Of a stretch of 64,000 nucleotides of DNA, positions 1-64,000 are shown one piece after another. The notes under the pieces are model-generated. The model saw nothing but the letters and a program-made list of their open reading frames with translations. It was not told the DNA's origin and did no database searches. Position numbers and translations under genes: made by a program. Position 1 is the first letter of the stretch. Each line of letters opens with the position of its first letter. Source of the stretch: Thermoanaerobaculia bacterium (GTDB lineage: Bacteria > Acidobacteriota > Thermoanaerobaculia > Multivoradales > JAIOJS01); the NCBI GenBank assembly GCA_030429235.1, contig JAUIDB010000016.1, positions 1 through 64,000 of the forward strand, in the 5' to 3' direction.

Positions 1-11
1 TTGTGTTGGGA

Positions 12-119
12 GCGTCGGAGGGGGTGTTGGCGAGCGAATCCCTGTACGGCTCGTGCCGCCGTTGGCGTCACATCGTGCGTGGCGTTGGTCGTGGAGGTGG
101 CGTCGGAGGGGGCGTTGGC
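12..119. repeat. Imperfect direct repeat, left edge
   Basis: A 20-nt unit, GCGTCGGAGGGGGYGTTGGC, occurs at 12-31 and 100-119 with one mismatch, and GTTGGC recurs several times between. One forward frame stays open from base 3 to a TAG at 135-137 and would give a Gly/Arg-rich tail, so this may be the 3' end of a gene lying left of the window. I see no domain in it. No other gene is supported in 1-134. Confidence 0.35.
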
Positions 120-134
120 AGGTGTTGGCGTGGG

Positions 135-146
135 TAGACTGTGGTC
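135..146 (+). promoter_or_regulatory. Leaderless-type -10 element of thpR
   Basis: TAGACT (135-140) is followed by 6 nt and then ATG at 147. A transcript starting about 7 nt after the hexamer would begin at the start codon. This favours ATG 147 over the in-frame GTG at 141. I see no clear -35. Confidence 0.5.
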
Positions 147-716
147 ATGGCATCTGCGGAGGACCCCGGTACCCTGCGACTCTTCGTCGCGATTCGGCCG
201 CCGGAGGAAGTCCTTCGTGCCGTGACTCGGCGCTGTCGGGAGCTGTCCCAGGAGCTGGCTCCGGCCCGTTGGGTCAAGCCCCAGCAGTTGCACTTGACCC
301 TGCTCTTTCTCGGCGAGGTCGCGAGCGAGGCTCGGGGTGAGATCGAGGACCGCCTGGCCAGCGGGCTGAGCTCGGCCGCCCGATTCGACCTCGGGCTCGT
401 CGGTGGCGGCACCTTTCCTCCGTCGCGACCGGCCCGGGTCGCCTGGATCGGGGTCGACGAGCCGGCTCCGGTGGTGGCGCTGCATCGGCGGGTGGTTCGC
501 TGCCTCGGGCGTCAGGGGTCGGGTCCCTTCACTCCGCACTTGACGGTAGCGCGGCCCCGGCGGCCCTGGCCGCGGTCGGCGGTGGCTCGATTCGAGGCCG
601 CGGTCCGGGGATCGATCGGTCCCCGGTGGACGGTCGAGGAGGTCGCCCTGGTGCGCAGTCGCCTCGAGCCCACGGGAGCGCGCCACGACACCCTGCGGCG
701 CTACTCACTCGGCTAG
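147..716 (+). CDS. thpR: RNA 2',3'-cyclic phosphodiesterase (2H family)
   Basis: A protein of 189 aa in the 2H phosphoesterase family (ThpR/LigT), cytoplasmic enzymes that open 2',3'-cyclic phosphates to 2'-phosphates and can ligate tRNA halves in vitro. Both catalytic HxTx motifs are present: H49-L-T-L and H131-L-T-V. They are spaced as usual in this roughly 180-aa family, and the N-terminal strand RLFVAI is typical. The start at 147 is chosen from the -10 element just upstream. The stop codon overlaps that of the convergent methyltransferase by 2 nt (714-715). Its physiological substrate is unknown in the family. Confidence 0.9.
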   Translation: MASAEDPGTLRLFVAIRPPEEVLRAVTRRCRELSQELAPARWVKPQQLHLTLLFLGEVASEARGEIEDRLASGLSSAARFDLGLVGGGTFPPSRPARVAWIGVDEPAPVVALHRRVVRCLGRQGSGPFTPHLTVARPRRPWPRSAVARFEAAVRGSIGPRWTVEEVALVRSRLEPTGARHDTLRRYSLG

Positions 717-1546
717 CGTCGGCGCAGTACGGCCAGGTCTTGGAACCCCGCCAGACCCTGCGGCTCGAGGCGGAGGAGTTCGAAGTGGGGCGCGGCGAGC
801 GTCACCAGGATCTCGGGCCCGTGGAAGGCTCCCGCCTGGTTGAAGGCGGGCCCGGTCTTCTGGAAGAGGAACCCCTCGCGGGCCAGGGTGGCGACGTTCT
901 CGGCGGTAGCCAGTTGGTGGAAGTGCTCGAGCAGTCGCGGGCCCATCGTCGAGATCAAGGCGTGACCGCCTGGTCGCAGGATCCGGCCGATCTCCTCGAA
1001 CCAGAGGCCCTGCTGCGCCCGGTCGAAGTGCGTGAACACCGACACCGCGACCAGGGCATCGAAGTGGTGGTCGGGGAAGGGGAGGGGCGGTTGGTCGCGG
1101 TTGACGACGAAGGAGGCGCCGGGGATCGCCTGGTCGGCCCAGCGGATCGCGTCGGCGTCGATGTCGCAGCCATGGACCGTCCAGCCGCAGTCGAGCAGAT
1201 GGCGGGTGATGCGGGCGGTGCCGCAGCCGAGGTCGAGCAGCACCGGGGAACGCTCCGAGGGTCGCTCAAGGGTGTCGAGGACGGCGAGAAGATCGGCGCT
1301 GGCTCGCCGCCCCACTTCGAGATACTCGTCGACCCAAGGGGTGAGTTGCACCCGCAGCAGGAGTTCGCGAGGCGGTAGGGGCCAGGGGGCGCGCAGTCGG
1401 TGGAGGCGGTCCACCAGACCTCGCCGGAACTGGCCGATGGGGTTGCGGATCCCCTCGGGAACGACACTTCGGTAGAGTCGACGCATGGGTTCCACGAGGC
1501 CAGCGGGATTGGGTCGAGGCTCAGGGGCCCCCGGAGAGGAAGTCAT
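713..1546 (-). CDS. Class I SAM-dependent methyltransferase
   Basis: A protein of 277 aa with a Methyltransf_11/25-type Rossmann core. Motif I is LLDLGCGTARITRHLL (about residues 103-118), with an acidic residue after strand 2 (GCDID), a motif-IV-like stretch FDALVAVSVFTH and the post-motif ILRPGGHALIST. The first 60 residues are basic and unlike the core. I place the start at the ATG of MTSSPG (1546); an upstream in-frame ATG would add 35 low-complexity residues. It is divergent from the glycosyltransferase at 1641. The substrate cannot be told; the neighbouring glycosyltransferase and second methyltransferase suggest a glycoconjugate or small-molecule pathway, which is inference only. Confidence 0.8.
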   Translation of the reverse strand: MTSSPGAPEPRPNPAGLVEPMRRLYRSVVPEGIRNPIGQFRRGLVDRLHRLRAPWPLPPRELLLRVQLTPWVDEYLEVGRRASADLLAVLDTLERPSERSPVLLDLGCGTARITRHLLDCGWTVHGCDIDADAIRWADQAIPGASFVVNRDQPPLPFPDHHFDALVAVSVFTHFDRAQQGLWFEEIGRILRPGGHALISTMGPRLLEHFHQLATAENVATLAREGFLFQKTGPAFNQAGAFHGPEILVTLAAPHFELLRLEPQGLAGFQDLAVLRRR

Positions 1547-1640
1547 GGCGCTTGGTCGGTGGTCGGACGATCGGTCGAGGTCCGATGGGGCCGGCCCGTG
1601 ATGATACCGGATCGGAGCTGATCGACCGGCCACGAAGTCC

Positions 1641-2933
1641 ATGCGATTCACCTACATCACTCCCTTCGGTTCCGTCGGTCTGAGCCACTTCGGACCGTTC
1701 CTCCCGCTCGCCCGCGAACTCGAACGGCGCGGCCACGAGGTTCTGTTCGTGTCGTGCGACCGGCCGGCGCCCGTGGAGCGTATGGGGTTTCGCTGTCGGT
1801 CGCAGGCCGAGTTCGGCCTGCCCGAAGAGCGCCTCGACCTGGTGTCGGCGGAGCGTTGGCTCGACGGTTCGTGGGACGACGCCCTGGCCCAACTGCCGGG
1901 CGATCGTTTCTTGGTCGACGCCACGGTGGACTTTCTGTGCCTCTCTCTGGCCCGACTGGGGCGACCCAGCGCGCGCTTCCACATCACCCTTCCCCTGGGC
2001 GAGCGTGCGCGGGGCTGGTCACCACTCGGCTCACGACGCCAGATTCGCGCCCGAGGTCCCGCCACGCGCCTCGCGATCGCGATGCAGTGGGCTCGGCTGA
2101 GCTGGGGCTGGCGCTGGCGGGAACTGCGGATCGCGCTGGCGGCCCGCTGGCGAGGACGACCCCTCCGGCACTCGCCGTTCGGTTTGGCTCGTGCGTTGGC
2201 GACTGCCGCGGGTCGGCGGCGGAACTTCGTGCGCTTCCGAGCGGAGCGTCCGGGGTTCCCGTGGCCTGAAATCGTCGCCTGCGACGAGTCCCTGGCACTC
2301 GGATACTCGCGTCCGAAGCTCCGGCTCTATCTTGGCGACCAGCTCGTCGATTGGGGAGAGCTGGCGACGGTCCCTCCGGCACTCGCGACGCTGGGGCAGG
2401 ATAGACCGCTTGCCTACTGTTCGTTCGGGTCGAACTCAGGGGTCTGGGAGTCGATGGGACCGCAACTCGATCGGTTGCGACAGGTCGCCCGAGCGATGCC
2501 CGCGTGGGACTTCGTGGTGGCGGCGGCGGAGCGCTGGCGACGGGACCAGGAACCCGGGAACCTGACCTGGCTGAGCTTTGCGCCGCAAGTGGAGCTGTTG
2601 CGCCGCGCTACCATCTTCGTGACCCACGGGGGCATGAGTTCGGTGCGCGAGGGGCGCCGGCTGGGAGTCCCGATGCTGGTGCTTCCCCAGGCCTACGATC
2701 AGTTCGGCAACGCAGCCCGAGTGGAGGCGCTGGAACTCGGCCAGTGCATGTCGTCCGCGGCCACGGTCGGGGAGTGGCGCGCCGCCCTCGAGCGGTGGGC
2801 CGGCCGGAGCCGCGGGGACGAAGAGAGGGGACGGCGTGCCGAGGTGCAGGCGCAGACCGCGCTCCAGTCGGTGGCGGACTTTCTCGAAACCGACCCCTGG
2901 CCCGCCAACGAGTCGGTGGCGGAACCCAGCTGA
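1641..2933 (+). CDS. GT1/UGT-like glycosyltransferase
   Basis: A protein of 430 aa with the GT-B fold signature of the MGT/UGT family, which transfers sugar from a nucleotide donor to an acceptor. The N-terminal domain begins with a Rossmann strand and a loop shaped for acceptor and donor binding (GLSHFGPFLPLARELERRGHEV). The C-terminal donor domain has CSFGSNSG, then TWLSFAPQVELL and FVTHGGMSSVREGRRLGVPM, which matches the conserved nucleotide-sugar block of the family; D-Q-F-G-N follows. The length is normal. It is 14 nt upstream of the next methyltransferase and probably co-transcribed with it. The acceptor is unknown; glycolipid, carotenoid or macrolide-type targets are all possible in this family. 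Confidence 0.8.
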   Translation: MRFTYITPFGSVGLSHFGPFLPLARELERRGHEVLFVSCDRPAPVERMGFRCRSQAEFGLPEERLDLVSAERWLDGSWDDALAQLPGDRFLVDATVDFLCLSLARLGRPSARFHITLPLGERARGWSPLGSRRQIRARGPATRLAIAMQWARLSWGWRWRELRIALAARWRGRPLRHSPFGLARALATAAGRRRNFVRFRAERPGFPWPEIVACDESLALGYSRPKLRLYLGDQLVDWGELATVPPALATLGQDRPLAYCSFGSNSGVWESMGPQLDRLRQVARAMPAWDFVVAAAERWRRDQEPGNLTWLSFAPQVELLRRATIFVTHGGMSSVREGRRLGVPMLVLPQAYDQFGNAARVEALELGQCMSSAATVGEWRAALERWAGRSRGDEERGRRAEVQAQTALQSVADFLETDPWPANESVAEPS

Positions 2934-2947
2934 TAGAGTCCCGGCGC

Positions 2948-3685
2948 ATGGCGAAGCCCCTGTCCCGAAAGCTGCGCGACGCGTTCTACTACCGCGTCTG
3001 GCGCCGCCTCGTCGCCGTCTGGGACCGGATCCGGGGGCGACTCAGGTCCCGGGAGGCCCCCGCGGGGGACGAACTCGAGACGCAACCCGTGCGCCTCCAT
3101 GTCGGCTGCGGCCGCCACGCCTTCGAAGGTTGGGTCAATACCGACATCCAGGCCTATCCCGAGGTCGACCTGGTCCTCGACATCACGCAGGGCATTCCCC
3201 ACCGACGGTTGGAGCGGGTCTACAGCGAGCACTTCCTCGAACACCTCGACGTAGAGGCCGCGATCGCCTTTCTCGTGGAGTGCAACGAGAAGCTGGTCAG
3301 CGACGGCTGGTTGCGCCTCTCGACCCCCAATCTCGACTGGGTCTGGACCTACGTCTACTCGCCGGAGGCCGGTGGCGATCGGTTGCTCCGAGGCATCCAT
3401 GCGAATCGTTCCTTCTACGGCTGGCGTCATCGCTTCCTCTGGAACCGCGAGCTTCTGGAGGCCGCGCTCCACGCCGCCGGTTTCGCCGAGATTCGGTGGT
3501 GTGAGTACGGCGTCAGCGAGCTTCCCGAGTTTCGGGGCCGCGAGCGGCACGAGACCTATCCCGATCACGAGGGTTGCCCGCACGTCCTGATCGTGGAGGC
3601 CCGCCGAGGTACCCATGATCCAGGGGAGCTGGCCGCGTTGCGCCGCACGTTGCAGTCGGAGTTCCACGACCACATGGCCGATTGA
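2948..3685 (+). CDS. SAM-dependent methyltransferase-like protein
   Basis: A protein of 245 aa. After a basic 50-residue N-terminus comes VRLHVGCGRHAFEGWVNTDI, the motif I/II block of a methyltransferase family common in glycan and surface-polysaccharide clusters. It is followed by VYSEHFLEHLD and a GWLRLSTPNLDW block, both typical of that family. The ATG at 2948 is chosen because the open frame upstream overlaps the glycosyltransferase. It probably forms an operon with the gene before it. Substrate unknown. Confidence 0.75.
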   Translation: MAKPLSRKLRDAFYYRVWRRLVAVWDRIRGRLRSREAPAGDELETQPVRLHVGCGRHAFEGWVNTDIQAYPEVDLVLDITQGIPHRRLERVYSEHFLEHLDVEAAIAFLVECNEKLVSDGWLRLSTPNLDWVWTYVYSPEAGGDRLLRGIHANRSFYGWRHRFLWNRELLEAALHAAGFAEIRWCEYGVSELPEFRGRERHETYPDHEGCPHVLIVEARRGTHDPGELAALRRTLQSEFHDHMAD

Positions 3686-3769
3686 TGGAGCTGGCAGGAA
3701 CGGCGGTACGCGAGGTTCGGACCGGGAGACGACCGACCAGGGTCGCGCCATCGTGACGAGGAACCGTAG

Positions 3770-5434
3770 TTGACACGCCTCCGCCGCCTCTCGTTCGTGG
3801 CCGCGACGGTAGTGCTGGTGCTGCTGACCGTCGAGATCGGGGCCAGGATCCTGCTGCCTCGGCTGGGTCCGTCGCCCAGTCGCGCCATCGCTCTCGACAA
3901 TCCGTCCGGGACCCGCACGGTGCCCTCCTGGAGGGGGAACCAGGTCCTTCATCCCTACCTGGGATTCGTGGTCGATCCCCATCAGTGGCCGGGAGGGGAT
4001 CCGAGCAGCGAGCCGAGCCGCTACGGATTCCCCTTCAATTCGAGTGCGCAACTCTTCTTCGAACCCTCCAACGATCGCCTGATCGTCGCCGTGCTCGGGG
4101 GCAGCGTGGCCAGCATCGCGGCGCACGGGTCGTACGATCTGGAACGAGAGCTGGTCCAGGTGGCCCGTTTCCAGGATCGGGAGATCGTCGTGCTGTCGCT
4201 GGCGACCGGCAGCTACAAGCAGCCGCAGCAGCTGATGAGCCTGACCTACCTCCTGGCGCTGGGCGCCCACTTCGACCTCGTGCTCAATCTGGATGGGTTC
4301 AACGAGGTCGCGCTGTCGGCCCGCGCGCCCGAGGATCCGGAGCTTTTTCCCTTCTATCCGCGAGACTGGGACCAGCGAGTCGGCGAGCCCAACCCGCGCC
4401 GTAGTCAGGTGGTGGCCGAGCTGAGTTGGCAGCGTGAGCGGCGACGACGTCTGGCGCGGCAGATCGACCGTTCGGTCTGGGGCCACAGCGGACTGGTACG
4501 GGTGTACGGAGTGGCGCGGGACCGCGGCTTCTCTCGGCGCATCGTCGAGCTCGAATCGGAGATGCGGAGCCTGTCCCGCTCGGCATCGTGGAGCCAGTTG
4601 GGCCCCGAACGCTCCTACTCCGAGCCCGAGGCCATGCTCGACGACCTGGTCGAGGTGTGGGCCGAGTCTTCGCGGCAGATCGACCACCTCTGCCGACGTC
4701 AGGGAATCGAGTACCACCACTTCCTGCAGCCCAACCAGTACGACCCGGGGAACAAGCCGCTAGCCGCCGAGCGCGAGGCGGGATTCTTCGTCGAGAACTA
4801 CCGCTTTCGTCGCTTCGTCGAGCAGGGGTATCCGCGCCTGCGTCAGGCCGGGGAACAGCTCCGCCGCGAAGGGGTGGCCTTCTCGGACCTGTCGACGATC
4901 TTCGCCCAACACGAGGAACTCCTCTACGCCGATCGCTGCTGTCATCTGAACGAGCGGGGCAACCGTATGCTCAAGCGAGCGATGGCCGAATCCTTGGCCG
5001 AGGGGGACTTCCAGCGGCCGGAGAACGTCGGCGACAGTGGTCTGGCGCTCGAGGGGTTCGACCCGACGACCTATTTCGAGGGTCCTCCACGCCGTGGCTC
5101 GAGCGCCGTGGCGGCGGAGTTCGACGGGCTCCACTATCGCTTCGTAGACGAGGAACACCGACGACGTTTCCTGCGGGATCCGGCCCGCTACCGGCCCCGA
5201 TTCGGCGGCTGGTGTGCCTACTGGATGGGAACGGCTCGACCCCAGGCGGGCATCCTACCCGGCCGGTATCCGGTCGACCCGGAGAACTTCGTCATCCACG
5301 AGGACCGGCTCTACCTCTTCTTCCGGAACCAGCACTTCGATGCTCGTGGCCAATGGTTGGAGGATCCGGACCGCCACGTGCGGGAGGCCGAACGAACCTG
5401 GCGACGATTGCAGGGCGTGGCGGCAGGCGGTTGA
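3770..5434 (+). CDS. SGNH hydrolase-like protein fused to a YHS domain
   Basis: A protein of 554 aa from a TTG start. Residues 8-30 form a signal anchor or signal peptide. Residues about 105-400 carry an SGNH/GDSL arrangement: GGS with S112, DGFNE with N178, and D388-R-C-C-H392 as the C-terminal catalytic pair, so all catalytic blocks appear present. Residues about 430-550 match the stand-alone secreted YHS protein family: GFDPTTYF, then FDGLHYRFVDEEHRRRF, then GGWCAYWMG, then VDPENFVIHEDRLYLFF. YHS domains often bind metals; the conserved Cys in GGWCAY is here and is encoded by TGT, not a selenocysteine TGA. I do not know of a common SGNH-YHS architecture. Likely exported. Substrate unknown. 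Confidence 0.65.
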   Translation: MTRLRRLSFVAATVVLVLLTVEIGARILLPRLGPSPSRAIALDNPSGTRTVPSWRGNQVLHPYLGFVVDPHQWPGGDPSSEPSRYGFPFNSSAQLFFEPSNDRLIVAVLGGSVASIAAHGSYDLERELVQVARFQDREIVVLSLATGSYKQPQQLMSLTYLLALGAHFDLVLNLDGFNEVALSARAPEDPELFPFYPRDWDQRVGEPNPRRSQVVAELSWQRERRRRLARQIDRSVWGHSGLVRVYGVARDRGFSRRIVELESEMRSLSRSASWSQLGPERSYSEPEAMLDDLVEVWAESSRQIDHLCRRQGIEYHHFLQPNQYDPGNKPLAAEREAGFFVENYRFRRFVEQGYPRLRQAGEQLRREGVAFSDLSTIFAQHEELLYADRCCHLNERGNRMLKRAMAESLAEGDFQRPENVGDSGLALEGFDPTTYFEGPPRRGSSAVAAEFDGLHYRFVDEEHRRRFLRDPARYRPRFGGWCAYWMGTARPQAGILPGRYPVDPENFVIHEDRLYLFFRNQHFDARGQWLEDPDRHVREAERTWRRLQGVAAGG

Positions 5435-5498
5435 CGAAGATCTGACAGAGCTTCGGAGCCGATGACCGAGGAGTGACCCTGGGGTCGGGCGCGGCAGG

Positions 5499-5519
5499 TT
5501 AGGCTGCACCGTATCCTAA
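5499..5519 (+). promoter_or_regulatory. Possible promoter/operator of the desaturase gene
   Basis: An inverted repeat TTAGG-N11-CCTAA overlaps a -10-like TATCCT (5512-5517), 65 nt before the TTG start at 5583. Regulation is plausible but rests only on this pattern. Confidence 0.3.
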
Positions 5520-5582
5520 GGGGAGGTTCGCCATTCGCTCGTCGGCGAGTCCCCGGAGACCTGACACCTGGAGAGAACGCCT

Positions 5583-6596
5583 TTGAGCTACGCCATCCCT
5601 CAGCCCGCTGCACCCTCCTCGCCTCGTAGCTGGGACGAGATCTTGAGACCCTACAAGGGGTCCCATCTCGGCAAGTCGCTGTGGCAATTGGGGACGACCT
5701 CGACCCTGTTCGTGGTGAACTGGTGGTTGATGCTGCGCAGTCTCGAGGTCGGCTACTGGCTGACTCTGATCCTGGCGCTACCGATCGTCGGTCTCTTCAC
5801 TCGGCTCTTCATCATCCAACACGACTGCGGACACGGCAGCTTCTTTCGCTCCCCTCGCGCCAACCACGTGGTCGGTTTCCTGCTCGGGGTCGTAACCCTG
5901 ACGCCCTATCGCTATTGGCGCCGCACCCACGCCATCCACCACGCGACCTCGGGGGACCTCGACCATCGCGAGTTCGGCGACATCGACACCCTGACCGTGC
6001 GGGAGTACCGGGCGCTGTCGCGCTGGGGCAAGGTCCGGTACCGGATCTATCGCAACATGTTCGTGATGTTGGGCATCGGATCGATCTACCAGTTCGTCTT
6101 CAAGCACCGTCTTCCGCTCGACGCGCCGCGCGAGTGGAAACAGGAGTGGCGCGGGGTGATGTGGACCAATCTGGCGATCGCCGCCGCCGTCGTGGCCCTC
6201 GGCTTCGGGGTCGGCTGGACGAACTTCGCCCTCGTGCATCTCCCGATCGTGTTTCTCAGTAGCTCCTTCGGAGTCTGGCTGTTTTACGTCCAACACCAGT
6301 TCGAGGACACCTACTGGGAGAAGCAGCCGGACTGGAACTACCACCGCGCCGGCATCGAGGGCAGCTCCTTTCTGGATCTGCCCGCTTGGCTCCATTGGTT
6401 CACCGGCAACATCGGGTTCCACCACATCCACCATCTCTCCAGCCGCATCCCGAACTACTCGTTGCGGCGCTGCATGGAGGAGAACCCCGAACTGCAGCAG
6501 GTCACCCGCTTCACGTTGTGGCAGAGTCTGCGCTGCGCTCGCTTGAAGCTCTGGGACGAAGAGCGGCGGCGCCTGGTCGGCTTCGAGGCTGTCTAG
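5583..6596 (+). CDS. Membrane fatty acid desaturase
   Basis: A protein of 337 aa of the integral-membrane di-iron desaturase family, which puts double bonds into acyl chains of lipids using O2. All three histidine boxes are present: H80-D-C-G-H84, H116-A-I-H-H120 and H280-H-I-H-H284. Hydrophobic pairs lie at about 50-75, 90-110 and 195-225. The GNIGFHH approach to the third box and YVQHQFEDTYW are typical of acyl-lipid delta-12-type enzymes. The TTG start is preceded by a GGAGAG ribosome site. A stand-alone gene between an SGNH protein and a metal-uptake pair; a role in adjusting membrane fluidity is the usual one. Confidence 0.88.
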   Translation: MSYAIPQPAAPSSPRSWDEILRPYKGSHLGKSLWQLGTTSTLFVVNWWLMLRSLEVGYWLTLILALPIVGLFTRLFIIQHDCGHGSFFRSPRANHVVGFLLGVVTLTPYRYWRRTHAIHHATSGDLDHREFGDIDTLTVREYRALSRWGKVRYRIYRNMFVMLGIGSIYQFVFKHRLPLDAPREWKQEWRGVMWTNLAIAAAVVALGFGVGWTNFALVHLPIVFLSSSFGVWLFYVQHQFEDTYWEKQPDWNYHRAGIEGSSFLDLPAWLHWFTGNIGFHHIHHLSSRIPNYSLRRCMEENPELQQVTRFTLWQSLRCARLKLWDEERRRLVGFEAV

Positions 6597-6622
6597 TCCT
6601 TCGTTTCCCGCCCCAGGTGCGC

Positions 6623-6635
6623 TAGAATGGGTCGG
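6623..6635 (+). promoter_or_regulatory. Leaderless-type -10 element
   Basis: TAGAAT (6623-6628) is followed by 7 nt and then ATG at 6636. The hexamer overlaps the earlier in-frame ATG (6627), so the later ATG is the likelier start. Confidence 0.5.
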
Positions 6636-7004
6636 ATGTCTTGGTCCCGCGCCTCTCGCTGGCCCTGGTTGGCCCTCGCCCTCGTCGCCCTGTCCCTGGC
6701 GTCGTCGGTCGATCTCCACGTGCTCTTCGAGCGCGGAGCCTCGGCGCACGGGATCGTGCTGTCGGAGGTCTCGGCCGAGGAGTGCTCCCACGGTGACGCC
6801 CGCCACGTCGAGGCGCAGCGTCTCGAGGCGCACGACCATTGCGCGCTCTGTCTGCGCACGCTGCAGACGTCCAAGCTCCTCTCCGGTTGGGCGACGGTGG
6901 GGGCGACCGAGCAGACCGCAGTGGCCGATCTGCTGCCGCAGGTCGCGCGGTACGAGCCGTTCTGGCAGTCGCCAGCGCCGGTTCGCGGGCCTCCTGGATC
7001 CTGA
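6636..7004 (+). CDS. Small exported Cys/His protein (DUF2946-like)
   Basis: A protein of 122 aa with an N-terminal hydrophobic segment (about residues 7-25) that looks like a signal peptide or anchor. The middle is His-rich and then carries HDHCALCLRT, resembling the H-x-C-x2-C core of DUF2946-type proteins that occur beside metal-uptake and copper genes. It ends 164 nt before a TonB-dependent receptor with histidine-rich loops, so a role in metal sensing or binding at the envelope is plausible. The family assignment rests on that short motif and the context only. Confidence 0.55.
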   Translation: MSWSRASRWPWLALALVALSLASSVDLHVLFERGASAHGIVLSEVSAEECSHGDARHVEAQRLEAHDHCALCLRTLQTSKLLSGWATVGATEQTAVADLLPQVARYEPFWQSPAPVRGPPGS

Positions 7005-7105
7005 GCCGGTAGGGCAACCCGACCCTCGCCGGGGTGGCTGGATCGCGCTGAGCGTGATCCCCCAACCTCGTTTCCGCGAGCCTCTCTCTGCCCCTGCCGG
7101 CTCCT

Positions 7106-7148
7106 AGCAGCCTCGAGGCCGATCGTTCGGCCTGGACTCCCTACTGCT
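7106..7148 (+). other. Stem-loop in the leader of the TonB-dependent receptor
   Basis: AGGCCGA (7116-7122) pairs perfectly with TCGGCCT (7127-7133) around a TCGT loop, and AGCAG (7106-7110) can pair with CTGCT (7144-7148) outside it. The structure lies just before the GGAG ribosome site (7156-7160). It could be a weak terminator after the small gene or a regulatory leader. No known riboswitch consensus is recognised. Confidence 0.35.
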
Positions 7149-7168
7149 GGACCTCAGGAGCCTCCTTC

Positions 7169-9691
7169 ATGATCCCACCGATTGTTCTCCCTTCTCGATC
7201 CACTCGACCCGAAACCGGGCCGGTTCCCGTCGCCTCTTCGCGCCGTCGTTCTTCCGCCCTCTGTTCCCCGATACTCTTCCTCCTTCTGCTTCTCGCCGCG
7301 TCCGTGGGCTTCGCCGTTCCTCCGGAACTGGGCGGTGGTTCGGTTCAGGGGCAGGTGATCACGTCCGACGGCGAGGTCGTGCACGACGCTCGGGTCGAAC
7401 TGCTCGACATCCACCGCCGCACCGAGGTCGATGACGAGGGACGGTTCTCCTTCGATCACGTACCGCCCGGGCGTCACCTGCTGTACGTCGACAGTCTGCG
7501 GTTTGGTACCACCGCGGTCGAGTTCGACCTGGCCGAGGGTCAGGATCTCCAACTCGATGTCGGCGACAGGCTCACCATCCATCGCGACTCGATCGTCGTG
7601 TCGGCCGCAGCCACTGCGCGCGACCGTTTCGAGGTTGCGAGCGCCACCGACGTGCTCTCGTCCGAAGAACTGTCGCGCCGCGCCGAGGGGACCCTGGGAG
7701 CAACGCTGGCCGGTCGCGCCGGGGTGAGCGAAACCGGCTTTTCGGCGGGCGCCAGTCGCCCCGTGATTCGAGGCCTTTCGGGCGATCGGATTCGGATGCT
7801 GGAGGACGGAGTTGGAACCGGTGACGCTTCCGAAATCAGTCCGGACCACGCCGTGGCGGCCGCTCCACTGACCGCCGAGCGGATCGAGATCCTGCGGGGC
7901 CCTGCCACCTTGCTCTACGGTTCGAACGCCATCGGGGGAGTGGTCAACGTGATCGACGAACAGATTCCCTCGCACCAGATGCAGACGCCGCTCACGGGTA
8001 CGGTGGATCTCAAGGCCGGGTCGGCCGACGACGAGCGCTCGGCCAGCGTTTCGCTGGGCGGTGGCACGGAGCGCTGGGCCTGGCGCTTGAGTGCGCTCGG
8101 CCGCGAGAGCCGGGACTACGAGATTCCCGGTGGCGCTCGCATCGAGGGAGATCACGAGGACGAGCACGACCACGAGGACGAGCACGACGAGCATGAAGAG
8201 GAGCACGAAGACGACCACGAGGACGATCACGACGAGGACAACGACTTTGGAGAGCTGCCGAACAGCAGCACCTCCGCCGAGCAGTTCGGCTTGGGCGCGA
8301 CCTACTTCTTCGGCGAACACGGGGAGGCGGGCTACATCGGAGCTTCGGTGCGTCGCCTCGATTCGGACTACGGAATCCCCTTGGGCGCCCACTCTCACGG
8401 TGACGACGATCATCACGATGACGAAGACGAGCATCATGACGATGAGGACGAGCACCATGATGACGAGGACGAACACGACGAAGACGAACACGACGACGAG
8501 GAAGAGCACGGCCACGAAGAGGCGGTGACCATCGATCTCGAGCGCACTCGGTACGACATCGAGGGTGCCATCACCGCGCCGTTCGGTTGGTTTGATGGCG
8601 CCAAGCTCCGGCTGGGTGTCACCGACTACACCCACCAGGAGCTGGAAGGGGAAGAGATCGGCACCACCTTCCAGAACGAAGCCTGGGAAGGCCGGTTCGA
8701 GCTCGTGCAAACGCCGCGCGGACGCTGGTCGGGAGCCATGGGCGTCCAGGTCGGAGAGCGTGACTTCAGGGCGGACGGCGAAGAAGCCTTCGTACCTCCC
8801 ACGGTGACCGAATCGCTGGCCCTCTTCGCCTACGAAGAACTCGACCTGGGAACGGTCAGCCTCGAGTTTGGTGGTCGTTGGGATCGTCGCCAGGTAGACG
8901 TCGAGGCGGCGGGCCTGCGGAACCGGAGTTTCGACGGCGCCAGCGGATCGCTGGGGCTGGTATGGCGTCCCGGGGACTCGGCCCTCGGTATCTCGCTCGC
9001 CCAGTCTCGCAAGTTCCCCTCGGCCGAGGAGCTCTACTCCTTCGGACCGCACGTCGCCACCGCCACCTTCGAGGTGGGAAACCAGGCGCTCCGCCCCGAA
9101 ACCTCGACGGGCCTCGATCTCTTCTACCGCTATCGGTCGGAGGGTTTCCGGTTCGAGGTGACTCTCTTCGGAAACGACTTCGACGACTACATCTACGCGG
9201 CCTTCACTGGCGAGGAAGAGGATGGATTCGAGGTGGTCGAGTACCGCCAGCAGGGTGCGGAGTTCTACGGCGGGGAGGTCGAGCTGGGGCTCGAGTTGAT
9301 CGACCGTGGCGCCTGGCATGTCGATGTCGACCTGCTGGGTGACGTGGTCCGAGCCCGTCTCGCGGACGACTCGTTCGTGCCGCGCTTGCCGCCGATGAGT
9401 TGGACGGCGGGGCTCGACCTCAAGCGGGGGGATTTCACGGCTCGGGGCGAAGTGCGGTGGACGGATTCCGCCACCTCGCGCCTGGCCGTGAACGAGACCC
9501 CCACGGCGAGTTCGACGGTGGTGAACGCCTTCCTCGGCTACCGTTTCCTCACCGATCACCTGGTGTATGACCTGTTGCTGCGGGGTACCAACTTGACCGA
9601 CGAGGAGGTGCGCCTGCACACCTCGTACCTCAAGGACCTGGCGCCGGCCCGGGGTCGAAACCTGGCCCTGTCGCTGCGTCTCTCCTTCTGA
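7169..9691 (+). CDS. TonB-dependent outer-membrane receptor with His/Asp-rich loops
   Basis: A protein of 840 aa. The export signal is preceded by an unusually long 30-residue N-region (hydrophobic core about 31-50). Residues about 55-125 form a carboxypeptidase-regulatory-like beta domain. A plug domain follows (about 150-270, with VIRGLSGDRIRMLEDGV and ERIEILRGPATLLYGSNAIGGVVNVI), then the beta-barrel, ending in the aromatic LSLRLSF. Two loops are almost pure His/Asp/Glu: about 326-361 and about 408-451. The second holds three tandem HHDDEDE units. The layout resembles ZnuD-type zinc receptors, so zinc or a similar cation is the likeliest substrate, taken up with TonB energy. No TonB or inner-membrane transporter is nearby. 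Confidence 0.85.
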   Translation: MIPPIVLPSRSTRPETGPVPVASSRRRSSALCSPILFLLLLLAASVGFAVPPELGGGSVQGQVITSDGEVVHDARVELLDIHRRTEVDDEGRFSFDHVPPGRHLLYVDSLRFGTTAVEFDLAEGQDLQLDVGDRLTIHRDSIVVSAAATARDRFEVASATDVLSSEELSRRAEGTLGATLAGRAGVSETGFSAGASRPVIRGLSGDRIRMLEDGVGTGDASEISPDHAVAAAPLTAERIEILRGPATLLYGSNAIGGVVNVIDEQIPSHQMQTPLTGTVDLKAGSADDERSASVSLGGGTERWAWRLSALGRESRDYEIPGGARIEGDHEDEHDHEDEHDEHEEEHEDDHEDDHDEDNDFGELPNSSTSAEQFGLGATYFFGEHGEAGYIGASVRRLDSDYGIPLGAHSHGDDDHHDDEDEHHDDEDEHHDDEDEHDEDEHDDEEEHGHEEAVTIDLERTRYDIEGAITAPFGWFDGAKLRLGVTDYTHQELEGEEIGTTFQNEAWEGRFELVQTPRGRWSGAMGVQVGERDFRADGEEAFVPPTVTESLALFAYEELDLGTVSLEFGGRWDRRQVDVEAAGLRNRSFDGASGSLGLVWRPGDSALGISLAQSRKFPSAEELYSFGPHVATATFEVGNQALRPETSTGLDLFYRYRSEGFRFEVTLFGNDFDDYIYAAFTGEEEDGFEVVEYRQQGAEFYGGEVELGLELIDRGAWHVDVDLLGDVVRARLADDSFVPRLPPMSWTAGLDLKRGDFTARGEVRWTDSATSRLAVNETPTASSTVVNAFLGYRFLTDHLVYDLLLRGTNLTDEEVRLHTSYLKDLAPARGRNLALSLRLSF

Positions 9692-9737
9692 GGGTTTCCG
9701 CGCGCCGGCCCGGCTGGACCGGAGTCGGCGCGCGGGT

Positions 9738-9749
9738 TACCCTCCACGG
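9738..9749 (+). promoter_or_regulatory. Leaderless-type -10 element of the GT-C gene
   Basis: TACCCT (9738-9743) is followed by 6 nt and then the GTG start at 9750. A weak hexamer, but the spacing is the same as at other genes here. Confidence 0.4.
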
Positions 9750-11075
9750 GTGACGCGTCGCCAGCTCCTGTGCCTCCTCGGCTCCCTCGGGGCCCTGGCG
9801 CTGTACGCCCTGCTGGCGTGGATCGAGTATCGGCCCGAACCGCGCGGTCTGCTGGGCGACGAGGTCTGGTACTGGGAGGTGGCGACGGGCGAGGAACTGT
9901 CCGCCACGGTCGACGGGGTTCCGGACCTCCTGTGGCCACCGGGCTACTCCTGGTTCCTGGCCACCCTCGCGTCCACCGCTGCCGAACGCTGTCGGGTTCA
10001 GCTGGCGCAGGCGGTCTTGCTGGTGACGACCGCCTTCCTCTGGCGGCTGCTGTGGTTGCGTTGGGTGGGCACCCGAGCCGGAGGTTGGTGCCTCTTCTTC
10101 CTCCTCCTGCTCTACCCGGTGCTACCGGCCTACACCTTCTACTTCTGGCCCGAGATCACGCATCTCTTCCTCGCCACCCTGGCGGTGTGGATCGTAGTGG
10201 CCCGCCGCGACGCGGGGCGTTGGCTGTTGCTTCTCGGCCTCGTCCTCGGCGCCGCCCGGTTGACCAAGGCGCTGCTGGGGCCGTTTCTGCTGGTCTTTCT
10301 GCTGCCCCTGCTTCTCGACGGCAGTTGGCGTCGCCGGTCGGCGCGAGTTGCGGTCGTGTTGGCGGCCTACCTCGCCATCACCGTACCTGTCGCCGTTCAC
10401 CACGGGCGCGTCCACGGGGTGTACGCGGTCTCGGACTCGTTCCACTTCAACCTCTGGGGAGGTCTACTCGATCAATCGCGTCGCAACTACGATGGTGGAG
10501 TGGTCCAGACCCTGTACGCCTACTACCGCGGAATCGAGGGAGACTGGAACGAGCGCCGTGCCTACCTCGAGGCCTCGGTCGAGGATGTGATCGCCACCAA
10601 GGGCTGGAGGACCATCGTCGTGGAGCGACTCGACGTGCAGTACTTCCGGCTCTTCGATCGAGTCTCGTTGCTCGGCGACATGCTGCCAGGAGGGGCCGCG
10701 GAGCGTTTTGACGGTGGGTACCGCGACCCACCGGGGTGGGTCGCCCGATTCCTGCGGCGCTGGTCCTATCTGCTCTACGGTTCGATTCTCCTAGGTTCGG
10801 TCCTGGGCCTGATCGTCGGACCCTGGCGCCGAAGTCCCTGGATGTGGGGGATGGCGGCGTTCGTCGGCTACAACCTCGCGCTTTTCCTGCTGCTGCACGT
10901 CAAGAGCCGGTACCGCGTCCAGATCCTGCCCATCCTGATGTTCTGGTGCGTGATGGGAGCCAACTGGGGGCTCGATCGAGGGCGGGTCTGGCCCCCTCGC
11001 TGGCGTTGGGTCGCGGGAGGCCTGGCGGCCCTAGTCTTGTGCTACCTCGCCTTCGGGCGTGGGCTGCTGTTCTGA
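9750..11075 (+). CDS. GT-C fold membrane glycosyltransferase (PMT/ArnT-like)
   Basis: A protein of 441 aa from a GTG start, with about ten hydrophobic segments (first at 5-25, last at 418-437). The first extracytoplasmic loop carries LLGDEVWYWEVA, the acidic motif that marks GT-C enzymes of the dolichol-phosphate-mannose/ArnT superfamily. These use polyprenyl-phosphate sugars to glycosylate proteins or lipids on the periplasmic face. It is shorter than full PMT enzymes and has no soluble C-terminal domain. Its last 45 nt overlap the convergent DUF2961 gene. Donor and acceptor are unknown. Confidence 0.7.
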   Translation: MTRRQLLCLLGSLGALALYALLAWIEYRPEPRGLLGDEVWYWEVATGEELSATVDGVPDLLWPPGYSWFLATLASTAAERCRVQLAQAVLLVTTAFLWRLLWLRWVGTRAGGWCLFFLLLLYPVLPAYTFYFWPEITHLFLATLAVWIVVARRDAGRWLLLLGLVLGAARLTKALLGPFLLVFLLPLLLDGSWRRRSARVAVVLAAYLAITVPVAVHHGRVHGVYAVSDSFHFNLWGGLLDQSRRNYDGGVVQTLYAYYRGIEGDWNERRAYLEASVEDVIATKGWRTIVVERLDVQYFRLFDRVSLLGDMLPGGAAERFDGGYRDPPGWVARFLRRWSYLLYGSILLGSVLGLIVGPWRRSPWMWGMAAFVGYNLALFLLLHVKSRYRVQILPILMFWCVMGANWGLDRGRVWPPRWRWVAGGLAALVLCYLAFGRGLLF

Positions 11076-12548
11076 CGGGCGGTAGTAGTAGGCGACCGAG
11101 CGGGCGATGAGGGCGAGATCTCCGGTCGGGCCGGCCTCGAGTTCGGCTCGGATCGAGCGTTCGAAGGAGATGGCATCGCCGAGCATGAGACGGTAGGCCA
11201 GGGTTCGTGGTGATCGAGGCCGAGGCTGGTCGAAGGGGGCGCCGTGCAGGGCGAGACCAAACGGGCCCTGGTCGAAGTAGAAGCCCGCATTGAAGATGTC
11301 CTCGGTTCCAGTACCGTGCAGGGTGGGCTTCGAGTCGCCGTCGAGGTAGATGCGGTCGTCGCCCTCCAGGTACTGGCGGGATCCGCTCGATCCGAGCCAA
11401 CTCGCGAGTCCCACCCATTTGCCGGCGTGATCGACCCGCAGGAAGGGGTGGGGACGGCCGATCACCGCCCCGTCACTGGTGGCGAGCTGCGCCCCGAAGA
11501 GGCCGCGCCCCTCGGGCGGAGGATCGTCCCGTACGAAGAGCGTCACCCGTCCCTCGGGGAGCGGCTCGGGGCTTTTCAGCGCGAGCCGAGCCGAGGAGAA
11601 GAAGGGCATGGGGAAGAAGCTGTACAGGCGGTTCTGGGCGTCGACCCCGATGAGCAGTGAACGCGTTCCGGCGTCGCCCTGGGGCCCCTGGCCAAACAGG
11701 TCGGCCAGGACCACGTCGACGGTGGTCTGTTCGTCGAAGGTGGCCACCAGCGACGTCGTCTTCCAGGCGGAGCGCGGAAGGTCGAGCACCAGACCCGTGA
11801 TCTCGCCGGCTCCTCGGAGGTTCAGCAACTGTCCGTTGCTGGCCGATAGCGAGCGTTCGACCCTCCGACCTTGCTGCGGCACCGGGCGGGGGTGAGATCC
11901 GCGCAGGCTGAGCAGGCGCCGCAGTTCGGAGAGGTCTTCGTCACCCCGGAACGACGTCACGGCGCCGTCGGAGGTGAGGAGCTGGTAATTGAACTGGAAC
12001 CAGAGATTGGCCTCGGCGCTCTCTTCCAGGGTCACCTTACAGTGCTGTGCGAAAGGGATCGGTACGTAGCTGAAGTTGCCGCCACTCGATCGATCGCGGT
12101 CGCCGACCAGGGGGAGTGTGAACGGAGGGCTCGAACCGTCGAACAGGCTGGGCAGGGGGCCTTCGAAAATCGGCTGTTGGGCATGATCGAGGTAGATCCG
12201 GATCGTGGCTCCGGGATCGAGCGGCTGGGAGACTCCCTCACCGCTGGTCATCCAGATGCGAGTGATGACTCCGGGACCCTCGGACTCGAACAGCACCCCT
12301 TCGTCACCCTCGAGTCGGAGGAAACGGGAGGAGGTGGGCGAGTGCCGATCGAAGCGGCAGCCATCCGGACAGTAGCTGGATCGGAGTCCACTCTGCGCCG
12401 TGGTCTCGAGATCGGCCAACTGGGACAGGTCGCTCCAGTAGTCCCAGGGAACGGCGGCCCGGGCGACCGTCTCGGTGGCCTGGAGCCCTCCGCCGCTTCC
12501 CAGAGTGACGAGCAGCAGGGATCCGACGAGGGCAAACGGTCGCAACAT
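11031..12548 (-). CDS. DUF2961 / GH172-type secreted glycoside hydrolase
   Basis: A protein of 505 aa with an N-terminal signal peptide (hydrophobic 5-25). It follows the DUF2961 family from end to end: an early GPGVITRIWMTS, then IRIYLD, a central block VTLFVRDDP, and the hallmark HGTGTEDIFNAGFYFDQGPFG near residue 420. DUF2961 proteins form glycoside hydrolase family 172, which includes fructofuranosidase- and arabinofuranosidase-type enzymes acting on furanose sugars. The substrate here is not known. Convergent overlap with the GT-C gene at its 3' end. Confidence 0.8.
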   Translation of the reverse strand: MLRPFALVGSLLLVTLGSGGGLQATETVARAAVPWDYWSDLSQLADLETTAQSGLRSSYCPDGCRFDRHSPTSSRFLRLEGDEGVLFESEGPGVITRIWMTSGEGVSQPLDPGATIRIYLDHAQQPIFEGPLPSLFDGSSPPFTLPLVGDRDRSSGGNFSYVPIPFAQHCKVTLEESAEANLWFQFNYQLLTSDGAVTSFRGDEDLSELRRLLSLRGSHPRPVPQQGRRVERSLSASNGQLLNLRGAGEITGLVLDLPRSAWKTTSLVATFDEQTTVDVVLADLFGQGPQGDAGTRSLLIGVDAQNRLYSFFPMPFFSSARLALKSPEPLPEGRVTLFVRDDPPPEGRGLFGAQLATSDGAVIGRPHPFLRVDHAGKWVGLASWLGSSGSRQYLEGDDRIYLDGDSKPTLHGTGTEDIFNAGFYFDQGPFGLALHGAPFDQPRPRSPRTLAYRLMLGDAISFERSIRAELEAGPTGDLALIARSVAYYYRPSEQQPTPEGEVAQD

Positions 12549-12560
12549 GGCACCAGTCTA
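12549..12560 (-). promoter_or_regulatory. Leaderless-type -10 element of the DUF2961 gene
   Basis: On the reverse strand TAGACT (12560-12555) is followed by 6 nt and then ATG at 12548. The hexamer is the same as at thpR. Confidence 0.5.
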
Positions 12561-12701
12561 GTGGACGCCGAGGGCACCCGAAACCCATCCGTCTGCCGGC
12601 CTCCTCCCTCGAGCCTACGGTGCGACTGCGCCCTGTCGCGAGATTCTTGGTCGGCGGCGGGTAGGCAGCCTGCCCCGGCTCTGGGGAAGCCCGAATCACG
12701 G

Positions 12702-12715
12702 TATAGTCGAGGGCC
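12702..12715 (+). promoter_or_regulatory. -10 element of the C25 peptidase gene
   Basis: TATAGT (12702-12707) lies 8 nt before ATG 12716, so the transcript would have almost no leader. No ribosome site is visible. Confidence 0.45.
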
Positions 12716-15262
12716 ATGTTGCGTCCTGCGAGCTGTTCCGCTCTCCTCACCCTGGCCCTGGTTCTGCTGCCCACCGACCGGCTCGTCGGCCAGGAGGACC
12801 GCTACCGGCTCTCGGTGAGCCGCGACGCCGTCTACCAGGTCCCCTTCGAGGAGGTCGCCGGCGACCAGCGCTTCAGCGTGTCCAGTGACTGGTTGACGCT
12901 GTGGTGGGGCAACGAGGCGGTGCCGGTCTGGGTCGAGGACGGGGGCGACGGCTACTTCGGACCGGGCGATTGGGTCGAGTTTTTCGGCGAGCACCTGCCG
13001 GGCGACCACACGTATTACAACCCCCATACGCGCGACAACGTCTACTGGCTGCAACTCGATCGCGCCCGCACCTGGATGCCGCCTCGTCAGAGCCTGGGGT
13101 CGCTCGAGGGGAACCGAGTGCCCACCTTCAAGTTGCACCACGAACCCGAAGAGATCAAGGTGCGCTTCGCCGGCGGCAAGGACGGTGTGGTGCCCGACGA
13201 GTGGTACTGGTCGAAGATGACGCCGATCGATCGCGAGCCACTACTCATCCCTCTCGATCTCAGGAGTTGGCAACGCGAGCATGGCCCGGTGCGGCTGTCG
13301 ATCGCCCTGCAGGGATGGTCGAAGCCGCGCCACCACGTCGAAGGCCTCGCCGACCATCGAGTCGAGGTCTGGTGGAACGAGCAGCAACTGGCCGCCGCGG
13401 AGTGGAATGGGCACGAGCCCTACCTCCTCGAGCTGCCACCTCTGGCGCCCGAGCTGTTGACCGAGCCGCAACCCGCCATCGAGCTGCGCGTCCCCCGGCG
13501 ACAGAAGCCGGACGGCGAGGCCTGGGTCGATGTCGTGTTGCTCGATTGGATGGAGGTCGAGTTCCCGGCCGAGCCCTGGGCTTCCTCGATCGCCCGGTGG
13601 CACTTCGAGGACGGTGCGGGTGGTTCCTTTCGGCTAGACGGCGACCACCAGGGGCTGGTGCTCTACGGTGAGAAGGGGGGGCGCTTCGAGTTCGATTCGG
13701 CCACCACCGAGCTGCCCGTGCCGGAGGGTGATCGCTGGGTCTACGTGGTCGAGCCCGGGACCCAGCTGCCGGTCGAACGGCTGGAGGCAGACCAGCCCTC
13801 GAACCTGACCGAGCGCACGGCCCAGGTCGACTACCTGATGATCGCGCACGAACGGTTGATGGCGGCGGTCGAGCCCCTGGCCGAGTTCCATCGCAATCGC
13901 GGTCTCACGGTCGAGGTGGTCGACGTGCAGGACCTCTTCGACGAGTTCAATGGTGGCCGGGTGGGTCCCCAGGCGATTCGTGATTTCATCGCCGACGCCT
14001 ACCAGCGGCGCATCGACCCCTCACCTCGCTTCGTGCTTCTCGTGGGGGACGCCAGCTGGGACCCGCGGGGAGTCGAGAGTGCCGAGGACCAGGACTATTC
14101 GGACTGGACCTTCCGGGGCAGCGAGAGCCGCCCCTTCGTCAAGAACGGTAGCACCAGCTACGAGCAGCAGGCCGATCGCAATCTGGTTCCGGCCCGTCCC
14201 TTCCAGAGCTACGAGGGGCACGCCGCGGCCGACAACTGGTTCGTCTCGGTCGAGGGCGATGACTACTTCCCCGATCTGGCGATCGGACGCCTGCCCGTCA
14301 CGACCCCGCAGGAGGTCGAGGCGATCGTCGCCAAGACGATGCGCTACGTCGAAGAGTCCGAGGTTGGCCCCTGGCGGCGACAGGTTCTCTGGATCACCAA
14401 CGAACAGGCCGGAATGCAACGGTCGAGTGACCAACTGGCGGACCGTATGGCCGCACGCGGTTTCACCGACCGTCGGGTGTACCCACGGCCCGAGGAGGAG
14501 GACAACTCCCTCCATCAGGCCACACTCAAGAACGCCTTCTCCGAGGGCAACCTGTTCGTGCACTTTCTCGGCCACGGCGGTCGGTACATCTGGCGTACCG
14601 GCCCCCCGGACTTCTCCAAGGACCACGATCTCTTCACGTTGGACCACCTCGACGAACTGGCTCCGACCAACAACTTGCCGATCATCCTGAGCATGACCTG
14701 CTACTCGGCGCCCTTCGATCACCCGACCGCCGACTCGATCGGCGAGAAGTTCCTGCGGCTCGCCGACCGCGGGGCGGTCGCGGTGTTGGCAGCCTCGTGG
14801 CGCAACAGTCCGGGACGCCAGTTCTCCGAGCGGCTGTTCGAAGAGCTGACGAAACCGGACGGCACCATTGGCGAGGCGATTCAGCACGCCAAGCGGGGCA
14901 TCCGCTCCCAGGTACTGGTCGAGACCTACAACCTGCTGGGTGATCCAGCGGTGCCCGTGGCGCTTCCCGCGGCGCCCGTCGAGTTGCGCCAGGTGGAGAT
15001 CGCCGGCCAACCGGCCCTGGAGCTCGATCCCGCCGGGATGACGGGCCAGGCCCTCTTCGAGTGGCTCGACGCGGAGGGCGAGATCGTGGCCAGCCACCAG
15101 GAACCGGTAGCGGGCCTGCCCCTTCGGGTGTCGGAACCCTTGGAGACGGCGTCGGCGACCCAGGTTCGAGTCTACGCTTGGGACCCGTCCGAACGGCGGG
15201 ATGGCATCGCGCTTCTCGACCTCGACGCGACACACTTCGAAACTGCCGACCAGGGCCGCTGA
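12716..15262 (+). CDS. Gingipain-type (C25) cysteine peptidase
   Basis: A protein of 848 aa with a signal peptide (about 1-24). Residues about 25-360 form beta-rich N-terminal domains. The C25 catalytic domain covers about 370-760: VDYLMIAHERLM, FVLLVGDASWDPRG, DLAIGRLPV, then FLGHGG with catalytic H620, and LSMTCYSAPF with catalytic C662, followed by YNLLGDPAVPV. Gingipains are secreted caspase-like proteases. The C-terminal about 90 residues look like a small beta domain but show no clear type IX secretion signal. The ORF ends 32 nt before a small secreted protein that may share its transcript. Confidence 0.82.
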   Translation: MLRPASCSALLTLALVLLPTDRLVGQEDRYRLSVSRDAVYQVPFEEVAGDQRFSVSSDWLTLWWGNEAVPVWVEDGGDGYFGPGDWVEFFGEHLPGDHTYYNPHTRDNVYWLQLDRARTWMPPRQSLGSLEGNRVPTFKLHHEPEEIKVRFAGGKDGVVPDEWYWSKMTPIDREPLLIPLDLRSWQREHGPVRLSIALQGWSKPRHHVEGLADHRVEVWWNEQQLAAAEWNGHEPYLLELPPLAPELLTEPQPAIELRVPRRQKPDGEAWVDVVLLDWMEVEFPAEPWASSIARWHFEDGAGGSFRLDGDHQGLVLYGEKGGRFEFDSATTELPVPEGDRWVYVVEPGTQLPVERLEADQPSNLTERTAQVDYLMIAHERLMAAVEPLAEFHRNRGLTVEVVDVQDLFDEFNGGRVGPQAIRDFIADAYQRRIDPSPRFVLLVGDASWDPRGVESAEDQDYSDWTFRGSESRPFVKNGSTSYEQQADRNLVPARPFQSYEGHAAADNWFVSVEGDDYFPDLAIGRLPVTTPQEVEAIVAKTMRYVEESEVGPWRRQVLWITNEQAGMQRSSDQLADRMAARGFTDRRVYPRPEEEDNSLHQATLKNAFSEGNLFVHFLGHGGRYIWRTGPPDFSKDHDLFTLDHLDELAPTNNLPIILSMTCYSAPFDHPTADSIGEKFLRLADRGAVAVLAASWRNSPGRQFSERLFEELTKPDGTIGEAIQHAKRGIRSQVLVETYNLLGDPAVPVALPAAPVELRQVEIAGQPALELDPAGMTGQALFEWLDAEGEIVASHQEPVAGLPLRVSEPLETASATQVRVYAWDPSERRDGIALLDLDATHFETADQGR

Positions 15263-15294
15263 GCCCACTGGTCGAAACCAGGGAGCCGAGCCGC

Positions 15295-15801
15295 ATGCAC
15301 CGATTGTCCCTCCGTTCGCCGATCCGATCTTCCTTCCTCCTCGTGGCGCTCTCGTGGGCGCTGGTTCCGGCGCTGCTCGGGGCCGACGAAGAGGAATCCC
15401 TGGCCAATACCTTGAAGTGGTCGACGGCGAGCGAGGTCGACAACTTCGGCTACGACGTGTACCGCTCCGAGAGTGAGGAGGGTCCCTTCGAACGCATCAC
15501 CGAGGATCCGATTCCCGGTGCGGGAACGACCGACGAGCCGAGTCGCTATGAGTTCGCCGACTCCGCCATCGACCCTTCCCGCGACTACTACTACTACGTC
15601 GAGAGTATCGCGCTGGACGGAACGCGGGAGATCTTCACTCCGGTGATCCGGGCCAAGGCCAAGCGACCGGTGGTGGTGGAGGAAGAAGCCGCGGAGGTAG
15701 AGGAGTCGACGGGTGAGTTGGCCGAGGCGGAAGAGACGAACGAAGAGTCCGGGGAGAGCGAGGCTCGCGAGGGGGCGGCGGAGGAACCGAACGCCTCCTA
15801 G
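15295..15801 (+). CDS. Small secreted FN3-like protein with acidic tail
   Basis: A protein of 168 aa. A signal peptide (about 1-29) leads into a single fibronectin-III-like fold (about 35-115): NTLKWSTASEVDNFGYDVYRS, then YYYYVESIALDG, the pattern seen in secreted FN3 modules. The C-terminal 50 residues are almost all Glu, Ala and Ser. A GGGAG ribosome site lies before the ATG at 15295. It could be a partner or substrate of the C25 peptidase upstream, but only position supports that. Confidence 0.65.
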   Translation: MHRLSLRSPIRSSFLLVALSWALVPALLGADEEESLANTLKWSTASEVDNFGYDVYRSESEEGPFERITEDPIPGAGTTDEPSRYEFADSAIDPSRDYYYYVESIALDGTREIFTPVIRAKAKRPVVVEEEAAEVEESTGELAEAEETNEESGESEAREGAAEEPNAS

Positions 15802-15853
15802 CTCGAGAGTACGGTTTCGCCTGCTCTGTCCCCGGTGAGTCCAGTGTCGGTGG

Positions 15854-17713
15854 TTAGGGCCGTGGTAGGACCGACTCCAGCTCGCCGGTCTCCCGGTTCA
15901 CCATCGCGACGTCACTGCCTCCGACGAAGACGCCTCCCGAATGCGGCCAGAGGAAACGCTCGACCTGGACCGCTGACTCCTGGGCCGTCAGGCGGCCGGC
16001 TTCGAGGTCGATCCGAAAGAGGCGTAGCTTCTCGCCGTCGTGGGTCGCGAGCTGGGCCGGGTGGGTAGCGCGGGGACGGCGGAACCAGAACAACTCGCCG
16101 GGTACGGTGAGCGTCGTCGGCTCCTCGGAGGAGAGGGCTTGCAGCAGCGTCGAACCGTCGCCACGGGTGGCGACGACGGGAGCACCGTCGAGGGTGACCA
16201 CTCCCAGTCGGGCGTCGTGACGGAAGCCAGGTCGGATAGCTAGCGCCGCAGCCTGCTCTACGAGAGCCCGCGGCTCGGGCGCGACGTCGGGCTGATACTG
16301 GTAGAGCGTGTCGCCGGCGATGAAGTAGATCTCTTCCAGGTCTTCGGGAACCTGGTGCCAGGTGATCGGACCCAGCCCGGCGGTGAACTCGACCCTCGTC
16401 TCCTGCTGTCCGTCGAACTCCCACAGAAACGGCACCGCATTCGGGTCGCTGGAGATCCAGACGTTGCGAACCCGCCCGTCGGGGAGGACTCTCCACTGGC
16501 CGGAACCCCAGGCCCGCGGGGACGGAGTGATCTCGCCGACGAGTTGCAACGGGTCGGTGCGGTAGAGCGAGACCTTGGGCTCGTCGATCAGCGCCAGCCA
16601 GCCGTCGGCGGCTTCCAGCCTCGGTTCACTGGAGAGCTGCAGCAGGGGGATGGAGAGTTGGGTGGCCGTGGCGTCGAGTTTCCAGCCCACCAGGTAGGGA
16701 TCGGTGAAGCGGTCGCGTTGGAAGGCCCAGGCATGGGTGCCGGAGTCGTCGAACGCGACTGGATTGTTCCAGTAGATGGAGATCGCTCCGGCCCGGACCG
16801 AGGCGCCGCTGTCGCGGTTGTAGAGATGGGTTTCGGGCAGCGAGCGGCGAGGACCGATCCCTGTGGCCGCGATCCACGACCCGCGCTCTGGCGCTTCGGC
16901 TCCGATCCAGCGTTCGATCTCGTGCAACGAGCCGCCCTGAGTCCATTGTGCGTGGGCCACTAGGCCCAGCGAGGCGACGACGGTGAGTGTCCAACCGATG
17001 GTCGCCAACCAGCGATGCCCGAGGCGCAGGGACCCGCCGCCGCGGCGCACCTGCAGGTACCCGGCCCCGAGCCAGGCGAGCAGAACTACGATCAACCAGA
17101 TCGCGGCGCCGCGCAGCCGTTGGTCGAGGGCGTAGTAGCGCAGGTAGCCGAGGTGGGCCGAGATCAACAGTGCCAGCGTCGCGGCGAGGCCGGCGACATC
17201 GACGGCTAGCCAGGCGCTGCGGCTGCGGAAGCCGACGGCGAGGGCGTGGGTCAGAAGCAGGACGAGGCTCAGGATGACGAAGGCACCGAGCAGGATCGGT
17301 AGCGGATTCCGGACCAGGCTGGCCCCGTGACCGGTGAAAGGCACCAGCCAGGCGGATTCCACGAGGGCTGGTAGCTGGAGGACGACGATCGATCCCACCA
17401 GCAGGATCAAACCGGCCAGGACCTTGCCGAACCAGATGTTCCCCGCCGACAGCGGCTGTGAGAGGTAGAAGCCGAGGCGGCCCTCGGCGAGGTCGCGACC
17501 GAGCAGGTTGGCGCCGAGGAGCAGCGCCAGTCCGAGTCCGAAGAGGCCGGCGACCAGCAGCGAACCCATCGCCCGCACTGCCGCCGGATCGTCGGCCGGA
17601 ACGCCCGGCAACCAGGGCAGAGACCACACCAGTGCTAGCAGGGCGCCGGTGATCCAGACCACCGGTCTCCATTCGTTCAGTTCCCTACGAGTGACGGTCC
17701 AGAGTGGCGTCAT
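15854..17713 (-). CDS. ABC-2-type transporter permease with large extracytoplasmic part
   Basis: A protein of 619 aa. Residues 20-255 hold six to seven membrane segments with the ABC-2 pattern: an N-terminal WTVTRRELNEWRP, then GRDLAEGRLGFYLSQPLSAGNIWFGKVLAG. Residues about 260-619 are soluble and made of repeated short strands, suggesting a beta-propeller-like domain on the outer face. The gene overlaps the ATPase gene by 4 nt. With the GntR gene it forms a three-gene operon of YtrA-like type, a class often induced by envelope stress. Substrate unknown. Confidence 0.75.
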   Translation of the reverse strand: MTPLWTVTRRELNEWRPVVWITGALLALVWSLPWLPGVPADDPAAVRAMGSLLVAGLFGLGLALLLGANLLGRDLAEGRLGFYLSQPLSAGNIWFGKVLAGLILLVGSIVVLQLPALVESAWLVPFTGHGASLVRNPLPILLGAFVILSLVLLLTHALAVGFRSRSAWLAVDVAGLAATLALLISAHLGYLRYYALDQRLRGAAIWLIVVLLAWLGAGYLQVRRGGGSLRLGHRWLATIGWTLTVVASLGLVAHAQWTQGGSLHEIERWIGAEAPERGSWIAATGIGPRRSLPETHLYNRDSGASVRAGAISIYWNNPVAFDDSGTHAWAFQRDRFTDPYLVGWKLDATATQLSIPLLQLSSEPRLEAADGWLALIDEPKVSLYRTDPLQLVGEITPSPRAWGSGQWRVLPDGRVRNVWISSDPNAVPFLWEFDGQQETRVEFTAGLGPITWHQVPEDLEEIYFIAGDTLYQYQPDVAPEPRALVEQAAALAIRPGFRHDARLGVVTLDGAPVVATRGDGSTLLQALSSEEPTTLTVPGELFWFRRPRATHPAQLATHDGEKLRLFRIDLEAGRLTAQESAVQVERFLWPHSGGVFVGGSDVAMVNRETGELESVLPRP

Positions 17714-18645
17714 GCGGCACCTCCCAGTGTGGCGGCGGATTCGGGTTCGACGGGGTCAGGGGACGGAGCGGGACCCACCAGGGCTTCGAAGATCTCCTCC
17801 AGGGCCATCGAACGTCCGCCGTCGGCCGGTGTCGGATGGCTGTCCGACGGATCGAACTCGACCACCACTTCCCGTCCCCAGGCTCCGATCCGCTCGACCA
17901 CGAGCCGGGTTCCCGGGGGGGGGGCCTGTCCTTCGGGTAGAGAGTAGCGCCGGTACCGCGCTTTTACGGTGTCGAGAGAGTCCTCGACCAGCAGGCGCCC
18001 CTCGTGCAACACAGCGACGGTGTCGACCAGCCGCTCGATGGCATCGAGGTCGTGGCTGGTGAGGAAGACCGTGACGCCCTCGTCGGCGAGATGCTCGAGC
18101 AGCTCCTCGTAGAGGATGCGTCGAGCCACCGAGTCGAGGCCCAGGCTGGGGTCGTCCAGTACCAGAAGCTGCGGTCCCTGGGCCAGGGCCAGAGCCAGCT
18201 CGACCTGCTTCTGCTGTCCCTTGGAGAGGCGGCGGAACGGCACCTCGAGGGGCACGCCGAAGCGAGCGAGCCGCCGGCGAGCGCTCTCGTATTGCCAATT
18301 GGGGTACAGCCTGGCGCCGAAGGCAAGCAGTTCCTCGGCATGGGAGGACGGGGGTACCTGGGGCGCCTCGGGGACGACCCCCACGGTGTGCATGAGCTCG
18401 GCCCGATGGTGCCACGGGTCTCTCCCTAGGAGCAGAACCTCGCCCGAGGTCGGGGGTTCCTGGCCGAGCAAGCAGCGCACCAGGGTGCTCTTGCCGACTC
18501 CGTTGCGGCCGAGAAGGCCGTAGATTCCCCCCCGCGGTACCGTAAGGTCGAGGTTGCGCAGGACGGCGGTCCGACCGTAGGTCACGTCGACGCTGCGAGT
18601 TTTCAGGGCGACCTCGGGATCAGAAAATCGGGTGGTGGGGGTCAT
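17710..18645 (-). CDS. ABC transporter ATP-binding protein
   Basis: A protein of 311 aa. It shows Walker A (GRNGVGKST), Q-loop region, the signature LSKGQQKQVELALALA, Walker B LLVLDDPSLGLD and the H-loop FLTSHDLD. The C-terminal about 90 residues form an extra domain after the ATPase core. It energises the permease encoded just downstream and overlaps the GntR gene by 4 nt. Confidence 0.9.
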   Translation of the reverse strand: MTPTTRFSDPEVALKTRSVDVTYGRTAVLRNLDLTVPRGGIYGLLGRNGVGKSTLVRCLLGQEPPTSGEVLLLGRDPWHHRAELMHTVGVVPEAPQVPPSSHAEELLAFGARLYPNWQYESARRRLARFGVPLEVPFRRLSKGQQKQVELALALAQGPQLLVLDDPSLGLDSVARRILYEELLEHLADEGVTVFLTSHDLDAIERLVDTVAVLHEGRLLVEDSLDTVKARYRRYSLPEGQAPPPGTRLVVERIGAWGREVVVEFDPSDSHPTPADGGRSMALEEIFEALVGPAPSPDPVEPESAATLGGAA

Positions 18646-19019
18646 GAGCAGATCTCCTCGAAGGCCTCGTGCAGACGTTGAACGGCCTCGCGTGCGGGGG
18701 CGCCCAGGGTGACGGCGACTCCGGCGTAGGTCTGGGCGGCTCCCGAGAGCCGTCGTTGGCGTTGTTCGGCGGTGATCTCGGGCGGTCGCTCACAGACGAA
18801 GGTGCCCTCGCCCCGCCGAACCTCCAGGATCTCGGCCTCGGAGAGTCGGCGGTAGGCCTTGGCGACCGTGGCGGGATTCACCCGGAGTTCCTTGGCGAGG
18901 GCTCGCACCGAGGGCACGGCTCGCCCGGGGCGAAGCTCTCCGCGGGCCACGAGCTGGCGGACGCCTTCTTCGATCTGGCTCCAGATCGGGATCGCGCTCT
19001 TGGGGTCGATGTGCAGCAT
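18642..19019 (-). CDS. GntR-family regulator, YtrA subfamily
   Basis: A protein of 125 aa. The winged-helix domain fills residues 10-75 (PIWSQIEEGVRQLVARGELRPG, then VNPATVAKAYRRLSEAEILE, then RRGEGTFVC). The short C-terminus of about 50 residues is typical of the YtrA subfamily, which pairs with ABC transporters and represses its own operon. An operator over its promoter (19027-19050) supports autoregulation. The message appears leaderless. Confidence 0.88.
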   Translation of the reverse strand: MLHIDPKSAIPIWSQIEEGVRQLVARGELRPGRAVPSVRALAKELRVNPATVAKAYRRLSEAEILEVRRGEGTFVCERPPEITAEQRQRRLSGAAQTYAGVAVTLGAPAREAVQRLHEAFEEICS

Positions 19020-19026
19020 GTGACGC

Positions 19027-19056
19027 AGTGTAGTACATCACTAATACACTAGTCAA
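19027..19056 (-). promoter_or_regulatory. Promoter and GntR operator of the ABC operon
   Basis: Reading on the reverse strand: -35 TTGACT (19056-19051), an 18-nt spacer, -10 TACACT (19032-19027), then 7 nt to ATG 19019. The inverted repeat AGTGTA-N12-TACACT (19027-19050) covers the spacer and -10. That is the size and symmetry expected of a YtrA-type operator, so repressor binding would block RNA polymerase. Confidence 0.7.
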
Positions 19057-19109
19057 GTGCGAGTGACTCTCAGTCCTGGCTGAGGGTTCGTCGGGTGGTA
19101 CGAAGGCGA

Positions 19110-22100
19110 CTAGTAGTCGACCCGAACCACGGTCCACTGTCGCCCCACTGCACCGTCGCGCGAGGCCGGAACGTACAGGGCGGACCGAGCCAGAGCGGCG
19201 GCGGCGTTGCGGGCGTCGGGGTCGCTGGTGCCTCCGGGCAGTACCACGACCCGCTCGGCCGTGCCGTCCGGGGCGACCAGGACGTACAGCAAACTGAAGG
19301 CGGCGCCGTCGTTCGGCTCGACCTCGACGACGAGAGGTTGGGTCAGGCTCGCCGCTTCGACGCCCGGATCGCCGACCAGTAGCAGGTCCTGGGCGGCGAG
19401 CGTGGGTGGGCTTTTGGTGATCGGATCTGGCGTGGCGTCGTTGGTAGGCGGCGGTTCGGCGGCGGCCACCTCGTCGTTTTCGAGAGAACTCACGGCCTCG
19501 CCCTCGGCGGGTTCCGGCTCGGCTGCCTCACCCGGAGGGTTCCCCGATTCATCCGCCGCACTGGCGATCTCCGTTTCGAGCGCTGGCTCGGGGTCGGGGT
19601 CGGCGGCGGCTGATTCGGAAACGGGTGTCGTCTCCGAGGTCGCTGCGGGCTCTTCGATCGGTTCGGGAGCCGGTTCGCTGGCCGGCGGAGCTGCCATCGG
19701 GGTGGACTCGGCGACTGGAGCCGGTTCGCTGACCTCGGCGGTAGTCGCCGGCTCCGGCGCCTCGCGGCGGAAAAGAGCGGAGACGGTCAGGACCACGAGC
19801 AGCAGCCCCACCAAGCCGGCGATTCCCGCCGGCAGGGCCCACTTCGGCAGACGCTGGGGTTCGGGCCGACGGCTCGGTGGCTCGACCGGAGCCTGGGCCA
19901 CGGACGCGGCGGGCCGGGCGGTTTCTGGAGCCGGCCGGGATGCGCTCTGGGACGAAGCCGGCACCGCCGGAGAGGCCGTGGGTCTCGGCCGGGCCGAAGG
20001 CGCCGGTCTGGGGGCTGGCGGGGCAGGGCTCGCGGATTGGTTCGGTGCGGGTTGGGAGGGGGCCGTTCTGGTGGACTGGGGTGGCGAGATCTTCGCGGTG
20101 GGAATCTCGGCGCTGGGAGTGCTGCTGGCGGCCGCTGCCGCCGCGTGCTCCTGGCGCGCCAGCTCTTCGGCGGCCCGGACCTGTTCCGGACTCAACTTGA
20201 CGGTGGCCCCACCGTCGGTGGGCCGAGCGTCGGAGGCGTCCGCCTCTTCTTCTGCCGTTTCCGGCTCGACCTGGCGGAGCTGTGCCTGAGCGCGCTGCAG
20301 CACGGCCAGCGCTTCTTCGTGGTTGGGATCGATGGCCAGGGCTCGCTCGACCGCCGCCACCGTCTGTCCCAGCTCTCCCGCCTTCAGGTTCTTGCGGGCC
20401 TCCTCGATGCACTCAGCGACCTCCTGGTCGAGTTTCTGTCGCCGCAGCTTCCGGATGCGGCGTTGGAGGCTGACGAACGGTGCGGCCCCGTGCTGTGTTT
20501 CGGCGGCCTTGAGGGCGGCGAAGGCCGCGTCGAGATGGCCGGCCGCCACCAGGCCCTCGACCCGCTTGAGGATGTCGGAGACGCGGCGTTCCACCGCACG
20601 CTGGGTTTCGATGGCACTGGTGAGTTCCTCGACCTCGGGAGCCTCCGGGGCCAGTTTGCGGAGCTTGGCGAGGGCCCCTTCGGCGGCGCTGATGTCGGAT
20701 TCGGACAGGGCCTGGCGACTCGCCTCGACCAACCGCCGCCCTGCCTCGGCTCGACCCTTCTCGAGCTCGGCCTGCAGGCTGACCAGAGCCGGCTGCTCGC
20801 CGTAGTGGCGCAACAGCGATTCGGTCAGTCGCTGGGCCCGCGCGAACTGACCGGCGGCGATGAGTCGCTGCGGCTCGGCTGCCTTCTCAGCGATCTCGGC
20901 CTGCCGGGCCTCGGCGACTCGCTTCGCCTCCTGCTCGGCTTCGTCGACCCTTCGCTGGAGGTCGGCCAGTTGCCCGGGCGTGAATCCCTCCCGCTCGGCC
21001 TCCGCCAGGCTGGTGCGGGCGCTCTCGAACTCACCGGCGGCGAGGTGCGCCTCGATCGGTCCCCGCAGGCTCTCGAGCCGCTGGGCCGCCATCTCCCTCT
21101 CGATCCGTCCCAGGAGCTCGCTGGCCTCGGAGTGCTTGGGAGACTCGGCCAGGAACAGCCGGAGCGCCTCCTGCGCCGCTGATGGATCGCCTTCGTCGAG
21201 CAGCTGCTGGGCCCAGGCTACGACCCGTTCGCCCGGGTCGACCGCCGCCGTGTCACGTGTCTCGGAACTCGCAGCTGCCGGCGGAGGCCCCTCGATCTCG
21301 GTGACATGGTGGCCCGAGACCACGTCTTCCTCGTCGACCAGGGCCTGACCGAGGGAGGTCAACCCCTGCTTGACGTCCGGAATGACGTCGGTCGCGCCCT
21401 CGCCGAACTGTTCGCGCTGGCGTTGCATCTCGGCTTGGACCTTGCTGAGTTCGCGGATCAGGGGTGAGAACGCCGGATAGCGCTGGTCTGGGTCCTTCTC
21501 CAGGGCGCGCTCGACGATCGACGCCAGCTGGGGCGGACAGTCGGGCCACTCCTCCTTGAGAGACGGAGGCGGCTCGTTGAGGATCTGGTAGAACAGCTTC
21601 GAGATCGTCTTGCCCTCGTAGGGGCGTTGTCCGATCAAGAACTCGTGCGCCGTTACGCCGAAGGAGAAGATGTCGGCTCGGTGATCGACCTCGGCTCCCC
21701 GAATCTGCTCGGGGGGCAGATACGCTGCCGTACCCACGGTCATGCCGGTGCGGGTCAGATGACTCGCGACGTTGGCGAGCTTGGCGATTCCGAAGTCGAG
21801 GATCTTGGCGGAACCGTCGTCCAAGATGCGGATGTTGCCGGGTTTGATGTCACGGTGGATGACGCCCTTGTGGTGGGCGTGCTCGAGGCCGCGAGCCACG
21901 TCGAGCAGAATGTCGATCTTGCGGAGGGGAGGAATGAACTTCCGACGCGCGATCAACTGATCGAGGTCGTGGCCCGATAGGAACTCCTGCACGAGATAGG
22001 GAATCTCTTCGTGGATCCCGAAGTCGTGCACCGTCACGATGTGGCGGTGTTGCAGCTTGCCGGCGATCTCCGCCTCTCGGAAGAACCGCTCGCGCAGCTC

Positions 22101-22229
22101 CTTGGCCTCGGAGGTGCACGTCTTGATGGCCACGCGGCGCTTGAGGAATGGGTCGACGCCTTCGTAGACGACGCCGAAGCCTCCCTCACCGATCTGACGC
22201 ACGATGTCGTACTTGCCGATCTTCTCCAT
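19110..22229 (-). CDS. Transmembrane Ser/Thr protein kinase with TonB-C-like end
   Basis: A protein of 1039 aa. The kinase domain fills residues 7-265: G-loop GEGGFGVV (14-21), K36, catalytic H125-R-D127, D145-F-G, and an APE-like PPEQ. Residues about 330-680 are helical TPR-like repeats rich in Ala/Glu. A Pro/Ala-rich linker precedes one membrane segment (about 792-812). The outer part begins with a Pro/Glu-rich stretch and ends with about 90 residues (VVEVEPNDGAAFSLLYVLVA, then ALARSALYVPASRDGAVGRQ) that look like a TonB C-terminal domain. The kinase would be cytoplasmic and the tail periplasmic. Signal and targets are unknown. Confidence 0.85.
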   Translation of the reverse strand: MEKIGKYDIVRQIGEGGFGVVYEGVDPFLKRRVAIKTCTSEAKELRERFFREAEIAGKLQHRHIVTVHDFGIHEEIPYLVQEFLSGHDLDQLIARRKFIPPLRKIDILLDVARGLEHAHHKGVIHRDIKPGNIRILDDGSAKILDFGIAKLANVASHLTRTGMTVGTAAYLPPEQIRGAEVDHRADIFSFGVTAHEFLIGQRPYEGKTISKLFYQILNEPPPSLKEEWPDCPPQLASIVERALEKDPDQRYPAFSPLIRELSKVQAEMQRQREQFGEGATDVIPDVKQGLTSLGQALVDEEDVVSGHHVTEIEGPPPAAASSETRDTAAVDPGERVVAWAQQLLDEGDPSAAQEALRLFLAESPKHSEASELLGRIEREMAAQRLESLRGPIEAHLAAGEFESARTSLAEAEREGFTPGQLADLQRRVDEAEQEAKRVAEARQAEIAEKAAEPQRLIAAGQFARAQRLTESLLRHYGEQPALVSLQAELEKGRAEAGRRLVEASRQALSESDISAAEGALAKLRKLAPEAPEVEELTSAIETQRAVERRVSDILKRVEGLVAAGHLDAAFAALKAAETQHGAAPFVSLQRRIRKLRRQKLDQEVAECIEEARKNLKAGELGQTVAAVERALAIDPNHEEALAVLQRAQAQLRQVEPETAEEEADASDARPTDGGATVKLSPEQVRAAEELARQEHAAAAAASSTPSAEIPTAKISPPQSTRTAPSQPAPNQSASPAPPAPRPAPSARPRPTASPAVPASSQSASRPAPETARPAASVAQAPVEPPSRRPEPQRLPKWALPAGIAGLVGLLLVVLTVSALFRREAPEPATTAEVSEPAPVAESTPMAAPPASEPAPEPIEEPAATSETTPVSESAAADPDPEPALETEIASAADESGNPPGEAAEPEPAEGEAVSSLENDEVAAAEPPPTNDATPDPITKSPPTLAAQDLLLVGDPGVEAASLTQPLVVEVEPNDGAAFSLLYVLVAPDGTAERVVVLPGGTSDPDARNAAAALARSALYVPASRDGAVGRQWTVVRVDY

Positions 22230-22245
22230 GGGAAGGGTCAGACTA

Positions 22246-22265
22246 TCACGGTCGAGGGACCGTGA
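22246..22265 (-). other. Perfect hairpin between the kinase and the 102-aa gene
   Basis: TCACGGTC and GACCGTGA form an 8-bp stem with a GAGG loop, 2 nt after the stop of the upstream gene. There is no T run. It overlaps the GATAGT that may be the kinase's -10, so it may be a terminator or an operator. Confidence 0.4.
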
Positions 22266-22267
22266 AA

Positions 22268-22576
22268 TCAGCCGTACTTGATCGGGTCGCCGAGTGAGTC
22301 GAGCGAGAAATTGGCCATGATCTGGTGCCCGTTGAAGTCCAGGACGCGGATGTCTTCACTTCCGGCCAGATCGCGGCGGATAGCGTCGTGGGAGTGGGGG
22401 TAGCAGGCCTCCACCGCGTCGAGGTCGACCTGGTAGGCGATGAACTTGGCGATCCCCTTGTAGCGTAGTTTGTCGACCAGTCGGGAGTCGGTCAGTTTGG
22501 GGTAGGTCGAGAGGATCAGAATCGGGCCGGTTCCCGTGAAGATCAGGTAGGCACGCGGTCGCGATTGGGGGCTCAT
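22268..22576 (-). CDS. Conserved small cytoplasmic protein, unknown function
   Basis: A protein of 102 aa without signal or membrane segment. It begins with SRPRAYLIFTGTGPILILST and contains KGIAKFIAYQVDLDAV and IRVLDFNG. I recall similar proteins of unknown role in acidobacteria and deltaproteobacterial groups, but cannot name a domain. The ribosome site AGAAAGGAG is strong. A hairpin follows the stop codon. Confidence 0.6.
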   Translation of the reverse strand: MSPQSRPRAYLIFTGTGPILILSTYPKLTDSRLVDKLRYKGIAKFIAYQVDLDAVEACYPHSHDAIRRDLAGSEDIRVLDFNGHQIMANFSLDSLGDPIKYG

Positions 22577-22646
22577 CGGACTCCTTTCTGGTCAGGGCTC
22601 TGCGACCAAGCTACCGCCCGACCGAGTCGCTGTCAAGCGCGGTTCC

Positions 22647-23234
22647 CTAGCCTTGGAGGGGCAGGGTGTAGCCCAATCGTCGGAAGAGACTCCAAGTCGC
22701 GTGCAGTGGCAATCCAACCACGTTGCTGTAGCTGCCCTTCAGTTGCTCGACGTACAGGGCCGCCCGGCCCTGGATCGCGTAGGCACCGGCCTTTCCGAAG
22801 GGCTCGGAGGTGGCGAGGTAGCGCTCGATCTCGTCCCCTCCGAGTCGGGCGAAGGTCACCTCGGTCGTCACCACGACGGAGTCGAGTCGGTCCTGGTCGA
22901 CATCGAAAAGCGCCACGCCGCTGACCACCTCGTGGCTGGTGTCGGAGAGTGCGCGCAGCATACGCCGGGCGTCGTCCGCATCGGTGGGTTTGCCGAAGAT
23001 CGCATCGTCGAGGGCCACCACCGTATCGGCCGCGAGACGCAGCTCCCCAGCTCGGGCATCGGCTCGCGCCTTGGCGACGGCCAGCCTTCGGACCAGCGTC
23101 GCGGGAGCTTCTCCAGGCCGTGGAGTTTCGTCGACATCGGTGGGCCGCACGACGTCGGCGGTCACGCCGACGGCCGCCAGGAGTTCCGCTCGTCGCGGCG
23201 AGCCAGAGGCGAGGACCAGCTTCGGCGTGCTCAA
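22647..23234 (-). CDS. maf: Maf-type nucleoside triphosphate pyrophosphatase
   Basis: A protein of 195 aa. It has the full Maf pattern: VLASGSPRRAELL, AADTVVALDDAIFGKPTD and EPFGKAGAYAIQGRAA, ending with VVGLPL. Maf enzymes hydrolyse non-canonical or canonical nucleotides such as dTTP/UTP to monophosphates. The start is a TTG at 23234 whose last two bases overlap the TGA of the upstream VWFA gene, so it is translationally coupled to it. Confidence 0.9.
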   Translation of the reverse strand: MSTPKLVLASGSPRRAELLAAVGVTADVVRPTDVDETPRPGEAPATLVRRLAVAKARADARAGELRLAADTVVALDDAIFGKPTDADDARRMLRALSDTSHEVVSGVALFDVDQDRLDSVVVTTEVTFARLGGDEIERYLATSEPFGKAGAYAIQGRAALYVEQLKGSYSNVVGLPLHATWSLFRRLGYTLPLQG

Positions 23235-25753
23235 GGGTAGTAGCCCTTCAGGGTACGGGCCGACGCGCCGGGGTGGTCGACCTCGACCTCGATCTCCCGA
23301 TAGACCTCGGGCTCTTCGTCGCCGCGGTTCGACTGGTAGGCGAGAAGGTACTGCGATCGGAGCTCGCGCTCGATCCGTTGATAGACCGAGTGCAACTCGC
23401 GGGCGCTCTCGATGAAGTAGGACGAGCCGCCCGTCTCGTGCGCCAGCCGTTGCAGCGCCATGCGCGCGACCTCGTTGCCGCTGGGGAGATTCAACCCGAT
23501 CGAGTAGATCGAGACTCCGGCGCGACGGGAGAACTCCAGGACCTCCTCGAACGAGTACTCGGACGCCGAATCCTCGCCGTCCGAGATGATGACCAGCATC
23601 CGCTTGCCCTGCACTCCGCTGAAGTAGTAGAGGGAGTAGATCAGGCTGTCGTACAGGGCCGTTTCCCCCTCGACCACCAGGTTGGCCAGCCCTCCGGCCA
23701 GGCGCTCCACTTTGTTGGTGAAACGAACCTCGAGCTTCGGCTGATTGTTGAACGTGATGACGCTGGCCCGGTCTCGCGGGGTGAGGAGCTTCTCGAAGAA
23801 CCCGAGCGCGGCTCGCTCGGCGTCGTCGATCACGGGCTGCATCGAGGTCGAGGTGTCGAGCAAGATGCCGGCGTGGATCGGGAGGTCTTCCATCCACTCG
23901 AAACGGAGGATCTGCTGCTCGTCCCCCTCCTCGATCACCGTGAACTTCTCGCGATCGAGACCCGAGATCGGTCGGCCCCGCCGGTCGACGACCGTGGTGT
24001 AGAGCTCGACCAGTTGCACGTCGACTTCGGCGATCTCCCCCGGCGCCTGGAGAAAGGCCACGTCCTCGGCGGTTCCTCCCTCGGCCAGGTAAGCGACGGC
24101 TCGGACGTACGACACCTCTCGGTCGGCGGGTGCGATCAACGGTTGGACGAAGGGACGCTGGTACAAAGTGGCCAGGAGCGTCTCGTCGAGGTACAGCTCC
24201 AGCCGGTCGAGCCGCTCTCCCTCGGGGAGTTCGACCACTGCCCGAGCGCGCAGTGGTGTGCCTTCGGGACGGTTGGCTCGCGGTTCGACGAGGCGTACGG
24301 CAAACCGATGAGGACCGGCGTTGATCGCGGTTTCGTCGCTGGCCAGGACCTCGCCGCCGGCATCGAGCGCCAGCGCTCGCACCGTATGGACTTGCGGTGT
24401 CCGGCCGAGATTCAGTTCGATGTCGTAGGGCGGGTTGCGCTTGGAGAGGACCTCTCGGTCGTCGAGTTCGAAACGCACCCGAGCCACCTCGCCGCGGACG
24501 GAGGCGTGGACGCGGATCATCCCCGTCACCAGTTCCGAGGGCACGGGCGACAGGACGACGGCGACCTCGTCTTCCAGTCTGGGGTCGTCGGCGGCCGCCG
24601 CGGTCAGCGCCGCCGGACCCAACACCGGAGACCGCCCGGAAGCGACCACCGGAACTTCCAGCGTACTCTCCTGCCGGAAGAAGGCCTCGCCGTGCAGGTC
24701 CTCGAGCTTGACGATCAGGTCGTAGGTACCGGGTCGCAGGAAGCGCTCGATGAGCACTGGGATCGAGGGACCGTCGACGGCGTTCTCCGGTAGGTCGAAC
24801 CGATAGCGGAAGCTGTCGAACAAGCGGCCCTGTCGTAGGACCTCGCCATCGACGAGGAAGGCGAAGCCTCGACGGTCCCCGTCGCCTCCCACCGTCGCCG
24901 CCTGCCGAGGTACGGCGAGCAGGCCCTGCACTACGGTACGGCTCTGATGGCGCCGCGGGAAGTCGACCGAGACCGCCACCGGGATCTCCCGCGAACCCTC
25001 CGGCAGGTCGGTACTACGGGCCGAGAAGGCCAGTACCCACTCTTCGTTGGGGTGCAGCACCGGTTCCAACTGTCGTTGGATGTCGGACCAGCGGGAGGCC
25101 GAGAGCAGGTGGTTGGCCAGTTCGGAACCGCGCAGGCACCCCTCGGCGATCTGCTGGACGGCGACTCGGGGGTCGGAGGGAGATGCCATGACGAAGAGCG
25201 AGCCGAGGCCGTGGAAGGGATCCCAGACTTCGTACACCCCGTCGCGGTTGCCCAGCGGCTGGACGAAGGCGAGAGAGAATCCACCCCCGACCAGGTAGTT
25301 GTTGCGGTAGACCCAGACCTCGACCGGGTCGAGCAGCCCGCTGCATCGCGCCTCGATGCGATGGTCCGGAGCTCCGAACAGTCGCATCGTGGGGGCCCGG
25401 TCATCGGCGAGATCGAAGTCGCGAGCCAGTTCTCCGTGGCTGTGCCAGCGTTCGGCGAGTTCGTTGCGGGCGGTGGCGGGATAGGGGTCCCGCACGCGCC
25501 AGAACTCCTCGATGAACGCATCGCGTTGGTAGTCGCGGGCCAGTCCGAGGAAGATCGCGCGTTCCGAGTCCTGGATCAACAGCGTGACCTCCTCGAGCCA
25601 TTCGCGGTGCTCGGCGGTGAGGTGGCTGGTCTCGGGATCGAACCCCTCGTCGGGCCCCTGGGCTTGGGCGACCCCAGCCAGGAGCAGGGCGAGACCGCCG
25701 AAACCCACGCGTAGTCGTTGCCTCCAGGTTCCGACGGTCGATCGCTGCTTCAT
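23231..25753 (-). CDS. Secreted GWxTD-like/VWFA protein, copy 1
   Basis: A protein of 840 aa with a clean signal peptide ending AQA (residue about 32). Residues about 45-190 match the GWxTD-type domain (RDAFIEEFWRVRDPYPATAR, then LFGAPD and VEVWVY), though the GWxTD motif itself is missing. The middle is beta-rich and holds EKFTVIEEGDEQ, the hallmark that precedes the VWFA domain in the Acidobacterial VWFA-related family. The VWFA domain (about 630-815) has an intact metal site, D-T-S-T-S, and SDGEDS. It ends in GYYP. Paralogous to the gene upstream. The function of the family is not known. Confidence 0.85.
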   Translation of the reverse strand: MKQRSTVGTWRQRLRVGFGGLALLLAGVAQAQGPDEGFDPETSHLTAEHREWLEEVTLLIQDSERAIFLGLARDYQRDAFIEEFWRVRDPYPATARNELAERWHSHGELARDFDLADDRAPTMRLFGAPDHRIEARCSGLLDPVEVWVYRNNYLVGGGFSLAFVQPLGNRDGVYEVWDPFHGLGSLFVMASPSDPRVAVQQIAEGCLRGSELANHLLSASRWSDIQRQLEPVLHPNEEWVLAFSARSTDLPEGSREIPVAVSVDFPRRHQSRTVVQGLLAVPRQAATVGGDGDRRGFAFLVDGEVLRQGRLFDSFRYRFDLPENAVDGPSIPVLIERFLRPGTYDLIVKLEDLHGEAFFRQESTLEVPVVASGRSPVLGPAALTAAAADDPRLEDEVAVVLSPVPSELVTGMIRVHASVRGEVARVRFELDDREVLSKRNPPYDIELNLGRTPQVHTVRALALDAGGEVLASDETAINAGPHRFAVRLVEPRANRPEGTPLRARAVVELPEGERLDRLELYLDETLLATLYQRPFVQPLIAPADREVSYVRAVAYLAEGGTAEDVAFLQAPGEIAEVDVQLVELYTTVVDRRGRPISGLDREKFTVIEEGDEQQILRFEWMEDLPIHAGILLDTSTSMQPVIDDAERAALGFFEKLLTPRDRASVITFNNQPKLEVRFTNKVERLAGGLANLVVEGETALYDSLIYSLYYFSGVQGKRMLVIISDGEDSASEYSFEEVLEFSRRAGVSIYSIGLNLPSGNEVARMALQRLAHETGGSSYFIESARELHSVYQRIERELRSQYLLAYQSNRGDEEPEVYREIEVEVDHPGASARTLKGYYP

Positions 25754-25765
25754 GGGCCGATTCTA
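25754..25765 (-). promoter_or_regulatory. Leaderless-type -10 between the VWFA paralogues
   Basis: On the reverse strand the TAA stop of the upstream gene is followed at once by TAGAAT (25765-25760), 6 nt and ATG 25753. Copy 1 thus appears to have its own leaderless promoter although only 12 nt separate the genes. Confidence 0.5.
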
Positions 25766-28381
25766 TTAGGGGTAGTAGCCGCGAATGGTCTCCGCCTTGG
25801 CTCCTGGACTGGCGACCTGGACCTCGACGGTCCGGAAGTCGTCCGAACTACTGGAATTGGTGGACTGGTAGGCCAGCAGATACTGCGACCGCAGTTCGGC
25901 CTCGATCTGGTCGTAGATCGCCGCCAGGGCGGCGGCGTCTTCGACGAAGAAGCTCTGTCCTCCGGTCTCTTCGGCCAGTCGGGTCAGTTTGCGCCGCGCC
26001 TCGAACTCCCGCTTGGCGAAGCCGATTCCGATCGAGTAGATCGTGACCCCGGCCCGACGGGTGAAGTCGAGGGTCTCGGGGAAGTCGAAATCGGAGCTCT
26101 CGTCCTTTCCGTCGGAGATCACGATCAGGGCGCGCTGTCCCCGGATGCCGTTGAAGTAGTAGAGCGAGAACACGATGCTGTCGTAGAGGGCGGTACCCCG
26201 CTCCGCCTTGAGACCGGCGAGGCTGCCGCCCAGTGAGACGATGCGGTTGGTGAACTTCTGAGCCAGGAAGGGGCGGTCGTTGAAGGTGATCAGCGCCGCC
26301 CGATCCCTCTCGGAGACCGTCTCCTGGAAGAAGTCGAGGGCTGCTTTCTGGGCCTCGGGCAGGTTCTCCTCCATCGAAGCCGAGACGTCGAGCAGGATCG
26401 CGGCGTGGAAGGGTAGATCCTCTACTTTGTCGAAGCGGCTGACGGACTGCGGCACACCGTCTTCACGCACGCTGAAGTTTTGCTTCGAGAGCCCATCCAC
26501 CGGTCGCCCGTCGCGTCCGCGCACCGTGGTGAACAGCTCGACGAACTGGACGTCGATCTCCTCGAGACCTTCGGGCGCGTTGACGAAGACGTGATCGCGA
26601 GCCTCGTTGCCATCGGCGAGGTAGGCCACGGCTTCGAACGACGCCAACTGGCTGGCTTGCGGCAGGACCACTGGCTGCTCCCAAGGCGGTTGAAAGACCG
26701 TCGAGATCAGCTCCTCGTCGAGATAGAACTCGACTCGGTCGATGATCTGGTCGGCCGGAGCCTCGATGGTGGCGCGAGCATTGAAGCTACGGGCAAAGGA
26801 CTGCCCGGGCCTCGGAGAGTCGAGGCGGACCGCGAAGCGATGGGCACTGGCGTTGATCAGGAGCTCGTCGTGAGCCACGATCTCCCCCTCCGCATCGTAG
26901 GCAGTCGCTTCGAGCAGCTGCGATTTAGGAAGTCGGCCGAGGTCGAGATCGACCGAGAACGGAGCCTTCCGCTTGTCGAGAATCGGCTTGCCGTCGAGGG
27001 AGAACACTACGTTGACGATGTCGTCACCGGTGGTGAGGGTTTCGAACCGCACGTGACCGAGCTGCATGGATCCCATCGGCTCGATGATCTCCAGGGTCGT
27101 GTCGAGGCGTGAGATGGCGCGGTTGGCCTCCTCGAGCAAGCGCGCCGTCTCGGCGTCGGCCGGGGGCGGAGCCACGGCCTCGACCACCGGTACCACCAGC
27201 GCCTGGTCCACTCGGTGGTACTGCTTCTGGTTGAGATCTTCCAGTCGCAGAATCAGGCGGTAGTCGCCGGGGCGGAGGCGTCGTTGGAAGACGATGGGGA
27301 GGGGAACGGCTGCGTCCCCCGTGGTCTCGGCGGCCGGGAAGTCGAACTTGTAGCGGAAGCGGTCGAACAGTTTCTCCCCCTGCAGAATCTCGCCGGTCAG
27401 GACGAGGTTGCGCGAGCGAGCGCCGGCGAGCTCGGCTTCGCCCAGGACGTCGGGCGGGACCTCGATCAGCGTCTGCACCACGGTTCGACTCTGGTGCCGG
27501 GCCGGGAACTCGAAGTGGATCTCGGCCGGGAACGTCGCGGCCTGGGGCGGGAGATCGGTGGTGTACGAAGCAAAGGTCGCAACCCACTCTCCGGACGGTG
27601 GCTGGACCGGTTCGAGGAGCCGCATGATCATGGTCGGATAGCCGATCGCACCTTGCGAGTAGGCGAAGTTCAGGACGGCGAGTAGCGCGTCGTCGTCGAG
27701 ACACCGTTCCTGGATCGCCTGGATCACCTCCCCGTCCGAGGGGTTGAAGCTGAGATCGTTGGCGGCGATGCCCGTGCGAACGATCTCGTCGAGGCCGGCG
27801 CTCGGCTCCCAGAGCCGCCACTCGAACTGGCCATCGCGCTGGTAGAAGAGCAGCAACATGTCGTCCGGCACCCGCTCGTCCTTCTCGTAGAACCAGACCT
27901 CAGACGGCCAGAGCAGGCGGCACTTGGTCTCGACCCGAGCGTCCGGGAAGCCGTTGAGGAGGAGGATGCGGGCTCGATCCTCGTCAAGCGATCCGAAGTT
28001 GGCCCTCGCCATCTGGAGCCTTTCCTCCCAATCGCGGCGGAACTCGTTGCGGGCCGTGTTCGAGTAGTGGTCCCGGCTCTCCCAGAACTCGTCGATGAAG
28101 GCCTCGCGTTCGTAGTCTTCGTCCAGCTCCATGAAGATCGCCAGCTCGGCGGTGCTCATGAGGATCTCCACCTCGAGGATGAACTCTTGATACTTGGGAG
28201 GCAGCTCCTGCACCCGCTCCAGCAGCGCCTTGCGTTGCTTTCGCTCCTTGCGCTTGGTCCCGGCGTCGGCGGCACTGCCGAAACCTACGGCGAGCAGCAC
28301 CAGCAGGGCCACCAGGCGCAGGGGCAAGGCTCGTTTCGGGGGTCGGTCGTGGGAGGGGTGGGGGCAGAGAGCTGATTGCAT
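25766..28381 (-). CDS. Secreted GWxTD-like/VWFA protein, copy 2
   Basis: A protein of 871 aa from the ATG at 28381, chosen for the AGGA ribosome site 7 nt upstream; an upstream in-frame ATG at 28420 would add 13 residues before the signal peptide. The GWxTD-like part shows REAFIDEFWESRDHYSNTAR and LLLNGFPD. The VWFA domain (about 655-845) has D-V-S-A-S and SDGKDES. It ends IRGYYP, as does its neighbour. The two genes share order and length of all domains, so they arose by tandem duplication. Both are probably periplasmic or surface proteins. Confidence 0.85.
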   Translation of the reverse strand: MQSALCPHPSHDRPPKRALPLRLVALLVLLAVGFGSAADAGTKRKERKQRKALLERVQELPPKYQEFILEVEILMSTAELAIFMELDEDYEREAFIDEFWESRDHYSNTARNEFRRDWEERLQMARANFGSLDEDRARILLLNGFPDARVETKCRLLWPSEVWFYEKDERVPDDMLLLFYQRDGQFEWRLWEPSAGLDEIVRTGIAANDLSFNPSDGEVIQAIQERCLDDDALLAVLNFAYSQGAIGYPTMIMRLLEPVQPPSGEWVATFASYTTDLPPQAATFPAEIHFEFPARHQSRTVVQTLIEVPPDVLGEAELAGARSRNLVLTGEILQGEKLFDRFRYKFDFPAAETTGDAAVPLPIVFQRRLRPGDYRLILRLEDLNQKQYHRVDQALVVPVVEAVAPPPADAETARLLEEANRAISRLDTTLEIIEPMGSMQLGHVRFETLTTGDDIVNVVFSLDGKPILDKRKAPFSVDLDLGRLPKSQLLEATAYDAEGEIVAHDELLINASAHRFAVRLDSPRPGQSFARSFNARATIEAPADQIIDRVEFYLDEELISTVFQPPWEQPVVLPQASQLASFEAVAYLADGNEARDHVFVNAPEGLEEIDVQFVELFTTVRGRDGRPVDGLSKQNFSVREDGVPQSVSRFDKVEDLPFHAAILLDVSASMEENLPEAQKAALDFFQETVSERDRAALITFNDRPFLAQKFTNRIVSLGGSLAGLKAERGTALYDSIVFSLYYFNGIRGQRALIVISDGKDESSDFDFPETLDFTRRAGVTIYSIGIGFAKREFEARRKLTRLAEETGGQSFFVEDAAALAAIYDQIEAELRSQYLLAYQSTNSSSSDDFRTVEVQVASPGAKAETIRGYYP

Positions 28382-28486
28382 CGTAGGTTCCTGTGGGGAA
28401 GAAGCGTATTCGCGGGGCATGTCCAGGTACGCCGGGGAGCGTCGCTCGGTTGCAGCCTACCGCTGTCTCAGCCCGGCGCTGGACGA

Positions 28487-28498
28487 TATGATCGGCAG
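28487..28498 (+). promoter_or_regulatory. Leaderless-type -10 of the cysteine desulfurase gene
   Basis: TATGAT (28487-28492) is followed by 6 nt and ATG 28499. This decides the start against an in-frame start at 28376 that would overlap the divergent gene. Confidence 0.5.
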
Positions 28499-29647
28499 AT
28501 GGACGGCTACACCTACTTCGACAACAACGCCACCACCCCAGTCGATTCCCGGGTGGCGGAAGTGATGGTCCCCTGGTTGACCCAGCGGCACGGAAACGCC
28601 TCCTCGTTGCACCGGGTGGGTCGCCTCGCTCGCCACGCTGTCGATTCGGCTCGAGTCTCGGTGGCGCGTACGATCGGCGCCCAGCCGCTGGACGTACTCT
28701 TCACCGCCTCGGGCACCGAAGCCAATAACGCCGTGATCTTCGAGGTTGCGCGCTGCTGTGGTCATGGTGGCGAACTCATCGTCTCCGCGATCGAGCACCC
28801 GTCCATCCTGCGAGCCGCCGAACGCTGCGAGCAGCACGGCATGAAGGTCCATCGCGTCCGGCCCGCGGCCAACGGCGTGGTCGATGCCGGCGACATGATC
28901 TCGCACCTGAACGAGTCCACCCGACTGGTCTGTCTGATGCTTGCCAACAACGAACTGGGGACCATCCAGCCGGTGGCCGAAGTGGCGGCTGCTTGCCGGG
29001 AACGGGGCATTCCGACGCTTTGCGACGCAGTCCAGGGGGTCGGCAAACTGGACGTCGATGTGGAGGCCCTGGGGGTTGACTTCTTGAGCCTCGGAGGCCA
29101 CAAGTTCCACGGGCCGCTCGGTGCCGCCGCCCTCTGGGTGCGACCCGGAAGTCGCTTCGAAGGGTGGATGATCGGAGGCAGTCAAGAGCGTTTGCTGCGA
29201 GCGAGTACCGTCAACGTCGCGGCCGTCGTCGGCCTCGGCAAGGCCTGTGACCTGGTGCGGCAGGAGCTGCCGGAGCGCCGTCGGTTCCTACAGTCCCTGC
29301 TCGACCGGTTCGAGTCGGGGCTGGCCGCCATTCCGGGAGCGGTGCTGCACTGTGCCGATGCCCCGCGGCTGCCCCACACCTCGAACGTCGCCTTTCCCGG
29401 GTTGTCGGCCCAGGAGTTGATGCTGCGGCTGGACGCGGCCGGTTTCGCGGTGTCGACGGGCTCGGCCTGTGGTTCCGGCAAGTCCCGGCCCAGTGGCACG
29501 GTCCTGGCCCTGGGGGTGTCCGACGAGGAGGCCGCCGGGTCGATTCGGGTCAGCTTCGGCACCGAGAACACGCTCGAGGAGGTCGATCGCTTTCTCGAGG
29601 TCCTGGCTCGGGAAACGGCGGCCTTGCTGTCACCCGTTCCGGTCTGA
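28499..29647 (+). CDS. Cysteine desulfurase (NifS/IscS class)
   Basis: A protein of 382 aa. This PLP enzyme takes sulfur from cysteine as an enzyme persulfide. It begins with the expected YFDNNATTPV. The PLP-lysine is K202 in LSLGGHKFHGP; the aromatic-stacking His is in SAIEHPSI; the persulfide Cys is C324 in STGSACGSG. The gene ends 8 nt before mnmA, so the pair resembles the dedicated desulfurase/MnmA units of some bacteria, in which sulfur passes straight to the tRNA thiolase. A general role in Fe-S assembly cannot be excluded, since no isc/suf scaffold gene is near. Confidence 0.92.
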   Translation: MDGYTYFDNNATTPVDSRVAEVMVPWLTQRHGNASSLHRVGRLARHAVDSARVSVARTIGAQPLDVLFTASGTEANNAVIFEVARCCGHGGELIVSAIEHPSILRAAERCEQHGMKVHRVRPAANGVVDAGDMISHLNESTRLVCLMLANNELGTIQPVAEVAAACRERGIPTLCDAVQGVGKLDVDVEALGVDFLSLGGHKFHGPLGAAALWVRPGSRFEGWMIGGSQERLLRASTVNVAAVVGLGKACDLVRQELPERRRFLQSLLDRFESGLAAIPGAVLHCADAPRLPHTSNVAFPGLSAQELMLRLDAAGFAVSTGSACGSGKSRPSGTVLALGVSDEEAAGSIRVSFGTENTLEEVDRFLEVLARETAALLSPVPV

Positions 29648-29655
29648 GGGCTGCC

Positions 29656-30726
29656 TTGCGCGTCGCGCTCCTGCTCTCGGGCGGTGTCGACAGCTCGGTG
29701 GCGCTGCACTTGCTCCGCGAGGCGGGGCACGACGTCACCGCCTTCTACCTGAAGATCTGGCTCGAGGACGAGCTGGCCTACCTCGGGGACTGTCCCTGGG
29801 AGGAGGACCTCGACTTCGCTCGCGCTGTCGCCGAGCAGCAGGGGGTTGCACTCGAGGTGCTGTCGCTCCAGACCACCTACCATCGACGGGTGGTGGCCGA
29901 ACTGCTCGACGAACTGCGAGCCGGCCGGACACCCAGCCCCGACATCTGGTGCAACCAACGCATCAAGTTCGGGGCTTTCGTGGAAGCCCTGGAGGAGCGG
30001 GCGGGCAACGCCTTCGATGCGATCGGCTCGGGCCACTACGCGCGGGTCGAGCACGCGGCCGGCGGGTCACGACTCTTGGCCGCCGTCGATCCGGTCAAGG
30101 ACCAAACCTACTTCTTGCACCAACTGCGGCAGTCGCAGCTGGCTCGCTGCCTTTTTCCGCTGGGGGATTGGCCCAAGGAGAGGGTGCGCGAAGAGGCCGC
30201 CCGGAGAGGGCTACCGACGGCCGGCCGGCGGGACAGCCAGGGGATCTGCTTCCTTGGCAAGCTGGACTACGACTCGTTCGTGCGAGCCCACCTCGGAGAA
30301 GCTCCGGGACCGATCGTCGAGGCGGAGACTGGCCGCGAACTCGGGCGGCATCGCGGCTACTGGTTCCATACCCTCGGCCAACGCCGGGGCCTGGGTCTGT
30401 CGGGAGGCCCCTGGTACGTCGTCGCCAAAAACCCGGCCGCGAACGAAGTACGGGTGTCGCGCGATGCGGGGTCGCCGCGCGGTCCGAGCCAGCGGTTCCT
30501 CTTGCCGCACCCCCACTGGATCCACCAGGACGTCGTGGGCGAGGAGGAGCTCGAGGTCAAGGTCCGCCATGGGCCGCAGCGGATCGGGGCGACCGTTCAT
30601 CCGGGACCGGCAGGGGGACTGCGGGTGGAGTTGACGGTACCCGATCCCGGCATCGCGCCGGGTCAGTTCGCCGTGCTGTATCGGGGCGAGGAGTGTCTCG
30701 GCGGAGGAGCCATCAGCTTCGCCTGA
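29656..30726 (+). CDS. mnmA: tRNA-specific 2-thiouridylase
   Basis: A protein of 356 aa from a TTG start. MnmA puts the 2-thio group on U34 of tRNA-Lys, -Glu and -Gln. The PP-loop SGGVDSS lies at residues 8-14. The two catalytic cysteines are C99 in PDIWCNQRIKF and C198 in SQGICF. The C-terminal beta domain has FHTLGQRRGLGL and ends APGQFAVLYRGEECLGGG. Length and layout are normal. It follows the cysteine desulfurase by 8 nt and very likely shares its transcript. Confidence 0.95.
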   Translation: MRVALLLSGGVDSSVALHLLREAGHDVTAFYLKIWLEDELAYLGDCPWEEDLDFARAVAEQQGVALEVLSLQTTYHRRVVAELLDELRAGRTPSPDIWCNQRIKFGAFVEALEERAGNAFDAIGSGHYARVEHAAGGSRLLAAVDPVKDQTYFLHQLRQSQLARCLFPLGDWPKERVREEAARRGLPTAGRRDSQGICFLGKLDYDSFVRAHLGEAPGPIVEAETGRELGRHRGYWFHTLGQRRGLGLSGGPWYVVAKNPAANEVRVSRDAGSPRGPSQRFLLPHPHWIHQDVVGEEELEVKVRHGPQRIGATVHPGPAGGLRVELTVPDPGIAPGQFAVLYRGEECLGGGAISFA

Positions 30727-30817
30727 CCCTCGGCGTGCTCCGAAGGCGCGTGTCGGTGCAGAAGGCCGGATCATTGAAGCGATGCGGTCAGATAGAGTGC
30801 TTCAGACGGGAGTCACC

Positions 30818-31798
30818 ATGCGAAGAATCCGAGTGGCAGTCGATGCCGCCATCCTGCTCTTGCTTCTCGCCGCGGTCGCCCTGCCGGCGGCGGCGCAGCG
30901 CCACGGATACGCGCGCTGGGGAGGCGACCTCACTCGCATCCTGCTCGAGCCGGGAATGACAGAGGCTCCCACGACCACGATTTCGCTCGACCTGGTGGGG
31001 CAGACCTCGGGGCTGGCCGCGGCTCCGGATGGCCAGCTCTACCTGACCAACCGGGCGGCGGGGGTCGAATCGCTGGTGTTGGTCGATCCCATCTCGGGGA
31101 CCTCGACCACCGTCGGTCCGCTCGCGGTTTCGGTCGCCGGGGATCTGGCCGTCGACGAGCAGGGCCAGCTGTACATGGCCTCCGACGGGGAGCTCTATCG
31201 AGTCGACCCCGACACCGCCGGCGTGGTGGCGGTAGGCACCGACACCACGGACCTTCTGGCCCTGGCCCACCACGGCGGCCAGTTGTACGGGATCGACCTG
31301 GAAGGGACCCTGGCGGACCCGGTCTACGAACTGGTGACGATCGCATTGCCGAGCGGACAATCGACCGTGGTCTCCGAACTCCAGGGATTCATCAACGAAG
31401 CTTGCTTCGTCACGATGCCGCAGACCATGGACTTTGATCGCCACGGGGTGCTGTGGGTGGTGGTGCTGGAGTGGCACGGGGGCGGGTGTATCACGCCCTT
31501 TCCCGCGACTTCGTACGCCTATTTCGAAGACCTCGCAACGGGAGAGATGAGCGGCACCCAATCGCGGCCTGGTGGCCTGAGCTATCTACCGGGCCTGGCG
31601 ATCCAGCATCAACTCAGCGTGGTCGAGGTGCCGGCCCTGAGCCCGGTCGGGCTTCTGGTCCTCACTCTGATCCTGCTTGGTTTCGGATCGAGGACGCTGA
31701 GCCGGGCGCGTCCTAACCGTCGCTGTCGGACCGCGGGTTGCGAGGCTCGAGATCCCCAACCTCGGCCGACCCGACAACTACGACGAGTTCCCCTTTGA
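30818..31798 (+). CDS. Secreted repeat protein with IPTL-CTERM-like anchor
   Basis: A protein of 326 aa. The start is the ATG at 30818 after a GGGAG site, leading into a signal peptide ending AAA. Residues about 55-230 are short beta repeats of the SMP-30/NHL kind (GLAAAPDGQLYLTN, then DLAVDEQGQLYMAS). Near the end, VPALSPVGLLVLTLILLG followed by arginines resembles the IPTL-CTERM sorting signal processed by exosortase-like enzymes. About 27 residues follow the arginine cluster, which is unusual because such signals normally end there. The last 86 nt overlap the convergent rsmI gene. Exact function unknown. Confidence 0.6.
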   Translation: MRRIRVAVDAAILLLLLAAVALPAAAQRHGYARWGGDLTRILLEPGMTEAPTTTISLDLVGQTSGLAAAPDGQLYLTNRAAGVESLVLVDPISGTSTTVGPLAVSVAGDLAVDEQGQLYMASDGELYRVDPDTAGVVAVGTDTTDLLALAHHGGQLYGIDLEGTLADPVYELVTIALPSGQSTVVSELQGFINEACFVTMPQTMDFDRHGVLWVVVLEWHGGGCITPFPATSYAYFEDLATGEMSGTQSRPGGLSYLPGLAIQHQLSVVEVPALSPVGLLVLTLILLGFGSRTLSRARPNRRCRTAGCEARDPQPRPTRQLRRVPL

Positions 31799-32444
31799 CG
31801 CGCTCTTTGGCCGCGAGGAGGTCCACGACGTCGGAGATCCGACCGCGCAGGGTCTCCTCGTGCAGTTTGGTCAGTTCTCGCGCCACCGCGATGCGCCGAT
31901 CTCCCAGCACTTCGTGAGCGTCTCGTAGGCTGCGTACGATCCGATGGGGGGACTCGAACAGGATCAGGGTGTGGTCGAACTCCCGATAGCGCTCGAAGAA
32001 GCGCCGCCGCTTGCCGGGCTTGGCGGGAGGAAAGCCCACGAAGGTGTAGGGCAGCGGGGGCAGGCCGGAAACCACCAGCGCCGCCAAGGCGGCGGAGGGG
32101 CCCGGGACGGTGGTGATGGGTAGTCCGGCGGTACTGGCGGCGCGGACGACGAGGAAGCCCGGATCGGAGAGCAGTGGCGTGCCGGCGTCGCTGACCAGCG
32201 CGAGGTGTTCCCCCGCCAGCAGCGCTTCGAGGACCTGATCGACCCGTCGCCGCTCGTTGTGCTCATGGAGCGAGAGCAGGGGCTTCTTGACTCCGATGTG
32301 GGCCATCAGTCGACCGGTGCGGCGCGTGTCCTCACAGAGGATGCGGTCGGCGGCCAACAGCTCGGCACGGGCCCGAGGCGACAGGTCGTCCAGGTTGCCG
32401 ATCGGGGTCGCGATGACCGTCAGCCGGCCGGTGGTGGAGTTCAC
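31713..32444 (-). CDS. rsmI: 16S rRNA 2'-O-ribose C1402 methyltransferase
   Basis: A protein of 243 aa from a GTG start that overlaps the upstream stop (GTGA). RsmI methylates the ribose of C1402 in 16S rRNA with SAM. It has the tetrapyrrole-methylase fold with TVIATPIGNLDDLSPRA at the start, LCEDTRRTGRLM, ALVSDAGTPLLSDPG and TTVPGPSAALAALVVSGLP, all diagnostic. The usual C-terminal helical extension is short. Third gene of an apparent slt-surA-like-rsmI run. Confidence 0.95.
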   Translation of the reverse strand: MNSTTGRLTVIATPIGNLDDLSPRARAELLAADRILCEDTRRTGRLMAHIGVKKPLLSLHEHNERRRVDQVLEALLAGEHLALVSDAGTPLLSDPGFLVVRAASTAGLPITTVPGPSAALAALVVSGLPPLPYTFVGFPPAKPGKRRRFFERYREFDHTLILFESPHRIVRSLRDAHEVLGDRRIAVARELTKLHEETLRGRISDVVDLLAAKERVKGELVVVVGSAEVGDLEPRNPRSDSDG

Positions 32445-33178
32445 TCGCTCTCGGTGACCGTGGGAGGGAGGGGACGCTCGGGACGCTCGAAGTAGTTGTG
32501 GATGTCCGCTTTGGTGCGGAGCTCTTCGGTCCAGCGGTCCAGCTCTTCGTTCAACCGCTCCTGCCGCAACAGGGTCCGAATGGCCTCGCGGACGTCGTCG
32601 AGTTCGGGTACGGCCAGCTCCTTGGCCTCCAACTCTGGAACCAGGATCCGGTCGTAGTGCTCCTGGATCTCTTCGAGGCCGACGAAGACGCGCGCTCCCA
32701 GGAGTTCGTCGACGTAGGTGAGGACCGCCAACTGTCGTCGCAACCGCAGCCGGAGGTCGTCTCGAGTCCAATCGACGCGGTCGAGTTCGGCGTCGAGGGC
32801 GGCAGCGTTTTCGTAGCGGGCCTCGACGGCCTGGATCTGCTCGTCGACCAGCCGCTCGGGGACCTCGCCGAAGCCGTAGCGCTCGACCTCGTGCGACCGC
32901 AGGCGCTGGTCGATGAGGTCCTCGAGCAGGCGTCGATCGGCCGCTCGTCGATCTTCGCTACCGGCCAGGAGGGAGGGATTGAGGGTGACCCAACGGTCGA
33001 GATCCGACTGGAGAATCGGGTCTTCGTCGACCACGGCGAGGATTCGGTCGGTCAGCTGGTCAGTGCTCTGCGCGAAGGTCGCCGGCGTCAGGCCCGTCGC
33101 CGTCGTCAAACCAACCAGCAGACAGAGAGCCACGACCTGGTGTCGGACGACTCGAACACGGTACCGGGGAGACTCCAT
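32441..33178 (-). CDS. SurA-N-like periplasmic protein without PPIase domain
   Basis: A protein of 245 aa. A signal peptide ends near AQS (residue about 37). DRILAVVDEDPILQSDLDRW is the start of the SurA N-terminal chaperone domain, and the rest is helical. A parvulin-type PPIase domain, expected between the two helical arms of SurA, is absent, so the protein is about half the length of SurA. It may be a minimal outer-membrane-protein chaperone. Placed between slt and rsmI. Confidence 0.7.
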   Translation of the reverse strand: MESPRYRVRVVRHQVVALCLLVGLTTATGLTPATFAQSTDQLTDRILAVVDEDPILQSDLDRWVTLNPSLLAGSEDRRAADRRLLEDLIDQRLRSHEVERYGFGEVPERLVDEQIQAVEARYENAAALDAELDRVDWTRDDLRLRLRRQLAVLTYVDELLGARVFVGLEEIQEHYDRILVPELEAKELAVPELDDVREAIRTLLRQERLNEELDRWTEELRTKADIHNYFERPERPLPPTVTESE

Positions 33179-33191
33179 GGTTCCGATCGTA
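33179..33191 (-). promoter_or_regulatory. Possible leaderless -10 of the SurA-like gene
   Basis: On the reverse strand TACGAT (33191-33186) is followed by 7 nt and ATG 33178, inside the 25-nt gap after the transglycosylase gene. Confidence 0.35.
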
Positions 33192-33203
33192 GCTCGGTTG
33201 TAC

Positions 33204-35459
33204 CTACTCGCCCAGATCGGGATAGAGCTCGCGGTACTGCGCCTGGGAACCGAGGACTCGCACCAGATAGCTACGGGTCTCTTTGAATCCGACCTTGGTG
33301 AAGTACTCGGCGTCGTCGTCGCTGAAGCAGTACGAAGCCCACAGGCGGGTCTGGTGCTCGCCCGCGTTGTAGGCCGTGATGACGAGGGAACGGCGGCCAT
33401 CGAAGGTGCGGCCGAGTTCCTCGAGGTAGGCGGCGCCCAGGCCGATGGCGACCGCGGGTTCGTAAAGCTGATCGGGATCGACCGGCGTCCGGAGTCCCGT
33501 CGAGGCGGCGATTCGGTTGGCCGTGGGAAGCACGAACTGGGTCAAACCTCGAGCGGCTGCGGCCGAGAGTGCGAATCGATCGAAGCGACTCTCCTCCCGC
33601 ATGATGCCGAGAAGGAGGTGGGGATCGACGCCCTGCTCCTGGGTGGCGTGGATCAGCTCGCGATAGTAGGGGACTGGGTAGAGGGTACGGCGGTACGGAA
33701 TGGGCCAGAGGGGTTCCGGCAGCGAGCGGGGAATCCGCCGTTTGAGCGCCTCGGCGACGTAGACGGATTTGCGCGGGGCGCCGGTCGAGGCGAGACGTTG
33801 GGCCGCAGCGAAGGCGAGCGACGGTTCACGGGTGGGGAACAGGCGCAGGATCGGCGACAGCTCGACTTCGTCCCAGCGGCCGAGCGCCAGGAGGCGTTCC
33901 TCGAGCGGGTCGCCCGATCGCTCCCAGAGCGGCCAGGAAGCCACCGGCTCCGGAGCCAGCGAGAGGTAGGGGGCGGTGACCGACGAACGCGTCAAACGCT
34001 GGTAGATCGCTTGGCGGAGTCCATCGCTCACCGGTGAGTCGGCGAGGGGACGGAGGCGAGCCAGGAGCCATGCGCTGGAGAGTTCGGAGAGGTCCGTACT
34101 TGCCCGCCGGCTCAGAATCCAACGGTCGGCCGCGGCTCCGAAGGCCGGGTCCTGAAGGCGACGCTCGAGGTCGAGGACGAGGGGATGGTAGGGAGCGTCG
34201 CGGAGAAGGCGGACGTACTGGTCCAGGGCAACGTCAGGTTGCTGCTTCAGCTCGGCCAATCTGCCCCGCCAGTAGTGCAGGAGGTTGCGATCGGCCCCCC
34301 GCGCCGCTGCCTGCGCCAACCAGGCCGGAGCGCGATCGGTGCGCCCCTGCACGAGGTCCGAGGCGGCGAGGAACACCGCTGCCTGAGCGGCGAAGTGGTT
34401 CCAACTCGAGCGCGAGCGCAGCGTCTCGTAGGTCGCGAGGGCGTTGGCTTCGCTGCCGAGGCGCCAGTCGATGCGGAGGGCACTCAGGACCCCGAGCGCA
34501 GTCCAGGTGCTGGTCGGACTGATCCCGGCCGCGGCGGCAAACTGTTCGCGGGCTCTTCTCCAGTTCCCGGCCAGTTCCAATGAGCGACCGGCCTGGTAGT
34601 GGGCCTTGGCCCGGTTCTTGGGATCACTGGTCCGTTGAGCAAGGTCCGAGAACGCGGCGGCGGCTGGCTCGAAGACCTCCTGCCAGAAGTAACTTCGAGC
34701 CTGCAAGTAGTAGAGGTCGTAGTCGGCGCGGTGACGGATCTGCGGCGGGAGTTGGTCGACGAGCGGCTGCAGAGTGGCGACCGAGAGGTCGAACCGTCGA
34801 TGGTGGTGCAGGGTGCGACCGAGGTGCAGGGTGGCTTCCGGGGTGCGGTCGGCGTTGGGGAACCGCACCAGCCAGTCGGCAGCGCGACGGGCGGCGTCGT
34901 CCTCTTCGTCTTCGGCCAGGATGGCGTCGAGTTGGGCCCGGGCCTGGTCGGGGTCCGTTCGCCAACCGCACTCGGCCCTGGCGACGACGATGTCGCGGCG
35001 CTCGCGGTCGGGCAGTCCGGCCGTCTCCAGGTCGAGCAGTCGGCAGTCGCCTCCGTTGCGCACGGCGGAGAGCAGGAGTCTGGTCGTCTCGGTGATCAGA
35101 GAGGGATGGGGGTTGCCGCGCAGAATCGAGGCCGTGAGACCCGCAGCTACCTCGGGGTGCCGCCTTCGCGCTTCGAGCCGAGCGAGTCGGAGGCGGCTGT
35201 GCTGCTCGAGCGGCGGCGTGTAGACGATGGAGGCGGCGAAGGCCTGACTGGCGGCCGCCTCTCGGCCGGCCTGTTCCAGGAGGTGGCCGAGAACGTAGCG
35301 CACCCCTTCGGGATCCGACTCGATCCGTTGTTCGACCAGGTCCTCGGCCAGGGAGAGGGCCGCCGTGGGATCCTCCTGCAGGGCGATCAGAGGATGGGTC
35401 GTCGTCGTTTCGGAGGCCGGAACACTCTGGGGGGTGAGAAGCAGCAGGAGCCAGAGCAT
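33204..35459 (-). CDS. Soluble lytic murein transglycosylase (Slt70-like)
   Basis: A protein of 751 aa. A short N-terminal signal, then about 550 residues of TPR-like helical repeats, as in the U-shaped domain of Slt70, then the catalytic SLT domain (about 605-740). Catalytic E623 sits in MREESRFD. The ALSAAAARGLTQFVLPTA motif and ITAYNAGEHQTRLW follow. It cleaves the MurNAc-GlcNAc bond of peptidoglycan, leaving 1,6-anhydroMurNAc. The gene is 58 nt after murA; a -10-like TAGAGT lies 9 nt before its start. Confidence 0.9.
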   Translation of the reverse strand: MLWLLLLLTPQSVPASETTTTHPLIALQEDPTAALSLAEDLVEQRIESDPEGVRYVLGHLLEQAGREAAASQAFAASIVYTPPLEQHSRLRLARLEARRRHPEVAAGLTASILRGNPHPSLITETTRLLLSAVRNGGDCRLLDLETAGLPDRERRDIVVARAECGWRTDPDQARAQLDAILAEDEEDDAARRAADWLVRFPNADRTPEATLHLGRTLHHHRRFDLSVATLQPLVDQLPPQIRHRADYDLYYLQARSYFWQEVFEPAAAAFSDLAQRTSDPKNRAKAHYQAGRSLELAGNWRRAREQFAAAAGISPTSTWTALGVLSALRIDWRLGSEANALATYETLRSRSSWNHFAAQAAVFLAASDLVQGRTDRAPAWLAQAAARGADRNLLHYWRGRLAELKQQPDVALDQYVRLLRDAPYHPLVLDLERRLQDPAFGAAADRWILSRRASTDLSELSSAWLLARLRPLADSPVSDGLRQAIYQRLTRSSVTAPYLSLAPEPVASWPLWERSGDPLEERLLALGRWDEVELSPILRLFPTREPSLAFAAAQRLASTGAPRKSVYVAEALKRRIPRSLPEPLWPIPYRRTLYPVPYYRELIHATQEQGVDPHLLLGIMREESRFDRFALSAAAARGLTQFVLPTANRIAASTGLRTPVDPDQLYEPAVAIGLGAAYLEELGRTFDGRRSLVITAYNAGEHQTRLWASYCFSDDDAEYFTKVGFKETRSYLVRVLGSQAQYRELYPDLGE

Positions 35460-35517
35460 CAGGGCGCAACTCTACCAGGCGTGCAGGGGCGCGGAGTAGA
35501 CGGAAGGGGGGCGAAGA

Positions 35518-36789
35518 TCAGGGGGTCGGAGGACCCGGCACGCGCTCGACCCGGGCGCCCAGTTGCTGCAGTTTCTGTTCCATCGCGTGGTACCCCCGAT
35601 CCAGGTGGTAGATCCGCGACACCATGGTTTCTCCTTCGGCCACCAGCCCGGCGAGGACCAGGCAGGCCGAGGCGCGCAGGTCGGTGGCCATGACGTCGGC
35701 CCCGGACAGCGGTCGGGGGCCAACCACGCGGGCGGTGTGCTCTTCGACGTGGATCTCGGCGCCCATCCGGGCCAGCTCGGCGGCATGCTGGAACCGATTC
35801 TCGAAGATCGTCTCGTGGATGGTGGAGATACCCTCGGCCTGGGTCATGAGGGCCATGAATTGAGCCTGCAGGTCGGTCGGGAATCCGGGGTGGGGTGCGG
35901 TTTCGACGTCCTGCGCCTGCAGCGTGCGGGGGCCGCGAACCCGAATCCAGTCGGCGCCGGTAGTGACCTCGACGCCGACGGCTCGCAGGAGGTCGATCAG
36001 GGGTTCCAGATGCTCGGGTCGGGCGCCCTCCAGCGTGACGTCACCCTGGGTCATCGCCGCTCCCACCAAGTAGGTTCCGCCTTCGATCCGGTCGGCGACG
36101 ATCTCGTGGTCTCCACCACCGAGAGACTCGACCCCGTCGATCACGATGGTCGGAGTGCCCTGGCCGCTGATTCTGCCGCCCAGACGGCCGAGCAGGGTGG
36201 CGAGATCCTCGATCTCCGGCTCGCAGGCGCAGTTCTCCAGAGTCGTTCGTCCTTCGGCCAGGGTGGCCGCCATCATCAGGTTCTCGGTCCCGGTGACGGT
36301 GGGAACCCCGAAGCGGAACGTCGTCCCCCGCAGACGCGAGGCCGAGGCGTAGACGTAGCCGTGTTCGAGCATCACCTCGGCGCCGAGAGCCTGCAATCCG
36401 TCGATGTGCTGGTCGATCGGTCGGACCCCGATGGCACAACCACCGGGGAGCGAGACCTTGGCCTGACCCCGTCGTGCCAACAGGGGGCCGAGAACCAGGA
36501 TCGAGGCACGCATCTTCTTGACCTGTTCGTAGGGTGCCTCGAAGCCACTGCGCTCCTCACCCGGTACTAACCGTAGGGCGCCACCTTCCAGTCGTTGGCT
36601 CTCCACCCCCAGGCCCGACAGCAGTTGGCGCATCGACCCGACATCACGAACTTCCGGGGCCCGTTCCAGGGTCAGGGGGTGGTCGGTGAGCAGGCTGGCG
36701 GCGAGCGCAGGCAGCGCGGCGTTCTTGGCGCCGCTGGCGCGCACCGTGCCCTCGAGCCGGCAGGGGCCTTGAATGAGGAATCTATCCAT
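35518..36789 (-). CDS. murA: UDP-N-acetylglucosamine 1-carboxyvinyltransferase
   Basis: A protein of 423 aa. MurA transfers enolpyruvate from PEP to UDP-GlcNAc, the first committed step of peptidoglycan synthesis. The N-terminal SGAKNAALP binds substrate. The mobile loop LPGGCAIGVRP holds the catalytic C118, so the fosfomycin target Cys is intact. GTENLMMAA, HPGFPTDLQAQ and LRASACLVLAGL follow as in the family. Preceded by two spaced repeats (36829-36876) that may regulate it. Confidence 0.96.
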   Translation of the reverse strand: MDRFLIQGPCRLEGTVRASGAKNAALPALAASLLTDHPLTLERAPEVRDVGSMRQLLSGLGVESQRLEGGALRLVPGEERSGFEAPYEQVKKMRASILVLGPLLARRGQAKVSLPGGCAIGVRPIDQHIDGLQALGAEVMLEHGYVYASASRLRGTTFRFGVPTVTGTENLMMAATLAEGRTTLENCACEPEIEDLATLLGRLGGRISGQGTPTIVIDGVESLGGGDHEIVADRIEGGTYLVGAAMTQGDVTLEGARPEHLEPLIDLLRAVGVEVTTGADWIRVRGPRTLQAQDVETAPHPGFPTDLQAQFMALMTQAEGISTIHETIFENRFQHAAELARMGAEIHVEEHTARVVGPRPLSGADVMATDLRASACLVLAGLVAEGETMVSRIYHLDRGYHAMEQKLQQLGARVERVPGPPTP

Positions 36790-36828
36790 GGGCGGGAGTC
36801 TCGGTCAGGTCGGGCGACGGTGCAAGGG

Positions 36829-36876
36829 ATTGTGGCAGGGGTGCCACGCGGCGGCGTGATTGTGGCACGGTTGCCA
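36829..36876 (-). repeat. Two 18-nt operator-like repeats before murA
   Basis: ATTGTGGCA-N4-TGCCA occurs at 36829-36846 and 36859-36876, exactly 30 nt apart. Each copy contains the inverted repeat TGGCA-N4-TGCCA. They sit in the 92-nt gap between prmC and murA. On the coding strand each ends in CACAAT, which could act as a -10. A spacing of about three helical turns suggests two bound regulator dimers on one DNA face. Confidence 0.5.
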
Positions 36877-36881
36877 TCTCG

Positions 36882-37718
36882 TCAGCGCCACCTGGCGACT
36901 CGCTCGATCCCGCCGTAGTCGCGGTCGGTCCCGACGAGTCGGAGACCGAAGCGACCCGCCAGCGCCACCAGGTCGGGGAGTTGGCCACGACCGATCTCGG
37001 TGACGAGAGGGGTGCGGGGGGCGTACCGTCCTTTCCAGTCGAAGAGTACCCGGTAGCAGGCGAGGCCCGTTTCGGCGGCGAAGAGGGCGAGGTGGGGTTC
37101 GTGGGCGGCGACGTCGGCCGCGTACTCCGAGGGCTGCTCGGGGTCGATGTAGGGCGGGTTGCTGACGATGAGGTCGAGCGAGTCGACGAACCCGCAGTGC
37201 AAGGCGGTTCCCCAGTCGGAGGCGAGGAAGTGGACCCGGCGACCGAGATCGAGTCGGCGTCGGTTGTGGGCGGCGAGGGCCAGGGCCCCGAGGGAGCGAT
37301 CGAGGGACCAGACCTCGGCTCGCGGCAGCTCTGCGGCGAGTGTCAAGGCGATACAACCGGACCCAGTGCCGAGATCGAGGATCCGAGCCGTGGCGGGAAG
37401 CGCCATCGATAGCACGCGCTCGACGAGGTGTTCGGTTTCGGGGCGGGGGATCAGCACCCGATCATCGACGGCGAACGTGCGGCCGAAGAACTCTCGGACG
37501 CCGGTCAGGTAGGCGATCGGCTCGCCGTCGAGCCTTCGCTCGACCAGACGCCGGAAGGTAGCGACCTGGGCGGCATCGACTTCGGTCTCCGGGAAGCCCA
37601 GCAGACGGGACTCGTTGTGGCCCGTGACGTGGGCCAGGAGAAGGTAGGCCTCGCGCGGAGGCTGTTGGTTTGCCCGGAGCCGACGGCTCGCCGGTTCGAG
37701 AAGCTCTCCGGCGGTCAG
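36882..37718 (-). CDS. prmC: Release-factor glutamine methyltransferase
   Basis: A protein of 278 aa. PrmC methylates the Gln of the GGQ motif of RF1/RF2. It has the N-terminal helical domain ([20 protein letters not shown], then GEPIAYLTG), [20 protein letters not shown], motif [15 protein letters not shown] and the catalytic N187-P-P-Y190. No ATG, GTG or TTG fits the family N-terminus. A CTG at 37718 does: it overlaps the prfA stop (CTGA) and has GAGGT 9 nt upstream. A shorter start at GTG 37457 would delete the helical domain. Confidence 0.93.
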
Positions 37719-38794
37719 GGCTGCCCGACCTCGTCTGCCATCTGTTGCGCCTGGTAGTGGGTGGCCAGTGGTTCGACCACGGCCTCGATCCCTCCCGCCA
37801 AGACGGAGTCGAGTTGGTGGACGGTGAGGCCGATTCGATGGTCCGTGACGCGATTCTGGGGGAAGTTGTAGGTGCGGATCTTCTCCGACCGGTCGCCGCT
37901 CCCGACCATCTTGCGCCGCTCCTCGGCTTGCGCCGAATGAGCCTTGTCCTGTTCGATCTCGAGGAGGCGAGCCTTGAGGACCCGAAGCGCCTTCGCCTTG
38001 TTCTTGATCTGGCTCCGCTCATCCTGGCAGCTCACCACCAGGCCGGTCGGAAGGTGGGTCAGCCGCACGGCGGAGTAGGTCGTGTTGACGCCCTGGCCGC
38101 CGGGGCCCGACGAGCAGAAGCGGTCGATGCGAAGGTCCTTCTCGTCGATCGAAACCTCGACATCGTCCGCTTCGGGTAGTACTGCTACCGTCACGGCCGA
38201 AGTGTGGATGCGCCCCGAGGCTTCGGTCGCCGGGACCCGCTGGACCCGGTGCACTCCGCCCTCGTATTTGAGCTTGGAGTAGGCCCCCCGCCCCTCGACG
38301 ATGGCCGATACCTCCTTGACGCCGCCGACCTCTGACTCCGAGAGGTCAATGATCTCGACGCGCCAGCCCTGGCCTTCGGCGTAGCGGGTGTACATGCGGA
38401 AGAGTTCGTTGGCGAAGAGTGTGGCTTCGTCCCCCCCAGTGCCGGCTCGGATCTCCAGCACGACGTTCCGACCGTCGTTCGGGTCCTTGGGGGTCAACTC
38501 CACCTTGAGCTCCGCCGTGAGCTCCTCGAGCCGCGACTCGAGTTCGGCTCCCTCCTCGGTGGCGAGGTCGTAGAGCTCTTCGCCCTTGTCCAACTCGGAC
38601 AGCAGCTCGCGGTTGTCGGTCAGAGCCTGGTCGACGACCTTGTACTCGCGGTACAGGCGCACGACGCTCTCGAGATCGGAGAGCTTCTTGGTGGCGTCGC
38701 GGTAGCGTGAGGGGTCAGAGAAGAACTCAGGGTCGGCCATCTGGGCCGTGAGTTCCTCGTGGTTTTTTTCCAGCTCCGCTAGCTTGTCGAACAT
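37715..38794 (-). CDS. prfA: Peptide chain release factor 1
   Basis: A protein of 359 aa. RF1 ends translation at UAA and UAG. The codon-reading tripeptide P-A-T in [15 protein letters not shown] marks it as RF1, not RF2. The catalytic G-G-Q lies at 232-234 in GPGGQGVN. The start MFDKL at 38794 has GGAAGGTGGAG upstream; an in-frame ATG at 38842 adds 16 unlikely residues. Order rpmE-prfA-prmC is common in bacteria. Confidence 0.96.
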
Positions 38795-38878
38795 TGATTG
38801 ACTCCACCTTCCAAGCGACCAGACACACCAAAGCCGCTCCACCGGGGAGCGGCTCGAATTCCGATGCGCAGAGAGTGG

Positions 38879-39082
38879 CTACTTCTTGATGCCGTAGCGG
38901 CGCTGGAAGCGCTCGACCCGGCCCGCGGTGTCGACCAGCTTCTGCTTGCCGGTAAAGAACGGGTGGCAAGCGTTGCAGATCTCGAGCCGCAGCTCTTCCT
39001 GCGTCGAGTGGATTTCGAAGCTGTTGCCGCAGGCGCAGTGGGCGGTGACAAGGTTCAACTGGGGGTGGATATCGGCTTTCAC
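38879..39082 (-). CDS. rpmE: 50S ribosomal protein L31, zinc-binding form
   Basis: A protein of 67 aa from a GTG start with GAGG upstream. C16, C18, C36 and C39 form the zinc ribbon of the C+ type of L31, and [20 protein letters not shown] is the conserved C-terminal half. It sits at the large subunit and bridges to the small one. Cells with C+ L31 often have a Zn-free paralogue under zinc shortage; none is in this window. Confidence 0.96.
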
Positions 39083-39249
39083 GGCGGACCTCGCAATCTG
39101 GGAAGTTGCTTTCGTCGGGAGGGGCTCTACCCGAAGGCCTGGGCGGAGCGGACGCGGCCAATCAGAGACCAGCCGGACGTAGGATGATACCTCAGGACGC
39201 CCCGGAATGCAACGGCTGAGACGCCGGCCAGGGCACTCGAGCCCTCTGC

Positions 39250-39262
39250 TAGAGTCTCGCGT
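39250..39262 (+). promoter_or_regulatory. Leaderless-type -10 of the PH-domain gene
   Basis: TAGAGT (39250-39255) is followed by 7 nt and ATG 39263. No ribosome site is visible. Confidence 0.5.
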
Positions 39263-39754
39263 ATGTCGAGTTTTTCAGCTCCCTGGTCGACCTCGGTCCA
39301 GGTCGTCAGCTGGCTCGTCGCGTTGATCAGCCTGTGGGCCGTCTACCAGGTGGCGCGGATTCCGGGGGCGCCGGTGTGGGTTGTCTTGCTGCCGCTGGCC
39401 ATCCTGGTGGGAGCCGCCCTGTTCACCGTCCGGGGTTACGAACTCGTCGGCACCGAACTCCTGGTGCGGCGACTGGTGTGGAGCACGCGGATCGATCTGT
39501 CGGGCATGCGGCGGGCGACCCATGATCCGCAGGCGATTCGCCGTTCCTGGCGGCTGTTCGGCAACGGGGGGTTGTTCTCGATCAGCGGTCTGTACCGCAA
39601 CAAGACCCTCGGGAACTACCGAGCCTTCGCCACCGATCCCGCGCGGGCAGTCATCCTGGAGTTCGAACACCGTCGCATCGTGGTCACTCCGGGTGAGCCG
39701 GAGGAGCTCCTGCGTCAGCTGCAGGGGCGGGAGCTCGTGGCTCGGGAAGCCTGA
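39263..39754 (+). CDS. Membrane protein with bacterial PH-like domain
   Basis: A protein of 163 aa. Two membrane segments (about 13-32 and 38-57) are followed by a PH-like beta domain: [24 protein letters not shown], then [21 protein letters not shown]. The same layout is common in bacterial PH-domain membrane proteins of unknown role. Monocistronic as far as I can see. Confidence 0.7.
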
Positions 39755-40059
39755 GCCGCGGCGGCGGACGACGATCGCGGCAGCGCTACGGGCCTCGCCA
39801 GCGAGGTGGCACCGCGATCCCGATCCGTAGGCAGAGGAGGAGTGGTTGTCCCGGCTCGGAAGTGCCTCGCGGCCGGGGTGTCGGTCGGTTCTCGACCGCC
39901 GATTCCGGTGTCTCGAGGTGGCCGACCTGGGGTATTTCCGTCGGGGCCCGAAGGGTTCCCGTCGAGGAATTCGGCTTCACTTGACAGCGCCAAAAACCCG
40001 CCGGTATCCTTGCGCCACCCAACTTTGGTGCGACAATTCGAGAGGAGCGGGAGCGGCCG
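39755..40059 (+). promoter_or_regulatory. Intergenic region with the promoter of the act operon
   Basis: A 305-nt non-coding stretch. The best promoter of the window lies here: TTGACA (39981-39986), 18 nt, TATCCT (40005-40010), leaving a leader of about 43 nt before the TTG start at 40060. AGAGGAG (40041-40047) is a possible ribosome site, 12 nt from TTG. I see nothing else in this region. Confidence 0.6.
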
Positions 40060-40707
40060 TTGGCGCAAGTATTTCCTGCCTGGACGAACAGGATTCCTGT
40101 ATTGATCGGCGCGGTGGCCGCGGCCGGGGCTTTGATCGCTCCCGCCATCGTCTGGTACTTCTTCTCTCCTGAATTCACCGACGTCGGTTACCAACCGAAG
40201 CAGCCGGTTGCCTACAGTCACGCACTCCACGCCGGAGAGATGAATCTCGACTGTCGCTACTGCCATGCCAACGTCGAGCGGTCGAGCGTGGCCTCCGTGC
40301 CTCCCACCCAGACCTGTATGAACTGCCATCAGCTGGTGGGGCAGGACCGCCCGACGCTCGAGCCGGTCCGCGCCTCGGCCGCGAGCGGAGAGCCGATCCG
40401 GTGGGTACGGGTGCACGAGGTTCCGGACTACGCCTTCTTCCCCCACGATGCCCACCTGGCGGCGGGGGTGGGTTGCTCCAGCTGCCATGGTGACGTCGCC
40501 TCCATGGAGGTGGTTCGTCTCGAGGAGACCCTCTCGATGGGCTGGTGCCTCGATTGCCATCGCGATCCGGCGCCCCATCTGCGTCCCTTCGACGAGCTGA
40601 CGAATACTCGCTGGCAACCCGGCGAGGATCAAGCCGAGATCGGTGCCGCCCTGCTGGCCGAACGGGGCCTGGCCCCTCCCGAGGAGTGTGGAGCGTGCCA
40701 CCGATGA
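40060..40707 (+). CDS. actA: Pentahaem cytochrome c, ActA-like
   Basis: A protein of 215 aa. An N-terminal membrane anchor (about 12-35) leads into a periplasmic domain with five CxxCH sites starting at C65, C86, C139, C163 and C210. This matches ActA of alternative complex III, a quinol:electron-acceptor oxidoreductase that replaces the bc1 complex. The TTG start fixes a normal anchor. The stop overlaps the actB start (ATGA). A member of the wider tetra/pentahaem NrfH-like family could look similar, but the gene order settles it. Confidence 0.9.
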   Translation: MAQVFPAWTNRIPVLIGAVAAAGALIAPAIVWYFFSPEFTDVGYQPKQPVAYSHALHAGEMNLDCRYCHANVERSSVASVPPTQTCMNCHQLVGQDRPTLEPVRASAASGEPIRWVRVHEVPDYAFFPHDAHLAAGVGCSSCHGDVASMEVVRLEETLSMGWCLDCHRDPAPHLRPFDELTNTRWQPGEDQAEIGAALLAERGLAPPEECGACHR

Positions 40708-43607
40708 AGGGTCCCAAACAGAACTCCAAGTATTGGACGAGTCTCGAAGACCGCCGGTGGCGGGCGGAGGGGTTGCCCTCCCCGGCGGCGGAGCGTGAGT
40801 TCGCTCCCGGGGCCTTGGACCCGCCCTCTGAGGTGAGTCGTCGTTCGGTCTTGAAGTTGATGGGAGCCTCGGCCGCCTTGGCGGGGGTCGGGGTTTCCTG
40901 CCGGCCGGTCGAGCACATCGTGCCCTACGTCGAAGCGCCAGAGGGGATCATTCCAGGGATTCCGCAGCGCTACGCCACCACTCTGACCCGCGGGCAAGAG
41001 GCGATCGGGGTTCTGGTCGAGGTGCACGAGGGGCGGCCGAACAAGGTAGAGGGGAACGCGCTGCATCCCGGGTCGCTGGGCGCGGCGTCGGCTCAGGTTC
41101 AGGCTTCGGTACTCGACCTCTACGATCCCGATCGCGCCGTCGGCTTTCGGCATCAGGGGGAGCGCTCGGATCGGGAGGCCTTCGCTGCCGCCTGGTCGGC
41201 AGTGCGCGATCAGCTACCGGCCGATGGGCAGGGTTTGGCCGTCCTGGCGGAAGGGCACTGCTCGCCGACCCTGACCGAGCTCGAGCGACGGTTCGCGTCT
41301 GCCTATCCGGCGGCGCGATGGGTTACCTGGGATGCGGTCGGCGACGGCAACGCGCTCGACGGTCTCGGAGGCCACCGAGTGGTGCACCATCTGGAGGCCG
41401 CTCGCGTAGTGGCCACGTTCGACTGCGATCTGTTGCACGCCGAAAGCGGCGGACTCGCCCACGCCAGGGAGTGGAGCGCGACCCGGTCCGCTCTCGACGA
41501 CAGCATGAGCCGTCTGTACGCGATCGAGAGCTGCCTCACGCCGACTGGGGCGGTGGCGGATCACCGCTTGCCGGTTTCGAGTGGTCGGATCGGCACGCTG
41601 TTGGCCGCCCTGGCCCGTGAGTTGGGGGTCGAAGCGAGTGCCCTGGGGGCTCCGACCGACGAGGAGTCGGGCCGAATGCGGCGGTTGGCCGATGACTTAC
41701 GGAGGGCGGGTGCCGCCGCCCTGGTCGCGGTCGGCCGGAGTCAGCCACCCGCGGTCCACGCCTTGGCGTACGCCGTCAATCAGGCCCTCGGTAGTGTGGG
41801 CACGACCCTGAGCGTGCACCCCGCTACCGATGTGGCCTGGGGTCGGGACGAAGAGCTGGCGGGGCTGGTCGAGGCGATGAAAACCGGGGAGGTCCAGGTC
41901 CTGGTCGTACTGGGCGGCAACCCTGTGTACGGGGCGCCTGGGTCCCTCGGCTTCGCCGAGGCGCTGGCGGGGCTTCCCGACTCGGTTCACCTGGGTGCTT
42001 GCTTCGACGAGACCTCTGCGATCTGTGGTTGGCACGTCCCACAGACCCATGCCTTCGAGGCCTGGGGCGACGCTCGGGCCCTCGACGGTCGGGCGAGCGT
42101 GGTCCAGCCTCTGATCGAACCCCTGCACGGCGGGGTGAGCACGATCGAGTTGCTGGGGCTGATGCTCGACGGAGCTTGGTCGGACGGCCTGGAAGTGGTT
42201 CGCTCCCACTGGGAGCAGGCGCTCGGAATCGATGCCGCGGGATGGAACCGGGTGCTGCACGACGGCGTCTGGGACGACGAAGGCCTGGCGGTCCTCGATC
42301 CATCGGCGGTGGGTGTCGACCTGGAGGTGATCGCGGCTCCGGCGGCAGGGCTCGAGCTCACCTGGCGACCCTCGGCGACGACCTGGGACGGTCGCTACGC
42401 CAACAACGCGTGGTTGCAGGAAGCACCGGACCCGATCAGCAAGTTGTCCTGGGACAACGCAGCCCTGGTATCACCCGGCCTGGCGGAGCGCCTCGACCTG
42501 CAGACTCAGGATCGGATCACGCTGCGCCGAGAGGGGGTAGAGGTGGTGCTCCCGGTCGTGGTTCTACCGGGCCAGGCCGAAGAGTCGATCGCCGTCGAAC
42601 TCGGTTTCGGTCGGCGGCACGTGGGCCGGGTCGGCGACGGGGTGGGGATCGATATCAACCCGCTCCGCTCCCTGGGTCCGAACGCCTTCGTGGGTGGGGT
42701 AGAAGTCGAGAAGGTGGCGGCGGGCGCAGACTCCAAGCTCGTGTTCAGTCAGGAGCACTGGAACCTCGAGGGGCGACCGTTGATTCGCGCGGCAGACCTC
42801 GAGGAGTATCGCCAGCATCCGGACTTCGCCCAGGAGGTCGATGCGGAGTTGGAGTTCGTGGAACTCTATCCGCGGTTCGACTACAGCGAAGGCCCGCAGT
42901 GGGGCATGACCATCGATCTCAACGCTTGCACCGGCTGCATGGCCTGTGTCACCGCCTGTCAGAGTGAGAACAACATACCGGTGGTCGGCAAGGAGCAGAT
43001 CGACCGCGGCCGCGAGATGTTGTGGCTGCGAGTGGACCGGTACTTCGCCGGCGAGCCCGCCAATCCGCGGGTCGAGTTCCAGCCCGTGCCGTGTATGCAC
43101 TGCGAGAACGCACCCTGCGAGCAGGTCTGCCCGGTCGCGGCGACCGTCCACAACCCGGCGGGCCTCAACCTGATGGTCTACAACCGTTGCATCGGGACTC
43201 GCTACTGCTCGAACAACTGTCCGTACAAGGTGCGTCGGTTCAACTTCTTCAACTTCACCAAGGACACTCCGGAACTGACGAAGATGGCGATGAATCCGGA
43301 CGTCACGGTCCGTTCGCGCGGGGTGATGGAGAAGTGCACGTACTGCATCCAGCGGATCTCGGAGGCAGAGCAAACGGCTCGGCGCGACGGACGCGATCTC
43401 GCCGACGGCGATGTCGTCACCGCCTGTCAGCAGACCTGCCCGACGCAGGCGATCACCTTCGGCGACTTGCGGCTCGAGGGAAGCCAGGTGGCGCAGCTCA
43501 AGGAGAGTCCGCGCAACTACACGATCCTCACCGAACTCGCCAACTTCCCGCGTACTTCCTATCTGGCTCCGATTCGCAACCCGAATCCGGATTGGGAGGA
43601 GGCGTGA
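40704..43607 (+). CDS. actB: ActB-like molybdopterin-enzyme/Fe-S protein
   Basis: A protein of 967 aa, ActB of alternative complex III. A Tat-like segment SRRSVLKLMGASAALAGVGV (about 46-65) precedes a Mo-bisPGD-enzyme-like region to about residue 730; in known ActB this part holds no Mo cofactor. The Fe-S half has four cysteine sets: C742/745/748/752, C797/800/805/809, C829/835/839 and C878/881 with C908/912. One set has three cysteines in a row, as for a 3Fe-4S cluster. Coupled by ATGA to actA and GTGA to the next gene. Confidence 0.92.
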   Translation: MKGPKQNSKYWTSLEDRRWRAEGLPSPAAEREFAPGALDPPSEVSRRSVLKLMGASAALAGVGVSCRPVEHIVPYVEAPEGIIPGIPQRYATTLTRGQEAIGVLVEVHEGRPNKVEGNALHPGSLGAASAQVQASVLDLYDPDRAVGFRHQGERSDREAFAAAWSAVRDQLPADGQGLAVLAEGHCSPTLTELERRFASAYPAARWVTWDAVGDGNALDGLGGHRVVHHLEAARVVATFDCDLLHAESGGLAHAREWSATRSALDDSMSRLYAIESCLTPTGAVADHRLPVSSGRIGTLLAALARELGVEASALGAPTDEESGRMRRLADDLRRAGAAALVAVGRSQPPAVHALAYAVNQALGSVGTTLSVHPATDVAWGRDEELAGLVEAMKTGEVQVLVVLGGNPVYGAPGSLGFAEALAGLPDSVHLGACFDETSAICGWHVPQTHAFEAWGDARALDGRASVVQPLIEPLHGGVSTIELLGLMLDGAWSDGLEVVRSHWEQALGIDAAGWNRVLHDGVWDDEGLAVLDPSAVGVDLEVIAAPAAGLELTWRPSATTWDGRYANNAWLQEAPDPISKLSWDNAALVSPGLAERLDLQTQDRITLRREGVEVVLPVVVLPGQAEESIAVELGFGRRHVGRVGDGVGIDINPLRSLGPNAFVGGVEVEKVAAGADSKLVFSQEHWNLEGRPLIRAADLEEYRQHPDFAQEVDAELEFVELYPRFDYSEGPQWGMTIDLNACTGCMACVTACQSENNIPVVGKEQIDRGREMLWLRVDRYFAGEPANPRVEFQPVPCMHCENAPCEQVCPVAATVHNPAGLNLMVYNRCIGTRYCSNNCPYKVRRFNFFNFTKDTPELTKMAMNPDVTVRSRGVMEKCTYCIQRISEAEQTARRDGRDLADGDVVTACQQTCPTQAITFGDLRLEGSQVAQLKESPRNYTILTELANFPRTSYLAPIRNPNPDWEEA

Positions 43608-44263
43608 GGACCAGGCGCACGCTCCAGGTCGGGCGTGACCTCCTGATGCTAGCGCTGTTGCTGTCGCTCGCCGGTTGCCGGGGCTGCCCGAAATCGAGTC
43701 CACCGATCCATCTCAACCCCAACATGGACAACCAACCGAAGCTCCGGGCCCAGTCGGCTAGCGACTTCTTCGCCGACGGGGCCGCGATGCGGACCCCGGT
43801 GGCGGGCACGGTTGCGCGAGGAGCCCTGCCGGTCGACGACCTGTTCCAGACCGGACGCGAGGGTGAAGGCTACGTCGTCGGCATTCCGACGCCGGTCGAC
43901 GCGGAACTCCTGGCCCGGGGCGCCGACCGCTACGCCATCTACTGTGCTCCGTGCCATGCGGATTCGGGCAACGGCAAGGGCATGCTCTTCCAGCGTGCCC
44001 AGATCGAGTCCGCCGACCTCGTCGAACCCCGTCTGGTCGACATGCCGTCGGGGCAGATCTTCGAGACCATCAGCCAGGGTCTGGGCCTGATGCCAGCCTA
44101 CGACTACGCCATCCCGGTGGCTGATCGTTGGGCCATCGTGGCCCACGTCCGAATGCTGCAAGGGAGCGACCCGACGACGATGAGCGTACCCAACGGGCCG
44201 AGAGTGGTGGCCGCCGAGGGTGAGAGCCCGAACGGGGCCGACGAGCAGGGAGCCGCACCGTGA
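43604..44263 (+). CDS. actE: Lipoprotein monohaem cytochrome c, ActE-like
   Basis: A protein of 219 aa from a GTG overlapping the actB stop. The lipobox LSLAGC ends the signal peptide. PKLRAQSASDFFADGAAMR and VPVDDLFQ-like text with TPVAGTVARG is typical of ActE. One CAPCH binds haem c, with a Met axial ligand probably in LMPAY. In canonical operons actC and actD come between actB and actE; both are missing here. The stop overlaps the next start (GTGA). Confidence 0.85.
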   Translation: MRTRRTLQVGRDLLMLALLLSLAGCRGCPKSSPPIHLNPNMDNQPKLRAQSASDFFADGAAMRTPVAGTVARGALPVDDLFQTGREGEGYVVGIPTPVDAELLARGADRYAIYCAPCHADSGNGKGMLFQRAQIESADLVEPRLVDMPSGQIFETISQGLGLMPAYDYAIPVADRWAIVAHVRMLQGSDPTTMSVPNGPRVVAAEGESPNGADEQGAAP

Positions 44264-46125
44264 AGAAGAGCCATCTCCTGATCGGTCTCGTGGTCCTGCT
44301 GGCACTCGGTGGCGTGGCGGCCGAACTGGCCACCTTCATGGACGAACGGCTCGCTTACAGCTCACCGTTGGCCGCGGACGCAGAACATGCGGCCGAACCG
44401 ACCCCACGCGAGCTGGCCTTGGAGGCCCAGGCCGCGGCCCAGGCCGAGGAGGATGCCAACCGTCCCTACGAGGAGGAGGAGTACCGAGCCTTCCCGAAGA
44501 TCGGGAGTCGCGTAGCGGTCTGGATGGTGGCCCAACTCCATCTGCTTTTTGCCGCCTTCGTGTTGGCGGTTCCGATGTTCGCCCTGATCATCGAGTTCAT
44601 CGGCTACAAGAGCGGTGACAAGCGTTACGACGACCTGGCCTACGAGTTCACCAAGCTGCTCTCGACTTCGTTCTCGTTCACCGCGACGCTCGGTGCGCTC
44701 CTCACGTTCCTTCTGGTAGCTCTCTACCCGAAGTTCATGAACTACCTGATGCACGTCTTCTCGCCGACGTTCCTCCCCTACACGCTGCTCTTCTTCTTCG
44801 AGGCGATCTTCCTCTACTCGTACTACTACGGGTGGCACGCCTTCTCCAAGCGGGTCCACCTTCTGCTCGGGTTGGCGCTGAATCTGGTCGGTACCGCGAT
44901 CATGTTCATCGCCAACGCCTGGTTGACCTTCATGACCACCCCGGCCGGCATCAGCTCCACCGGGGCCCGGATCTCGACCTGGGAGGCCGTGACCAACTAC
45001 ACCTGGATGCCGATCAACATCCACCGCATCATCGCCAACGTCGCCTTCGGCGGGTCGATCGCCGCAGCCTACGCCGCCTTCCAGTTCCTCAAGGCGAAGA
45101 CGCCGGAGGAGCGTGCTCACTACGACTGGATGGGCTACATCGGGAACTTCGTCGCCATCGCTGCCCTCCTGCCGTTGCCCTTCGCCGGCTACTGGCTGGC
45201 CTCCGAGATCTACGCTTTCTCGCAGACCATGGGGCTGACGATGATGGGCGGGGCCTTCTCCTGGCTCTTCATCATTCAGGCGATCCTGATCGGCAATCTG
45301 TTCCTGGCGGCCAACTACTACTTGTGGCTGGGGATGGGGCGCATCGAAGGGGCGGAACGTTTCCGGTCGTACATCAAGTATCTGCTGATCGTCATCACCG
45401 GTTGCTTCCTGGTCTGGGCCACGCCGCGCTCGATCCTGGCGACCGTCGGGGAGGTGCAGGCGATGGGTGGATCATCGCATCCCGCCCTCGGATTCCTCGG
45501 CGTCATGTCGGCCAAGAACACGGCCGTCAACCTGCTGATCCTCACCACCTACGTCAGCTTCCTGCTCTACCGACGTAGCGGGCGGATCCCCACGGTGGCG
45601 TGGGCGAAGCTCGGCAACATCGTGCAGTTCGCCATCTTCGCGGTGGCCGCCTCGACAGTGCTCTTCTTCGGTATCTACGGCTACTTCGTCGAAGCCGCCG
45701 TCCGCATCAAGTTCTCCATCCCGCAGGTGCTCTCGGTTCTGGTGGCGATGGTCGCGGTCACGGTGATCGATATCTTTCTGCTTCGTGGAGCCAAGGAGAC
45801 AGAGACTCGCTGGGGCCAGATCTCCAATACCTCGCAGTACGTGCTGATCTTCCTCGCCGTCACCTTCACCTGGCTGATGGGACTGATGGGGTACGTCCGA
45901 TCCGGCCTGCGACAGCATTGGCATGTCTACGGTGTGATTCGCGACACCTCGCCCGACGCCTACACTCCGACGCTCGGTTTCGCGACCCAGGTCGTTTCCG
46001 TGACGGTCCTGATCTTCTTCGGCTTCATCGGGGTGGTCTTCTGGCTGGCGAGCCTCGGCGGGTCTCACGGTTCGGAGGATGAAGCCGCCGTGACCTCGCC
46101 ATCCCTGGCCGAGGGAGAGACCTGA
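44260..46125 (+). CDS. CydA-like subunit of the cytochrome bd superfamily
   Basis: A protein of 621 aa with a signal-anchor, an acidic outer segment (about 30-78), then about 12-13 membrane spans. Spans 1-5 follow CydA: AQLHLLFAAF (H94, like E. coli H19), LLFFFEAIFLYSYYYGW (E181, like E107), FIANAW, and INIHRII (H255, like H186). The acidic residue eight before E181 (E99 in E. coli) is lost. The GRQPW motif and the preceding Glu are not found; VWATPRSI takes that place. The quinol-binding Q-loop is absent. No CydB is encoded nearby. It sits where ActC would be. Function as quinol, cytochrome or O2 site is open. Confidence 0.8.
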   Translation: MKKSHLLIGLVVLLALGGVAAELATFMDERLAYSSPLAADAEHAAEPTPRELALEAQAAAQAEEDANRPYEEEEYRAFPKIGSRVAVWMVAQLHLLFAAFVLAVPMFALIIEFIGYKSGDKRYDDLAYEFTKLLSTSFSFTATLGALLTFLLVALYPKFMNYLMHVFSPTFLPYTLLFFFEAIFLYSYYYGWHAFSKRVHLLLGLALNLVGTAIMFIANAWLTFMTTPAGISSTGARISTWEAVTNYTWMPINIHRIIANVAFGGSIAAAYAAFQFLKAKTPEERAHYDWMGYIGNFVAIAALLPLPFAGYWLASEIYAFSQTMGLTMMGGAFSWLFIIQAILIGNLFLAANYYLWLGMGRIEGAERFRSYIKYLLIVITGCFLVWATPRSILATVGEVQAMGGSSHPALGFLGVMSAKNTAVNLLILTTYVSFLLYRRSGRIPTVAWAKLGNIVQFAIFAVAASTVLFFGIYGYFVEAAVRIKFSIPQVLSVLVAMVAVTVIDIFLLRGAKETETRWGQISNTSQYVLIFLAVTFTWLMGLMGYVRSGLRQHWHVYGVIRDTSPDAYTPTLGFATQVVSVTVLIFFGFIGVVFWLASLGGSHGSEDEAAVTSPSLAEGET

Positions 46126-46694
46126 TGCGGGTGCCGGTTACGCTGAAAGTCGCACTCCTGACGGTGGTGGCGACCGCGTTCTACACCTACGTCGGGCAGT
46201 TGGTGCCGCAGAAGGAGGTCCACCCCCCCGAGGTGGTCGAAATGAGCGCCGACCTGACCACGGCTGACCTCGTCGGCATCGGCGAAGAGATCGCCAACGG
46301 TAAGGGCCTCTGCTTCACGTGCCATACCGTCGGGAAGTCCGGCGCGTTGCGCTTCCCCGACCTCGACGGAATCGCCACCCGGGCCGAGACCCGCATCGCC
46401 GGGTTCGACGCGCTGACCTATCTGGCGCAGTCGCTGTACGACCCAGAGAGCTACATCGTCGAAGGCTTCGCCGGCGGGATGCCGCCGATCTCCAAACCCC
46501 CCATCGGTCTCACCGACGACGAGATCCGGGCGGTCATCGCCTACCTGCAGACGCTCGGCGGACAAGCGACGGTGACCATGGACACGCTGATCCCCTTCTC
46601 GGCCGCCGCGCCGGAGGGTGTCCCGATGGCGGCCGAGTCCGAGAGTGGCGAGAGCGAGCCGCCGGCCGAAACCTCGGAGGAGGGTGCCGCATGA
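46125..46694 (+). CDS. Membrane-anchored monohaem cytochrome c
   Basis: A protein of 189 aa. One N-terminal membrane segment (about 5-24), then a class-I cytochrome c fold with CFTCH and a probable Met ligand in GGMPPIS; C-terminal tail of Ala/Glu/Ser. Its ATG shares one base with the stop of the CydA-like gene, and its stop overlaps the next start (ATGA). Likely an electron-transfer subunit of the same complex. Confidence 0.85.
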   Translation: MRVPVTLKVALLTVVATAFYTYVGQLVPQKEVHPPEVVEMSADLTTADLVGIGEEIANGKGLCFTCHTVGKSGALRFPDLDGIATRAETRIAGFDALTYLAQSLYDPESYIVEGFAGGMPPISKPPIGLTDDEIRAVIAYLQTLGGQATVTMDTLIPFSAAAPEGVPMAAESESGESEPPAETSEEGAA

Positions 46695-47521
46695 TGAACT
46701 GGATGATCGTGCTGCCGGTGCTCTTGGTCCTGGCGGGCTTGCGGTTCGTCAAACCCAGCATGCTGGGGTGGGCCGCCGCCTGGTGGATTGCGGTCTGGAT
46801 CATCATGGACTTCGGCTTCGCGGTGCCGGTGCCCAAATCGGTCGTCAAGGAGTTCTTGGGCATCGTCACGCTAGCCCTCGCGGCTTACGTCAGTTCGGAC
46901 CCCCAGCGGTGGGCCGAGGTCCGAGACCCGATGGTCGCGTTCCTGACGGAACGCCGCCACCTGCCGCTGCTCGGACTGGTCGCAGTGGCGATTCCGGCGG
47001 CGGTGGCGGCGAGCATCTATCTCGAGATGACCGCTCCGGCGCAAGCGCCGACCTTCGGTCGCACCGTGCACCCGGCGCCACCGGCGACCCTGACCGTCCA
47101 CGACGTCACCCACGACATGCAGACGCTCGACAACCCGCTACGGAGCCTCGAGACGTCGGACCCCGAGGCCTTCGCGGCGCACCTCGAAGAGGGGCGTCGG
47201 ATCTACTACGAGAACTGCTTCTACTGCCACGGAGATCTCATGCAGGGGGCGGGGATGTTCGCGCACGCGCTCAACCCGATACCCACCAACTTCCAGGATT
47301 CGGGCACCATCGCCATGCTGCAGGAGTCGTTCCTCTTCTGGCGCGTGGCCAAGGGCGGTCCCGGCCTGCCCGAGGAGGGCGGTCCCTGGATGTCGGCGAT
47401 GCCGGCCTGGGAGCAGTTCCTCTCCGAAGAGGAGATGTGGGAGGTCATTCTCTTCCTCTACGAGTTCACGGAACAACGACCGAGAGCTCTCCACGCCGCC
47501 AGTGGTGGAGAGGGGCACTGA
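46691..47521 (+). CDS. Cytochrome c with three membrane segments
   Basis: A protein of 276 aa. Three hydrophobic segments (about 3-17, 25-65 as two parts, and 92-112) precede a periplasmic cytochrome domain with CFYCHGD and a Met ligand likely in WMSAMPAW. Residues after the last span (PTFGRTVHPAPPAT) are Pro-rich. The stop and the next start share one base (TGATG). Such anchored cytochromes beside a CydA-like protein may pass electrons into or out of the complex. Confidence 0.82.
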   Translation: MMNWMIVLPVLLVLAGLRFVKPSMLGWAAAWWIAVWIIMDFGFAVPVPKSVVKEFLGIVTLALAAYVSSDPQRWAEVRDPMVAFLTERRHLPLLGLVAVAIPAAVAASIYLEMTAPAQAPTFGRTVHPAPPATLTVHDVTHDMQTLDNPLRSLETSDPEAFAAHLEEGRRIYYENCFYCHGDLMQGAGMFAHALNPIPTNFQDSGTIAMLQESFLFWRVAKGGPGLPEEGGPWMSAMPAWEQFLSEEEMWEVILFLYEFTEQRPRALHAASGGEGH

Positions 47522-49293
47522 TGCGCGGTCGTCGGGTGCGGAGGCTGCGTTCCCCGGGGCTGGCCAGCTGGGTGCTCTGTGTGGGATTGATCGCCAGTTC
47601 GCCGCTGCTGGGCCAGGTCGACCTGGGTACCGACGAGCAGCGGGCCACGGGCAAGGTGGTCTACGACAAGTACTGTTCTCAGTGTCACGGCGACACCGGG
47701 GCGGGAGATGGCTACGCGGCACCCTACCTGCGGCCAAAACCTCGCGATTTCACCTCCGGCAAGTACAAGATCCGCTCGACGCCAAACGGTATGTTGCCGA
47801 CCGACGACGACATCCGTCGGGTCATCGAGGTCGGGATTCCCTACACGGCGATGCCCGGATTCCCCGAACTGAGTCCGGCCGAGGTCACCGGGTTGGTCTA
47901 CTACCTGAAGACCTTCTCCAGCGACTTCGAGGATCCCGAAGCCTACCTGCCGGCACTGACCACGCCGCCGGCTCCACCGTTCTCGGCCGACAACGTCGAG
48001 AATGCGAAGCGAGTGTACGAAGAGATCGGCTGCGCTCGCTGCCATGGGACCAGTGGACGGGGTGACGGGAGCTCGGCACCGACGCTGGTCGACGACTGGG
48101 GCGACCCGATTCGGGCCGCCGACCTCTCACGCCCCTGGACCTTCCGAGGTGGGGCCAGCCGGGAGGACATCTACCGCTCGATCAGCACCGGCTTGAACGG
48201 CACGCCGATGGCGGGATTCGAGGAGGGTCTCTCGCCCGAGGAACGCTGGCAGATCGTCGACTTCATCCAGTCGCTGGCGGGCGACAGCATGTCGGATCCA
48301 GGCTACGCCAGCCTGGTGACGGCGCGAGCGGTCGAAGGCGGAATCGACCTCGAACGAGGCGCCGAGCTGTTCGAGGGGGCGGAGCCGGCACTGCTGCCGG
48401 TGCTCGGTCAGATCGTCCAACCCGGACGGTCTTTCCACCCCGGAGTCGTGGCGGTGGAGATCCAGGCGGTGTACGACCGCGAGGACGTCGCGTTTCGGGT
48501 GTCGTGGCACGACATCCAGGCCAATCGCAATGGGACGAACGGCCCCGATCTCGTGGTCGAGGAGATGTCAGCGGAGGCCGGGAGTGAGGACGAAGGGAGC
48601 TTCTGGGGGGACGAGGAGGCCGCCGAGGACGAGGGAGGCTTCTGGGGGGACGAAGCCGAGGACGAGAGCGACGACGCTGGAGGCGACTTCTGGGGCGACG
48701 ATGCCGCGGGCGAAGACGACGGTGGCGGCTTCTGGGACGACACCGAGGAATCGGCAGACGGAGGTTCCGATGGTGATCTCGCCGAGTTCTCGGATGCCAT
48801 CGCGCTCCAGTTCCCGCGGTCGCTGCCCGCTGGCATTCGGCAACCCTACTTCCTCAACGGCGACAGCCAGAACCCGGTCGAACTCTGGTTCGTCGACCTC
48901 GGATATCCCGAGGCGCCGGAGGTTTGGGAGGGACGAGGGAGCCAGGCCCTGGTGCCGTCCGACGAGGATGCCCCCTTCGTCGCCGCCTCCTACGAGGATG
49001 GCCGTTGGTCGGTCCTGTTCAAACGCTCCCGTCGCAATGGCCAGGGGATCGCGTTCGACGAAGGGACCTTCGTGCCCCTGGCGCTCTCGGTCTGGGATGG
49101 CTTCAACGATGAGCGAGGCAGCAAGCGAGGTGTGACCGCCTGGTATCCGGTCTACGTGCCGCCGATGGAGAGTCCATCACCATTTCCGAAGATGGCCAAG
49201 ACAGCGGCCATTGTACTGTTGGTCGAGTTGTTGATCATCGCCTGGGTCCGTCGTCGCCATCGACCCAGCGCCGCCGAGGAAGCGCCGGCGTGA
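47521..49293 (+). CDS. Dihaem cytochrome c with haem b (EB_dh-like) domain and FW repeats
   Basis: A protein of 590 aa with a signal peptide. Two cytochrome c domains carry CSQCH (about residue 51) and CARCH (about 175). From about 275 to 540 it resembles the ethylbenzene-dehydrogenase gamma/haem b domain (VVAVEIQAVYDREDVAFRVS, then FVPLALSVWDG). An acidic insert in this domain (about 355-415) has four units ending in F-W: 361, 374, 390 and 404. A C-terminal membrane segment anchors it. It ends the overlap-coupled gene run. The acidic repeats are likely exposed and may bind a partner. Confidence 0.82.
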   Translation: MRGRRVRRLRSPGLASWVLCVGLIASSPLLGQVDLGTDEQRATGKVVYDKYCSQCHGDTGAGDGYAAPYLRPKPRDFTSGKYKIRSTPNGMLPTDDDIRRVIEVGIPYTAMPGFPELSPAEVTGLVYYLKTFSSDFEDPEAYLPALTTPPAPPFSADNVENAKRVYEEIGCARCHGTSGRGDGSSAPTLVDDWGDPIRAADLSRPWTFRGGASREDIYRSISTGLNGTPMAGFEEGLSPEERWQIVDFIQSLAGDSMSDPGYASLVTARAVEGGIDLERGAELFEGAEPALLPVLGQIVQPGRSFHPGVVAVEIQAVYDREDVAFRVSWHDIQANRNGTNGPDLVVEEMSAEAGSEDEGSFWGDEEAAEDEGGFWGDEAEDESDDAGGDFWGDDAAGEDDGGGFWDDTEESADGGSDGDLAEFSDAIALQFPRSLPAGIRQPYFLNGDSQNPVELWFVDLGYPEAPEVWEGRGSQALVPSDEDAPFVAASYEDGRWSVLFKRSRRNGQGIAFDEGTFVPLALSVWDGFNDERGSKRGVTAWYPVYVPPMESPSPFPKMAKTAAIVLLVELLIIAWVRRRHRPSAAEEAPA

Positions 49294-49355
49294 GTTCACA
49301 GTCGCTTCGCACCAGTCCTACCCCAGCCGCCTCGATCGGCTAGTCAGGAGATTTC

Positions 49356-51518
49356 ATGTACCAGAGCATCTACGTTCCCGTCGACAACTCCCGCCACTCC
49401 AATCGGGCGATCGATACTGCCCTGCAACTCGGCCAGGGATTTCAGTCCCGGATGACCGGTTCGCACGTCTACGCAGCCAAGATGCACGACTATCGGTTCA
49501 AGCAGATGGAGTTCACCTTGCCGGAGGAGTACCTCGTCGAGCAGGAACTCCACCGGCAGCGCAAGATCCACGACAGCCTCATCACCATGGGGCTGCAGCT
49601 GATCTCCGACTGCTATCTCGAACCGATGGGGGCGCGCTGCGAGGAGGTCGGACTCCCCTTCGAACCGAAGATGATGGACGGCAAGCACTCCACGGAACTG
49701 ATCCGCGACATCGAGGACAGCGACTACGACCTCGTCGTCATGGGCGTCCTCGGGGTCGGCAAGACCCGCGACAGTCAGATCGGCGCGGTGTGCTCTCGCG
49801 TGACCCAGGAGTGCGCCCGCGATACCTGGGTGGTCAAGCACCTACCGAAGAAGGACGAGCCAGAGCGCGACACGATCCTGGTCGGGGTGGACGGCAGCCC
49901 TCGCTCCTTCGGGGCCCTGACCACGGCCTTGGAACTGGCTCGCAAGTTCGACAAGAAGGTCGAGGTGATCGGTGTCTACGATCCCTACCTGCACTACGCG
50001 GTGTTCAAGGGGATCGTCGACGTGCTGACCGAGCGCGCGGCCAAAGTCTTCCGCTTCGAGGAGCAGAACCAGCTGCACGAGGAGATCATCGACACTGGAC
50101 TGGCCCAGATCTACCAGTCTCATCTCGAGGTCGCCGAGAGCATGGCGCGGGAGGCGGGGATCGAGGTCACCAAGACGCTGCTCGACGGCAAGGCGTTCCA
50201 GAAGGTGCTCGACCACGTGCGCAAGGTCGAACCCTGGGTGTTGGTCGTGGGACGCGACGGCGTCCACGCCGGCGATGACGAGACCGGGTTGGGAAGCAAC
50301 ACCGAGAACCTGCTTCGGCTCTGTGCCTGCGACATTCTGCTGACCAACTCCGAGGTGGTACCCGAACTCGACCTGCGGGCCGAGGAGTCGATCCACTGGA
50401 CGCCGGAGGCGCTCGAGCGCATGGACCGGGTGCCTCCTCAGGTCCTCGGGATCGCTCGTACCGCGATCCTGCGGTTGGCGATCGAACAGGGGCACAGTGT
50501 GGTGTCGTCGGACCTGGTCACCGAGGCGATGGAGCGCTTCATGCCGAAGAAGGCGGCCGACGCCAACGTCCGGTTGGCCGAGGCGTTGGTGCTGCATCGG
50601 GCCGAAGAGGAACCGGTCGCGGTCTGTGCCAGTTGTGGGGTGGCGGCTCGAACCCAGGATCCCGTGACCTGCACGGTTTGCGGCTCGGTCGAGTTCGAGC
50701 GGATCTCGGCCGAGACCATCGCTCGGATCATCGCCGAGGAGGGCGGGGTCGAGGAGGAGATGACCTACGACGGCCGCAAGATCCGCTGGACGCAGGAGGC
50801 GAAGGCCTCGCTGAAGTTTCTGGAAGATCGCTACCAACGGCGGCGGGCCAAGGCCCGGATCGAGAAGGCGGCCCGGATCCAGAAGCTCGACCCGATCAGT
50901 CTAGAGTTCGCGCAACGATTCGTCGAGGAGGAGGCCGGTGTGCTCTACCAGCCATCGGCCGAGTACCAAGAGCGGAAGGCCGAGGTGGCTCGCAACGGGG
51001 TGCCCGAGCGGGTGGAGCCGGCACTACCGCGCCCTGCCGATGAGGATGCCGAGGACGACGCCGAGCGCGAAGGCAAGATCTGGGGTCGGGACGCCAACGA
51101 CGTCCCCCTGGTATCGAGCTACGAGTGGCGGGCGGAAGCGGTCGAACGAGTGCTGCGGGTACCGGCGGGATTCATGCGGGACAATACTCAGGAGCGGATC
51201 GAGGGTCTGGCCGCGAAGGACCCTCGACAGGCGATCGATCTCGCCCTGGTCGAAGAGGGTCTGGCGCTCGGCCGGCAGCTGATGGAGGAGATGCTGTCGC
51301 AGTACCAACCCCCCGCCCCTGCCTCGACCGAGCCGGTGGTCGAAGCGGCCCCCACCCCTGAACCGACCAAGGCGAGCGGTGGCTGTCCCTTCCACGTGGC
51401 CCTGGAGAGTGGGGCTGCCGACACGGTCCGCGAGGTGATGAAGGAGTACCCGCTCAACGAAGTCAGCGTCATGACCGAGATGGAGCGCCAGAAGCGCGAC
51501 CTGCCCAAAGAGAACTAG
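49356..51518 (+). CDS. Universal stress protein fused to PCP_red domains
   Basis: A protein of 720 aa, no export signal. Two Usp domains (about 1-165 and 168-335; ILVGVDGSPRS, then VVGRDG). Next a PCP_red-like domain (about 348-400: HWTPEALERMDRVPPQVL), a zinc ribbon C424-x2-C427/C439-x2-C442, a second such domain (about 470-540: IRWTQEAKASLKFLEDRYQR) and a third (about 585-640). GGCPFHVA follows. PCP_red is known from the ChlB/BchB C-terminus; there is no other photosynthesis gene here. An AGGAG site precedes the ATG, 62 nt after the respiratory genes. I infer an assembly or regulatory factor for them. Confidence 0.75.
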   Translation: MYQSIYVPVDNSRHSNRAIDTALQLGQGFQSRMTGSHVYAAKMHDYRFKQMEFTLPEEYLVEQELHRQRKIHDSLITMGLQLISDCYLEPMGARCEEVGLPFEPKMMDGKHSTELIRDIEDSDYDLVVMGVLGVGKTRDSQIGAVCSRVTQECARDTWVVKHLPKKDEPERDTILVGVDGSPRSFGALTTALELARKFDKKVEVIGVYDPYLHYAVFKGIVDVLTERAAKVFRFEEQNQLHEEIIDTGLAQIYQSHLEVAESMAREAGIEVTKTLLDGKAFQKVLDHVRKVEPWVLVVGRDGVHAGDDETGLGSNTENLLRLCACDILLTNSEVVPELDLRAEESIHWTPEALERMDRVPPQVLGIARTAILRLAIEQGHSVVSSDLVTEAMERFMPKKAADANVRLAEALVLHRAEEEPVAVCASCGVAARTQDPVTCTVCGSVEFERISAETIARIIAEEGGVEEEMTYDGRKIRWTQEAKASLKFLEDRYQRRRAKARIEKAARIQKLDPISLEFAQRFVEEEAGVLYQPSAEYQERKAEVARNGVPERVEPALPRPADEDAEDDAEREGKIWGRDANDVPLVSSYEWRAEAVERVLRVPAGFMRDNTQERIEGLAAKDPRQAIDLALVEEGLALGRQLMEEMLSQYQPPAPASTEPVVEAAPTPEPTKASGGCPFHVALESGAADTVREVMKEYPLNEVSVMTEMERQKRDLPKEN

Positions 51519-51529
51519 AGACCAGGGAC

Positions 51530-52051
51530 CTAGGGTGAGGCGCCGGTTCCGCCCCGGGGAGCGTCGAGCAACCCCGGTACCACCATCCAGATCAGGCTGG
51601 CCTGCCCCGCTTCCAGTTGGCGCCAGTCGTCGAGCGCGAAGTCGAGCCTTAGCAGCGCGGCAGTGGCGATCTGGATTCGTCCCCCTTGGATCAACTGCGC
51701 GACCAGGTCCGACATCGTGGGTTGGTGCCCTACGATGAGCAGGCGCCGGGATCGTCCACCGTGTCGCCGGAGGACCTCGATCGCCCGCTCGGTGGACGTC
51801 TCGTACAGCGAATCGAGGGCCTCGACCGCGCACCCCCAGCTGCCGGACCGGGAGGCCAGAGCCCAGGTCTCACGAGTGCGCTGAGCGCTCGATACGAGGG
51901 CCCTGTCGGGAGGCTCACCGAGTTGCGTCAGGAAGCTACCCACCCGCGAGGCGGCGCGCCTTCCTCCGTCGCTCAGAGGGCGCCCGTGGTCGCCACCCGA
52001 ACTCGTATTCCAGGTGGCATCGGCGTGGCGTAGAACGTAGAGGGAACTCAT
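51530..52051 (-). CDS. sixA: Phosphohistidine phosphatase
   Basis: A protein of 173 aa of the histidine phosphatase superfamily. YVLRHADA has the catalytic H9; the second His is in LLIVGHQPTMSDLV; the middle has VSSAQRTRETW. Length and motifs match SixA, which dephosphorylates His-containing phosphotransfer proteins. Start at 52051 skips 24 unlikely residues. Convergent with the stress-protein gene. Confidence 0.88.
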   Translation of the reverse strand: MSSLYVLRHADATWNTSSGGDHGRPLSDGGRRAASRVGSFLTQLGEPPDRALVSSAQRTRETWALASRSGSWGCAVEALDSLYETSTERAIEVLRRHGGRSRRLLIVGHQPTMSDLVAQLIQGGRIQIATAALLRLDFALDDWRQLEAGQASLIWMVVPGLLDAPRGGTGASP

Positions 52052-52206
52052 GGTGGCAGTCGGGACTCTAGCAGTTGCCAGCCCAATCGATCGGCTTCGG
52101 ACCTGGAACCGCAGAGCCACCAACCGTGGCCCGCGAGAGGTAAGACCTATCGCCTGATCGGTAAGGCATAATAGGTCGAACGCCAGACCGCAGCTCGAAA
52201 GGACCG

Positions 52207-53166
52207 ATGAAGACTACCGACGACTCTGACCAGCAGGAAACCCACGAGGGACTCGATCCTCTCGAGCCGGCGGATCTGGATATCACCCGGATCTCTCGGC
52301 CGCGCGATTTCGATAGCAAAGCGCGTCGGACGGCTACGCTGGTGGTGATGAACGGCCCTGAGATCGGACACGACTTTCCCCTGCGGCGCAAAGAGGTGGT
52401 GATCGGGCGGGGGGTAGGAGCGGACATCTTGATCCGCCATCGTGAGGTCTCGCGGCGCCACGCCAAGATCGAGATCCTTCGGTTCGGCAACGACGAGCTG
52501 TACCGGCTGACTGATCTCGGGAGTACCAATCAGGTTCTGGTCAACGGGGAGCAGGTGCTGACGCACGTCCTGGCTGACGGCGACAAGATCCATCTCGGCG
52601 AGGTGGTGCTGGAGTTTGGCCTTCAGGATGCCATCGACTCGAAGTTTCATGCCGAGGTCCAAAATCGGATCCGCTACGACGACCTCACGGGGCTGCTGAC
52701 CTACGGTTCGTTCCAGACGGCCCTGGTCTGGGAACTCGAGCGCCACAGCGAGGGAGCCGGCTGTGCGGTGGTGATGATGGACCTCGACGACTTCAAACAG
52801 CTCAACGACACCTACGGTCACCTGGCGGGCTCGGCGGTGCTGGAGGAGATCGGCCAACTTCTGGCCGACAACGTGCGACACTTCGATGTGGTCGCTCGCT
52901 ACGGCGGCGAGGAGTTCGTGGCCTACCTACCGGAGACCGACGAGCAGGAAGCGATGGTGGCGGTCGAGAGGATCCGGCGCCTGATCGAGGAGCACGTCTT
53001 CGAGCACCAGGCACGCGAGATCCAGCTGACCATCTCGATGGGCGTCTCGCACTTCCCCGACGATGGCCGGGAGCTCGAGTCTCTGGTTCAGGTGGCCGAC
53101 GAGCGGCTCTACTGCGCCAAGCGGGAGGGCAAGAACCGAGTGATCGGTCCGGGGCGAGACTACTAG
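52207..53166 (+). CDS. FHA-domain diguanylate cyclase
   Basis: A protein of 319 aa. An FHA domain (about 65-140: VIGRGVGADILIRHREVSRR, then LGSTNQVLVNGE) that should bind phosphothreonine is joined to a GGDEF domain (about 155-315). The active site is G-G-E-E-F, and an RxxD inhibition site lies five residues before it, so it should make cyclic di-GMP with feedback control. A kinase such as the one at 19110 could be the partner, which is speculation. CATAAT (52167-52172) may be its -10. Confidence 0.9.
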   Translation: MKTTDDSDQQETHEGLDPLEPADLDITRISRPRDFDSKARRTATLVVMNGPEIGHDFPLRRKEVVIGRGVGADILIRHREVSRRHAKIEILRFGNDELYRLTDLGSTNQVLVNGEQVLTHVLADGDKIHLGEVVLEFGLQDAIDSKFHAEVQNRIRYDDLTGLLTYGSFQTALVWELERHSEGAGCAVVMMDLDDFKQLNDTYGHLAGSAVLEEIGQLLADNVRHFDVVARYGGEEFVAYLPETDEQEAMVAVERIRRLIEEHVFEHQAREIQLTISMGVSHFPDDGRELESLVQVADERLYCAKREGKNRVIGPGRDY

Positions 53167-53190
53167 CGCGTCGCTGCGGGCGGTAGCGAC

Positions 53191-53946
53191 TCAGGGGCGA
53201 TCGCGGCGCAAGAGCCTTCGCAATCGGCGGAGGAACTTTCGGCCCGGGTCGACCTTCTCGGTCCGATACTCCGGACGTTCTTCGTAGAACAGGTGGTGGC
53301 CGGGGTGGCGAGGCTTCTCGAACTGCCGGTACTCGGAGTGGCCGACGAGATACTCCAGGCCGGGGTACCGTGTCTTGAGGTACCGGACCAGCTGGCGGTT
53401 GGCCTCGAGCTGCGCTTCGGTCAGCGGGGCCTCGGCTCCTCGTTCGTCGAGATCTCCGTCCCCGACGTTCTCGATTCCGATCGCGACGTGGTTCAGCCCG
53501 ATCACGTGGCGGGCGATCAGGTCATCCGGGTAGAGCCGATAGATCGATCCGTCGCGGTCGACCACGTAGTGGATTCCAACGTTGAGGCGGCCGTTCTGGC
53601 GGATCGTCTGGCGGTAGCTACCGATGGTCGTCGATCGGAACGCATCGAGAGTCCCGGCGAGGGTGGGAATCGCGGTGTAGTGGACGACGATGACTCGTGG
53701 GTCGAAGCGAATCGTGGCCGCCTCGTTGGCGGCGGAGAGGCCCTCCGCCAACTTCGGGTTGTGGATCGCGAGGTAGTCCCGGGTGAGTTGAACCCGTTCG
53801 GCCTCCACGATCGTGGCGTGCTTCTGCGAGATCTCCGGCGTGGCCGGCGCCAGGGAGTCGGGGAGTCGACTCCGATCGAAGGAGGAGCAACCACCCGCCG
53901 CGAGCGCCGCGACGAGAAGCCACCAGACCGCGAAGCGGCGGCTCAT
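53191..53946 (-). CDS. Lipoprotein N-acetylmuramoyl-L-alanine amidase
   Basis: A protein of 251 aa. The lipobox AAGGC (Cys at 20) anchors it to a membrane. An Amidase_2 (AmpD/PGRP-like) domain covers about 80-215: IVVHYTA with the first zinc His, VGIHYVVDRDGSIYRL, HVIGLNHVAIGIENVG and YLVGHSEY, then the zinc HPGHHL. It cleaves MurNAc-L-Ala bonds. It lies 7 nt after the next gene upstream and may share its transcript. Confidence 0.87.
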   Translation of the reverse strand: MSRRFAVWWLLVAALAAGGCSSFDRSRLPDSLAPATPEISQKHATIVEAERVQLTRDYLAIHNPKLAEGLSAANEAATIRFDPRVIVVHYTAIPTLAGTLDAFRSTTIGSYRQTIRQNGRLNVGIHYVVDRDGSIYRLYPDDLIARHVIGLNHVAIGIENVGDGDLDERGAEAPLTEAQLEANRQLVRYLKTRYPGLEYLVGHSEYRQFEKPRHPGHHLFYEERPEYRTEKVDPGRKFLRRLRRLLRRDRP

Positions 53947-53953
53947 GCTGGTC

Positions 53954-55159
53954 TCAGCCGTCGTTGCGACGAACCATCACGACCCGTCGAGCCACTGGGC
54001 CTTCGCGGTGGAAGCCGAGGAGGTGGAAAAGTTCGAGGGCGAACCAACGCGCCACGCCGCGGTCGACGGTGAACCGGCCGGGATGTTCGGTCCGTCGAAC
54101 TCCGGGCAGCCAGTGGATGAACCGTTCGGCGTGAAGGCGGCGGACGACCCCCGACAGGCGGAGCCAGGCCGGGTGCACGGCGCGAGCGATGAAGAAGCCA
54201 TCTTCCCCTTGGGGCTGGTAGAGGGGCATCAGCAGATAGCCGGAGGCGGGCGCCCGCACTTCGCGGCCTTCTTCGACGGCGAGGACCTCACCGGCCTCCA
54301 CGAGCTGGAAGCCGGCGTAGTCAGGCACCATGAGGAACTGGCTGTCTGGTTCGAGAGCGTGACGGTAGTGGATCTCCACGACGTCGGGAAGACGACCCTT
54401 CTGCTCTTGCAGCAGCTGCCGCCCGGCCGCCGCCTGCGGCGAGCCCGCAGGGAGCAGGCCAGCGGTCTCGAGGGCGAGCCAGAGGGCCGCTTCGGCGCGA
54501 TCGACGGTCGACGGATCACGGTGTGAACCCGTCTCCACCGTGATGCCAGTCACTCCGAGGCGGCTGAGGTAGTGGTAGAGGGTGCCTCCGAGCTCCTCTT
54601 CGATCCCCAGCACCAGCGGTGCCGGAAAACTGAGACCGAAGGCGCGGTTGGCCAACGAGTCCTCGAGCACCACGAAGGAGGGTCCGGGGCCGGAGGTCGA
54701 GTGGAGGTCGAGCAGGTAGGTCTGAGGGGAGAGTCCGATGGCCTGCCGGAGTTCGAGATCGAGCTCCAGGAGTTCGTTCTCTTCGGCCGTCTCGCCGACC
54801 CCCGCGGCTCGCAGTCGCGCTACGTTCTCGTCCGTCCAGATCCGGTTGAGATCGGCGTCCAGGTAGCGTCGACCGGCCTTCAGCGCCGCCCGATTGCCGG
54901 CCAGGACGAGGAGCTGCCCCCGGAGGTCGGACTTCAGTCCGGCGAGGGCCGCCAGGACTCGCTGTGCTCCCAGGACGCCCGCGGGTTCGTTGCCGTGCAC
55001 TCCGCCGACACAGAGCAGGGTCGGACCGGGCTGATTCCCGACGATGTGGCCGATGACCCGGGGCACCTCGATGCCCGGCACCTCGAGCGGCTGCAGTCCG
55101 AGGTCACTTGGCTGGGGTGGGGTGGCAGGAGGCCGTGGGGTGGTGAGAGACGACGTCAT
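53954..55159 (-). CDS. AstE/AspA-type zinc deacylase
   Basis: A protein of 401 aa of the succinylglutamate desuccinylase/aspartoacylase family. The zinc site is GGVHGNEPAG (H55, E58) with a later His in LLDLHSTSG, and ADLNRIW and VETGSHRD also fit. A C-terminal beta domain (about 270-400) is longer than in AstE. There are no other arginine-catabolism genes here, so the substrate may be another N-acyl amino acid. Upstream of the amidase on the same strand. Confidence 0.82.
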   Translation of the reverse strand: MTSSLTTPRPPATPPQPSDLGLQPLEVPGIEVPRVIGHIVGNQPGPTLLCVGGVHGNEPAGVLGAQRVLAALAGLKSDLRGQLLVLAGNRAALKAGRRYLDADLNRIWTDENVARLRAAGVGETAEENELLELDLELRQAIGLSPQTYLLDLHSTSGPGPSFVVLEDSLANRAFGLSFPAPLVLGIEEELGGTLYHYLSRLGVTGITVETGSHRDPSTVDRAEAALWLALETAGLLPAGSPQAAAGRQLLQEQKGRLPDVVEIHYRHALEPDSQFLMVPDYAGFQLVEAGEVLAVEEGREVRAPASGYLLMPLYQPQGEDGFFIARAVHPAWLRLSGVVRRLHAERFIHWLPGVRRTEHPGRFTVDRGVARWFALELFHLLGFHREGPVARRVVMVRRNDG

Positions 55160-55243
55160 CGAAGGAGCTAGGATATCAGACTAGGGCGTGGCCGGTTCGG
55201 TCTTCGCTCACCGCGAAGCACCACCTGACACCACCTCGTTTTC

Positions 55244-56089
55244 ATGGTCTCCTACCGATTCTGCCGCCCCGACGATCTACCGCTGCTGGTGCGCGCGATC
55301 AACGAGTGCTACGACACGCACTTCGCTCGCCCGCCGATGACGGCGGAGGGGTTTCGAGTCGGCATGCGCGAGATCGATCTCTGGCCGAGCAACTGCATGG
55401 TGGCCGTCGGGCCGCAGGGGCCGATCGGCGTCTCCGTGGCCACCAAGCGATCCCGCGAGGTGCTGGTCTGGGCCGTCGGAGTGCGCCCTGGCCATCAGAG
55501 GGAAGGTCATGGCCGGCACCTGGTGACCTCTCTGCGACAGAAGCTGGCCGTCCTGGGACCGGAGCGACTGGTGGCCGAGGTGCACCAAGGAGACGAAGCG
55601 GCCCAGGCCTTCTTGCAGGCCATCGGCTTTCGTCGTGAGCAGACCCTCGTCGATTGGGAGCGACCGCGAGGGCCGGAACTCCCCTCGCTCGACCTGATTC
55701 AATCCATCGGGGTCGAAGATCTAGACCGGATCGGGCTGCTGAGCGCGCCCGAGGATGCCGCCTGGGGCCGACAGATCGAGAGTCTGCGTGGACAGTGCGG
55801 TGTCCTGACCGGTTTTGCCATGGTCGCCGGAGAGTCGGTCGAGGGATGGCTGCTCTACCGCCGTGACGGGCCCCTGGCCGAGGTCGTGGGGTGGGGCGGT
55901 GCGGCGCGCTCGACCTCACGCTCCCGCCTCTTTGACCTCCTCTGCCGGCGCGTCGAAGGGGAAACTGCCAAGGCGCTTCGGCTGCCCAGACTCCAGGCGG
56001 CGGAGAGCGAGCAGCTGGCCCTGCCGGCGCTGGGTTTTCGCCCGGCCGCAAGCTATCATCGCTACTCCGGCGAAGCGATCCCGGCCTGA
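55244..56089 (+). CDS. GNAT-family N-acetyltransferase
   Basis: A protein of 281 aa. The N-terminal half is a GNAT fold (CRPDDLPLLVRAINECYDTH, then WAVGVRPGHQREGHGRHLVT with the acetyl-CoA loop, then AQAFLQAIGFRREQTL). The second half repeats a weaker version, as in two-domain GNAT proteins. Substrate unknown. It is 42 nt upstream of the Mrp-type gene. Confidence 0.8.
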   Translation: MVSYRFCRPDDLPLLVRAINECYDTHFARPPMTAEGFRVGMREIDLWPSNCMVAVGPQGPIGVSVATKRSREVLVWAVGVRPGHQREGHGRHLVTSLRQKLAVLGPERLVAEVHQGDEAAQAFLQAIGFRREQTLVDWERPRGPELPSLDLIQSIGVEDLDRIGLLSAPEDAAWGRQIESLRGQCGVLTGFAMVAGESVEGWLLYRRDGPLAEVVGWGGAARSTSRSRLFDLLCRRVEGETAKALRLPRLQAAESEQLALPALGFRPAASYHRYSGEAIPA

Positions 56090-56131
56090 GCGGACTCGGG
56101 CCTCGGCAGACCTCTCGAACGATGGGGCGTG

Positions 56132-57025
56132 ATGAAGCGGTACAGCGAGATAGCAGGCGACGGTGGCTCCGACATTCTGGGGCAGGTCATCGAGCAGCGT
56201 CGAGCCCAGGCCGCCAGCCTGGCCGGAGTGGGGCACCTGGTCGCGATCGCTTCGGGGAAGGGAGGGGTCGGCAAGAGTACGCTCACCCTGGTTCTCGGTC
56301 TCGCGCTCCGACAACGGGGTCGGCGGGTCGCGATTCTCGACTGTGATCTGAACGGGCCCTGCCAGGCGCAGTTGGCGGGGTTGCAAGAGGTCCCTTGGCA
56401 TCTGTCCGAAGAAGGACTCGGTGTTCCACGGCGTGCCGACGGGCTGGGAGTCCTGTCGCTGGGAGGCGTCCTGGCGGCCGAACAACCGATGCCGCTCGAC
56501 TCCGTGGCGCAGGGGGACGCCCATACCTGGAGGGCCACGCGAGAGATGGCGATGCTCTCGCAGCTGATCACCGCGACCTCGTGGGGGGAGCTAGACCTGC
56601 TGCTGGTGGACCTGCCACCGGGGAGCGAACGGACCCTGCACCATCTGGGGGTGCTCGGGGCCCGAACCTCGGTGGTGCTGGTCACGCTTCCGTCCGCACT
56701 GGCCACCGGGGTCGTGTCCCGCTCGCTGGGCGCCCTGCGGGCGGCGGGTCATGAACCTCTGGGGTACCTCGAGAACATGGCCGGCTACTACTGCCGGGAC
56801 TGTGGCGAGGTCCGTTCCCTGTTTCCCGAGGCGCCACGGTCTCTCGACTTGCCCTGTCTCGGCTCGATTCCTTTCGACCCCGAGTGGGCGGAGCGCGGCG
56901 ACCGAGGCTGGCCGCCGCTCGGCGAGGAGCGGGATCCTGCGCTCGAAGCGGTCGGTCACGCGGCCGAAGCCCTGCTAGCATCTTTAGCTCACCGGGAGAG
57001 CCCAGAGGAGGAGGATCCGAGATGA
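56132..57025 (+). CDS. Mrp/ApbC-type P-loop ATPase
   Basis: A protein of 297 aa. The deviant Walker A GKGGVGKST is at 42-50; DLPPGSERTLHHLG and YLENMAGYYC match Mrp/NBP35, and YCRDCGE keeps the CxxC that binds a bridging Fe-S cluster. Mrp proteins carry or insert Fe-S clusters. Start taken at ATG 56132, right after an in-frame GTG. The N-terminal DUF59 domain of some Mrp proteins is absent. The stop overlaps the PCP_red gene (ATGA), so the two probably work together, perhaps in maturing a respiratory enzyme. Confidence 0.87.
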   Translation: MKRYSEIAGDGGSDILGQVIEQRRAQAASLAGVGHLVAIASGKGGVGKSTLTLVLGLALRQRGRRVAILDCDLNGPCQAQLAGLQEVPWHLSEEGLGVPRRADGLGVLSLGGVLAAEQPMPLDSVAQGDAHTWRATREMAMLSQLITATSWGELDLLLVDLPPGSERTLHHLGVLGARTSVVLVTLPSALATGVVSRSLGALRAAGHEPLGYLENMAGYYCRDCGEVRSLFPEAPRSLDLPCLGSIPFDPEWAERGDRGWPPLGEERDPALEAVGHAAEALLASLAHRESPEEEDPR

Positions 57026-57495
57026 AGTTTCTCTGCGTAGCGTGCGACGAGGCGATGAAGCTGCAGGATGCAATGCCGGCCGAGGATCCGGGCACGCTGG
57101 CCGTGGTGTACTGCTGCCCGGAGTGTGATCGGCAGATGGCGATGCTGACCAATCCCTGGGAGACCCAGCTGGTGCAGTCGCTGGGCGTGAAGATCGGACC
57201 CGGCGCCGAGAGCGAGTCGACGGGCTGCCCTTTCGCCGGGGCCGTACAGGGACTGCAATCGGCGGAGACCGAGTCGTTGTCCACCTCCGAAACCACGTCC
57301 CCGCCGGCTTCCGCTGAGGTGACCGCTGAGGGAGCGCTGGTCTGGACTCCGGCCGCGCTGGCGCGGTTGGAACGCATTCCGGAGTTCGTTCGTCCCATGG
57401 CCCGCCAGGGGATCGAGCACTGGGCGCGGGACCACGGCTGGCCGCAAGTGACCGAAGAGGTGCTCGAGGCGGCGCGGGGCGGGATGGGGCTCTAG
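57022..57495 (+). CDS. Small protein with zinc-ribbon-like Cys and PCP_red domain
   Basis: A protein of 157 aa. CVACDEAM and YCCPECDRQM near the start give a four-cysteine metal site. STGCPFAG echoes GGCPFHVA of the stress-protein fusion at 49356. Residues about 110-150 (LVWTPAALARLERIPEFVRP) are a PCP_red domain. It starts within the stop of the Mrp-type gene. With that partner it may be an Fe-S or metal-dependent assembly factor for the respiratory genes on both sides. Confidence 0.78.
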   Translation: MKFLCVACDEAMKLQDAMPAEDPGTLAVVYCCPECDRQMAMLTNPWETQLVQSLGVKIGPGAESESTGCPFAGAVQGLQSAETESLSTSETTSPPASAEVTAEGALVWTPAALARLERIPEFVRPMARQGIEHWARDHGWPQVTEEVLEAARGGMGL

Positions 57496-57531
57496 CCGTG
57501 GTGAGCTAGCCGGTACGCGGCCACCGTCTGA

Positions 57532-57543
57532 TATCTTGTACCC
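57532..57543 (+). promoter_or_regulatory. Leaderless-type -10 element
   Basis: TATCTT (57532-57537) is followed by 6 nt and ATG 57544. Confidence 0.45.
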
Positions 57544-58128
57544 ATGCTCGTTCGCTACCACCTGCTGACGCTGCCGGTGCACCGGAGGTCCTTCGCGGGC
57601 TACTACGCGGCCCATGATCGCGAAGTCGAGTCGCTGCGGCCGGAGGTCGAGAAGGAGTGGGGCGAGCCCTGGGACAAACTGCCGCCCCACATTCGACTGT
57701 ATTGGCAGGACCAGTGGTACTGGCCACCGTGGTTCTTCAACGATGTAGCAGGGTACTTGCGTCTCGGCTCGGACGGGGTCGAAGCCCTAGCCGCTGACCT
57801 CTTTCTCGCCCGTCGGTACTTTCCGGCCACGGCTCCAGAGCGTTTTTCCCGGCCGCCGGGGCTCCCCGAGGAGGCGGCGGAGGTGGTGTATCTGGCTTCG
57901 GTCTCGCGACGGCCGATCGTGCTCGGCGATAACTCCAGCTACCTGAGGGCCTTGGCGGAGATCGTCGACGAAGGCCGGGAGACGATTCGGCGCCAGGCTC
58001 CGAGCCTCGACCGAGCCGAAGTGTGGGTCCCCGGGTTCGATCTCTCCTGCCTGGATCTGGCCCGCGCCGACGCCCAGCTCCGGGAGCGTTTCCCGGACCG
58101 GGTGGCGCGAGACCCCACTTCGGGATAA
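57544..58128 (+). CDS. Uncharacterised Trp/Tyr-rich protein
   Basis: A protein of 194 aa that I do not recognise. It is soluble by appearance, with an aromatic block YWQDQWYWPPWFFNDVAGYL (about 59-78) and the C-terminal half VVYLASVSRRPIVLGDNSSY. It stands between the PCP_red gene and the convergent oxidase operon. No motif gives a function. Confidence 0.5.
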   Translation: MLVRYHLLTLPVHRRSFAGYYAAHDREVESLRPEVEKEWGEPWDKLPPHIRLYWQDQWYWPPWFFNDVAGYLRLGSDGVEALAADLFLARRYFPATAPERFSRPPGLPEEAAEVVYLASVSRRPIVLGDNSSYLRALAEIVDEGRETIRRQAPSLDRAEVWVPGFDLSCLDLARADAQLRERFPDRVARDPTSG

Positions 58129-58169
58129 CGGCTAGCGGACCCTCGTCGGCGCAGCCAACCGCTGGCCGG

Positions 58170-58979
58170 CTAGTTCCAGAAGTCGTCTCCGCCGTCGTCT
58201 TCGCTGAGCAGAGCTTGCTCGCTCTCCATCCACGCGTCGTAGTCGGTCTGGGAGTGGATGGTCAGGAAGCCGCGCATCCGATAGTGGCCGATACCGCACA
58301 ATTGTGCGCAAGCGATCTCGTAGTTTGTATCCTCCTGGCCTCGCAGCTCGCGCATCTCGCTCGAGGTCACGGTCGGAGTGAACCAGAGTGGGATCTCCAT
58401 TCCCGGCATGGCGTCCTGTTTGACGCGGAACTCGTTGAGCATGAAGGAGTGGATGACATCCTTGGTCGAGAGGTGGACGATGGCGGGTTTGTCGACGGGC
58501 AGGTGCAGTTGGTTGATGGTGGCGACATCGTCGGCCGCCGCTGGGTCCTCTCGATCGAGCCCGAGGGGGTTGGACACGGCGTCGACGAGGGTGACGTCGG
58601 TGCGGCCGAAGAGTCCGTCCGGACCCGGATAGTGGGCGTTCCAGGCGAACTGCTCACCGACCACCCGGACCTCGGTCGCCTCGGCGGGGTTGGGGAAGTC
58701 ATCGACTCGTTGCGACCAGAGGGGGATCGAAAAACCGATCAGCAGGATGGCCTCCGAAGCGATCACGGCCCACTCGGCCCAACTGGAGGCCTTGCTCCTC
58801 AGTCCCTCGTACGAGGCGACCGGGTTGCGGCTGGCTCGGAAGCGCCACAGCATGTAGAGGAAGAGCAATCCCCAACCGATGAACATGATCAACATCAACC
58901 AATGCACGAGCACCGTGACGTGGTCGAGTTCGGCCCCGTGGGCCGAGGCGACTTCGGGGAGTCCCAGGGGTAGATTCAT
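58170..58979 (-). CDS. coxB: Cytochrome c oxidase subunit II (CuA)
   Basis: A protein of 269 aa. Two membrane spans (about 22-44 and 66-88), then the CuA domain. HSFMLNEFRVKQDAMPG gives the first His; the rest of the site is C224-A-Q-L-C228-G-I-G-H232-Y-R-M235. The usual Glu of the CuA loop is Gln (Q226); only its backbone binds copper, so the site should work. The protein ends in SEDDGGDDFWN, which resembles the acidic FW repeats of the cytochrome at 47521. Last gene of the oxidase operon, coupled by ATGA to the gene before it. Confidence 0.93.
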   Translation of the reverse strand: MNLPLGLPEVASAHGAELDHVTVLVHWLMLIMFIGWGLLFLYMLWRFRASRNPVASYEGLRSKASSWAEWAVIASEAILLIGFSIPLWSQRVDDFPNPAEATEVRVVGEQFAWNAHYPGPDGLFGRTDVTLVDAVSNPLGLDREDPAAADDVATINQLHLPVDKPAIVHLSTKDVIHSFMLNEFRVKQDAMPGMEIPLWFTPTVTSSEMRELRGQEDTNYEIACAQLCGIGHYRMRGFLTIHSQTDYDAWMESEQALLSEDDGGDDFWN

Positions 58980-59224
58980 TCGTTCCCTCGTGTCGGATGG
59001 GCGACGCGTCGACGCATCGCGATCATCAAGAAGGCACCTCCTCCAAGGAGCAGGTAGGTCAAGAGCAGCATGAAGACAATGGCGTTCTGGCCGCCGTCGA
59101 TCATCGAGTTGTCGGCCTTGCCGTAGCAGACGGAGCAAGCGAGAACGGACAGTTCGGTCAGCACCACCAGACTCAGGAAGAGGAGTCCGACGAGCTTCCA
59201 GCGCGGGGTCGGTGGCTGTCTCAT
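58976..59224 (-). CDS. Small membrane protein with CSVC motif
   Basis: A protein of 82 aa with two membrane segments and, just after the first, ACSVCYGKADNSMI. Small proteins of this kind occur in oxidase/ACIII clusters of several phyla; their role is unknown. The two cysteines on the outer side could bind copper. It overlaps the genes on both sides by 4 nt. Confidence 0.65.
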   Translation of the reverse strand: MRQPPTPRWKLVGLLFLSLVVLTELSVLACSVCYGKADNSMIDGGQNAIVFMLLLTYLLLGGGAFLMIAMRRRVAHPTRGNE

Positions 59225-59406
59225 AGGTAGTTCACCGATCGCATCTTGCCCAGGAACCACCAGCCGTAGACTGGGAGAGCCAGCGCCGCGACGGCGGCGC
59301 CGACGCCGAGCCAGGTCGTGCCCTGGCCGAAACCCCAGACGGCGGTTCCGGCCGCCAGCAGAGTGGCCGCCGTGACGAAGACGATGTGGAAGGCCTTGAG
59401 TGACAT
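59221..59406 (-). CDS. Tiny two-span membrane protein of the oxidase operon
   Basis: A protein of 61 aa with two membrane segments (about 4-24 and 30-51) and the end KMRSVNYL. No family recognised. Overlaps the next gene (ATGA) and follows the subunit IV gene by 12 nt. Confidence 0.6.
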   Translation of the reverse strand: MSLKAFHIVFVTAATLLAAGTAVWGFGQGTTWLGVGAAVAALALPVYGWWFLGKMRSVNYL

Positions 59407-59418
59407 ACCAGAGCCGCC

Positions 59419-59715
59419 CTAGAGGGTGATCGTGTTGCCAGCGGTGATCGTCGGGATGATCAGCACGAAGAGGAAGAACAGGGCCGAAAGGAGCATGGTC
59501 CACAGGATCAGGCGCTTCTCGTCCATCAGATGCATGAAGTAGCACGCCACCAGACTGCCCTTGATCGACGCGATGAACAGGGCCAGAGCGATCGCCTGCC
59601 CGGTGGGTAGATCGAGGTACGAGACCGCCACCGTGATCAGAGTCAGGACCATCAACGCCACGAAGACGAGGATGTAGGGGCGGACGTTGGGCTTTTCTCC
59701 CAGGGTGTGGGCCAT
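59419..59715 (-). CDS. Cytochrome c oxidase subunit IV (bacterial COX4)
   Basis: A protein of 98 aa with three membrane spans and the family pattern LALFIASIKGSLVACYFMHL. It stabilises the oxidase. Placed 19 nt after subunit III. Confidence 0.85.
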   Translation of the reverse strand: MAHTLGEKPNVRPYILVFVALMVLTLITVAVSYLDLPTGQAIALALFIASIKGSLVACYFMHLMDEKRLILWTMLLSALFFLFVLIIPTITAGNTITL

Positions 59716-59734
59716 CAGCTCTCTCCTTGCGCGC

Positions 59735-60331
59735 TCAGAGTAGGTACAGGACGGGGAAGAGGAAGATCCACACCAGGTCGACGAAGTGCCAGAACAGGCC
59801 TGAGGCCTCGACCCGATTGGCGAACTGCTGGGGATTCGTGTGGTACATCTTGGAGCCCGGCAACCAGAGGTAGGCGTTGTAGAGCATGCCCGCGACCACG
59901 TGCAGCGCGTGGAGTCCCGTGAAGGTGAAGTAGATCGCCATGAACGTGCTGTGGCTGGGGTAGAGGTGGTGTTCGAACTTGGCGGAGTACTCGAACGCCT
60001 TGACGACACAGAAGACGGCTCCGGCCAGCACCGTGCAGCCCATGAACAGCTTGAACTTCGCAAAGTTGCGTTCCATCGCGGCCGCCCAGGCGAGAACCAT
60101 GGTGACACTGGAGGTGATCAGCACCACGGTATTGAGGGTGGCCATGGGGACCGAAAGGGCTTCGGAGCCGGCTCCGAACTCCGGGTTGCCAGTGCGCAGC
60201 AGGATGTACCCCGCGAAGAGCGACCCGAAGAGCATGACCTCGGAAGCGAGGAAGAGCCAGATGCCGAGCTTGACGTTGGTCACCCCGGTGTCGGGGCGAA
60301 TCTCGGAGGTATAGGGGATGACGGTGGACAT
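59735..60331 (-). CDS. coxC: Cytochrome c oxidase subunit III
   Basis: A protein of 198 aa with five spans. LGIWLFLASEVMLFGSLFAG, then FTFTGLHALHVVAGM and YWHFVDLVW-like FWHFVDLVWIFLF are the standard signatures of the short bacterial form. 8 nt after subunit I. Confidence 0.93.
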   Translation of the reverse strand: MSTVIPYTSEIRPDTGVTNVKLGIWLFLASEVMLFGSLFAGYILLRTGNPEFGAGSEALSVPMATLNTVVLITSSVTMVLAWAAAMERNFAKFKLFMGCTVLAGAVFCVVKAFEYSAKFEHHLYPSHSTFMAIYFTFTGLHALHVVAGMLYNAYLWLPGSKMYHTNPQQFANRVEASGLFWHFVDLVWIFLFPVLYLL

Positions 60332-60339
60332 GGCGCTCC

Positions 60340-62088
60340 TCAGGCCTCGGATGGGGTTTCACCGGGGACGAACTGCGGCAGGAAGTCGTCGGCCCGGCCG
60401 GGCACGCTGTACTCGTAGGGGGCGTGGTACACCGTCGGCACCTCAGCGAAGTTGCCGTGCGGCGGTGGCGACGGGGCCAACCACTCGAGGGTCGTGGCCT
60501 GCCAGGCGTTGTCGGGTGCCGAGGCACCCCGCTTCAGGCTCAGGAAGAAGTTGATGATGAACGGGATCTGGGCGATCGCCAGGCCCCAGGCCGACATCGA
60601 CATCACCTTGTTGAGGTGTAGGACCTCCTGGGCGTGGGCGTAGATCTCGCCGCCGTCGAAGAGTCGCCGCTGCACACCGTGCATCCCTTGAATCAACATC
60701 GGGAAGAAGATGCCGTTCATGAAGATGAAGCTCGGCCAGAAGTGCAGCCGTCCTAGTCGCTCCGACAGGTAGCGCCCGGTCGCTTTGGGATACCAGTAGT
60801 AGACCCCTGCGAAGAGGGCGAAGATCGTGCCCGGAGCGACGACGTAGTGGAAGTGACCGATCACGTAGTAAGTGTCGTGGAGGTGGATGTCGGTACTGGC
60901 CAGGCCGAGGGGCAGGCCGGTCAACCCACCGATTCCGAACATCGGTAGGAAGGCGAGAGCGAACAGCATCGGCGTGTTGAAGCGGATCGAACCACCCCAG
61001 AGCGACAGCAAGAGGCAGGTCAGGATGACCACCGAGGGGATCGAGATGATCATCGTCGTGGTCTGGAAGAAGGCCGACATCATCGTGCCCATGCCGGTGA
61101 TGAACATGTGGTGCGCCCAGACGATGAAGGACATGAAGCCCACGAAGAGCACCGAGTACACCAGCAACTTGTAGCCCCACAATGGCTTGCGGGTGTTGTT
61201 CGCGACGACCTCGCCGACGATACCCAGCGCGGGGAGGATCAGAACGTAGACCTCGGGGTGGGCCAGGAACCAGAAGAGATGCTGCCAGAGGATCGGGCTC
61301 CCCCCGCCGGTGTTGGCGAGAACCTCGCCAGCGACCACCAACCCTTCGGGCATGAAGAAGCTAGTGCCGGCCAGGCGATCCATCAGCTGCATGAGACCGG
61401 CGGCCTGCAGGGCGGGGAAGGCCAGCAGCAGCAGGAACGAGGTGACGAACTGGGCCCAGACGAAGAAGGGCAGTTTCCAGAAGTCGAGTCCGGGCGCGCG
61501 AAGCTGCACGATGGTCACGATGAAGTTGATGGCACCGAGTAGCGACGACATGATCAGGAAGAGCATGCCGACCACCCACCAGGTCTGGCCCGAACCGGCG
61601 ATGTTCGACAATGGAGGATAGGAGGTCCAGCCGGACTGAGCCGCGCCGCCGGGCACGAAGAAGCTGGCCAGCATCACCACCCCGCCCCAGAAGTAGAGGT
61701 GGTAGCTCATCATGTTGAGCCGTGGAAAGGCCATGTCGGGGGCGCCGATCTGGAGAGGCACCACGAAGTTTCCGAAGCCACCGACGGCGAGTGGGACGAC
61801 CCCGAGGAAGACCATGATCGTGCCGTGCATGGCGCCGAGTTGGTTGTAGAACTCGGGCAGCATGATGCCACCGGGCATCCGACTGTCCCCCATGAGGCTG
61901 CCGATCAGCGGCAAGGCCTCGCCAGGAAAGGCGAGTTGCCAGCGCATGAGCATCATCAAGCTGAAGCCGAAGAAGAGGAACAGCAGAGCGGTGACCGAGT
62001 ACTGGATGCCGATCACCTTGTGATCGACCGAGAACCAGTATCGGCCCCAGAACCCTGGTTCCTGGTGGTGTGCGTGCGACTCTCCCAT
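60340..62088 (-). CDS. coxA: Cytochrome c oxidase subunit I
   Basis: A protein of 582 aa with about 12 spans. It carries haem a, haem a3 and CuB. H277-P-E279-V-Y281 holds a CuB His, the D-channel Glu and the cross-linked Tyr, so it is an A1-type enzyme; the usual Gly before H277 is Ala. WAHHMFITGMG gives the other CuB histidines, and TYYVIGHFHYV the haem ligands. A GAGAGGATC ribosome site precedes the ATG. Confidence 0.95.
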   Translation of the reverse strand: MGESHAHHQEPGFWGRYWFSVDHKVIGIQYSVTALLFLFFGFSLMMLMRWQLAFPGEALPLIGSLMGDSRMPGGIMLPEFYNQLGAMHGTIMVFLGVVPLAVGGFGNFVVPLQIGAPDMAFPRLNMMSYHLYFWGGVVMLASFFVPGGAAQSGWTSYPPLSNIAGSGQTWWVVGMLFLIMSSLLGAINFIVTIVQLRAPGLDFWKLPFFVWAQFVTSFLLLLAFPALQAAGLMQLMDRLAGTSFFMPEGLVVAGEVLANTGGGSPILWQHLFWFLAHPEVYVLILPALGIVGEVVANNTRKPLWGYKLLVYSVLFVGFMSFIVWAHHMFITGMGTMMSAFFQTTTMIISIPSVVILTCLLLSLWGGSIRFNTPMLFALAFLPMFGIGGLTGLPLGLASTDIHLHDTYYVIGHFHYVVAPGTIFALFAGVYYWYPKATGRYLSERLGRLHFWPSFIFMNGIFFPMLIQGMHGVQRRLFDGGEIYAHAQEVLHLNKVMSMSAWGLAIAQIPFIINFFLSLKRGASAPDNAWQATTLEWLAPSPPPHGNFAEVPTVYHAPYEYSVPGRADDFLPQFVPGETPSEA

Positions 62089-62184
62089 CGGGATCCTCTC
62101 GGTTGGAGCAGATCTGCTACCCCAGGCTCGGGGCAGCGGACCGCCGGTTGTCTCGACTTGTGGCTTCGGGGTGGCTAGGGCCGA

Positions 62185-62886
62185 CTACTTCTTGGGCACC
62201 ATGAACGAGAAGTCGAGGGTGGCCGAGCCTCCCGATACCGTGGCCGACCCGGACTGCGTGCCGAGCTTCTCGTGCCAGGCGACGACCTCGTAGGTACCGT
62301 CCGGTACGTCGGCGATGGTGAACTGTCCGTTGCCATCGGAGACGGCGAAGAAGGGATGGGACATGACGGCGACGTAGGACTTCATCCACGGGTGTACGTC
62401 ACACTTGACCGGAAACACCGGCTCCGGCTTCGAGAAGCTGGTGTCCTTCTCTTTCAAGGTGGGGGGCATTCCGATGTTGAACTCGCGATTCTCCTTCGGG
62501 AGGCCGTGTACGTTGTGCAGGATTCCGTCCGAGTTGCGGAACTGGAGCTTCTGTCCCACCAGGACGCCAGCGACGTGAGGCTTGTAGACGCAGCCATCCT
62601 GGTCGATAACCACGGGAGTGCTAGGAGCCGAGTAGTTGCCGGCGGGTGCGTTCTTGATCTGAACGAACACGTTGGCCAGCCCGTTGCCCTCTCCGAGTAC
62701 CAGGACGTCGGGAGCCACGGGGCCGTCGTGTTTGCTGGCGCACGCGGGGTCTGCGTCCATCCGCAACGGTTTGAGGTTGGGGACCTTGTCGTCGTACGTG
62801 ATCTTGCCGCTGATGCTGCCGGCGAAGGCGCCAGAAGCGAGCAGGGCGGAACAGGTGAAGGCGACAGTGACGAGAGTCGAACGCAT
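62185..62886 (-). CDS. Secreted cupredoxin-like protein
   Basis: A protein of 233 aa with a signal peptide ending AFA. HNVHGLP (H124/H127) and C162-D-V-H165-P-W-M168 form a type-1 copper site. The last part (FAVSDGNGQFTIADVPDGTY) is a carboxypeptidase-regulatory-like fold. Similar proteins often lie before oxidase genes. It may carry electrons to the aa3 oxidase or supply copper. An AAAGGA ribosome site is present, and coxA begins 96 nt on. The 289 nt upstream of it (62887-63175) contain no gene that I can support. Confidence 0.8.
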   Translation of the reverse strand: MRSTLVTVAFTCSALLASGAFAGSISGKITYDDKVPNLKPLRMDADPACASKHDGPVAPDVLVLGEGNGLANVFVQIKNAPAGNYSAPSTPVVIDQDGCVYKPHVAGVLVGQKLQFRNSDGILHNVHGLPKENREFNIGMPPTLKEKDTSFSKPEPVFPVKCDVHPWMKSYVAVMSHPFFAVSDGNGQFTIADVPDGTYEVVAWHEKLGTQSGSATVSGGSATLDFSFMVPKK

Positions 62887-63175
62887 CCGGGGGTTCCTTT
62901 CACAGAAACCGGTCCGAAGGAGATCATCGAGAGATCGGTCGATGTCCCCAGGAACCGGCCCGTCTATTGATTTTGCTGATCGCGCTCAAGGATAGTGGGA
63001 GCGACCAGGAGGGTCAAGTGCTGGCTGTGTCGCACGGCGAAGTGCCAGTGCGGACAAGGGTCCTCGTCGTGGTGGCCGCGCTGCGATCGCGGAGGGTGCG
63101 GGCTTCGAGCCACCGGTCAGGTGTTGGTAAGGGCGGTGGAAGATCAAGCCAGCCCGCCGGGTCCGAGCGGCTGCC

Positions 63176-64000
63176 CTAGAACAGGTCGCCGTCTCCCATC
63201 GAGTAGTAGAGCTCGTCGAGCGGTGCCTCGGTCTCGGCGTCGGGGAGGATCATGAACCCCAGCTTCGACGGGTTGGGGCGTGATTCGAAACCGAGGGTGA
63301 GCAGTTCCTCGTGCCACCAATCGGGTCGTTGTGGGAACCAGGCCTCGGTCCCCTCGGGACCATCGTGTCGGAGGTCCTCCCAGGCCCGCTGCAGGAGAGT
63401 CGCAGCCGCCCGGCGGTGCCTGGGCTCGAAGAGGGCGTCTCCCCAGACCACTGTGTTGTCGCCGCGTTTGAAGACTCCCCAGCCGATCAGTCGTCCCCAA
63501 CGCTCGACGGAGTAGAGGTGGTAGTCGGTGTCGGGACACCGCAGATAGCGCCAGTCGAGATACCTCGCGTCCCGCAACACCAGGTAGCCGTAGTGGGGAG
63601 CGACCCGAGCAAAGAAGCGATCGTAGCGCCGGCCGACGCGGTGGACTCGTCGGATGCGATAGCCGGCGACCGGCGACGGACCTCCCGGGCCTCGCCACCG
63701 GTAGCTCACGGGTTCGACTTCCATCCCGCCGATGAACCAGCGACAGAAGCGCTGGATTGGTCCGGTGTTGAAGCCGTAGTAGAAACCGAACCCGCGGCCG
63801 AGGAAGCGTGCGAAGAAGTGCCGTACGGTGCGCGCGAGCAGACTGCGGGTCCCGCGGCCGACTCCTCGGTACTCCGGGTCGGTCATCGTGTCGCCGATCT
63901 GCAGGGCGACGAAGGTGCGGCCGTGATGCCAGAAGGGCATCCCGTACCCGGCGTAGTGGGTCGCCAGGGCCGGTGGGTCAGAGTTCCCGTCGTCGCGGGG
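63176..64000 (-). CDS. GNAT-like acyltransferase, partial at right edge
   Basis: The reading frame stays open through base 64000, so the true start lies outside the window; an in-frame ATG at 63940 is internal. At least 274 aa. THYAGYGMPFWHHGR, VALQIGDTMTDPEYRGVGRG and a C-terminal VWGDALFEPRHRRAA are typical of a GNAT family that often sits near polysaccharide genes. Substrate unknown. Confidence 0.7.
   Translation of the reverse strand, partial: PRDDGNSDPPALATHYAGYGMPFWHHGRTFVALQIGDTMTDPEYRGVGRGTRSLLARTVRHFFARFLGRGFGFYYGFNTGPIQRFCRWFIGGMEVEPVSYRWRGPGGPSPVAGYRIRRVHRVGRRYDRFFARVAPHYGYLVLRDARYLDWRYLRCPDTDYHLYSVERWGRLIGWGVFKRGDNTVVWGDALFEPRHRRAAATLLQRAWEDLRHDGPEGTEAWFPQRPDWWHEELLTLGFESRPNPSKLGFMILPDAETEAPLDELYYSMGDGDLF

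Follow-up and report, generated by a model that had tools for sequence, protein, structure and literature searches.

We find that a protein joining two universal stress protein (Usp) domains to three copies of PCP_red belongs, together with a Mrp/NBP35-type ATPase, a Cys4-CPF-PCP_red protein and a radical SAM/SPASM protein ending in PCP_red (rSAM-PCP_red), to one conserved module, and that the presence or absence of this module tracks one divergent CydA-like protein. The fusion (USP-PCP_red) is encoded in a 64,000-nucleotide stretch of DNA from a Thermoanaerobaculia bacterium (contig JAUIDB010000016.1), referred to below as the window.

Architecture and conservation of USP-PCP_red

The gene and its parts lie at the following positions of the window:

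49356..51518, + strand: USP-PCP_red protein, 720 aa, ATG start, in the order Usp1-Usp2-PCP1-Cys4-PCP2-PCP3-tail
49356..49838, + strand: Usp domain 1 (Pfam, alignment, tandem-USP fold)
49869..50342, + strand: Usp domain 2 (Pfam, alignment)
50397..50528, + strand: PCP_red copy 1 (aa 348-391), 37.3 bits on the DNA, above the Pfam cut-off
50625..50681, + strand: Cys4 knuckle C424-x2-C427...C439-x2-C442, zinc-ribbon or rubredoxin-like
50787..50909, + strand: PCP_red copy 2 (aa 478-518), 18.2 bits on the DNA, weak alone
51126..51257, + strand: PCP_red copy 3 (aa 591-634), 23.6 bits on the DNA
51384..51392, + strand: Cys-Pro-Phe motif of the C-terminal tail, present in part of the family only

Profile searches bear out the two Usp domains and the up to three PCP_red-like segments that a preliminary description, made from the sequence alone, had proposed. 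Usp (Pfam PF00582) matches the protein in two stretches (E 1.1e-29; 104.2 bits against a gathering threshold of 24) and PCP_red (Pfam PF08369) in three (E 2.1e-15; 56.9 bits against 32.5), with one copy above the cut-off alone; the latter search, which the same description had named as its own refuting test, thus returned a significant match. The weak copies 2 and 3 are backed by the alignment of copy 2 to the stand-alone PCP_red NMR structure 2L09 and by several relatives in which copy 3 scores above the cut-off. The PCP_red sequence pattern in the protein reads W-x-x-A...R-x-x-IP-x-F-x-R.

The Usp domains were inspected for the ATP-binding motif G-2x-G-9x-G-(S/T) together with the Asp of strand 1. 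Domain 1 has the Asp and the glycine spacing of this ATP-type motif, D10 and G130-x2-G133-x9-G143, with D10, G130, G133 and G143 invariant; the last Gly is followed by Ala in the window protein and by Ser in most relatives. The glycine motif of domain 2 has 10 spacing residues instead of 9, then Gly-Ser. A long helix bearing HDYRFKQME...RQRKIHD is inserted in domain 1, and the insert of domain 2, YDPYLHY...FRFEEQNQLHEEIIDTGLAQIY, is almost invariant. The predicted structure (AlphaFold, 47 sequences) has a mean pLDDT of 79, and its N-terminal half is matched by tandem USPs that include UspE and, as the best PDB hits, Rv2623 and TTHA0350 with ATP. These share with USP-PCP_red two Usp folds per chain and, at least for domain 1, glycines spaced as in the ATP-type motif. 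Unlike them, USP-PCP_red adds long helical inserts with invariant Tyr, His, Glu and Asp, and its C-terminal half consists of the Cys4 knuckle and the three PCP_red copies.

The knuckle follows PCP_red copy 1 and precedes copy 2; C424, C427, C439 and C442 are invariant in 47 homologs. What had been called a zinc ribbon stands as a four-cysteine element but not as a zinc site in particular: RUBY_RBDX (rubredoxin-like) or HypA-like matches in 18-19 of the 47 homologs make iron as possible as zinc. The Cys-Pro-Phe motif, which we take to resemble the heme regulatory CP motif, is a hint at sequence level that the tail may hold such a motif; the Rokubacteria and Poribacteria proteins stop short of it.

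Both Usp and PCP_red are retained in 47 of 47 scanned homologs. Identity to the window protein is 48-85% over the family, across phyla, with more than 100 invariant residues in the 47-member alignment, and the helical inserts of both Usp domains hold long invariant stretches. Two of the three PCP_red copies of the window protein score weakly, as a chance or decaying fusion without function might show, but this conservation refutes such an origin, to which we attach virtually no weight.

PCP_red elsewhere is part of BchB, a tetrapyrrole reductase subunit, and BchN-BchB binds tetrapyrrole (PMC7242693). USP-PCP_red is without the nitrogenase-like catalytic body of BchB: TIGR01278 matches it over the C-terminal 50-60 positions only (19.6 bits against 490). 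Full BchB is absent from the genome, in which the BchB model gives C-terminal PCP_red matches only. On this result hidden phototrophy was rejected, and the earlier remark on the absence of anything photosynthetic is borne out for the genome searched. BchL, the partner of BchB, is a nucleotide-binding Fe-S protein (PMC7242693), and the Mrp ATPase of the module can be likened to it, as it is one by family.

Apart from the module, the phylum sample has PCP_red only in phototroph-like genomes with BchB and in a single decayed remnant. Across 199 Acidobacteriota genomes it was found in 17 carriers of the module, in three genomes of one genus (the BchB body being present in both genomes read) and in G058. 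The last was considered as a case of PCP_red without the module and rejected: its PCP_red is the decayed tail of an rSAM-PCP_red gene, a C terminus of 112 aa (L172, reverse strand, ~1345-1680). The G058 genome is without USP-PCP_red and CydA-like, an apparent loss of the entire module.

An archaeal annotation shows that the pairing of Usp with PCP_red had already been seen: USP linked to LI-POR_suB-like_C is mentioned, as a domain annotation only, for Methanomicrobiaceae (PMC12159084). No description of the module or of its link to the CydA-like protein was found in the literature searched, which is not proof of novelty.

The module and its association with a CydA-like oxidase

USP-PCP_red starts ~60 bp downstream of the final cytochrome gene in a run of ActA-ActB-ActE-CydA-like-cytochrome c genes, and its earlier placement behind a respiratory operon is thereby confirmed. 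The operon and the other module genes are:

40060..40707, + strand: ActA-like pentaheme cytochrome c (five CxxCH)
40707..43607 (start approximate), + strand: ActB/QrcBC-like molybdoprotein-like plus Fe-S subunit
43640..44263 (start approximate), + strand: ActE-like monoheme cytochrome c
44260..46125, + strand: CydA-like protein, divergent cytochrome bd subunit I fold (Pfam 9e-25, fold, co-occurrence)
46125..46694, + strand: cytochrome c
46691..47521 (start approximate), + strand: membrane cytochrome c
47518..49293 (start approximate), + strand: diheme cytochrome c with an ethylbenzene-dehydrogenase-type heme-binding domain
55244..56089, + strand: GNAT-type protein of the module
56129..57025, + strand: Mrp/NBP35-type P-loop Fe-S ATPase (NUBPL/ParA family, 3e-47)
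57022..57495, + strand: small protein with Cys4, GCPF and PCP_red (PCP_red 4.8e-15)
~C58:71169-72383, - strand: radical SAM/SPASM gene with C-terminal PCP_red, beyond the window on the same contig

The Act-type operon (40060-49293) holds ActA, ActB, ActE and CydA-like, with no copy of ActC or ActD close to them; the contig does carry NrfD-type and ActD genes past the window (L009:7767-9218 and L010:1372-1929). An FHA-GGDEF diguanylate cyclase (52207-53166 of the window) stands between the USP gene and the remaining module.

The CydA-like protein matches the Pfam CydA profile over its N-terminal half (87.5 bits against 26.2), and the ten best PDB folds for its predicted model (pLDDT 72.6) are all CydA chains. 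His94, aligned to the canonical axial His region (H19/H21), is found in 38 of 42 relatives and Lys in 4; the Lys proteins (L074, L084, L088 and L094) belong to a Sulfidibacter/Holophagae-type clade. In gene order only, the window resembles Nitrospirales, in which the passages concerned of one report describe the OR-N5 cytochrome bd-like gene directly downstream of act genes (PMC12342949). There actABCDE lie upstream, whereas the window operon has no ActC or ActD nearby, and those passages contain no USP-PCP_red module. The OR-N family has been termed uncharacterized (PMC10839748).

PCP_red scores above the cut-off at three loci in the genome, all within a span of ~22 kb on the window's contig: USP-PCP_red, the small Cys4-PCP_red protein beside the Mrp ATPase (with C5, C8, C32, C35, ETQ and CPF invariant in its family) and rSAM-PCP_red. 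A GTDB genome scan yielded 249 relatives, and 80 were kept with flanks of up to 10 kb. Clustering of neighbours over 81 loci, many of them cut off by contig ends, placed the Mrp ATPase at 59, rSAM-PCP_red at 43, Cys4-PCP_red at 39 and the GNAT-type protein at 34. The neighbourhood is conserved in many of the 80 loci, from Acidobacteriota, Myxococcota-type genomes, Rokubacteria, Methylomirabilota, Poribacteria and others. One cultured carrier, Sulfidibacter corallicola M133 (L088), combines USP-PCP_red, the Mrp ATPase, the small Cys4 protein and CydA-like. The module lies mostly downstream of ActA-ActB-ActE-CydA-like-cytochromes in the Acidobacteriota and Myxococcota-type genomes, and downstream of an aa3 oxidase operon, not next to CydA-like, in Rokubacteria and Poribacteria; these two settings occupy separate parts of the tree.

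Within the order (31 genomes), USP-PCP_red and CydA-like are both present in 13 of 13 module genomes and in 0 of 18 others. The same 13 genomes, and no others, contain any PCP_red (E <= 1e-3), the AhbD-like radical SAM protein (279 bits or more; 183 for the next best) and the full CydA-like protein (at least 840 bits, against 54 in the best module-less genome). The result is the same over the 199 Acidobacteriota genomes, where the two proteins occur together in 17/17 carriers versus 0/182, with CydA-like scores of at least 290 bits in carriers and 69 bits in the next best genome; the carriers fall into nine families, and presence is patchy inside some of these. The corresponding chance values, ~5e-9 for the order and 6e-25 for Acidobacteriota, assume independent genomes, which these are not. 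CydA-like was also detected in 21 of 22 further genomes, mostly of Rokubacteria, Poribacteria, Planctomycetota, Methylomirabilota and Hydrogenedentota, the one exception being a 2.8 Mb metagenome assembly. Co-transfer of a single gene block could explain the co-occurrence, but in several of these further genomes CydA-like is unlinked to the module on the chromosome, which argues against it. Where Poribacteria and Rokubacteria have the module, CydA-like is found elsewhere in the same genomes, and a tie of the module solely to the aa3 oxidase, drawn from their neighbourhoods, was rejected accordingly. A non-photosynthetic role tied to respiration, as first suggested from the window, is strongly supported by this co-occurrence with one CydA-like oxidase.

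The radical SAM-PCP_red enzyme and heme synthesis

All 21 scanned members of rSAM-PCP_red match NirJ2, AhbD, NirJ and AhbC, with NirJ2 and AhbD among the best matches, and almost all of the closest families consist of heme enzymes. AhbC, AhbD and NirJ all modify heme side chains (PMC7242693). They have radical SAM and SPASM in common with rSAM-PCP_red, which differs in its C-terminal PCP_red and in scoring well under the curated equivalog cut-offs, every one of which it fails (NirJ2 345 against 500, AhbD 296 against 500). The CxxxCxxC cysteines C17, C21 and C24 and the SPASM cysteines C221, C242, C260, C298, C301, C307, C310 and C328 are invariant in the 21 members, and the members read end in PCP_red, save one truncated by a contig end.

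Given these best matches, rSAM-PCP_red could be an AhbD-type coproheme decarboxylase for bulk heme b, with USP-PCP_red serving general heme synthesis; in some organisms the last coproheme step is carried out by AhbD (PMC7242693), and ChdC was detected in only 2 of the 31 order genomes (G004 and G020), leaving 11 of 13 module genomes without it. We consider this quite improbable. All 13 module genomes within the order have HemH, as do 11 of the 18 that lack the module; in one module genus HemF, HemY, HemH, HemA and HemC occur together, which leaves the standard route to heme b open to it. ChdC lies near rSAM-PCP_red in both G004 and G020, and the module genes track CydA-like, not general heme use. 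With HemF, HemY and HemH in the one genus and ChdC nearby in the two other genomes, bulk heme b synthesis was rejected as the task of the enzyme, which is probably not an ordinary heme b step.

The ChdC genes near rSAM-PCP_red belong to an additional ChdC-HemH-HemY cassette in G020 (L136:14344-17364), with the same order in G004 (L133), which sets the module among heme genes; its HemH is a second ferrochelatase and its HemY-type protein a protoporphyrinogen oxidase.

Possible roles of the module

We give about an even chance to a reading in which the module is dedicated to maturation of the CydA-like oxidase: it would make, or pass on, a special tetrapyrrole (a modified heme) for this enzyme, and USP-PCP_red would be a soluble accessory protein that binds ATP. 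The constant partners speak for assembly or cofactor maturation: one is a heme-type radical SAM enzyme, another an Fe-S ATPase, and the third a further protein with PCP_red. We infer tetrapyrrole delivery, PCP_red contact and ATP-gated transfer in the following form. Mrp-type proteins carry Fe-S clusters, and the Mrp ATPase would give such clusters to the radical SAM enzyme, which would in turn alter heme side chains. The product would be carried by Cys4-PCP_red and by USP-PCP_red, a putative ATP-binding scaffold or carrier in which the Usp tandem, by its ATP state, would set hold or release, and would then be inserted into apo-CydA-like. PCP_red would be a shared small helical unit contacting the tetrapyrrole or fellow module proteins, and the oxidase would work with an Act-type or cytochrome c respiratory chain. 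We found no direct evidence that PCP_red binds a tetrapyrrole in proteins other than BchB. Against maturation, radical SAM/SPASM enzymes also modify peptides, the module adjoins aa3 oxidase genes in Rokubacteria and Poribacteria, and Lys replaces the axial heme His in four CydA-like relatives.

A more specific proposal, which we advance tentatively and with the balance somewhat against it, is that an undescribed biogenesis system inserts a new rSAM-modified heme into a separate bd-like class and that PCP_red is a general tetrapyrrole-handling domain. If true, PCP_red would be common to photosynthesis and respiration, and no fewer than three different proteins would use it here. For the cofactors and assembly of divergent bd-like oxidases in many uncultured bacteria, the gene set supplies candidate assembly factors; it also places PCP_red, a domain met chiefly in chlorophyll synthesis, in a second setting, that of heme-linked respiration.

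The preliminary description had left the choice between sensing and assembly; assembly is now the preferred side, and a regulator or sensor, although unlikely in our estimate, is its main rival. The Usp tandem would then sense ATP, energy or O2-related stress and control or protect the respiratory complex, with PCP_red as a protein-protein contact. The tandem fold near Rv2623 and UspE and the position of the gene directly after the operon's last cytochrome gene suit such a role, as does the rise of Nitrospira marina USPs alongside adjoining operons induced at low O2 (PMC8115632). It leaves unexplained, however, the joint gain and loss with two more PCP_red proteins and a heme-type radical SAM enzyme, and domain scans of the window protein and 47 homologs found no DNA-binding, kinase or receptor domain. 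A module led by Mrp that assembles or repairs the Fe-S subunit ActB would account for the Cys4 proteins and for the Mrp/NBP35 ATPase, seen in 59 of the 81 neighbourhoods, and ActB is expected by family to have several 4Fe-4S sites. We nevertheless find this very doubtful: in Rokubacteria and Poribacteria the module adjoins aa3 oxidase genes, with no ActB recognised there, the correlate across phyla is CydA-like, and the radical SAM enzyme would be left without a clear task.

The Poribacteria loci contain two further kinds of gene. An extra small protein with a weak PCP_red match (1.9e-4) and, by eye, a coiled-coil-like N-terminus lies beside rSAM-PCP_red (L128:18598-19014 and relatives), and in some Poribacteria USP-PCP_red is followed by a separate tandem-USP-like protein (L112:11951-12835, L113:16777-17631, L125:13947-14798 and L127:11954-12835).
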